Shown one piece after another: positions 1 to 64,000 of a DNA stretch of 64,000 nt. A program made the position numbers and the translations under genes. The stretch comes from Phalacrocorax aristotelis (Eukaryota; Chordata; Aves; Suliformes; Phalacrocoracidae). The stretch covers positions 248,001-312,000 of the forward strand of contig NC_134277.1 of the NCBI RefSeq assembly GCF_949628215.1, in the 5' to 3' direction. The notes beneath the pieces were generated by a model, which worked only from the letters and a program-made list of their open reading frames with translations, did not search any database and had not been told where the DNA came from. The first letter of the stretch is position 1. The number at the start of each line of letters is the position of its first letter.

Positions 1-321
1 GGAAGCAGGTGGGATTTGCCTGGGCAGGCAAGTAGTGCTGATTCTGGGCACTGCTTGCTGGGAAGAGGGGAGAACCGTCAGCAGCTACCTGGGCATCCCA
101 GCATTGATTTACAAGGAAAGCCGTTAAGACCTTGGTAAATAAAAAGCAGCTGAGCAGTGTGGACTCCAAGCTATGGAGATGACTCAGTTTTGGTGGCATC
201 AAGGAGTGAAATAAAACTAAAAGAGAGTGATAAAATTCTGCTGTTGAGGTCTGTAAGGGTTTGAGCAGGAGTCTAAAAGGAGGCGGTCAGAGCCCCATTT
301 GTTTGTGGTGTGATAGTAGAG

Positions 322-1076
322 AGTAGGTACAAGGTCCTGCACCCAGGTCGGGGCAACCCCTGGTGTCAGGACAGGCTGGGGGGATGGGGAGCAGCCCTGC
401 GGAGAAGGACTTGGGGGTGCTGGGGGTGAAAAGCTGGACACGAGCTGGCCATGTGCGCTCACAGCCCAGAGAGCCAGCCGTGCCCTGGGCTGCATCCCCA
501 GCAGCGCGGGCAGCAGGGCGAGGGAGGGGGTCCTGCCCCTCTGCCCCGCTCTGTGAGACCCCCCTGCAGCGCCGCCTCCAGCTCGGGGCTCCTCAGCACG
601 GGACAGACACGGGGCTGTTGGAGCGGGGCCAGAGGGGGCACAGAAATGCTCCGGGGGCTGGAGCCCCTCTGCTGCGAGGCCGGGCTGGGAGAGCTGGGGT
701 TGTTCAGCCTGGGGGAGAGAAGCTGCGGGGAGACCTTATTGCGGCCTCCCAGTGCTTAAAGGGGGGCTGTAGGAAGGGTGGGGGCAACCTCTTTAGCAAG
801 GCCTGTTGTGACAGGCCAAGGGGTGATGGTGTTAAACTAAAGGAGGGGAGATTTACACTGGATAGTAGGAAGAAATTCTTTACTCTGAGGGTGGTGAAAC
901 CCTGGCTCAGGTTGCCCAGAGAGGTGGGAGATGCCCCATCCCTGGAAACACCCAAGGTCAGGCTGGCCGGGGCTCTGAGCACCTGATCTAGTGGGAGATG
1001 TCCCTGCTCATGGCAGGGGGTTCGACTGGATGGCCTTGGAAGGTCCCTTCCAACCCAAACCGTTCTATGAATCTAG
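322..1076 (+). mobile_element. CR1 LINE fragment (5'-truncated)
   Basis: This is the 3' part of a CR1 non-LTR retrotransposon in a KLHL18 intron. It runs from the ORF2 C-terminal region (around AAGGTCCTGCACCCAGGTCG) through the CR1 3' UTR. It ends in the hallmark tail TGGAAGGTCCCTTCCAACCC followed by a degenerate ATTCTATGA-like end. The middle closely matches the copy at 56398-57004. It is inactive because it lacks the 5' half. Confidence 0.9.
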
Positions 1077-2403
1077 GTAAGGCACTGGTAAGCACCACGT
1101 AGGAAACTCCTGTGCTGTTAGGAGTCAAATAAACCCATTTTACCATCTCTGTCCAGTGCTGGCATCTTCTTTCCCAAACAGAAAGTGTAAGAGAATCCCG
1201 GCTGGGAAGGAGAGAAGTATTTTTATCGTCTAGGGAAAGGAGTTTTCAGTGAAACAGAAGGTGTTTGCGCTTGACAAACAGAGCTGCACAGTTCACAGCC
1301 AGCCTGGAGATGGCTCTGTGGTTGGGTCTGGGAGCTTACCCTGCGTTATTCTGAAAACCCACCTATCAAGTTGTGTGGTCATCCCGTCCTCCCCACCGCA
1401 ACGCGGTAGCTACTTCTATGTTTAAACATATTCCTAGCAGCCAGGGTTTCTGCCGTGGTTTTCTTTGCGCTCTTGCCTGGGCGCTGAGAGCTGTTAAATT
1501 TTTCGCTTTCCTGCAAGTTTTGCAGCACTTCTTTGCCACGGTGGTTTGTCTGGTTTGGGGTTTTTTGTGGTCTGAGACCTTGATTGCATGGGAAGAGCAC
1601 AGGGCACGCGGCTGAGTACATGAAATCCTGGGCACAAAGCTCTGCTTTGTAGTGGAAAAGCTCATTTTTTTCCATAGCAATGAGGTTCCTGGGAGCTTTT
1701 CCCACGGTGAGAGGCAATTGCTCCTCCACAGTTGGGTTGTTCTGCCTTCAGGCCAAGCAGAAAAGGCATCGGATGCTCTTCTGTGGAGGAAAATGTCCGT
1801 TATTGTCCAAACTGCTCGGCTCCAGCTGTAGTGCTGGGATTTTATCACTGAGGATTGTGTTGCCGAGATTTTATGAGAAGCTTCAAGTAAGTTTTCAAGG
1901 TGGGATTCTGGTTTCTCGTCCAAAGCATCCCATTTGATAGCCTTTGTGAGCCAAACACGTGATTTACAAGGTGAAAGGACAGGGTTTAACGAGCCTTGGT
2001 TTAACGAACTTTATGTTTGACAGCAATTAGCGCATCTCCTGCGGCTGGGCGGCGATGCCCCTCCCCAGAGTTACCTCCCACCAGGAGCAGTGGGGAGGTC
2101 CTTCACGGGAAGCCAGAATTGCTGGGATTTTTTAACCCACGATGTGGGTCAAAATTTCTCCCTGTGCTTTGGTTTAGCTCCTTTGATGAGGGAAACGGGG
2201 CGTGCTCATGCCGCAAGCATCTTTCGTGATGGAACTCAGGTGGGGTTGAGCAGCCTGGCGGTGAAGCAAGGGGAAGAGGAGGAGGTTCGGTGGGGTGAAA
2301 GCGATGGCAGGCGGCGAGCAAGGCAGGCTGTGCAGATCTGCCGTGTTACGGAGGGTGTGGCAGCACCTATGGGCATCTCACGGGGTCCTGCTGTTCGTTG
2401 CAG
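1077..2403. other. KLHL18 intron sequence, nothing recognised
   Basis: Intronic DNA between the CR1 fragment and the first KLHL18 exon in the window. I looked for the preceding Kelch exon, expected to end in an SKRS-like peptide, and did not find it. Short open frames here lack homology and splice signals. Confidence 0.6.
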
Positions 2404-5400
2404 TGCCATGGGAACAGTGGTGCTGGACGGCCAGATCTACGTATGTGGCGGATACGATGGAAACTCATCCCTCAACTCCGTGGAGTCCTATTCTCCAGAA
2501 ACAAACAAGTAAGAGCTCTTCATCCCCTAAAGCTTATCCATCCCTTTGCTGCTAGGGTAGTGCCGCGCCGTGGCACTGCTGGGCATCCGGGCTGTAAAAG
2601 AAACATGTTGAATGACGTGGAAAAGCCTTTATATCCTGGCAGCAGAGCGGCATCCCTCCTCGCAACAGTTGACCTGGACGCAAGTGAACAAAGACATGGT
2701 TTAAATAAAATAGGTGGTGAAAGGAGAGTTACTGGAACCCAGTCCTAGAAAATCCACTGAGGTTGAAATAACCCGCGGGGAGTGTGCCGTGCCCCAGGAG
2801 CCCTTGCTAACCTCTCCCCTCTCCCGGCAAGGTGGACAGTGGTGACCCCCATGAGTTCCAACCGCAGCGCTGCTGGGGTCACTGTCTTCGAGGGCCGGAT
2901 CTATGTATCGGGAGGGCACGACGGCCTGCAGATCTTCAACAGTGTAAGTCCATGGGGTGCGGGTTCCTGGTGCAGAAACTCATCTACTACAGCGAGCGGA
3001 CGGGTCAGGCTGGGGCTGGGAAGGCTCTGTGCCCTGTCCCTGGGTACCCTAAGTGCTGTAAGTGTTTGCACCACAAAATTCAGTCGTTTCCGTGGCCATC
3101 TTGCTCAGGAAGAAATGAGCTAGCCAGGCACCCGCTGGGAACTGAAGTGGAAGTGCTACTCTTGTTCCCCAGTGCCAAACGATTGAGTTGGTGCATTTTG
3201 TCGTCTTCCTCCTTCCTTCGCTATTTATATCATTGTATCGTTGCATCCCTTTGAGCTCTGAAGTAGCCCAGATGTCAGGCTGGTATCTCTGCTTTCTGTG
3301 CCTGTTTTATAAAATCATAAAGCTTGGAAAAGACCTCTGGGATCATCAGGTCCAACCCCCAACCCAACACCCCCAGGTCTCCTAAACCACGGCCCCAAGT
3401 GCCACGTCTGCACGGTGTTTGAACCCCCCCAGGGACGGTGACTCCCCCACCTCTCGGGGCAGCCTGTGCCAACCCCTGACCCCTCTGGCAGGGAAGGCAT
3501 TTCCCTCACACCCAACCCAAACCTCCCCTGGCGCAGCCTGAGGCCGTTCCCTCTCATCCCGTCACTGGTGACTTGGGAGCAGAGACCAGCCCCCCCTCAC
3601 TCCAGCCCCTCTCAGGCAGCTGCAGAGAGCGAGAAGGGCTCCCCTCAGCCCCCTCTTCTCCAGGCTAAACCCCCCCAGCCCCCTCAGCCGCCCCCCAGCA
3701 CACTTGTGCTCCAGACCCTGCCCCAGCCCCGCTGCCCTTCTCTGGACACGCTCCAGCCCCTCAAGGCCCTTCTTGTCCCGAGGGGCCCAAACCTGAGCCC
3801 AGCATTCGAGGTGGGGCCTCCCCAGGGCCGAGCACAGGGGCCCCATCCCTGCCCGGCTCCTGCTGGCCACACCAGGGCTGACACAAGCCCGGGGGCTGGT
3901 GGCCTCCTTGGCCACCCGGGCACTGCTGGCTCATGCCCAGCCGGCTGTCAGCCAGCACCCCCGGGGCCTTCTCCGCCGGGCACTTCCCAGCCCCTCTGCC
4001 CCAGGGCTGGGGCGCTGCCTGGGGTTGGTGTGACCCGAGGGCAGGACCCGGCACTTGGCCGTGTTAAACCTCACCCAGTTGGCCTCAGGCCATCGATGCA
4101 GCCTGTGCAGGTCCCTCTGCAGAGCCTCCCTGCCCTCCAGCAGGTCGACACTCCCGCCCAGCTTGGTGTCACCTGCAAACTCACTGAGGGCGCCCTTGAT
4201 TGATAAAGATACTAAACAAGACTCACCCCAACACTGAGCCCTGGGGAACCCCACTCGTGACCAGCTGCCAGCTGGGTTTAGCTCCGCTCCCCACAACTCT
4301 CTGGGCTCGGCCAAGCTAGTTTTTACCCAGCGAAGAGCCCACCCGCCCAAGCCTGAGCCGCCAGCGTCTCTAGGAGGGTGCTGTGGGAGACAGTGTCAAA
4401 ATGTTTGGCTTCAGTTTCAGAAACAGGTTATCTTTGCACCTAACCTCACAGCAGGGGGAGTTGGTGGTACGCGGCAGCTTGCCCTCTTCCACCTGCTCTG
4501 CGTTTGAGTTTTCTGCCTGTTCTCTAAAGAAAAACCCGATGCAGAACAGCAGAGACTCGTTTGTCCGCTTGGGAGCGCGAACGCAGGGCGCAGTGTCCGA
4601 GTTGGCTCTGTCGCTAATGCACTGCCCTCAGAAATTTGTGACGAAGGGTTTGCTGGGAGCAGCAATAACCGTTTCTGCCTTGCTCAGCAGATCGGGGCGG
4701 GCTGTCCTCTGCAGCCTGAAGTACCCCAGAGCCAAGAACTACAAATCTTGCTTGTCTGAGCATGTTCCCGAGCGTGACAAGTTCAGCAGCGCAGGAGCCC
4801 TTGCAGAAGGGGTCCATCTAATGGTCTCTCTAGAAACGCGAGGGATACAAAATGGTGGTGGCTGGGTGTTTTTCCCCCGCCGAGGTGCCAGGTGGCTCTT
4901 CTACAAACGTGCAGGGAAGAGGTGTCAGCCTTTTGGGAAAGTGGAGGAGTTTCCTGGGCGGAGGAAGGGAAGAAACCCAACCCTTTGCCAGGGGGTGCAG
5001 GACAGCGGCTTGAACTGCGTCACGAGTGGTGGTGGTCTGACATGAGAAACTGGAAAGTTTGAAGTATTAGAGCTGAAATCGGCTGCCCAGAGAGAATGGG
5101 GAGCCTGACCTGGGGTTAGGGGAGGCTTCGGGGATCGTTAAAGGACCGCTTGGACGTGCAGCTCTTGGGTATGACGGAGCTCTGGCTGGTTCTGCCTTGG
5201 GGCAGCAGCGCGATCTTGTGCGCGTGAGGAAAATTAATTCCTCGAAATCAAGACACAATCCTGTGGCCATTGAGCTTTTCATCGAAGGGCGTTCAACCCT
5301 TCTGGTGCTGAGGCTCAAGTACGTGTTTAAAACACCACACAGAAGCTGGGGAAAGGGGAGAGAGGTAGAGGGACCATCTTCAAAGCAGCATGTGCTGCGG

Positions 5401-6854
5401 TCTCTGCGGCATATCGGGTGGGGAGGGTGGTCTCCCCCATTGACCCGCTCCAGCTCACCAGCAAGTACTGGGCTGAGGTCAGGGAGTGGGGTGAAACGCA
5501 ATGGCTGGTGAGATCCAGGGTGTTAGAGAAGCTCTAATAATGATAGTAAATATTGTATTAAAGCAAGGAACAAATCCCAAGCTCCCCGGCCAGCTTGCAG
5601 TTGCGTGTTGAAACATTCTGTGTGATCTGTAGGTCCCGAGTGAGGGTCCTAATAACAATTCAATAATAATTCAACCAGAGCCAGTGCGGGGTCCTGCCCC
5701 TGGGGAGGAACAGCCCCCCGCACCAGCACAGCCTGGGGGGGACCTGCTGGAGAGCGGCTCTGCTGAGAGGCCCTGGGGGTGCTGGGGGGCAGCGAGGTGA
5801 CCCTGAGCCAGCACCGGGCCCTTGGGGCCAAGGGGGCCAGCGGTGCCCTGGGGGGCATGGAAAGGCGTGTGGCCAGCAGGGCGAGGGAGGTTCTCCTCCC
5901 CCTCTGCTCTGCCCCAGTGAGGCCACACCTGGGGGGCTGCGGCCAGGTCTGGGCCCCCCAGTTCAAGAAGGGCAGGGAGCTGCTGGAGCAAGGCCAGCGC
6001 AGAGCTGCCAAGGTGATCAGGGGCTGGAGCATCTCCCTTGGGAGGAAAGGCTGAGAGACCTGGGCTTGTTCAGCCTGGGGAAGAGAAGGCTGAGGGGGGA
6101 TCTCCTCAATGCCTATAAATACCTGAAGGGTGGGTGTCAGGGGGATGGGGCCGGGCTCTTTTCAGCGGTGCCCAACGCCAGGCCAAGGGGCAACGGGCAC
6201 AAGCTGGAACACGGGAAGTTCCCCCTGAACGTGAGGACAAACCCCTTCCCTGTGCGGGTGCCAGAGCAGGGGCACAGGCTGCCCAGAGAGGCTGTGGGGT
6301 CCCTTCCCTGGAGACATTCACCCCCCGCCTGGACGCGGCCCTGTGCCCCTGCTCTGGGGGTGCCTGCTCCAGCAGGGGGTGGGACGGGGTGAGCTCCAGA
6401 GGGCCCTTCCCACCCCTGCCAGTCTGTGACTCTGTTCCCTGACGCCGTGTGCTCTCTCTGACTGCAGGTGGAGTACTACAACCATCACACGGCCACCTGG
6501 CACCCAGTCGCCAGCATGCTCAACAAGCGCTGCCGCCACGGAGCCGCCTCCCTGGGCAGCAAGATGTTCGTCTGCGGAGGCTACGACGGCTCGGGTTTCC
6601 TCAGCGTCGCCGAAGTCTACAGCTCCATGGCGGATCAGTGGTACCTGATCGTCCCTATGAACACCCGGCGGAGCCGCGTCTCCCTCGTTGCGAACTGTGG
6701 CCGCCTCTACGCGGTGGGGGGTTACGACGGACAGTCCAACCTCAGCTCGGTGGAGATGTACGACCCCGAGACAAACCGCTGGACGTTCATGGCCCCGATG
6801 GTGTGCCACGAGGGAGGGGTTGGCGTGGGCTGCATACCCCTCCTGACCATCTGA
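2404..6854 (+). CDS. KLHL18: KLHL18, 3' part (last three coding exons)
   Basis: Coding exons are 2404-2508, 2832-2943 and 6468-6854. All have GT donors and AG acceptors, and the phases match across both joins. They encode the last Kelch blades: GGYDG motifs follow IYVC, MFVC and LYAV strands, with one variant GGHDG blade, and the protein ends [10 protein letters not shown] before TGA, as I remember for human KLHL18. KLHL18 is a BTB-BACK-Kelch adaptor that brings substrates to the CUL3 E3 ubiquitin ligase; Aurora A and UNC119 are reported targets. The BTB and BACK exons must lie left of the window. The AG of the second exon's acceptor is CAAG rather than the usual CAG. The last intron carries CR1 fragments on both strands, one ending about 30 bp before the final exon. 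The 3' UTR probably continues past 6855; I saw no convincing AATAAA, so its end is open. Confidence 0.95.
3309..4412 (-). mobile_element. CR1 LINE fragment, antisense
   Basis: CR1 in reverse orientation in the KLHL18 intron between 2943 and 6468. Read on the - strand it starts in the reverse-transcriptase region ([13 protein letters not shown]-like), continues through a degenerate [20 protein letters not shown] stretch, and ends in the CR1 3' tail (complement of CTTGGAAAAGACCTCTGGGA). It is close to the copies at 17818-19270 and 52452-53302, so it belongs to the same subfamily. It is 5'-truncated. Confidence 0.9.
5660..6440 (+). mobile_element. CR1 LINE fragment beside the last KLHL18 exon
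   Basis: The end of CR1 ORF2 plus the 3' UTR, nearly identical to the copy at 24376-25142: both share the AACCAGAGCCAGTGCGGGGT start and the block around GGGCACAAGCTGGAACACGG. Its 3' end (GCCAGTCTGTGACTCTGTTC) lies about 30 bp upstream of the final KLHL18 exon acceptor, so it may contribute to the branch-point region. Confidence 0.9.
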
Positions 6855-9800
6855 GAAGAAAGCTTTGGGGGTTGGGGGGGGTCTGTCTTTTCAGTGACAA
6901 GCGGGGGAGAGGTTCAAGGAAGGTTTTGTGATGTGATATACGCAGAGGAGCGTTTCTAGGTGCTCAAGTGTCATTCACAAACACACGCACACACACAAAA
7001 GATAAAAAAAACCCAAAACACTTAACAAAATCCCTACCCTTGGCTTTTTGGGCTGAGGCTCCTGAAAAATCCAACGTTTTGAAACACAGTGCAAGCGAGG
7101 ACCTGCCCGCTTCCCTCGGCCACCCGTTAGCCCTTCCTCAGCGCTGCGGCTGAGCCAACCCTCTGGCCGGTGGTTTTCCAGGCGCCCCTGCGGTCTGCTT
7201 TCGGCTGCGCCTTCGGGAAGCGCTGCCGCAGGCTGCGGGAAGGGGGCAGGCTTCGTTGCGACATAAAAACGGCCTCTTTAATGACTTTGAAAATACGTCG
7301 GCGCCTTCTGTCCGCAGCGAAGCCACCGCGATGCCCCGAGGGGTCGGCCAGCGGCAGTGTTGGGGTGTCGTGGCGGCTCGCCGCCGGGCGTGGGTGGCGC
7401 TCACCTGGCTTATTGAACCAGAAAAAACCCACCGCCGTCGGTTCCCGGGTCGCATCCAGGCTCTGCATTTTAAGGTGCTGCTTAGCCCAGGCGTCGCTGG
7501 CTGCGCTTTCTTCAGCTCGATGGGGAAAACGTCTCCACAAGAGCCGCACGATGGAGAAAGTAGGAAGAGGAAAACCTGTTGGTTAAACCATCGTATCGTT
7601 TTAGGAAGCTTTGGAGGAGAAGCTGAATGTAAACGACACTAAGCAACAGTCTTAGGATTTCAAAACGGGAAATAGGCTAAGGCGTTCGTTGTAAAGATGT
7701 CCCTTAAATTAAACATTGACGTGTTTTTCGGAGTCGGTGTAAAAGAGGCAGCTGGAGCAGAGCGAGGCCGGGGCCTTTCAGGAAGGGCGAGAAATACGTG
7801 TTGAGTTTGTCAGCTCTGGGCAGGCGCCGTCCCCGGGGGCAGCGGGGCAGCGGACGGCCGCCCAGAGAAAGCCCACGCGGGGTGAGCACCTCTGCGAGGG
7901 GCTGGGGAGGGGAAAATCACGTGAGAGGAGCCGGCACGGCCGCGGCGCGGGCGAGATCCACGCCTTCGGTGTTTTCTGGTTTGCTACGCTGGGAAAGGTC
8001 TTTGCGGTGGGTTTTGTGCCAGGAAACTTTCTGTGCCCGGGCCGGACTCGGCTGCACCATCTCCTCAGCACTTCTCTTGCATGAACGTGAACCGCCATCC
8101 CTCCGGGGCTCCCTGCGTGCCCGTGCCCTCCCGTGGCACCCTCCGGCAAAGCCATACCTCTGCACCGCGGCGGCCGGCGGGCAGGGACGGGCTGCGGCCG
8201 CCCCGCGCGCTCGGGCAGGAGGAACTCGACACTAACCCCGCTAAAGGGACGGGGACCTCGGCCCTTGTCCTGCCTGATCCCGGTGTTTTGGGGGGGGGCT
8301 GGGGGCCTGCCCTTCCCATCCCCCACCTTGTGCCGCACGGGGGGGAGCTGGTTGTTCCCCCCAGACCCCCCCCCAGCTTGTTCATACCCGACTCCCAGCG
8401 TCACTTGGGATTTTGACTTTGGGTGTATATGTGGATGTCTATATATATTCAGGTACTATGTATATTTTAGGTATATATAATGAGCGTATCTGGCTATAAA
8501 TGTAATTTGTCGGTATATATATATATTTCTTCCATGTATACCAAACGTGGGGTTCACTGGAGGGGGAATTCATTTGGGATTTCCATGCTGCTAAGACTCT
8601 TGGAAAGAAAAAAAAAAAAACAACCACAAAAACAACCCACCCACAAACACTGGAATCGAAATGGAGTTGCTTTTCGGGCCGTGAATCGCGGAAATAACGG
8701 AGCTGGGGCCGCGGCGGGGTCTTTGCGGAAGGGGCAGCCTCCGTCCCCTCGCAGGGAAGGGCCGCGGGGTGGTTTTCCGTCTCTCTGCCGGCGTTCCCCC
8801 GCCTCGGGCGCCGCTGGCGGAGTTGCGTAGCTCGTGCTCCCGACGCCTCGGGCCTGCCTCTGATCTCCCACCCCTTGGCACCTTCTCCAGGACGCGTCCT
8901 TGCGACGGCCGCCCCGCGCAGGGGAGGCTTTGAGGGGAGCGCGGCCGCTCCCCCGGCGTGCTGGTGCCCCGGCTCGCGCCCGTCCTCCCTCCCAGCGTCT
9001 CTTCCTGCCCTAAAAACGTGAATATTGGATCAAATACATTTGCAAAAGCGGCTAAAGCCGGGGTGGGCGATGACCCCAGGCCGGTCCCGGGGGCCTCGCT
9101 GCCCTCCGGCCACGCTGCTCGAGCTCCCTGGGTTTTGTCCCCTGCGGGTTTCTTTCCTTTGTGGAGGAACCAAAGCGAAAGGGGAGCTCTGGCCCTTCAG
9201 CGAGGCTGCAGCGCCTCCGGCCTCAGCCCCAAACTGCTGGTGTCTGAGGGCAGAAAAATACCGGGTTTTGGGGAATCGAGCCCCGCTCACCCGGGGAACG
9301 TAAACTGGGAGAGCGTGATCCGCTCGGGGTAGCCCTCGGAGAATCCCACGTCCTCGAATTCAAGGAAAACCCCCAAATCCTGCAAAATGCATTAAAGATC
9401 CTCGTAATAGCAGCACGTTTCTGCCTCTGCAAACCGCGCTGCCGTCCCCCACCCACCGCCCTCGCACCGGGCGAGCGCCCGGGGCTTCGGCCATGCTGCT
9501 TCTTCCCCCTGCGCACACCAGCCCTCGTCCCCACCCCAAAAGGGCACTTTGATATTAAAACCAGAGAGAAATTCATCCCCTGGCTGGCTGGCGCGGCGTC
9601 TTTGGGCGAGGTGGGGAGGGTTTCCGGGCGCGATGGCGTGATCGCCGTCTGGGGATGGGGTGGTTAGATGAGTCTGAGCTTGAGCAGAGCGAGAGGGATT
9701 TGAAAAAAAAACCCAAAAATTGGAAAGAAAGAAGGAGAGGGGAGGGCGCTGCCGGCTTTTCTCTCCGTAGGAGCCATGAGGATGCCCTCGCTGCCGGCTC

Positions 9801-10123
9801 CGGAGGAGCGGGACGTCGAGCGTGGCTGGATGGATCCCGGAGGCACCGGTTTTACCGTCCTGCCGCGAAATGGGGAGCGGGACAAAGGGAAGGGGCCGCG
9901 AAGGGGGGATCGGCCCAGGCGAGCCTCCGGCATCGCCGCATCCCAGCCAGATCCAGGCGAGCTCCCACCACGGCACCACGCCAAGGAAAACACCGGCAAC
10001 CCGATCCCTTCCCCGCCGCGGCGGGGGCCCGGTGTTTATCCTGGAGGCGAAGCCGGCCGAGCCGGGGGCCCCGAGCCGAGGTGACGGCCGATCCCCTCAT
10101 CCTCCCGCTTTCCCCGCGGCCGC
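6855..10123. other. KLHL18 3' UTR and intergenic DNA
   Basis: There is no protein-coding homology here. The first part probably belongs to the KLHL18 3' UTR. An AT-rich stretch at about 8424-8549, with TATATA runs, is followed by an A-rich run near 8608. From about 8700 the sequence becomes CpG-rich up to the cathelicidin-like gene. The longest + frame (9655-10785) overlaps exons 1-3 of that gene in another frame and is GC-driven noise. Confidence 0.6.
8424..8549. repeat. TA-rich low-complexity stretch
   Basis: Imperfect TATATA/TGTATA runs in otherwise GC-rich DNA. It could be an AU-rich block of the KLHL18 3' UTR or a plain microsatellite. Confidence 0.6.
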
Positions 10124-10981
10124 ATGGCGCTGGTGCTGGGAGCCGTGCTGCTGGCGGCGGGCGCCGCGGTCCCGCCGGGGCTGCCGGCTCCCCGCGACCT
10201 GGCTCGGTCGGTGCTGGAGACCCACGGGCAGGAGCTGCGGCTGCTCAAGCTGCTGGGAGTTGCCAGGACGGTAGGAGCGGGGTGGGCGATGCGGTGGGTG
10301 CAGCCGGGCACCCCCGGCTTGGGCACCCACCCCGGCACGGACCCCTTTCCCCCACCGGTGCTGAGGAGCCACCGACAGCTCCATCCTTTCCCCCCCCCCC
10401 CCACCGGCAGACGTTCGACTGGGGCACCCATTTCAGCATCAACTTCACCGCCCGCCAGCCCGCCTGCCCCAAAACCCTCGCCGACCGCCGCGGCGCCGGC
10501 TGCCAAACCCGGCCGGGCAGGGTAAGTGCGGGACCGGGTCCCCCCGAAACGCGGAGCGGGGACAGAAGGGTGTCCCCGAGGTGCTCAGGGTCGCTACGTC
10601 CCCCAGGTACAGCGGTGCACGGCCCAGGTCTCCGTCTTCGCCTTCCTGCCCGACGTGCCGCTGTCGATGGTGGAGTGTGGCCGGGAGTCGGTGAGGGCTT
10701 GGGGTCCCCCGTCCTCGGGGGGGAGCCAGCGGTGGGGACGTGCATCCCCCCACCACTTTGGGGGTGTTTTTTGGCCGTGGGGTGAAGCCTACCCTCATTT
10801 CTCCCCCCAGCAGCCCGGCAGCAGCACCCAGCCCCGCTCCCCCGGCACCCTGCGAGCCTTCGGCACCAGCCCTGGTCGCCCATCATCATCCTCGCAGCCA
10901 CCCCCACGACCTCGGCCACCTGCCGCCGCTTCCCTCCCGGGGACACCCCGTGGCCCCCTGACCCCTGCGGGGCTGGAATAA
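10124..10981 (+). CDS. Cathelicidin-like secreted protein with proline-rich tail
   Basis: Four exons, all phase 0: 10124-10270, 10411-10521, 10607-10690 and 10811-10981, giving about 170 residues. Exon count and phases equal those of the three cathelicidins next door. Exon 1 gives a hydrophobic signal peptide (VLGAVLLAAGAA) and a short helix LARSVLETHGQ resembling LAQAVDSFNQ of CATH2. Exon 2 has FSINFT and two cysteines; exon 3 has two more, with cathelin-like spacing (11 and 19 residues between pairs). Residues 115-170 replace the usual cationic helix: 15 Pro, 6 Arg and many Ser in 56 residues, including PPPRPRPP. The stop TAA lies inside the AATAAA signal (10977-10982). I do not know this gene by name. 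The four-cysteine core makes a cathelin/cystatin fold likely. Whether the tail is a Pro/Arg antimicrobial peptide, as in mammalian PR-39, is inference. No TATA box was seen. Confidence 0.72.
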
Positions 10982-10982
10982 A
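10977..10982 (+). terminator. Poly(A) signal overlapping the stop codon
   Basis: AATAAA in which TAA at 10979-10981 is the in-frame stop of the cathelicidin-like gene. The 3' UTR would therefore be only about 10-30 nt. Confidence 0.6.
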
Positions 10983-11143
10983 GATCTTTTGGGGTCATAC
11001 GTGTGCGAGTGTGGGGGTGACACAGGTTGGGGGCGGGGGGCACCCCCCAGCATTGGGCAACAGGGATGGGGCAAGCCTGGGGTTGTGCAAGCCGGGGGGG
11101 GCACCAACCCAATACGAGCGACATTCCCGGTGTCACCACAATC

Positions 11144-11676
11144 CCTGCGGGTCCCTGCGCCGCCCTGTCCCCCCCTGCACCCCGCCGGGGAGCGGGGACA
11201 GTCCCCAGGGGCTCACGGTCCCACAGACACCCCCAACCCCAGACGAGGGGCTCCGAGGGCTGGGGACACCCCACGAGCGGGGCCGTGTCCCCGAGGGGGA
11301 CCACACGTGCCACCGCCTGCCTGCGGGACACGCTCGGGACCCCCCAACCCCGTGTCTCCCCCCAAAAAAACTGCCACTCTGTGGGCTGGGGCCAGGCGTT
11401 TCCGGGGGGGGCAGCCGAGCCCCGGGGCGGGTTCCCCAACCTCCTGGCGGGGATAAAAGGGGCCGCGGGGGGTGGCGGTGGGGGACAAGGATGCCGAGCT
11501 CCTGGGTGCTGGTGCTGGCGGTGCTGGGGGGGGCCTGTGCCCTCCCCGCCCCGGCCCCCCTCGCCTACACCCAGGCGCTGGCCCAGGCCGTCGACTCCTT
11601 CAACCAGCGCCCCGAGGTGCAGAACGTCTTCAGGCTGCTCAGCGCCGACCCCGAGCCCAACCCGGTGAGTGCCACC
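11144..11676. repeat. Inverted-repeat arm 1 (CATH2 promoter and exon 1)
   Basis: This 533-bp segment is the reverse complement of 14798-15330. By eye I found two mismatches. It covers 347 bp upstream of the CATH2 ATG, all of exon 1 and the first 12 bases of intron 1. Similarity drops sharply at both edges, and exons 2-4 of the two genes are well diverged. Confidence 0.93.
11453..11459 (+). promoter_or_regulatory. TATA box of CATH2
   Basis: ATAAAAG 38 bp before the ATG. Identical position and flanks occur before the CATH3-type gene (inverted), and a similar box precedes the CATHB1-type gene. The 5' UTR must be very short. Confidence 0.75.
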
Positions 11677-12899
11677 CCACTCGTGACACCCCCACCCGCT
11701 CGTGACACCCCCCACCCACCCACCCACTCGTCACCCCACAGGGCGTCGACCTGAGCACGCTGCGGGGACTCAACTTCAGCATGATGGAGACGGAGTGCAC
11801 CCCGAGCATCCGGGTGAACCCCGACGACTGCGACTTCAAGGAGAATGGGGTGAGGATGAGGATGAGGAAGGGGGGGAACAGACACCAGGGGGGTCCTGGG
11901 TGTCCTCACCCGGCGTCCCCAGCGTGATGCTGAGTGTCCCCCCACCTTCCCAGGTCATCAAGGAGTGCTGGGGGCCGGTGCAGTTCCTGCAGACCTCCCC
12001 CGAGATCGATCTGCGCTGCACTGACGCCTCAAACGACGTGAGTTGGGGGGGCAGCACCCACTCCCAGCACCCACTGACCGCGTATGGGGGCACCCATCGG
12101 TGGGGTTTCGGGGTGCCAGCACTGATGTCCTTCCTCCTGCTCTGCATCTTGGGGGTTTACCGCCCCCAAAAGGGACCCTCCCAATGTCTCTGTCCCACCG
12201 AGATGGCTCCAGCCCGTGGGTGGTAGAGGGTGGGTTGGGGGGATCCTGGGCCACCCACAGGGTGCTGGGTGCAGGGTCCTGGGTCTTGCAAGGGGAGCAG
12301 GGACCCAGGTGTGGGGTCCCAGGTGTGGTTCCCGGGTACAGGGACTTGGGTGCTGGGAGCAGGGGCCTGGGTGCAGGGTGGTGGCTGCAGGGAATTTGGT
12401 GTGGGGTCCTGGCTGTGGGGTCCTGGCTGTGGGGACGTGGGTGCAGGGTGCTGGGTGCAGGCTCCTGAGCGTGGGGTCCCTGCTGTGGGTTCCTGGGTGT
12501 GGAATGCTGAGTGTGGGGTCCTGGGTGGGATCCCGGGTATGGATTCTTGGGTGTGGGATTCCAGGTGCAGGTGCAGGGTGCCGGGTGTGGGGTCCCGGGT
12601 GTGGGATCCCCAGTGTGGGCTCCTGGGTGTGGGGTCCCGGGTGTGGACTCTTGGGTGCAGGATCCCGGGTACAGGGTGCTGTGTCCCAGCTGTGGAAGGC
12701 TGGGTGCTGGGTCCCAGGTGTGGGGTCCCAGCCGTGGGGTCCCGAGCAGCCCCCGCCCACCCCAGTGACCCCGTTGTCCCTCTGGCAGCCGGTTCTCATC
12801 CAGCGGGGCCGGTTCGGGCGGTTCCTGGGCAGGATCCGACGCTTTCGGCCCAAGATCAGTATCCACATCCAAGCCAGCGGCTCCCTGCGCCTGGGCTGA
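11491..12899 (+). CDS. CATH2: Cathelicidin-2 precursor
   Basis: Exons 11491-11664, 11742-11849, 11954-12037 and 12789-12899, all phase 0, encode 158 residues. Residues 1-17 or so are a signal peptide. The cathelin pro-domain follows (SFNQRPEVQNVFRLLSADPE, then C-x10-C in exon 2 and C-x16-C in exon 3). Exon 4 encodes the peptide RFGRFLGRIRRFRPK followed by a ISIHI strand and a C-terminal Gly. It resembles chicken CATH2 (fowlicidin-2/CMAP27) but has two extra residues, net charge about +8 and no acidic residue. Family knowledge: the precursor is stored in heterophil granules, and elastase-type cleavage releases a broad antibacterial, LPS-binding peptide. The hinge Pro of RFRPK is kept. Intron 3 holds a minisatellite. 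AATAAA is at 12903-12908. Exon 1 and promoter are nearly identical to those of the CATH3-type gene. Confidence 0.96.
12236..12745. repeat. Minisatellite in CATH2 intron 3
   Basis: Imperfect G-rich units of about 12-15 bp around the core TGGGTGTGGGGTCC, repeated for roughly 500 bp. It makes intron 3 far longer than the other CATH2 introns (under 110 bp). Confidence 0.85.
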
Positions 12900-12902
12900 A
12901 CG

Positions 12903-12908
12903 AATAAA
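12903..12908 (+). terminator. Poly(A) signal of CATH2
   Basis: AATAAA four bases after the CATH2 stop codon. Confidence 0.75.
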
Positions 12909-14012
12909 GGGGCCGTGACGGCCGCTGTGCGTGAGCCGGGCTCCTCGCTGCCTCCGGGGTGCAGGGACGGGGGGGAAACTGAGGCACGCGGGGAGGGGGC
13001 GCGGGCAGGAGCCAGGTGGGCTCCTCTCCCCTCGTCACTTGCCGTCTCTGTGTGCAGCCCCCGTACCCCAGCACATCCCCGATGTCCCCACCGTGAGGAT
13101 CAAGGGCTTGGTCCCGAGGGAACGGGGGGGGCCGGCGTTGGGGACAGGGCCTGACTTTGCTCTGGGGAGCCCCCCAGGGGACCAACCCTCCCCCCCCCCC
13201 CCAAAAGAAGCCATTCACATCCCACCCCCCCATCGTCCCCACGGCGTCATTGTCCCCACGGCGTCATCGTCCCCCTGGCATTTTGTCCCCCCAAAACTGG
13301 TGGTGATGGCATGGGGGGTTGGCACCGGGGCTGTGTGCCCCCCTCCCAGGGAGGGCACAGAGGAGGGATGGGGTGGGGGGTTTCAGCTCCCACGAGACAC
13401 ACACCCCCCCCCCCAGGTGCACCCTTGCCCCAGGTGTTCGAGGCATCGACCTTGGCCACGTCACTGGGGCCGTCACCAGCAGTTTGGGACGGGGATGTTG
13501 GGACACGGGGACAGGGTGTGGGGGGACCCCCCATGACCTGAAAGCGGCCACCCCGGGGTGGTGGATGCAGCCCCATCTCCGGGGGCCCTGTGGGGCCCTG
13601 GGGATGTCCCTTCCTGTCCCCACCTGTGCCCTCCCACCCTCCCCCCATCCCCTCCCATCATCTCCCGTCCCCCCTGTCCCCTGCGATGGGCCAATGGTCC
13701 CAAGGGGTTCTGCCCCCCCTGCCATGGGGTCCCCCGCGCCTGGCACAGGCTCCCAGGGGACCCTCCGGTCCCCAAAGTGGGACAGTGGGGGGCTCAGTCC
13801 CAGGGCTGCGAGCCCCCGCATGAGGCCAGTGCCAGGATGAGGCCCCAGGGAGCTGGCGGTGTCCGATCCAGGGGGGTGACCCTGCTCCCCCCACCCCAGG
13901 ACTCTCCCCCATCAGCATCACCCCACCCCCCCAATCACCCACCCCATTTCTCCGAGCACGTTCCAGCGGGGTGACAACAGCAGGAAAAGGCAGAGCGGGG
14001 CTGGGAAGCAGC
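12909..14012. other. Spacer between converging CATH2 and CATH3 genes
   Basis: About 1.1 kb of very GC-rich DNA with C and G runs (for example 13190-13202 and 13404-13415). A short direct repeat, CCCACGGCGTCAT, occurs twice near 13240. I see no exon with cathelicidin cysteines or a cationic tail. Confidence 0.6.
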
Positions 14013-14018
14013 TTTATT
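14013..14018 (-). terminator. Poly(A) signal of the CATH3-type gene
   Basis: AATAAA on the - strand (TTTATT as written), 63 bp beyond the stop codon. Confidence 0.75.
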
Positions 14019-14080
14019 TGGGGAGGTGGGTGTCATAGGGGGGTCCCTGAGATGGCAGCACCTCAAGGAGGGGGGGAGTC

Positions 14081-14983
14081 TCACTTCCCCTTGATGGCCT
14101 TAAAGATGTTGATGGCGGTGGCCACCGTCTTGATGGCCACCCTCAGCAGCGGCCAGAAGCGCTTGACACGGACGGGCTGCGGGGAGAGGAGGCGTCATGG
14201 GGTGTGGGGGACCACGGGAACCCCCCCAGTTCCTCCCCTCCAGGCCCTGGGGTTGCCCCCACCCCCAGCCCTGGGCTCCCCCAACTCACATCCACGGTGG
14301 AATCCACGCAGGTGATGTCGAGCACGGGGTGGCCGCCACGCTGGGGCACGGGCACGGGCGCGGAGCAGTCCTTGATGACCTGCAGAGAGCCGGGGGGGGG
14401 CTGATTGCGGGGACACAGAGTCGGGGCGGGGCACCGTCCCCAGGCTGGGGACCCCACGGCAGGTGGGTGACCCCCCCTCCATGACCCCCCCCCAAGGCTC
14501 TCACCCCGTCATCCTTGAACTCGCAGCTGTCGGGGCGGGCGCCGGAGCGCACCGAGCATCGCGTCTCCATGATGGTGAAGTTGAGGCGCTGCAGGGAGCT
14601 GAGCTGGACGTCCTGCAGGGACGGGCACGGGCACGGGGATGGTGGCACCCGCCAGGGAGAGATGCCACCCATCACTGCGTGCCTGGACCCAACGTGGGGA
14701 GAGCATCCCCCTGCATCCCACCCCAAAACCTTCCACTGTGCGTTGGCTCTGGGACCTCCCCCATGTCCCCACGGGGACCCGGCGGTGTCCCCAGGGCGGT
14801 GGCACTCACCGGGTTGGGCTCGGGGTCGGCGCTGAGCAGCCTGAAGACGTTCTGCACCTCGGGGCGCTGGTTGAAGGAGTCGACGGCCTGGGCCAGCGCC
14901 TGGGTGTAGGCGAGGGGGGCCGGGGCGGGGAGGGCACAGGCCCCCCCCAGCACCGCCAGCACCAGCACCCAGGAGCTCGGCAT
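14081..14983 (-). CDS. CATH3: Cathelicidin-3-type precursor
   Basis: Exons in transcription order: 14983-14810, 14612-14505, 14379-14290 and 14176-14081, all phase 0, 155 residues. Exon 1 (58 residues) is identical in protein to that of CATH2. Exon 2 reads DVQLSSLQRLNFTIMETRC and ends in DDG; exon 3 has the second cysteine pair. Exon 4 encodes RVKRFWPLLRVAIKTVATAI followed by NIFKAIKGK, a 29-residue peptide of net charge about +8. The RVKRFWPL start and the length match chicken CATH3 (RVKRFWPLVPVAINTV...); it lacks the Pro found after WPLV there. Chicken CATH1 is a close relative, and I see only one gene of this CATH1/CATH3 type here. The peptide should be a membrane-active antibacterial helix released from heterophil granules. 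It lies 376 bp downstream of the CATHB1-type poly(A) signal, on the same strand. Confidence 0.95.
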
Positions 14984-15330
14984 CCTTGTCCCCCACCGCC
15001 ACCCCCCGCGGCCCCTTTTATCCCCGCCAGGAGGTTGGGGAACCCGCCCCGGGGCTCGGCTGCCCCCCCCGGAAACGCCTGGCCCCAGCCCACAGAGTGG
15101 CAGTTTTTTTGGGGGGAGACACGGGGTTGGGGGGTCCCGAGCGTGTCCCGCAGGCAGGCGGTGGCACGTCTGGTCCCCCTCGGGGACACGGCCCCGCTCG
15201 TGGGGTGTCCCCAGCCCTCGGAGCCCCTCGTCTGGGGTTGGGGGTGTCTGTGGGACCGTGAGCCCCTGGGGACTGTCCCCGCTCCCCGGCGGGGCGCAGG
15301 GGGGGACAGGGCGGCGCAGGGACCCGCAGG
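14798..15330. repeat. Inverted-repeat arm 2 (CATH3 promoter and exon 1)
   Basis: Reverse complement of 11144-11676; the two arms are separated by 3121 bp. The outer edge is only 26 bp from the CATHB1-type poly(A) signal, so the repeat contains the whole CATH3 promoter but none of the CATHB1-type transcript. Confidence 0.93.
15015..15021 (-). promoter_or_regulatory. TATA box of the CATH3-type gene
   Basis: ATAAAAG on the - strand, 38 bp before the ATG, mirror image of the CATH2 box. Confidence 0.75.
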
Positions 15331-15356
15331 GTGACACCAGGAGTGTTGCAGGGACA

Positions 15357-15362
15357 TTTATT
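15357..15362 (-). terminator. Poly(A) signal of the CATHB1-type gene
   Basis: AATAAA on the - strand (TTTATT as written), 63 bp beyond the stop codon. Confidence 0.75.
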
Positions 15363-15424
15363 GCAAGCAGAGTGCCCGGGTGGGGGCCAAATGGTCGGGG
15401 GGACATGGCGATGGCGGTGCCCAC

Positions 15425-16474
15425 TCAAGCTTTGGGTTTTTTGAGGTTGAGCTTGTCGCGGATCCAGATCTTGCTGCACTGGAAGAAGCCCCTGAAACGC
15501 TCCCGGAGCCTGCCAAAAAAGTCCCTGATCTTGGATTTCCGCGTACGGCCGAGCTGGGAGGAGAAGCAGCAGTGTCAAACCTTGGGGTTTTGGAGGGGGT
15601 GGGGTGTCTTGGTGACCCCCCTCCTGGGGACGTGCCACCCCCAAGGCAGCCGGGGAGGGGAGCGGGGTGACACGGTGGGGTCGGTGCCATTTTGGGCACC
15701 TTCTTACCGTGGTGGGCACCTTCTCACAGGAGAGCTCGACCACGGGCTGCTGCTGCTCGAGGAAGACGGAGCCCTGGCACCAACTCACCGGCTGTGGGGA
15801 AGCAGAGGGAGAGATGGGAAAGTTGCAACCGAAGGGAGCCCCAAAACCCACCCCCCCCCCAGTGCCTCAGTTTCCCCATGGGCTGCTCCCCAACCCCCCG
15901 TCGGGGTCGATGCTGGACAGGGGATGAAGCCTCACCGCGAGCCAGCGGCTCCTGCAGGCGGCGTTGGCCATCCCCGGCGCCCGGCACAAGGTCTCCTCAA
16001 CGGTGAAGCTCAGCTCCTGCCGGCGTTGCAGGTCTCCGGTCTGGGAGAGGGGACAGGATCCGTCAGGGACCCACGGCACCGCTGTCCCCAGCGCCCAGCC
16101 CCCCAAAAAGTGGGATCCAGCCCTGAGAGGGGCCACATCCAGCCTGGAGATGGGGCAAACCCAGCCCCAAAACGGGTCAGACGGAGCCCTGGGAAGGGCC
16201 CGGTGCGTCTCCCGGGATGGAGGAGCTCCGCACTCACCCAGCCGGGCTGGGGGTGGGCCTCCTGGAGCTGCAGGACGTAGGGACTGACGGCCCTGGCGTT
16301 GAGCAGCTCCACGGCTGCCGAGACAACATCCTCATAGCTCACGACCCAAACCCCCGCCGGGGTCGGCAGGAAGGATCCATCCAAGCCTGGCGTGGATTCA
16401 TCCGGCTCCGGCGTGGTGGCTCTGGCCAGCCCCAGCAGCAGGAGGAACAGCAGCACCGCTCGGCACGGCCTCAT
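15425..16474 (-). CDS. CATHB1: Cathelicidin-B1-type precursor
   Basis: Exons in transcription order: 16474-16238, 16040-15936, 15791-15708 and 15553-15425, all phase 0, 184 residues from the ATG at 16474. An in-frame ATG at 16489 would add MAGGR. Signal peptide RAVLLFLLLLGLARA. Exon 1 continues with an acidic/Pro stretch, then VVSYEDVVSAAVELLNARAV, a divergent cathelin helix. Exons 2 and 3 each bring two cysteines (C-x9-C, C-x16-C). Exon 4 encodes 42 residues of net charge about +12: SKIRDFFGRLRERFRGFF, a lone Cys, then IWIRDKLNLKKPKA. I assign it to CATHB1 by the aberrant exon 1 and cluster position. The mature peptide does not resemble the Trp-rich chicken CATHB1 peptide, so orthology is less certain than for CATH2 and CATH3. 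Chicken CATHB1 is known for bursal M-cell expression. The cleavage site is unclear. Confidence 0.85.
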
Positions 16475-16508
16475 CCTGCCTCCTGCCACCCGCCGTGCTG
16501 CGGAGCCC

Positions 16509-16515
16509 CTTTTAT
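16509..16515 (-). promoter_or_regulatory. TATA box of the CATHB1-type gene
   Basis: ATAAAAG on the - strand, 41 bp before the ATG at 16474, the same word as in CATH2 and CATH3. Confidence 0.7.
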
Positions 16516-17374
16516 GGGCGCTGCCGTGGACGTGCCGGCGGCACCTTCACGGGCGTTCCCCAACATTGATGCTTCCCCCTCATGCTTCCAGGAAATACCC
16601 AGTGGGCTGAATCTGGCCGGGAGCCGAGTCCGTCCCCGTTTGGCCCCCAGGCCACCGGAATGGCTGTCCCAGGCCCCGCGACGGGTGCTGCCGGCCACCT
16701 CCGGGGCTCAGCAGAAGGAAGGCCACAGGGTTTGGGGTCTCCCTGCCACAGGAGTCCCTGTGGGAGGACACCGCATCCCCAGGGAGGGTGACAGCGAGGA
16801 CACGGGTGGAATTTAGTCACAACATGGCCACGGAGGTGGTCCGGGTACCACCAACCACCGTGCCAGGGCGGGGAGACCACCAAAGAGCCAGCCTGGGTCG
16901 GATGGGGATGTAGGGTGACACCACGTTGGGTTTCTCATCCCCCCTGTCCTCCCACGGGTCTGGGTAAAGAGGCCACCCTGCCTCGTGGCTGGGGCTTTCC
17001 AGCCCCCGGAGGTGTTTTATGGTTGGGCGGAGCAGCAGAGACATCTGTCCTTCACGGCAAACAAGCTGGGTTTGACCAAACACCAGCCTCGGAAGTGTTC
17101 ACCCTCTCTGAGGCCAAGCAGGAACATCCAGGAGGACATCGAGGCACCCTGCCCAGAAGATGACCCCCTGTTCAACCCCTGTCAGCACTGCAGTGCGCAG
17201 TGAGGGGAAGCCCAAAGCCACCCAACAGGTTCGGAGCTCCTGGCCGGTGAAGACCATCAAGTACGTTCTCCCAGAGGCCCATAAATCAAGCACGGACAAG
17301 CTGGCCCAGGTCAGAACTGGTGGAAAGTCCCCATGGACGGATGCCATCAATCACAGACCCGTAGGACAGCCCAG
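16516..17374. other. Upstream region of the CATHB1-type gene, nothing recognised
   Basis: No exon or repeat could be supported. It presumably holds upstream control sequence of the CATHB1-type gene, but I cannot point to sites. Confidence 0.5.
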
Positions 17375-17815
17375 GTTGGCCCTGGAAAGATCCAGGTCCA
17401 ACCTTCCATGGAGAAGAGACCCAAATGGGATTATCTCACTCCCTATCCAGGTTCATCTTGAGAACTTCCAGCAACAGGGACTCCACCACGTCCCCAGGGA
17501 CATTCTTCCAGTGACTAACTGGTCTCACTGTACAACCTAAGTTGAGATGAAACCTCTCCTGGTGCAACTTGTGCCCATCATCCCATGTCTTCTCCATGTG
17601 GCTCCTTGTGAGGAGAAAGCTTCCACCCTTGGAGTACTGGCCTACCGTGATGTGGTCCTCCCCAAGCCTTATCCTCTCTGTGGAGAAGAGACCCAAATCT
17701 TGCAGTCCTTCCTCCTAAAGCCAGTTCTCCAGCCCCGTGATCTTTATCCTGGCCATATTTGGGACCTCCTCCAGCCCCTTGACCATTGTCCTGGGCCTCC
17801 TTGGGACCTTCTCTC
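17375..17815 (-). mobile_element. Old CR1 LINE fragment, antisense
   Basis: Degenerate CR1 3' region read on the - strand. The + strand shows the typical complement with a diverged CATCTTGAGAACTTCCAGCA, CAACTTGTGCCCATCATCCC and a CTCCTTGTGAGGAGAAAGCT block. It is more diverged than the other copies, so probably an older subfamily. Confidence 0.7.
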
Positions 17816-17817
17816 CA

Positions 17818-19270
17818 TCATTTACCAGCAGCCCTGGTTAACAGGGGAGGTCCCAGATGACTGGAGGCTTGCCGATGTGACGCCCGTCTACAAGAAGGGC
17901 CGGAACGAGGATCTGGGGAGCTACAGGCCTGTCAGCCTGACCTCAGTACTGGGGAAGGTCATGGAGCAGCTCATCTTGAGTGAGCTCACCAGGCATGTGC
18001 AGGACAACCAGGGGCTCGGGCCCAGCCAGCACGGCTTCATGAGAGGCAGGTCCTGCCTGACCAGCCTCGTCTCCTTCTGTGACCAGGGACCCGCCTGGTG
18101 GGTGAGGGAAAGGCTGCAGGTGTGTCTGCCTGGGCTCCAGCAAAGCCTTCGACACTGTCTCCCACAGCACCCTCCTAGAGACGCTGGCGGCTCAGGCTTG
18201 GGCGGGTGGGCTCTTCCCCGGGTAAAAACTGGCTGGGCCGAGCCCAGAGAGTTGTGGGGAGCGGAGCTAAACCCAGCTGGCGGCCGGTCACGAGTGGGGT
18301 TCCCCAGGGCTCGGTGTCGGGGTGAGTCTTGTTTAATGTCTTCATCTGTGATCTGGACGAGGGGATCGAGGGCGCCCTCAGTGAGTTTGCAGGTGACACC
18401 AACCTGGGTGGGAGCATTGATCTGCTGGAGGGCAGGGAGGCTCTGCAGAGGGACCTGCACAGGCTGCATCGATGGGCCGAGGCCAGTTGTGTGAGGTTTA
18501 ACAAGGCCCAGGGCCGGGTCCTGCCCTTGGGTCACACCAACCCCAGGCATCGCCCCAGGCCCGGGGCAGAGGGGCTGGGAAGTGCCCGGCGGAGAAGGCC
18601 CTGGGGGTGCTGGCTGACAGCCGGCTGGGCATGAGCCAGCAGTGCCCGGGTGGCCAAGGAGGCCACCAGCCCCCGGGCTTGTGTCAGCCCTGGTGTGGCC
18701 AGCAGGAGCCGGGCAGGGATGGGGCCCCTGTGCTCGGCCCTGGGGAGGCCCCACCTCGAATGCTGGGCTCAGGTTTGGGCCCCTCGGGACAAGAAGGGCC
18801 TGGAGGGGCTGGAGCGTGTCCAGAGAAGGGCAGCGGGGCTGGGGCAGGGTCTGGAGCACAAGTGTGCTGGGGGGCGGCTGAGGGGGCTGGGGGGGTTTAG
18901 CCTGGAGAAGAGGGGGCTGAGGGGAGCCCTTCTCGCTCTCTGCAGCTGCCTGAGAGGGGCTGGAGTGAGGGGGGGGCTGGTCTCTGCTCCCAAGTCACCA
19001 GGGACAGGGCGAGAGGGAACGGCCTCAGGCTGCGCCAGGGGAGGTTTAGGTTGGGTGTGAGGGAAATGCCTTCCCTGCCAGAGGGGTCAGGGGTTGGCAC
19101 AGGCTGCCCAGAGAGGTGGGGGAGTCACCGTGCCTGGGGGGGTTCAAACACCGTGCAGACGTGGCACTTGGGGACGTGGTTTAGGAGGCCTGGGGGTGTT
19201 GGGTTGGGGGTTGGACTTGATGATCCTTGAGGTCTTTTCCAACCTTAATGATCCTGTGATTCTAGGACTC
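17818..19270 (+). mobile_element. CR1 LINE fragment with part of reverse transcriptase
   Basis: The longest CR1 piece here. It starts in the RT domain (DWRLADVTPVYKKG, SYRPVSLTSVLGKVMEQLIL, QHGFMRGRSCLTSL), continues with [20 protein letters not shown] and the C-terminal part of ORF2, and ends in the 3' tail with GATCCTGTGATTCTA. The frame is broken at several points, so it is inactive. It was inserted between two older CR1 pieces. Confidence 0.93.
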
Positions 19271-19274
19271 TAGT

Positions 19275-20290
19275 CTATGATTCTCCAGTCTGTTTGCATC
19301 CTTAACTGTGGGGACCAGAACTGGCCACACCACTCTAGGGGCTGCCTGAAGGATGGATTCCTGAGCGAGGCCACCGAGGAGCCACCAAGGAGAGGGCTGC
19401 ACTGGATCTCCCTCTTAACAAGGACAAACTGGTTGGAGATGAGGTCAAGGGCAGCCTTGGCTCCAGTGGCCATGAGATGGCGGAGCTCAAGTTCCTGAGA
19501 GGAGGGAAAGCAGGATCCCCACCCCAGACACTTCCAGACAGCAGAATCTGGCATCTTCAGGAACCAATTGGAAGGATCCTGTGGGATACAGCCCCGGAGA
19601 GGAGAGGGGGACTAAGAGAGCTGGTTGAACTCCAAGGATCATCTTCTCTAAGCCAAACAACGTGTCATCCCAATGGGCAGGAGACAGAGAGGTGGCCGGA
19701 GGTCTGCACAGATGAGGAAGGAGCTCCTGACTGGGCTCAGGACATGGGTGGAAGCAGCGAGAGGTGATGCGGGAGAAAGACGCAGACACTGCCGAGGTGC
19801 AGGGTTGGGTTTGAGGAAGCCAAAGCCCACCAGGGGCTGTATCCAACCAGAAGACGGCCAGGAGCCACCAGCACGGGCTGAAAACGAGCTCAACGGCCAC
19901 GTCCAGAGGTTGGCAATGGGCAGCATGAGGTGCAGAGGCCAGTCACCAGTAGCCTTCCCCAGAGCTCCATACTGGGGCCAGAACTGTTCCACAGCTTCAT
20001 CGATGATGGCGATGGTGGGGCACGAGCGTACCTGCAGCAGGTGTGTAGGTGACACCCAACTGGGAGGAGCGGTTGGTGCATCGGAGGATTGTGCTGCTGA
20101 CCAGAGGGGCCTCAAGAGGCTGGAGATGAGCCAGCAGGAACCTCCCAGGGTTCAGCGAGGAGAAGAGCCACATCTGGCACCAGAGGAGGAACAACCCCAG
20201 GCACCAGGACATGCTGAGGGTCACCCAGAGAAGGTCCTGGGGGTCTCGGTGGGCACCGAGGTGGCCGTAAGGCAGCTCAGCAGTTGGGAG
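19275..20290 (+). mobile_element. Old degenerate CR1 LINE fragment
   Basis: Weak but readable CR1 ORF2 similarity: YWGQNCSTAS, then GDTQLGGAVGASEDCAADQR and EKVLGVSVGTEV, in the order found in CR1 ORF2. It is much more diverged than its neighbour at 17818-19270. Confidence 0.6.
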
Positions 20291-21339
20291 CTCACAGGAG
20301 GTGTGGGGGCTCCAGTCTTGGAGATACCCAAAACTCAGCAGGAGGTGGCCCCGGGCACCCTGCTGCGGCTGAGCCGGCTCTTGGCAGGGCCCCGCCACGC
20401 TGCTGCAGCTGGAGACGAGCTTTTGGGGGAGACAAACTTGCTACAAATGCTTCAGTTCTTCCAAATTCCCTCCAAATTCTCCAGTTTTTCCAAATGCTTT
20501 CCAAATTCATCAATGATGCAGAAAATTGGATTTGGGTGGAACGCCCAGCACTGGGGGGCCTCGCAGGCCTCCTGCCCCTCTGCAGCATAACGCCGAGGTG
20601 ATGAAAGTCAGCTGCCTTTTATCGGAACCAAAAGCCTTCCGGCTGCCAGAAGGGAACGTCCAGCCGAGCAGCAACCGTGCCCCATAGGGAAACGGCGCCC
20701 GACCCGAGAGTCCATGTCCCAAAGGAGGGTGCACCAGGCCTCAACGGGAAATTTTTGCTCCACTTTCCTGCAGCTCCTACTTAACAGCAACCAAAAACAG
20801 TATCAAGACCTCAAAATATTTTTAAGTGTCCTGTGTAAGCCCCAAGTGGGCTCACCCCTTTCAAAATAAACATGAAATCCTGCGAGGCCATTTTTGGCAC
20901 AAAAAGGGAAGATCTGGCAAGTTTTAGTCGAGGTAACACCACACTCGCACAGCTGCAGCTGTGTTTTGCGTGCCAACTCCCCACCACCGACTGGGAGGAG
21001 GCGGTGGTAAATAACACTCCCCAGAACAAACACCAAGCCCTGTGAGAAATACCCGGCTCATAAATCAGTCTCTCGCTTTGTTTGACCACTGCAAGATTGA
21101 GCAGCCCCTCCTCATTCCTGATAACCCACATATTTGTCTTTTATTCATTCCCACAGCAAGGCTCTGACCTGCTTGGACACAGAGGGTCAGGTAAGGCAGA
21201 ACCCAGCCAACCTCACCGGGGACAATCTCAGCAGGTAAACTGAGGGCACGGCTGGTCCCTCAGCCCTGGAGCAGGAGTCCCGGGGAGGGCCAAGGGGGTA
21301 AATCCCCGCCCCCCCAGGAAGACAGCCAGCCCACGGGAA
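20291..21339. other. Intergenic DNA upstream of TBRG4, nothing recognised
   Basis: No exon, RNA or repeat could be supported between the old CR1 and the CpG-rich TBRG4 promoter. Confidence 0.5.
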
Positions 21340-21900
21340 GCTTTACTGAGGCGCGGGGGGAGCTGAAGGAGAATGAGGCCAGGGAGGGCCGGCGGCGGGG
21401 CAGCGCGGGGGCTCGGCCCCGACAGCAGCTCCCGCTCGCAGCCCCGCAGCGGCCGGGCCTGGGCCTCACCCCCACCCCCCTTTCGCCGCGCTCCCGCGGC
21501 GGGGTCACTCCCGCTGCACCACAAAATGGCGGCCTAAGGGGGAGAGGCCGGGCCCAGCCCGATACACGGCCTCGAGCAAGGCCGCCCGCCGCGCTCCAGG
21601 CCCGGCGGGGCTGCGGCGGCGGCCGCTGGCTGCAAATCATGGCGGACAACGGCCGATGGCGGCCACCCTCCTCTAACAGCCCGCCCGCGCCGCAGCGAAC
21701 CGGAAGTGCCGCCGCCTAAGCCAATCGGCACTCTCCTCAGAGAGATGACGCATAAGGACTGCGCCGGCTCTCTGCCAATAGAGCGCCTCGATGGCGCGAT
21801 GACACCATCAGGTTGCGCTGGCGCGCATGCGCGACGCGCTTCCCGGCCGGCCCGGCGTGTGGCTGGGGCGGGCGAGGTCAGGCCCGCCGGCGGCGGGAGA
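21340..21900. promoter_or_regulatory. CpG-island promoter of TBRG4
   Basis: Very CpG-rich DNA before TBRG4. It has an AAAATGGCGGC YY1-type site at 21523-21533, ACCGGAAGTG (ETS/GABP type) at 21699-21708, CCAAT at 21721-21725 and a palindromic GCGCATGCGC NRF1-type site at 21833-21842. NRF1, GABP and YY1 sites are typical of promoters of nuclear genes for mitochondrial proteins, which fits TBRG4. The first exon is probably non-coding and starts here; a splice to just before 22666 is likely but I cannot fix the donor. Confidence 0.7.
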
Positions 21901-22195
21901 GGGATAGGCTGGGCCTGGGGAGGGGACTACTCTGAGGGGGATAGGCTGGGCCTGGGGAGGGGACGACTCTGAGGGGGGTAGGCCGGGCTTGGGGGGGGGT
22001 ATGACTCTGAGGGGGGTAGGCCGAGCCTGGGGGGGACTCTGAGGGTGATAGGCCTGGCCTGGGGGTGACTTTGAGGGGGATAGGCTATGCTTGAGGGCAG
22101 TAGGCTAAGCCTAGGGGAGCTCTGAGGAGAATAGGCCTAGCTTGGGGGGGCTCTAAGGGGAAGAGCCTGGGAGGAGTGGCAGCTCTGAGGGAAGG
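21899..22195. repeat. G-rich minisatellite upstream of TBRG4 start
   Basis: About eight imperfect tandem units of roughly 30-40 bp around GGGATAGGCTGGGCCTGGGG...ACTCTGA, decaying toward the right. It lies between the promoter sites and the ATG, so probably in the first intron or 5' UTR. Confidence 0.85.
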
Positions 22196-22665
22196 AGGCA
22201 GCCCAGGGAGGAGGGTGTGGGGAAACTGGGAGCAGCTGGGGAACCAGGGCTGCACCCCTGAAGGTGTCGGTTAGGCCTCGCTGGGGCTGGTGAGAAGTTG
22301 GGTGTGCCCTGGAGTGGCTGCATGCTGCCTTGGAAAGTTGTGCTAGAGTTCAGCAGCCCCCAGAAGGGTCCAGAGGGAGGTTAGCCCCATTGAGGAAGGG
22401 CGTAGCCTCTTCCACAGCAGTACCCAGGCGGAAACTTTCACCCCCTTGATCTCGGTGTTTTGCCGATCGATTGTCAGAAAGCTTTTATTGCCTCCTCACA
22501 TCCCTTATTACAGGTCAAAACAGTCTTTTTCTCACAGTCAGCTGCCATCTCCTTTTTATTTCTGAAATTCTCCCACTCCTAAAGGGTTTCTTTTCCTTTT
22601 GAAGCATTCCTGAAATGTGGTGCTGAGCTCCAGCTGGTTCCTTCCCTGCCCCGATGCCTTCCACC

Positions 22666-25600
22666 ATGGCAGCCCGCTTGGTGCGACGCTGCTGCTGGCG
22701 GCACTTTGGTGCTTTCGTCTCTACTCCCTCAGCAGTCCCGGCTTCTCTGCTGGTGCCAGCGGGGAAGGTAGTGATGGCAAGAGCCCTGCCTCAAGCATCC
22801 TTAGCTTTATTTCATACTTCGAGCCCTTCCAGCTGGGCAGATGGATTCTCAGTCAAAGAGCAGGTGGAGGACGGCGGAAATCCGGAGCACAAAGTGATCA
22901 GGGGACTGATTGAAACAGCCACGAGTCCACAGGAACTCTTCCAGTTGAGCGAACTCCATGCTCTCAACAGCAACCAAGCCTCGCTAATAATTACTCAACT
23001 TTCCCGCCTTGCAGCGGAAAAAAACCTGGAAACGGAGAGTATTGTGCAAGATAAACGTTTCCAACACCTCATTGGCATCACGGATTCCCAGGTAAGGTCC
23101 CTTCTTGCTGCGGAAGCATTTTGGGGAAAGAATAAGAGGTGGAGATCAGAGGGTGCTCCTGGGATTTAGGCGAGTGCTTGCTTAGGGTTTGTATGTTGCC
23201 TTTCCAGGTAAAACATGAGGTTGAGGGGATCAGGAGGTGAAATTATCAGTTCTAGGCAAGATGCCTGGTTATTTCTATCCAAAAGCGCTGCTTTTTGGAC
23301 CAGAGATAAAATGTAGCAGAGAGATCATCCTTGTTAAATGCTGCCTTGCTCCTCCTCCTGTGAATTTTTAGTTTTCTCAGTAAGATAAAGATGCACCTTT
23401 GTCGGTTCGTGGCAAAGACATGTCAGACCTGCACAGCTGGACAGTGGAGAAGCCACTGGGGTGTCTGAAGGGGACCAGAGCCCAGCCGACTGCTACGGGA
23501 ATACCTGCAGCTCGTCAGCCCTGTGTTGTGGGATCACAGGATGGTTTGGGTTGGAAGGGACCTTCCAAGGCCATCCAGTCCAACCCCCTGCCATGAGCAG
23601 GGACATCTCCCACTAGATCAGGTGCTCAGAGCCCCGGCCAGCCTGGCCTTGAATGTTTCCAGGGATGGGGCATCTCACACCTCTCTGGGCAACCTGGGCC
23701 GGGGTTTCAACGCCCTCAGCGTAAAGAATTTCTTCCTTATGTTCAATCTAAATCTCCCCTCTTTTAGTTTAAAAGAATTCCCACTTGTCCTGTTACAACA
23801 GGTGTTGGAAAAAATGTCTTGTCCATCTTTCTTATAAGCCCCTTTTATATCGAAAGGCTGCAATAAGGCCTCCCCAGAGCCTTCATCTCTCTAAAGAGCA
23901 GAGTAGAAGGGGAGAATCCCCTCCCTTGACCCAGTGGTGATGCAGCCCAGGATACGGTTGGCTTTCTGGGCTGTGAGTGCACGTTGCTGTCTCACGTCCC
24001 ACTTTTCACCGGCCAGTATCCCCAAGTCCTTCTCCCCCAGGCTTTTCTCAATCCATCTCTCCCCCAGTCTGTGCTGGGGGATTACCCTGACCTGTGAACC
24101 TGCCTTTTTGGACTTGGTGAGGTTCCTGGCAGGGCTCTTGGGGTATGAGTCTTCTGCAGACACTTCATATTTCTCCTGATCTATAATCTCTGCTCACTAA
24201 AACCTGTCTAAGGATAGCAGAGAGATGGGATTTGACGAAGGGACAGAGCATCCCTGCAGCAAGTTGGCTGGCGATACCGAGGCGGGAGGAGCGGCCGATG
24301 CGCCGGCAGGCCGTGCTGCCATCCAGCGAGGGCTGGGCAGGCTGGAGAGCTGGGCCCAGGGGAGCCTCGTGGAGTTCAACCAGAGCCAGTGCGGGGTCCT
24401 GCCCCTGGGGAGGAACAGCCCCCCGCACCAGCACAGCCTGGGGGGGACCTGCTGGAGAGCGGCTCTGCTGAGAGGCCCTGGGGGTGCTGGGGGGCAGCGA
24501 GGTGACCCTGAGCCAGCACCGGGCCCTTGGGGCCAAGGGGGCCAGCGGCGCCCTGGGGTGCATGGAAAGGCGTGTGGCCAGCAGGGCGAGGGAGGTTCTC
24601 CTCCCCCTCTGCTCTGCCCCAGTGAGGCCACACCTGGGGGGCTGCGGCCAGTTCTGGGCCCCCCAGTTCCAGAAGGGCAGGGAGCTGCTGGAGCAAGGCC
24701 AGCGCAGAGCTGCCAAGGGGATCAGGGGCTGGAGCATCTCCCTTGGGAGGAAAGGCTGAGAGACCTGGGCTTGTTCAGCCTGGGGAAGAGAAGGCTGAGG
24801 GGGGATCTCATCAGTGCTTATAAATATCTGAAGGGTGGGTGTCAGGGGGATGGGGCCGAGCTCTTTTCAGCGGTGCCCAACGCCAGGCCAAGGGGCAACG
24901 GGCACAAGCTGGGACATGGGAAGTTCCCCCTGAACATGAGGACAAACCCCTTTGCTGTGCGGGTGCCAGAGCAGGGGCACAGGCTGCCCAGGGAGGCTGT
25001 GGGGTCCCTTCCCTGGAGACATTCACCCCCCGCCTGGACGCGGCCCTGTGCCCCTGCTCTGGGGGTGCCTGCTCCAGCAGGGGGTGGGACGGGGTGAGCT
25101 CCAGGGGTCCCTTCCAACCCCGCCAGTCTGGGATTCTGTGGTTTGTCCTGAGGGTGCCCTGTTAGCTCCGTTGAGCTGAAAGGCTTCCGTGCATCTGTAT
25201 TTGAAATGAAAGTATGGCTCCCGCTCATCTGTGCGGTCCTACACCATTGTCACCATGAATCATAGGGGTGCTCGTGTCCCTGGGGGCCACTTAGTGGGGA
25301 AGGGATGCCCTGGAGCTGGCAAAGCCAAGCTGAAGTGCTGGATGGGCACTATGAGAAGCAAGGCAGCATGGCCTAAGCGTAGGAAACTGCCAAGAGGGAC
25401 GTGGCTAGAGATTTTGAGATGTAAAGCAAGCCAACTCGCTGCAAACACAATTCTCTTTCTCCAAAGAGCTGTGACCGCAGCTGCGGTCGTAGATAACTGA
25501 ATGTAAGAGGCCGTTGTGTTGATGCAAAGATGCTCTGGTCCAAAGAAACTAAAAATTAATCGGCTTGCAATGTTCTTGTGTTGACGAGACAGCGATTTTG

Positions 25601-28600
25601 AGCAGTCAATGAAGCGTGGGCCAGGACAGCTTTGAGGGAAAGGGCTCTTAACAGATTGTGAGATGAATTTTGTAAGTGTGAAGGGGTGAAAGAGGTGAGG
25701 GATCAGCCAGGGAAGCAATGTGCTTCTCCTGTGACTTTCAGAGTAATCGGGGGCAAATGATGAGCTCTGCTCGCTTTCTCAGCTGCAACCCAGGTGTGAA
25801 TTTTTGGATTTTAGCAGAGCACCCTGGCAGCACTCAGGTCATTCTTGCACTCAAGGTGCTGAACTGTGCCTGAGCAGCACTTTAGGAATTTGCCGTGCTG
25901 ATGGAAGCACCGGAGTTTGGACAGGCCAGAGAGTTAAAGCCTTTGTTTGCCCAAACCCACGTGGTCCCTCCCGCCTGAAATTCAACGTCCCGCGGCGCTG
26001 CCTCGCTTGCCTCCTGCACGGTCACTCTGAGAAGCGACTCCTTGTTTCTGAAATAATCCTGTAACGTTGGGACGTTCTGTCAAGCAGGCGCTGTGCTCTG
26101 TACCGCGGCAGCTGGCACAGTGATGCCTTCTGAGGGGCCCATCGGAACCGATGTGCGAAGGATTAGGTTTGGTTTTATACAAATCAGGAGAGCTTTCAGG
26201 CTGGACTTGCCTTTTGGTGCTGCACGGCAGCAGCAGATCGTGGCTGGGGAAGCTTGGGCTGGAAATAAAGAGGCACTTGGCATTGACTGGCCGACACTGA
26301 AGGAGATGAAGGCTGGAAGACCAATTGCTGGTGGAAAACCACTAGCTCTGCCTCACATCGGGGCTGCCAGTGGGAAAGCAGCCAGCGGTGGCCAGGCAGA
26401 GGAGTTCAGCGGGACTGGGCGAGTCTGGGTGTGCCCGGCAGCTGGTGGGATTTGAGCCCAGCCTCCTTCTGGAGACACTGGAGAGAAATCAGAGCTTTTA
26501 GGGTAAGTTTCACCTGACCCAAGGTGCCGAGGCGAGTCAGAGTCCCGTGGCATTCCCCCCCGAAACCCTCAAGTTTCTGCCCCTGAATTATCAGTCTCTT
26601 GCACTGCTTTTCATTTTACCAGCCACACCACAGAGAAGCTTAAGTGCCTCCAGAGAAGGGTAAAGTCTACTTAAGTATTTCACCCATCTGGTAGTAAATC
26701 TGCATAGCTTCCTTCCCTGAGGCGGGGAGAGTTCACTGCCCGTATGGCAGCTCTATAAGTGACATGTGGTTACCTCTCGAGGCTCATCCATGCTGCTGGG
26801 ATCGGTGCGTGGCTTCGGCTTGTGGGGGATAGCTGGATGTCCTCGGACCACGGAGGACACTCTCGCCGCCTCCTCAACATTGTGCAGCTCCTTCTGTAGA
26901 GACAGGGCATTGCCTGGCATGTTGTTCAGTGCGACTGGCAGCAGAATGTTCTTGTGCTCTTTCTGGTCAACACCTTTCACTTATTTCTCTCTGCTGCCCA
27001 GATTTCTCAAGTGTGGAATAACACCGTGGTGAGCCTCCTGAAGAGCCTCTACTCCCTGGGGATGGACAGCAACAGGAGGGAGATGCAGTCAGTGGAGCAG
27101 GAGGTGCTGTGGCGGCTGCGACGCCTCACCTTCAGGCAGCTCGCCTCCCTGGCAGAGTTCTTGGTGGTCAAGCAGGGGAAGGAGAGCAAGCTGCTGAACG
27201 AAGTCATCAAGAAGCTGGAGCTGCGTTGGACAGAGCTTGAGGGCACCCGAACCGTGGTGATGCTGATGGGCAAGGTCGGGCACGTCTCCCCGGCTCTGAT
27301 GGACCGGCTGGAGGACAAGGTAGGGGCTTGGGCTGTCCCTTCCGCCTCCGTTCCCTTCGGACGGGCCACCTCCCACAGGTGACAACAGTGGAAGGGAGAG
27401 CCCCGTCCTCTTCAACCCACCCTATATGGCAATGATAATTCCGTGTGGGCTGCACTCGTCGCTGCACCAGCATAGTTTGGTGTGCGCTTACGGGCTGCTG
27501 TTTAAGCAGCTTCCCATGCACGGGGGCTTCTGAGAGGGATTTCCACCCTGAGGAGCCACATAGACAGGGAGCTTGCATTCTCCAGCCCCTTCCCAATCCA
27601 TACTGGTGCAAGTGGGTGACTCACACTGGTCTGCGCTGCTGGAAGGTGGGCTGAGCTGATGCATTTTACTTTGCGGCTGTGGCAGGCTCGCAGAGAACAT
27701 GCTCGAATTTCCTTAGCTCAGCTGGCAAGCGGTAACTTACAGAGCCAGCATAACACAGCTGCCAAAAACATCGTCCTTTGCTTCTCTGTACAAGCCAGGC
27801 TCTGAGGGGAGCTGGAACAAGGAGTGACCATACTGTCCTTGTCTTCTGGCTGCCTCTGGGCACCTGTCATCTTCATCTGTCCCTTCCAGTGCTCAGCGGG
27901 TCCCTGTGTCTGTTGCTCGCAGGAGCAGGGATGTCCTTTGGGTCTGAACCACTGCAGGTGCCCCAACGGCAGCTGCATCAAATTCAGTCCTTGTCCAGCC
28001 CATGCTGGGGACCAGCCAAACAGCTGCCACAGGAACAGCTGTAGCTTATGAGCCCCACTGTCCCTCTCCCTCAACCCTGGGGATAAATAAATGCTGTAGA
28101 CACTGGTGTGTGACAGGGCAGAGTGCTGTAGCTGCATCTGACGGGGGTTGTCAGCTTATGCGCAGCCCAAACTAATGAAGTTAAGTTAGCATCATGCAAA
28201 CGAAGCAGAAATTACAGTGGAAAGCGGTGTGCCCATCCGGCAGTGGGTGCCTTTCTTCTGTCAATCTTTGCCTGACAGCGTGTTACAGTGCCGGGGCGTG
28301 GGATGGAGTGGACACTGCGGTCCTGCCAGCTGGGGGAGGCAGAACCAGCAGCGAGGAATCACACAGAATCCCAGACTGGCAGGGGATGGAAGGGACCTGG
28401 AGCTCACCCCGTCCCACCCCCTGCTGGAGCAGGCACCCCCAGAGCAGGGGCACAGGCCCGCGTCCAGGCGGGGGGTGAATGTCTCCAGGGAAGGGACCCC
28501 ACAGCCTCTCTGGGCAGCCTGTGCCCCTGCTCGGGCACCCGCACAGGGAAGGGGTTTGTCCTCACGTTCAGGGGGAACTTCCCGTGTCCCAGCTTGTGCC

Positions 28601-31600
28601 CGTTGCCCCTTGGCCTGGCGTTGGGCACCACTGAAAAGAGCCCGGCCCCATCCCCCTGACACCCACCCTTCAGGTATTTATAGGCACTGATGAGATCCCC
28701 CCTCAGCCTTCTCTTCCCCAGGCTGAACAGACCCAGGTCCCTCAGCCTTTCCTCACAAGGGAGATGCTCCAGCCCCTGAGCACCTTGGCAGCTCTGCGCT
28801 GGCCTTGCTCCAGCAGTTCCTGAGCAACTCCTCCCAAGCCAGAGGAGATTCTGGCTGAGCTCTGCTGAGAGGACGAGGATCTGCTTCACCTCGCCCTGCT
28901 TCCACGTGAGCCGTTACCCAGCCCCTCTAGCTAAACACTCGCCAGTTCCAGTCCCCATCGCCCTTGGAGGGGCTCAGTCAGTAGCAATAGGGCGCCCCAC
29001 GCCATAGAAAGGCTGTGTCTGCACCTCGCTTTGTGCTTTCCCTTTACATCCCTGCTCAAAACATTTCTTGGCAGGCTCTGGAACTTGCTGAACAGTTCAA
29101 CCCCAATGACATCCGGAAAATAATGCTAGCTCTAGCCTACCAGAACCGGCGGTGCGTGCCTCTGCTCCGAGCCTTGTCCTACCACCTGATTCAGAAGCAC
29201 TCTGAGCTCAGCCTCAACATCCTGATGGACCTGATTTTCGCCTGTGGTAAGCAGCTCAGTTGTATTGGGACCTGCTAGACGTTACGTTTGGTAGAGCCCA
29301 GCTGATTTTGGGCACTCAAGTGGGGATTTGATGGCATTGCTACCACGGCATCAAGGCCAGGTGAAGAAGGAAGGCTGGCAGGGTATGTTAGGCTGGGCCT
29401 AGCATACCAGCTAGCGCAACTGGGTAGTACCAGCTCCGAGCCCCGGTATGCCCGGTGCCTCTTTGCCGTACGGTGTGGTCAGTGCAGCTCATGGCAGTCG
29501 TTACACCCTGATTTTCCGTCCAGTGCACAGGAAGAAGGGAACTTGCAATGAGAGCGTGCTGCAGGATGGTTGGGGTGCCAGGGAGCCCCTCTGCCCTGCA
29601 GTGTAGGCAGCTACTGAGCTAGGATCCCCAAGATGGCCCCAAATCTTCTCTCACCTCCTCCTATGACCATGGGTTTCTTGGGGAGCCCCTTCCTCTGTTT
29701 CCTCACTTGCAAAATGCAGCCCTCAGTAACAGGAGGGCTGAGTGGGAGCCCTGGGGAGAGCTGGACTTCTAACATGGGGACAGTGGCACTAAAATAGCTG
29801 ATTTCTTTCTACCCAAGACGTCCTAGTGAGAAGTTAATTAGCATTTGAGAAGCACTGGGTGCTGAGTTCATACTCCTCCGCAGGTGAGTTGCTGCAAGTA
29901 CTTGTGTGAGCGCTGGCAGGTGCTCAGGGTGCCGACAGCCACCTTGGTGATGTCCCTGGCCACAGGGTAAACCAGAGCCACCATATACTTGATGGTGACA
30001 GAACCTGGTGCAAAACACCTCTATTAACAGCAGGGTAGCACTAGTCAATAATCTGGTTTATGATACTGGGTGTCTTGGTTCTCTGGCTCCTCTTGCCATA
30101 CGTTTTTAGGTGGTCCTGCTCTCCCCTTACTCTTGGGAGCCAGTGGAGAGCCCAGGCAAACAGGGATAGAGGGAGCCAGGAGAGCTTCAGCCCTCCAGCT
30201 TAGGAGGCTCCAGCTCAGGAAGGGCAGCCGGACAGTATATACGGGCCTAGGTCATACACAGAGATCAGACCAGGTAATCCAGCAGTTCCCTGGCCTTAAA
30301 ACATCTAAAGTGGACAACTACAGCGGCTGGATGTGGTTTGGGAGCAAGACTGGCTCTCGCAGGCTCCGCCAGCGCTGTAGCCACTGCGGTTGTGATGCTC
30401 TTGGCCGGGCTGCTGGCACGCTGTGCCGACGTTTGTCTTTGCTTGTAGCTGCCGCGTCGTTGCATCAGGATGGTTTGTACCTGTCGCTGCTGCCGCAGCC
30501 GGTCTCAGACCCTGCCTGTGCCCCCCTTCATGGGGACTGTCCCATCCTGGCTGGTCCACGCTGACCTCCAGGGCTCGGTGCTGCCGGTTCTGATTGTCGC
30601 TCGCTTGTTCCTCGGCCGGCGCGAGCTTCCCGGTAGCATTAGCGAGTTGGGGGCTCTTCTGGCCAGACTAGGATCTGTAGCTGGAGACACTGGGGCTGAG
30701 ATCTGCTACCAGCACTGGCTGGAGCCATGAGTTGGCACTGGGATTGGGAACTGGTGGATGTGGCAGGACCCAGCGTAGACTTGGTCTGACCGGAAAGGAT
30801 GGGGCTGAGCCAGCTAGGGGAGGCGATACCGGTCTCCGAGCCTCCACTGCTCCTAACGAACGGCTTCGTGCTCTCCCTTGTGCCACCACCACCCATCCAG
30901 GCACGGCTCCCGTACCAGCTCCTTGTAAGTGGCTGCCGCTTTCTTTTGCTCCTTTAAGGAAAACTGAATTTCCACCAGCCCCAGGTCTTCCAGAAGATAG
31001 CCACCGACCTGCACCCCCACGTTTCCATGATGACACCCATCGAGGTGACGCGCTGCATCAGATCCTTCGCCCTCCTCAAGTGGCTCAGCCTGCCGCTGTT
31101 CGAGGCCATTGCGCAGGTGAGGAGGAGGGGGGTTGGGGGCACAGGGAAGCCCCCCACTGGCACCAGTATCTGATCCACCCCAGTGCCCAGGAGATGGGAG
31201 CAGTTTCCCCCACCTCTCCAGAGATGCTCTCTGGGATGTTGTCACTTTTTCCTACCTGGCTGGCGGCTGTGATCGAGTCTGACAGGACTCGCTGTTCATC
31301 CTCCGCTGAAGTCAGCACTGGGAATCCGTGCTGAGCTGGGGCTGGTCTCGGCTCTGTCTGAGCCTCCGCCCCCAAGTGCCAGCGCTGCTGCTCTCGCCAG
31401 GCGCCTTCCCAGCTCTGCCCCAGCTTATGCACCTGCACTTTTGCATCTGCACCAGAATATTACAGAGCTCTGCTTCCACTCACAAGCTTTCCTTTGTGCC
31501 AAGATAAAATCCCAGGAAAGCACTAAAAGATCTTTTGCTCGTGTTTTCCCATCTCACCACGGGGCTGGATGCATCCTTGGCTGATGCTTTTAGTCTTTTC

Positions 31601-34600
31601 CTGTCTGTACTCATGTAGGACAGACCTAAACCTCTGGTTTTGCTCCCTGTATCTTCCAGTACACCCTGGACAACACCAAGCAGTTGTCGGCCACCCATCT
31701 GTGCGGTATCATCCTGTCTTTTGCTCGCCTGAACTTCCAGCCTAGCGGAAGCGAGGACTTCTTCAACATGGTAGTGTTCCTCCTATCCCCCTCTTCATCA
31801 ACCTTCCTCCCTCCCCAGGCAGTGGGAAGGCTGAAGAATCTCCATCTAGTGTGTCCACCTGTGGAAGTGGGTGTTGGATGGCTCAATCCAGCCATTGGTG
31901 GGGTGGGAAGGGGGAGCCCAGAGCTCAGGCCAGGCTGAAAAAGCCGCACTGCGCTATGCAGGGCAGTGGCTGAACCAGTTAGCCCATGACTGGAGTCGCC
32001 GAAGGCTGGCTTTTCTAGCAGACACAAGCAGCGTGTGGGTGTTCACATGCCCTCCTGAACTCTGATTGCTGTAATTAACTCTTTATAACGAGGCCATAAG
32101 TGTTGATGGTTGCACACCCATTCCTGGCAGAGCTCTGTGGCTCTCCCAGCCGAGCCAAGCCCTTGGTCTGGTAGCACGGAGGCTCCGGGGAGCTGTTGAG
32201 AAGGATAGAGGCTGCCACAGGCAGACGTGCTCGCTGTCTTCCTGCCCTGGGGGGGGAGGTTGCCACATCCCGGGGTGAGGAGGCAAGACCGGCTGGAACA
32301 GCTGAGCGAAGGGGGAGCCTCCTGCGTGGTTTAGCCAGAGGCTGGCAGGTGGTGAGCGTGGGGCAGGTGCTGTCCTTGGCATCCTCCTGCCTCCCCCGGC
32401 TTGTGGAGGCAGCCAGGCTGGCCTCTGAAACGGAGGAGGAAGTCACCTTGACCTCCCTGGGGACAGATTTATGCTGACGATTGCCTGAGAGGAGCTGTGT
32501 TGTCGCTGAGCAAGCGGGCGTTTGCCGAGCACCCGGCAGAGGGAGCGCGGCCTGCCCAGTCCCCCGCTGCGATGCGCAGCTGAGAAGGAAGAGGACCCAG
32601 ATACGGGTGTTTCTAACCAGCAGGACCCTGCGTCCCACCGTGGGGCAGCCTGTCCCCCACAGCCAAGCCGTCCTGGGGAGCAGGGATAGGACAGCGAGAA
32701 GGGCGAGGGGTGGAAGTAGCATCCAGGGCTCTGGACTCCCCTTGCCAGCATTAATTGTGGTCACCATGAAGAGGGATTTTGTAGCAATTGAAAAACTACT
32801 CATTTTTGAGGCCTTGCAAAAGAGTTCTTTAGGGTTAAAAGGAGGAATCTTTGTGAGATGCAGAGGTCCAGGCTCTTGCTGAGGTTCCTGGACAGACGTC
32901 CTGACACCACTGATACCATTTCAGACCCCTCCAGCTCTGTTTATGGCAGGTTTTAGTTGCAGATCCTGAAGAGGTTATTTCCTCCAGCCCTCCATTTTCT
33001 GAATGCTGCTCTCATGGCCGGGCTGGCTGCCGCGGTGCGTTACCCCTGGCTGCTGCATTTGCTACTGGGCTCTCTGAGGAGCCCCTCCGCAGCGACGCAG
33101 CTTTCTGGGCCAGCGAACCGCAGCTCACGAGCTGCAGGGTCGCATTAGAGCGATCTTAAAATCTCCCCTCTGCAAAATAACCCAGGGGAGAAGTACTGCT
33201 GTGGAGGAGACGGCGCACATCGGGGGCACCGTGACGCCTCGGGGATCTGTCGAGCTGCCAGGCCTGCGTGTTGACCTCGGGATCGAGGCGTCAGCGGTGC
33301 TGAGCTGTTCGGTTTTGCTCTCTGCAGGTCCACCAGGAGCTCCAGAGCCAGCTGGACAGCCTGGAGCCTTACCTGCTGACGGACCTGGTGTGGTCGCTCT
33401 GCGTGCTGCAGCAGGCCAAGGCTCCCTACCTGCGGCGAGTGCTGGCACCCGACTTCCACGCTTGGATCCGAGGTGAGGTGGGCATCTCTGCCGGTGGGAC
33501 GGGGACTGAGAACCTCAGGCCTGGGGCAGGGAGTGGGGATACTGAGCCTGGTCATTGAAATTTGAGTTAATGGGTTGTAACTGTTAACCAGGAGGGAATG
33601 GATCTCACTGGGAGTGGCTCTAACAGAGCCCCCCGCAGCTCTGGGTGGGGTACCTGGGCAAGGGGAGCACAGGGCAGCAGCACCAGGGGACTTGGGCTAG
33701 TGAGAGCCACGGCCTCCAGCTCCGGCATCCCCCTCGGGCTGTGGATTTGTGCCTGTGTGCGACGGGGGAGAAGGAGAACGAGGCAGTGACGGTGAAGGGG
33801 ATCTGCTCAAGACATCCCCCTCCGTGCTGTCCTGCTCGTGCCTTCCCCGCTCATTCCCTGTGCGCTCTTCTGCCTTCCTCCTTGGGTCCTGCCCACTCTC
33901 TGCCTGCCCAGCCCAAAGCTGAACATTGTATGGCTGGAGCGGTGCCTGCAGGGTTGAACGACAGCAGGGTGAGGCATCGCCTTCAACCTTGTCGTGGAAA
34001 TCGTGTGCCTCAAGGTGCAGCTTGCTGCTCTGCTCCGGGCGCTGCCTGTGTGCTTTCCTCAAGGCCTCGAGACGAGACGGGAGGGCTTGGTGTTTCCTAA
34101 CAAAGCGGTGACTGCTGGGGAGGTGCAGCCCCGTTGGATTCAGTCCCTGCCTCAGTGGTGGGGACTGGCCAGCCGGCTGCCACCTTCCGTAGTCTGTGGG
34201 ACCCCGGGAATAAAGTCATGCCACAGGGATTGGCTCCGATGGGGCTGTTCCCCCTGATGGAGGGCCCTGTTTGGCTTGGCCAGCTCATGGTGCCTTCCTG
34301 CGAGCAGCCGGCAGCTGGAGCGAGGCCAGGGGCCCAGGCGTTGGTGATCTGTATCTCAACACCAGCAGGCAGGGACCCATCGTGGCGGGGATCGGGATGA
34401 GGAATCTCAGTCGGACAGGCTACGCAGGCTGCTGGGTGAAGAGCCGGACCCTGCGGTGGGCCGGCACTTTGGGCTTTGTCTCTAGCTCTGCTTCTCTCCT
34501 CCTGCCAGGTGATCAGTCCCTCAAGGCCCAGACCTTCTTGCTGAAGCTCATCCACATCAACACTGCTGCCAGGCTGGAAAGCCCCGACTACCAGGGACCG

Positions 34601-37600
34601 TTCCTGCCGGCAGAGCTGCTGACGCCCGCGGAGCCGGCGGGGGAGAAGGTCACCCTGCTGCAGAGCAGCCTGCGGGAGGCGTTGGCGGGGGTGCTGGGGA
34701 GCTGGGACAACGGGCGCTTCAATGTACACACCATCTACGGCTGGCAGATCGGTGAGTGCGTCCTCTCCCCGCCTCCGTGGGGAGCAGCGGGACCCCATCG
34801 GGCGCTGCCTGCCGGAGGGAGTTGAACTTTGAGGGCTCGGGTACTGCTACCAGCCTTTATCCCTCCTCATTCTTCAGCCTCACGCCCCTCTGCTTCCTCA
34901 CTGCAGCTGCCCTGTCTTGTTGCCATCTCCTCCCACAACTTGCCTCTGAAGGCAGAGCAGAAACTGCAGCCCAGGGCACGGTTCTGGGTAGCAGATGCGG
35001 GAGGAAAGCCCTCCTCTGAGGACGGTGAAAGGCTTCTGGCTCTGCCCTCCCTTCCGCTGCCGCTCCGCTGGCTCCCGCAGCCCGCCCCAGGCTCCCCCAG
35101 CTCCCTGCGTGCTCCTGCAGCCCTGTCAAATTCGGTCCCTGCCTCCTCTGTGGTGGGGACCGGCCAACCGGCTGCCACAACAACTCCTGTGGTCTGTGGG
35201 ACCCATGTCCCCTTCCCGTGGGACCCTGGGGGATAAAATCACGCCACGGACACGTCTTCTGCCCGAGGAGACGCTTGGGAAGCCAGCCCTGCTCTGTGCG
35301 GGGCTCGCGTGCTCTCCATCACCAGCCTGGGGGGAGGCGGCGTGAGCAGCATCCAGGTAGGTCTCGGGAGTCCTTGTGTTCCCTCCTCTCCGTGCAGATG
35401 CCGAGATGGTGGTGAACAGCGAAAACAAACCTCTTCCCTTGAAGGACTTTGCTGCTCCCCATCTGCCCCACTCGGAAGGGACAAAGCCGCTGCCGCCGGG
35501 TGCCAGGAGGTGGGTCTGGGCTCGCCTGTGCCCCGCCATCCGGGCAGGAGCTCGCGGGGAGAGGCCGGGGAAGGCTCTGCCTTGGTGGTGCCGAGGGTCC
35601 GTGGGCTCCACATCTCCCGGTCGCTGCGGCCGGTGGCTCACGGCAGCGCCGCAGAGGCTGCCAGCGTGCCGAGGACGCCGTGCCCAGCTGCGTCCCCCCT
35701 CATTTGGGAGTGATGGGGGCACAGGACAGAAATTGGGGTAGAGCTGTGCCAGCCCTGCGTGGGGCAATGTTTTGCGGCCAGGGCTACTCCGACTGGCCAG
35801 TCTGGTGGAGGCACAGCAAGGGAGGGGGATGAACGCTGGTTGTGGCAATGGTTTGCCCTCTAAAGAGAGCCTCTGCCAGGTCGGTCTGCCACACTGCCCG
35901 GCTATCTGCAGGGCCTTGGGGACTGAGCTGCCTCCTTCCTGCCTGGAAAAAAGGCAGCATCGCCCCACTCAGCTTGCTGCCAGGCCTGGGCTGTGGATAA
36001 ATTACACTTGTGCCACTGTCCTGGTGCTTTTTCTGACGGCTCAGAGGCAGGATAACTGCTCCAGCAGGACAAACCTGCGTCCCGCTGGCATGGGGCAGCT
36101 GGCAGTGCTGGAGCAGGCCCTTCTGCCGCAGCTCCCTTCGGGACCCGGGCGCTGCTGCCAGCTCCGCGAGTCTCTCAGCCTCCCATCCTTTGTGCATCTC
36201 CCAGGGTCGCCTTCCTCCGGTGGGAGTTCCCCTGTTACAGCAACAGAAGCAAGGACCTGCTGGGCCGCTACGCCATGGCCCGGCGCCACATCCAGGCGGC
36301 CGGCTTCCTCGTGGTGGACGTGAGTAGCTGCGAGGAAGAGAGAAGGTCTCTAATTCCATGGAGATGGAGGAGCAGACGTCTTGCGGGGTGGGGGGGGAGA
36401 TACCAGCTTGCTTCTCGCTCCCCTCCCCTTCCTCCCGATCGCTCTGGGTCCCGCACGGCGAGGCAGAGCCCCACGTCAGCCCGGAGCACTCCGTCCTTGC
36501 CCACGCCGGGATTAGCAGCCGTGATCCCCTCCAGGCCACCTGTTCGGCAGCCCGAAGGTGCCAGGGGCGGACCGGTAATCAAGGAGGACGGCAGACAAGG
36601 TCTTAGGGCGCTGATCCCCTGCGCCGGAGCCCTGTGCTCCAGCGGGGTCATGCATTATTTAACTTCCCAGAGGTAATTATAGCTCCCCTGGCAGACGGCG
36701 AGCCCTGCCCTCCTGCAGGCTGCTCCGGGGGAGGAGGGTTGGTGGCTCGGTGTCCGGCCTTTGCAAGCGGAGCGCTGTCCTTCTGCCCCTTGCCCTGCGG
36801 AGCGTGGGGTCAGCCCTGTCCTGCCCGAGCTGCGCAGGGGCAGCATGGCTCCCCTGGTCCACGTGTCACCCCAGAGCAGTGTCGCTGTCACCCCAGAGCG
36901 GTTCCCGCTGAGGACCCCGAGCTTCAGCGCTTCCCCAGCGCCGCCCCCCCCAGCTCCCTGCGCCCGCTGCCGCGCTTTGAGGCTGATGTGAAGCGAGGTT
37001 TGAGGTTCACCAGCACCGTTTTTCCCAGCGCTTGTGTAATTCCCCCCCCTGCAGCCCCCACGCTGGCTGGCTGGGGAGGCTCGGGGCGGGGAGGGGGGAG
37101 ACGGGGGGAGGAGGAGGAGGAGGAGGGGGGAAGTGCCACTTCCCGCAGCTTCAGCCTTGCCCTCCTGGCTGCTAAATATAGAGGCAGGGGTGGGTGGTGG
37201 GATCCCCCCAGACAAGTCTGCTCCCTCGTACCGGCTGGCGGAGGCACTGCCAAGGAACGGCAGCCCGGCTTTGGTGTTCTAACGCAGCTGGAGCCCTCAG
37301 CCGCCGGCCAGAAAGCAAGTGCCAGGCTCCTGCCCCTCTTCCCCAGCCTACGTGCCCTCCTCCCGCCTGCGCATTCACTCCAAATAAACATTTCATCTGC
37401 CTTCTGCCAGGCTGGGAGAGGCACAGGGAGGAGGATGGGAAGGGCCAACGGCAGGACCATGAAACCCTGCACGTCCTCTGCATCTCACATGAAAAATTAA
37501 GTGGGTTTCGGGGCTCAGCGAGGTCCCGGGGCTCTCGGGGGGGAGGCACAACCCTGAATCCTCTGCCGGGGAAAGGGTGGGTGCTGAGGCCGGTCCCGCG

Positions 37601-38103
37601 GCTGCTCGGTTCTCCGTGGCTGCGAGCAGCCCCCGTACAGCTCCCGGTGCTTTGTGCCGCCCCGGCTGCTCACAGAAGCCCGTTGTTCGGCGGCGGTGAC
37701 GCAGGCTGATTTGGGGACAGTCCTGAATTGTCTGCGTTTTGGGCCCCCGGGTGCCGGTGGGAGCGGAGGGTGCCCTCGCCCCTCATCCCTGCAGCCTCGT
37801 CAAATTCGGTGCCCGCCTCTGCCGCGGCGGGGACCGGCCCAAGGGCTGCCACAGCAACGTCCGTGCCCTACGAGCCCTGCGTCCCTGCCGTGGGACATTG
37901 GGGGTCAAAATAGGTTACGGACACTCCTCGGGGGCCGGACGCAGGACTCTGCTGTGTGTCTTGAGGCTCTGATAGTGCCTCCTCTTCCTCTCGTGCTGCA
38001 GGTTCCCCACTACGAGTTCCTGGACCTGAAGCTGGAGCGGCAGCGGACAGCCTACCTCAAAGACAAGCTCAACAAGGCCATGGCCAAAGAGATGGCGAGC
38101 TAA
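22666..38103 (+). CDS. TBRG4: TBRG4/FASTKD4, mitochondrial RNA-stability factor
   Basis: Ten coding exons with matching phases: 22666-23091, 27002-27319, 29075-29246, 30959-31116, 31660-31770, 33328-33472, 34509-34751, 35398-35509, 36205-36319 and 38002-38103. They encode 633 residues (human about 631). I start at 22666 because CACCATGG is a good Kozak context and the protein then begins MAARLVRRC, like human MAAHLVKRC; an upstream in-frame ATG at 22654 is possible. Residues 1-30 are Arg-rich and hydrophobic, fitting a mitochondrial presequence. FAST_1/FAST_2 regions occupy the middle ([14 protein letters not shown]-type and [14 protein letters not shown] motifs). The RAP domain is near 560-620 ([22 protein letters not shown]). 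FASTKD4 binds and stabilises mitochondrial mRNAs. The introns carry four SNORA5-like copies and three CR1 fragments. AATAAA is at 38161-38166. Confidence 0.97.
23527..24185 (-). mobile_element. CR1 LINE fragment, antisense, TBRG4 intron 1
   Basis: 3' part of a CR1 on the - strand. The + strand begins with the complement of the tail (GGTTTGGGTTGGAAGGGACC) and runs to the ORF2 end near TTGGACTTGGTGAGGTTCCT. It abuts the + strand copy that follows. Confidence 0.9.
24216..25142 (+). mobile_element. CR1 LINE fragment, TBRG4 intron 1
   Basis: ORF2 C-terminal region ([20 protein letters not shown]...) through the 3' UTR, ending near CCAGTCTGGGATTCTGTGG. Its second half is nearly identical to 5660-6440, so both are fairly young copies of one subfamily. 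Confidence 0.9.
25143..27001. other. TBRG4 intron 1 remainder, nothing recognised
   Basis: Unique intronic sequence with no supported exon, RNA or repeat. Confidence 0.5.
27968..28105 (+). ncRNA. SNORA5: H/ACA snoRNA, SNORA5-like copy 1 (TBRG4 intron 2)
   Basis: The 5' hairpin closes with GGCAGCTG pairing to CAGCTGCC and carries ATCAAATTCAGTCC. An H box ACAGGA follows, then a second hairpin containing GGGGATAAAT, and an ACA box at 28100-28102 three bases from the end. It matches the copies in introns 7 and 9. Human TBRG4 introns hold SNORA5A/B/C, H/ACA guides reported to direct pseudouridylation of 18S rRNA. Confidence 0.75.
28360..28880 (-). mobile_element. CR1 LINE fragment, antisense, TBRG4 intron 2
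   Basis: Reverse-oriented CR1 3' region, closely related to 24800-25142 (shared block around CCAGCTTGTGCCCGTTGCCC). It ends about 195 bp before TBRG4 exon 3. Confidence 0.88.
29247..30958. other. TBRG4 intron 3, nothing recognised
   Basis: No snoRNA-like copy, CR1 or extra exon could be supported in this 1.7-kb intron. Confidence 0.5.
31771..33327. other. TBRG4 intron 5, nothing recognised
   Basis: Unique intronic DNA; no SNORA5-like copy seen. Confidence 0.5.
34124..34228 (+). ncRNA. SNORA5-like copy 2, shortened (TBRG4 intron 6)
   Basis: The 5' hairpin is kept (TGCAGCC pairing with GGCTGCC, ATTCAGTCCCTGCC inside), and the ends GGGAATAAA and CCACAGGG recall the family. The H-box region reads CACCTTCC instead of ANANNA, and about 30 nt of the second hairpin are missing. 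It is probably a decayed snoRNA copy. Confidence 0.55.
35116..35255 (+). ncRNA. SNORA5: H/ACA snoRNA, SNORA5-like copy 3 (TBRG4 intron 7)
   Basis: 5' hairpin TGCAGCC/GGCTGCC with GTCAAATTCGGTCCCTGCC, H box ACAACA, second hairpin closed by CTGTGG/CCACGG, and ACA box at 35250-35252 followed by CGT. All H/ACA landmarks are present, in the host gene expected from human. Confidence 0.82.
37172..37181. promoter_or_regulatory. MEF2-type site in TBRG4 intron 9
   Basis: CTAAATATAG fits the MEF2 consensus YTAWWWWTAR. It stands alone in a GC-rich intron, which makes chance less likely but does not prove use. Confidence 0.3.
37790..37926 (+). ncRNA. SNORA5: H/ACA snoRNA, SNORA5-like copy 4 (TBRG4 intron 9)
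   Basis: 5' hairpin TGCAGCC/GGCTGCC with GTCAAATTCGGTGCC, H box ACAGCA, second hairpin closed by CCGTGCC/GGTTACGG, and ACA box at 37921-37923 followed by CTC. It ends 75 bp before the last TBRG4 exon, a distance typical of intron-encoded H/ACA snoRNAs. Confidence 0.85.
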
Positions 38104-38160
38104 CCGCGCCGCTCTGCCCGGCGGCCCCGCCAGCACCTGTTCATGTTAGAAATGTGTTTA

Positions 38161-38166
38161 AATAAA
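38161..38166 (+). terminator. Poly(A) signal of TBRG4
   Basis: AATAAA 58 bp after the TBRG4 stop codon, giving a very short 3' UTR. Confidence 0.8.
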
Positions 38167-39951
38167 CCCACCGCTGTACAGCGCCGCGGGTTTGGGAGCC
38201 GCTTGGCAGCTGGGCCGCTTGGCACCCGGCTTTGCTTCTTCCCGGGGCGGGCGATGCTCGGTGGGACCCTGTTTGCCGTAGTCACCGCTCGGCTCCTGGA
38301 GGGAAGCCGGCTTGAGCTGTTTAGGATTAAGAGCCATCCCAGCCTCTCTTATCTCTTATTCCCGTCTTATTAGCGGGGCTTTGTCCCCGGGCGGCTGCGT
38401 AGTGCGAGAGGGGAGGGAGGGCAGGCAGGGCTGGATCCTGCATGGGGCTGCTTCCACCCGGAGCAGCGCGACCCCCGGCACGGGCACGGGCGAGCCCCCG
38501 CACCCTGGGAGGTGGGGGGCTCTGACTGGGAAGGGTTAGATCCTGCCCTGCATCGTTCCAGCCCTGAGTGTGGCCCAGCACCCCCTCTTACCCCGTGCGC
38601 CCCAACACATGCGTAGTGCCCCCCATGTCCCGTGGGGCACGTGCACCCAGGCTGGGGGCGGGGGGGACAAGGTGGGTCAGAAGAACTCTCCAGGCCGTGA
38701 CGCACCGGAGCCGGCTGCCAGGAAGGGCTTTGGGGATGGATTAGCGGCCATCTGGCCACCACTGGCCCTTGCCACATCCCTTCCAGCCCCTCCGGCTGGG
38801 GGGGGCGCAGCCTGGTCCCCCCTCAGCCGACAGCGCTGGGGGGCCGCAGCCCTCGGGGTGATGCGCTGCCCCGCGGGCCCAGTGCCGGGAGGAGGCCGTG
38901 GCGGTGCTGAGTTGCCGGAGGCGGCCGGGAGCTGCTGAGTCACGGCTCGGGGCTGCTCCTGGCACCGGTGTCGCGGTGAGGCTGGCCTCGGCGCCAGCCT
39001 CGCTGCGTGCCCGGGGTGGCGGCCAGCAACCGCCGCGCCCGTGCTGGGTGCCAGCCCTGCTCCGTGCCCACGGCGGGCACCGGCACCCCTCTGCCGTGCC
39101 TCAGTTTCCCCCCAGCATCCTTCACCGGGGGCTGCCCTTTCCCCCAGGCTGTCTGTCCATCCATCCAGGGTCTCCCCATCACCAGCCCCAGAAGGGGGTA
39201 CCCACCCCACCCCCCCGTCCCCATGTTGCCAGGGAACCATCCTCATCCTCCTCACCATCACCATGGAGACGAGAGGAGGAGAAGGGCTGTTCCCATGGCG
39301 ACCACGCAGGCACCCATCCGGCTTCCCTGGCGGTACCCGGGGCGATGTCCTGGGGGACACCAGGGTCCCCCCAAAACACGTGGCATCACCCCCAGCATGC
39401 AGCTGCTTTTAGGGTGGGCTCTGTCCCATCGTCCCCCCCCCCCAGCAGTCACACCCAGGATGCTCAACCCCCTTTTTTGGGGGGGGGGAACAAAATCCCA
39501 CCTCCATCCCCCTTATCAATCCCACCCTGGATGGGGAAACTGAGGCTGGGGGGAGCCCCCTGCCACACCCCCCCCTCCCCTCCTCAGGGCTGATGCAAGC
39601 AGCGACGGGGTGGGCCCTTCTCCCCTCCCCTCCCACCGCCGCAGTGCCTGGCACACACCCCGCTTTCTCCCCGCCGGAGAGAGAGAAAAAAAAAAAAAAA
39701 TTAAAAAAAAAAAAGAGAGAAAGAAAAGGCAGGAGAGGAAAAAAAAAAAAAACCAGGGGAAAAAAAAAAATCCTGCTGACATCATCTGGGATGACGGGGC
39801 TGATCCTGCCGCCGGCCCCCCCGCCGGAGCCCCACTAATGCTCCGCTTCTCCCGGCGCAGCTGCCTTCGTCCGGCCCGAGCCAAGGGTGCCGGCGGCTGA
39901 GCGGGGTGGCAGGCGGCCGCCCAGGCCGGCCGGCCGGGCTCTGGCATCGCC
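38167..39951. other. TBRG4-NACAD intergenic region
   Basis: GC-rich DNA with long but unsupported open frames. The only structured part is a purine-rich block of A runs at 39677-39770, some 180 bp before the first NACAD exon. The short distance to NACAD suggests that its promoter is here. Confidence 0.55.
39677..39770. repeat. A-rich purine tract before NACAD
   Basis: Three long A runs separated by short GAGAG and CCAGGGG stretches, almost pure purine on the + strand. It carries no CR1 or other recognisable body, so it is a simple repeat rather than a retroelement tail. Confidence 0.75.
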
Positions 39952-48703
<8,752 letters not shown>

Positions 48704-48820
48704 CAGCCGGCGGCGTCCCGGCCCCCCCTGTATAGGTGCACAGTTACTTCCCCCGCCGCCATCCTTCCTCTAGACCCCCCCCCCTACTCCTCCTCCTCTT
48801 CCTCAGCGTCTGTAATGCTC

Positions 48821-48826
48821 AATAAA
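48821..48826 (+). terminator. Poly(A) signal of NACAD
   Basis: AATAAA 118 bp after the NACAD stop codon. Confidence 0.8.
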
Positions 48827-48834
48827 TGGCCTCA

Positions 48835-51629
48835 TGTATCACTTGGATCGCACGCTGCCTCCCAGCGTGGTGATTTGGGGGGGGTCCGGGCTGCCCCACG
48901 GCTCCCCCAGCCCCGTGTCTCAGAGGGGTCCTGGCTGTGGAGGTGTTTGGAGGGGCTCAGGGCACCCCTATTTCCAGCACTGGGATGGGGTGTGCGGTCA
49001 GGGCCACAGGGGCGTGCGGCATGGGGAGCCCCTGGCTTGGCGGTGTTGGGGTGGGGTGGGGGGAACGGGACGTGGTCCTGGATGGGGTGGTGGAGTCCCG
49101 GGATGCTCCCGAAGCCGTTGGGCATCAGGGTTTACCCCCCCCCCCCCCCCCCCCCGCATTGCTAATTTGGAGGTGCTTAACAAAGCCGGGCTTTGCCGCA
49201 GCCCACGGGAGGTGAGCGAGGGCTTTATCAATGAGACAAACCAGTGTCGGGTGCAGAATTATATTTACCTGTAACAAATACTCCGTACAGAAAGCATACA
49301 TACACATCCCCCGTGGGACCCCTGCCGCCTCCCCGGGCCGCGTCCCCCCGGGCCGCCGGGGCCGGGGTGGCTCCAGGGCTGGCGACGGGGAAATGGAGGC
49401 GGCAGAACCCCCCCAGCTCGCTCCCAGAACGCTACAAGGCAGGGTTATTTCCAGAATTAAGTCCCATTTCCCACTGAAGTATAAAAAAAACCCCACTGTG
49501 AGCTGTTATGGCTCCTGTTTTATAGCTCTCTGTATACAATCGTGTCAAAAATAGGCTTCCCCCCCCCCCCAAGTTTCAAGTCTTCAATGACTTGAACGTC
49601 CACATGTGCGATCTGTTTTTTTCATCTGTAAATGACAAAAAGGCACTAAAAGAAACTATGCCCGGGCTGTGCCGCTGCCTCCTGGGCTGAAGGAGGAGGG
49701 AAATCTTGGCTCCCCGACTCCTGAGGACCCTGGAGCTGCTGCTGGGGGATGGAGCCGGGACCCCCCCGTCTCCCCTTCCCTCGGCAGATGGCGAAAACAT
49801 GCAACAGGAGGAGGAAGCCTCGAGCTTCTCCATCAAGGCTTGTTCCTAGGGAAGAGGCTCCCTGGGATGGGTGTGTCCTGGCCAAACCCTTTCCTCCAGG
49901 GGATGGGGGACCATTTCTGCCCCCCCACCCCCCCCCCCGGGTTTATCAGCCTCGAAACGGGAAGGAAAGGGCTGTTGGGGGCTGCACGCGCTGTACCCGA
50001 GGCAGGCCCGTCCCTGCCTCCCCTGGAGCCGCACGGCCAAGCACCGGCGTGTCTCAGCCACCGTCACCCCATAAAGGCCGGGGGAAGGTGGGATTTGGAC
50101 CGTGGGGACCCCCTGGGAGCAGCGGGGGTCACCCGACCCCAGCCTAAAGCAGGGCCTGTACCGAGGGCCGGTGCCGGCGATCCTGGGAAGGGCAGGTAAG
50201 GAATGGCTGGAGCAGCGGGGCTGGGGAGGGAGAGGATGAGGGCTGAAGGCTGCTCTCTGCCTGGGCTGGACAGGCAGGAGGGTGGCAGGGGGACACCAGT
50301 AAGGATGATGGTTAACGGGGGAGCTGCTGGGGGAGGAAGGGGGTTGTGAGGGGCGAGCAAGGGTTAAAGGCGCTGGGGGGGGCTTTGGGGACAAAAAGCA
50401 GGACAATGTCACCCAAACCGGCAGGACAAACGGCAGCGGAATGTGCAGGAGGCGGCTGGATCCCCCCAAAACTGCTGAGCCAGTGTCTGGCCTCAAAGCA
50501 CCCGTCGCAGGGGCCGCCCCCGGCACCACCGCAGCCAGCACCGGCGCCACAGACCCTGCCAGAGCCACCCATGGGTGCCAGAGAGCTGTCCCAGCCCCCC
50601 CCCCCCCAGGTTGTGGCTCTAGGGACAACCGGGGACCCCCACCCTGACCCTTCCCAGGTGCGTCCCACAGGAGCGCTCCCTGGGCAGGGGATGCAGCTTA
50701 AAAAAATAAGTGTGTATTTATAACCGCGTGTAAAATATACAACATGTACATTGTGCCCTGCTGCCCCGCCCTGAGCTCCCTAGAGCGGCTTTCCCTTCCC
50801 CGTGGGGGCTCTGGGGGGCCCTGGAAGGTGCCTGGTGACCCACCACCACCAGCAATACGAATCCCAGGATGGGTGTCGGGGAGGACAGTGGGGTCCCCCC
50901 AACTCTGGGGTGGGATGCATGGGGCCAGTCCTTGCTCCCAGCAGGTGGGAAGGTGATGCCCTGCCTGGGGTGTTGGGGCACACGTGAGCCCGCTGGTGGG
51001 TAAAACATGGGCTGTGCCCCCCCCCCGCCCCCAGCTCCCTCGGGCCCCCCGCTATTCCTGAGCAAAGCTGGAGCGGGGGGACGGGGTTTGCAGGCCGAGC
51101 TGCAGCAGCACAAGCACGAAGCTGCCGGCGCGGCCGCTACCACCGCAGCGTCGGCAGCAGCTCCCGTGGGTCTGGAGCCAAAATGTTTCGACACCATCAA
51201 CAATAGGTTTAAATAATTCACATTGTGGTAAACTTCATTCAAAAAACAGGGAGAGGAAGAGGAGGAGGAGGAAGAGAGCAGTTACAATAAGGATACCATG
51301 TGCAAAACTGTAAACCAGGCAGAGGGTTGCAGCCAACTTGTCTCCCTGGCCTCGCTCCTTGGGTGTGCTGGCAAAACCAAACCAGGGACGGTCGCAGGCC
51401 GGGCTCCTGCCCCGGGGCCCTCCCGGTGCAGCGAGAGGGCACCAGCCGCCTGCCGCTCAGAGCCGCTGATGAGGATGGGAGAGTAATTACATCCTGATCG
51501 AGCCCCACAGCCTCTCCCAGAAGGACGGCGGGGTGGAGGCACCGCTGCGGGGACTCTCTGGGAGGGCGCTGGAGCGAGCCCCTCCGGCGGGGGGAGCTGC
51601 CGGGGCCGTCCTCCCCCCCCGGCTGGCCC
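48835..51629 (-). other. Probable CCM2 3' UTR and NACAD-CCM2 spacer
   Basis: The two genes converge here. AT-rich islands at about 49245-49310, 49440-49650, 50695-50750 and 51175-51300 sit in GC-rich DNA and look like conserved CCM2 3' UTR blocks. I found no AATAAA on the - strand. The variant TATAAA occurs near 49519 and 50716, so the 3' end may lie at either. Confidence 0.5.
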
Positions 51630-61771
<10,142 letters not shown>

Positions 61772-64000
61772 CTGCGGAGAGAAAGGGAAACAGAGGGGTT
61801 AAGGGCGAAAGAGGGAGTTTCTGCACCGATATGGGGGGCAAGCTGGCAGCACCCGCTGCCCAGCACTCCTCCAGCCCGTATATCTGCACTCAGCCTGGTT
61901 TTACCAGCTCCAACGACCCCATGGACAGGCTGGTTTTACAGCTACGGATCCACAAGTGTGTGATCTTCTGCTGAAAACCCCTTTCCTGCAACATGTTGCA
62001 AGAAGGCAAGTGCTGATAAGCGCCCTTCACCGAAACAGGATGATTCTTCCCCCAAAAGTCCTGATGCCAAACCTTCCAGTTAAGAACAAATACAAATATA
62101 TATTCGGATTAAGAGCTGTAAGAGTGAGGGAGCCACGGCCATGTGCAGAACCAGCAGGCTTCCTCCTCACCTCAGTGCAATTTTATATTTCACCTGAGCA
62201 TTTGCAGTGAGCAACTCGACGAAGGATTGCCAAAGGAAAAGGCAAAGATGCTGCAAACTCGTCCGAGGTCTCTGGGGAGACCCACAAATGTGAGCACACG
62301 ACCCAGGAGATGTCTGGGAAAAACAGGTCTTTGTGGTTCCCAAACCATCGAGTGCTGGGTTTGGAAAAACATGGGAGCCAACACAAGCCCAGCCGGCGGC
62401 AGCGTGCACACACGGGCTCCCAGCTATAGAGGGAGCATCACCACCATCCTTCTGCCGCGGCACGGGGCGGACAGCCCCGGAACGCTGCACGCCCAGGGGC
62501 TGTCGTGGCAGAGCCGACCCACGGTAGGTCCCCACCAAGCTCCACACCGGCCCACCCGACGGCCAAATGACCGGGAGCATGCACGGACTTCTCCAATTCT
62601 GAGTTTACCAGCTCAAATGGATGTTTTGAAGCGGGCAGATCCAACGCTTGGGATTCACAGCATTGTTAAATGCCCGTCTGGAGGGGGAAGGCAGAGCTCC
62701 TCGTGGCCTCGCTGGCTGCCCGGCCACGCAGCTCCGATGCCCCACGCATGCTCGGCTCAAGCTTCCCTGTCCCACGGCAGCGATGCCCTCTGCTTCCCAC
62801 CCCTCAGGCAGCCACACCTTGGCTTCCCTGATTCTCACAGGAAAGAAGCAGCACTGTACAATCTGCAGAGGCAGAAAAGATGCTTCGAAAGGAGAATTAC
62901 TTAAATATAAACCCAGTGTTCCTGCTCAGAAAAGCATGGAGTCCTTTGCAACCTCAAAGAGCAGCAGCACCCTGCAAACTCAGCTCCGTCTCCTGCCGCC
63001 ATCCACTGCAGGACCTTGCCTTGGAAACCACCGACAAGAACTGCTGCAAACCCTTCACCTGAACCGCCCGAGCCTTGCCATAGGATATCATATTCTGGGG
63101 GGGCGTGTGGGGAGTGCCACCACCACGTCACCTACTCCCAGCAACATCCCTCCCCGCACAGCAGCTGATGCACCGGGTTCAAACGCACACATGGGACCTG
63201 CTCCCACCTGGCAGCTTCAGCCTCTCATGTTGCTTTTCTCAATGTAGACGAGCGTGAAAGACCAACAGGAACAAGAGAGATCAAAGCAGGACCAGAAGAA
63301 TTTGAAACCATTGTACTAGGACGGGAAAGTGGGATGGAAAAGCTCCTGGTTGAATAGTATTCACCAAATCCCAGCGTGAGCCAGGCACTGCAAGGACGTT
63401 GGGGACAGCCCGGCCCTGAAAACGTCCCTTGGACCAGGGAGACAAAAATAGAGCGAGTTTATAGGACAAAAGGGGTAGAAAACACAGCTACATGACGCTC
63501 GTGAAACAGCTCTGCAGGACCAGTCCTGCCAAACACTGCAGGTTTTAGGGGCAGCATCCCTCCCTTCAGCTGGGCTCCCGAGATGGAGCATCACCCTGTG
63601 CTGTGCAACCCCGCTGGCTCCTGCCGAGGGGCCGGGATACCGTTCCCGGCTCCAGAAAGAAGAAAATCCTGAAAGAAGCAGGTCTCTCTGCCAAGATAAG
63701 AGTGTGGGGCTCAACACTGGCTCCGCCACCCCGACTACAAGGGTGTCTGACCCCAAACCTTGGCCACCGCTGCATAAAGATCTCATTCCACCAGCATCTT
63801 TTAGGAGTCAAAAGCAGAGAGGTACAGAAAACTGCCGCCGGGGTCAGGGCTGGACCGCAGCAGCCCCACCGGACGCTTCCCCCTCCACCAGCCGGGGTCT
63901 GACGGCTCCGGCTTGGTTCAGCTCTCTACGTTGAGGCTGCCGGATCCAGCCCAATTCGTACAGAGCAAAACGGGAGAAACTCTCGCTTTTCCTTCAGGGA
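61772..64000. other. CCM2 intron 1 (part), nothing recognised
   Basis: No CR1, exon or RNA gene could be supported. The short first coding exon of CCM2 is expected to the right of the window. Confidence 0.55.

Follow-up and report, generated by a model that had tools for sequence, protein, structure and literature searches.

A gene beside the cathelicidin cluster

Bird cathelicidin clusters are described with a small set of genes, and the locus analyzed here raises the question of whether an additional gene lying beside them is a further cathelicidin, in particular one releasing a proline-rich antimicrobial peptide. The bird cathelicidin survey, in the text available of it, names CATH1-3 and CATHB1 only and gives the order KLHL18, CATHL2, CATHL3, CATHB1 for most surveyed birds; because the region is hard to assemble, it recovered cathelicidins from 21 of 53 species (PMC4571063). 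Our window, the 64,000 nucleotides at C2:248001-312000 in a genome of 1.28 Gb (352 contigs), has the published order plus one extra gene, here gene A, adjoining the kelch gene. The features, in window coordinates, are as follows.

6462..6854, + strand: last kelch exon of the upstream neighbor (Pfam Kelch_1, E 1.2e-36 on 6462-6851)
9924..10123, + strand: 200 nt upstream of gene A, with no match to the TATA-like search pattern; CpG observed/expected (o/e) 0.96
10124-10981, + strand: gene A, four exons, one open frame of 170 residues
10124..10270, + strand: gene A exon 1 (49 codons, 147 nt), signal-peptide-like start and beginning of a cystatin/cathelin-fold domain; donor ACG/gtagga
10411..10521, + strand: gene A exon 2 (37 codons, 111 nt), F-x-WG-x-HFS-x-NFT, cysteines 1 and 2
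10607..10690, + strand: gene A exon 3 (28 codons, 84 nt), cysteines 3 and 4, AQVSV..F.PD.PL..V
10811..10981, + strand: gene A exon 4 (56 codons and TAA, 171 nt), putative C-terminal tail rich in Pro, Ser/Thr and Arg
10977..10982, + strand: AATAAA that overlaps the TAA stop and precedes a GT-rich stretch, the probable end of the gene A transcript
11491..12899, + strand: gene B, CATH2-like, exons 11491-11664, 11742-11849, 11954-12037 and 12789-12899
14081..14983, - strand: gene C, CATH3-like cathelicidin
15425..16474, - strand: gene D, CATHB1-like (Pfam PF00666, E 2.6e-10)

We take the kelch gene to be KLHL18, a name in keeping with published synteny (PMC4571063). Exons 1-3 of gene B match Pfam PF00666 with an E value of 4.4e-25, and AATAAA also lies three bases 3' of its stop codon.

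The four phase-0 exons of gene A are present where an earlier note on this DNA had placed them: all borders are GT-AG, and the spliced frame runs through 170 residues with no stop or frameshift and with four cysteines kept. Judged by eye, the start is signal-peptide-like, as that note had also held. The four-exon, phase-0 layout with the domain on exons 1-3 is one of the criteria for a cathelicidin, and gene A has it. Codon log-odds in the chosen frame are 0.253, 0.322 and 0.366 per codon for exons 1, 2 and 3, the other two frames being negative; these values are somewhat favored because the same exons were part of the training set for the codon table (as was exon 4 of genes B, C and D, gene A exon 4 being excluded). 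GC3 in the three exons is 0.90-0.93. Gene A is probably a real gene, and its first three exons look like true coding sequence. Intron 3 (10691-10810, 120 nt) is also free of in-frame stops, and its retention would therefore add 40 residues without a frameshift.

A genome-wide DNA search for copies of gene A returned a single match, gene A itself. A Pfam-family search of the genome for paralogs returned two matches, exon 1 of gene B and exon 1 of gene C; its sensitivity is low, since genes A and D were missed. No relative was confirmed among 40 and 58 pattern matches in prokaryote and virus collections, as expected.

Several other features of the window were observed. At 43552-45521 (+ strand), a long open frame contains a 57-bp repeat of 19 codons in about 35 copies; it belongs to a gene, presumably NACAD-like, that terminates in a NAC domain. 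Genes B and C share an inverted stretch (11118-11693 and 14781-15349, 576 and 569 bp, 97% identity) that covers promoter and exon 1; their exon-1 proteins are identical and their later exons differ, a pattern that, read from the sequence, indicates that the 5' end was recently duplicated or copied by gene conversion. In gene D, a single PGLDGS-type octamer precedes the cathelin domain (16238-16474, - strand). A nine-fold repeat in chicken CATHB1 is reported only in chicken and turkey in the available text of the survey (PMC4571063), and the single octamer of gene D may represent its single-copy starting state.

The closest relative found is a Komodo dragon protein

We compared gene A with its cluster neighbors and with one external relative, Komodo dragon Cathelicidin2 (VK-CATH2; sequence from PMC6716921). 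The local alignment score of gene A with VK-CATH2 is 189 (z 36; 0 of 1000 shuffles as good), with 46% identity over the alignment of exons 1-3. Against genes B, C and D the scores are 39, 37 and 33 (z 2.5, 2.1 and 1.0), values equaled by 22, 45 and 152 of 1000 shuffles. Two other Komodo cathelicidins score 46 and 58 (z 4.9 and 7.6; 0 of 1000 shuffles each), the second of these, Komodo 4.2, being the second-best partner of gene A. Conversely, gene A is the best of six other partners for VK-CATH2 (189), followed by gene C (143), gene B (125), the other Komodo genes (124 and 122) and gene D (70). With VK-CATH2 as a query, tblastn matched exon 2 of gene A (37.0 bits) and, following it in order, exon 3 (38.5 bits, 57.7% over 26 aa); exons of B and C were matched more weakly (24.6-31.2 bits), and the best match in 30 block shuffles of the first 20 kb of the window reached 23.5 bits.

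By sequence, gene A is thus far closer to VK-CATH2 than to its neighbors; VK-CATH2, for its part, is evidently related to the cathelicidins. Since it also clearly resembles genes C and B, features retained from a common ancestor could account for its likeness to gene A. On Pfam, VK-CATH2 exceeds the cut-offs for both Cathelicidins (2.3e-13, 50.8 bits) and Cystatin (5.7e-8, 33.3 bits; cut-off 22.2), whereas gene A falls below them, scoring 13.4 bits (E 0.1) on PF00666 against a cut-off of 21. A search of PDB with gene A alone gave three sequences up to E 10, all of them cathelins (E 0.22-0.95). In the same database, a profile built from gene A and VK-CATH2 ranked three cathelins first and chemerin next (0.0013), with cystatins behind them (0.021 at best).

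The two proteins share F-x-WG-x-HFS-x-NFT, a C-x19-C last hairpin with AQVSV..F.PD.PL..V, and a domain net charge of +5, and among six motif strings drawn from them the only literature match was the Komodo dragon paper. VK-CATH2 likewise belongs to a cathelicidin cluster and has a tail of similar length after the last cysteine (56 residues, 60 in gene A). It differs from gene A in its tail, which is unrelated in sequence, carries a net charge of +2 and is not Pro/Arg-rich, and in having 6 more residues after helix 1. Its describers predicted that it carries no antimicrobial peptide, and the available text of their paper places the anole cluster between FASTK and KLHL18 and the Komodo cluster at a scaffold end (PMC6716921). 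Anole Ac-CATH-3, listed as encoding no active peptide in the accessible portion of PMC4078517, may be another relative of gene A.

Gene A falls outside the classical cathelicidins

One alternative is that gene A is a recent, fast-diverged tandem copy of the CATH2, CATH3 or CATHB1 neighbor. It does share with these genes its cluster and the same four phase-0 exons. The exon pattern is not specific, however, because introns 1 and 2 of this bird's chemerin are also in phase 0, at places that match those of gene A by eye. The protein similarity to B, C and D given above is near chance, and within 11021-17000 the best DNA match of gene A covers 43 bp at 77% (E 0.005).

Trees argue in the same direction. 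A 12-row tree comprised gene A, VK-CATH2, genes B, C and D, two Komodo cathelicidins, human CAMP, protegrin, human chemerin, and cystatins F and 8; a 13-row tree added bird chemerin, and a 14-row tree also added a provisional sequence of mouse NGP (neutrophilic granule protein). The seven classical cathelicidins (B, C, D, Komodo 4.1 and 4.2, CAMP and protegrin) form a clade without gene A and VK-CATH2, with support of 96/99 in 12 rows and 90/94 in 13, values from trees of few rows with long branches. The same clade is recovered in 14 rows (89/99), with the provisional NGP sequence on the classical side. A clade of gene A with B, C and D is rejected (p-AU 4.75e-6 and 1.2e-7), as is one of gene A with B and C (p-AU 0.001). 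Together, the protein scores, the clade tests and the DNA match rule out a recent local duplicate of gene B, C or D as a serious candidate, and we consider this origin very improbable. The broader proposal that gene A is an avian cathelicidin is not supported either, given its position outside the classical clade and its score below the Pfam cut-off.

Where gene A belongs within the wider superfamily is less fixed. It pairs with VK-CATH2 in the 12-row tree (support 38/0), the two are not sisters in the 13-row tree, where constraining them to pair gives p-AU 0.239, and gene A groups weakly with chemerin in the 14-row tree (40/50). A group of gene A, VK-CATH2 and the chemerins has p-AU 0.19; gene A alone as sister of the seven classical proteins has p-AU 0.478, and VK-CATH2 alone in that place 0.507. 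None of these four arrangements is rejected. Grouping gene A, VK-CATH2 and NGP is weakly rejected (p-AU 0.03, with the provisional NGP sequence). The branch of gene A is 0.56-1.13 long, versus 0.04-0.10 for VK-CATH2, whose nearly zero branch attaches where cystatins, chemerin and cathelicidins meet; with few rows and long branches, this placement is a hint and not a result. Orthology of gene A and VK-CATH2 is likely, although the trees place gene A variably.

Domain features set gene A apart from a peptide propiece

The earlier note had described four cysteines at cathelin spacing. All four are present, but their spacing is 11-9-19, compared with 9 or 10, 10, and 16 to 18 in the seven classical cathelicidins, and the last pair is cystatin-like. 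This pair spans 19 residues in gene A, VK-CATH2, cystatin F and cystatin-8 (the two type-2 cystatins compared), versus 16, 18, 16, 16, 17, 16 and 16 in the classical proteins.

The likeness to type-2 cystatins extends to a first-loop glycine, as in cystatin F. In alignments made by eye, the Q-x-V-x-G loop reads TFDWG in gene A, with the glycine kept and Q and V lost; the glycine is not specific, because it stands at the same place in chemerin, protegrin and one Komodo cathelicidin. The second-loop PW corresponds to AF in gene A and NF in VK-CATH2. Neither inhibitory loop was found in the gene A alignment, and inhibition of papain-type proteases in the manner of cystatins is therefore unlikely. 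Gene A further differs from type-2 cystatins in having a fourth exon that encodes a tail.

Classical cathelicidins resemble gene A in their cathelin-like domain with four cysteines, and genes B, C and D also in their four exons and shared cluster. What distinguishes genes B, C and D is an anionic propiece joined to a cationic peptide: net charges of domain and tail are -9/+9, -5/+8 and -8/+12, respectively, in line with the published means of -5.24/+8.51 for propiece and peptide in 24 bird cathelicidins (PMC4571063). Gene A, at +5/+5, has no anionic propiece to balance a cationic peptide, and neither the charge of its domain nor that of VK-CATH2 (+5/+2) follows the classical pattern. The promoters differ as well. 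A TATA-like box lies 39, 39 and 42 bases before the ATG in B, C and D, and none was found by the same pattern in the 200 nt upstream of gene A; promoter CpG o/e is 0.96 in gene A versus 0.60, 0.60 and 0.67. The promoters of B and C count as one case, since they are shared by recent copying.

Chemerin and NGP offer further comparisons. Chemerin, like the product proposed for gene A, is a secreted cystatin-fold immune regulator, is reached by the joint profile, and is activated by C-terminal trimming according to the available text of PMC5744648; gene A lacks its CLAC cysteine and its C-terminus. Gene A is not chemerin itself, as a chemerin-like (RARRES2-like) gene sits elsewhere in the genome, at about 1045704-1047144 of C2, the contig that also carries the cathelicidin cluster, 0.79 Mb away. 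Exon 3 of this chemerin-like gene seems frameshifted in this assembly. NGP is likewise a cystatin-superfamily protein, and differs from gene A in that the provisional mouse sequence groups with the classical cathelicidins. The accessible part of PMC12006171 reports NGP as neither cleaved nor antimicrobial, places marsupial NGP-like genes at the KLHL18 end of the cluster, and describes cationic tails in some of them, one of which is active.

Exon 4 and the proposed proline-rich peptide

The last exon encodes what the earlier note had read from it: 56 codons with 15 Pro, 6 Arg and one Glu, including PPPRPRPP. That note had also suggested an undescribed avian cathelicidin, and a true cathelicidin would release a Pro/Arg-rich antimicrobial peptide from this exon, as PR-39 and Bac5 are released. 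The position of the exon, the place of the gene in the cluster, and a tail of net charge +5 with 15 Pro in 56 residues all suit this idea. So does the rarity of the motif, since PPPRPRPP arose in 1 of 5000 base shuffles of the exon and PRPRPP in 22, with the qualification that the motif was chosen post hoc, after the sequence had been seen; the short PRP arose in 1970.

The proline content itself requires no such explanation. Exon 4 is 50% C, and base shuffles average 14.6 prolines against the 15 observed, with at least 15 in 1030 of 2000, leaving no excess over base composition. All three forward frames are similarly proline-rich (15/56, 15/49 and 13/56). No codon signal was found in any of the six frames (-0.355 in the chosen frame, -0.126 to -0.437 in the other five), and GC3 is 0.70, compared with 0.86, 0.94 and 0.79 for exon 4 of B, C and D. 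Ser and Thr make up 25% of the tail, a content unlike that of PR-39 and Bac5. By eye, there is no VRR-like site, a criterion taken from the available text of PMC6716921, 3' of the last cysteine. With a cationic rather than anionic domain and a place outside the cathelicidin clade, and with no likeness to the VK-CATH2 tail in any forward frame (1081, 651 and 1156 of 2000 shuffles as good), the proposed proline-rich cathelicidin is not borne out. Composition, codon signal and charge rule it out as the main reading despite the rare motif, and we regard a peptide of this kind as distinctly unlikely.

The frame assigned to exon 4 was tested against its alternatives. Offset 1 stops after 49 codons and offset 2 is open to the exon end; neither resembles the VK-CATH2 tail. 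The earlier note had argued that no acceptor would join another frame in phase. Other frames do have AG sites, so that this argument needs qualifying, yet the most pyrimidine-rich of the exon 4 AG sites (fraction 0.90, ending at 10810) fits the chosen frame. Because composition explains the prolines and the tail has no likeness to that of VK-CATH2, the tail, as judged from its sequence, either changes fast or matters little.

The same tail could reflect decay, with gene A a former VK-CATH2-like gene under relaxed constraint and not yet broken. The long branch of gene A, the loss of 6 residues after helix 1, and an exon 4 with neither codon signal nor lizard-tail likeness are what such a gene might show. 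A decaying gene would, however, sit poorly with the intact spliced frame, the kept cysteines and GT-AG sites, the strong codon signal of exons 1-3, the polyadenylation signal in place, and upstream CpG that is not depleted (o/e 0.96). We consider decay unlikely, with somewhat more in its favor than in that of a released peptide.

A possibly older member of the family

The reading that we favor, and hold to be probable with real room for doubt, is that gene A, intact in this bird, belongs to a sauropsid lineage of which VK-CATH2 is the sole other member found in this analysis, and that it encodes a secreted regulator of cystatin/cathelin fold and not a peptide propiece. With the same degree of confidence, and as part of the same reading, we place it in one superfamily with cathelicidins, NGP and chemerin and outside the classical cathelicidin group compared. 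Its product would be secreted with a two-disulfide cystatin fold, and would act whole or after trimming of its fast-changing tail. By analogy with NGP or chemerin, it might serve in immune regulation, and its domain would not be a propiece that stores an antimicrobial peptide. The earlier note had offered, as a second option, a cathelin-fold protein that lost its antimicrobial peptide; the fold comes close, but the gene may never have had such a peptide to lose. A bolder and rather doubtful extension is that the cluster gene of birds and lizards is a remnant of a stage between cystatins, chemerin and cathelicidins, one that never had a peptide, and that cathelicidins arose from its kind by gaining the exon 4 peptide.

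An apparent relative has already been published in the Komodo dragon, and in the open-access papers searched we found no bird gene described between KLHL18 and CATH2. Gene A may already stand under an automatic label such as "cathelicidin-like."

Gene A looks less like a new peptide antibiotic than like an old offshoot of this immune family. If it is real across birds, the cathelicidin cluster would include a member of different build that may also be older, and reptile genes named "cathelicidin" would include proteins of another kind. The order in which peptide, charge balance and TATA-like promoter were gained would then become testable against chemerin, NGP and the cystatins.
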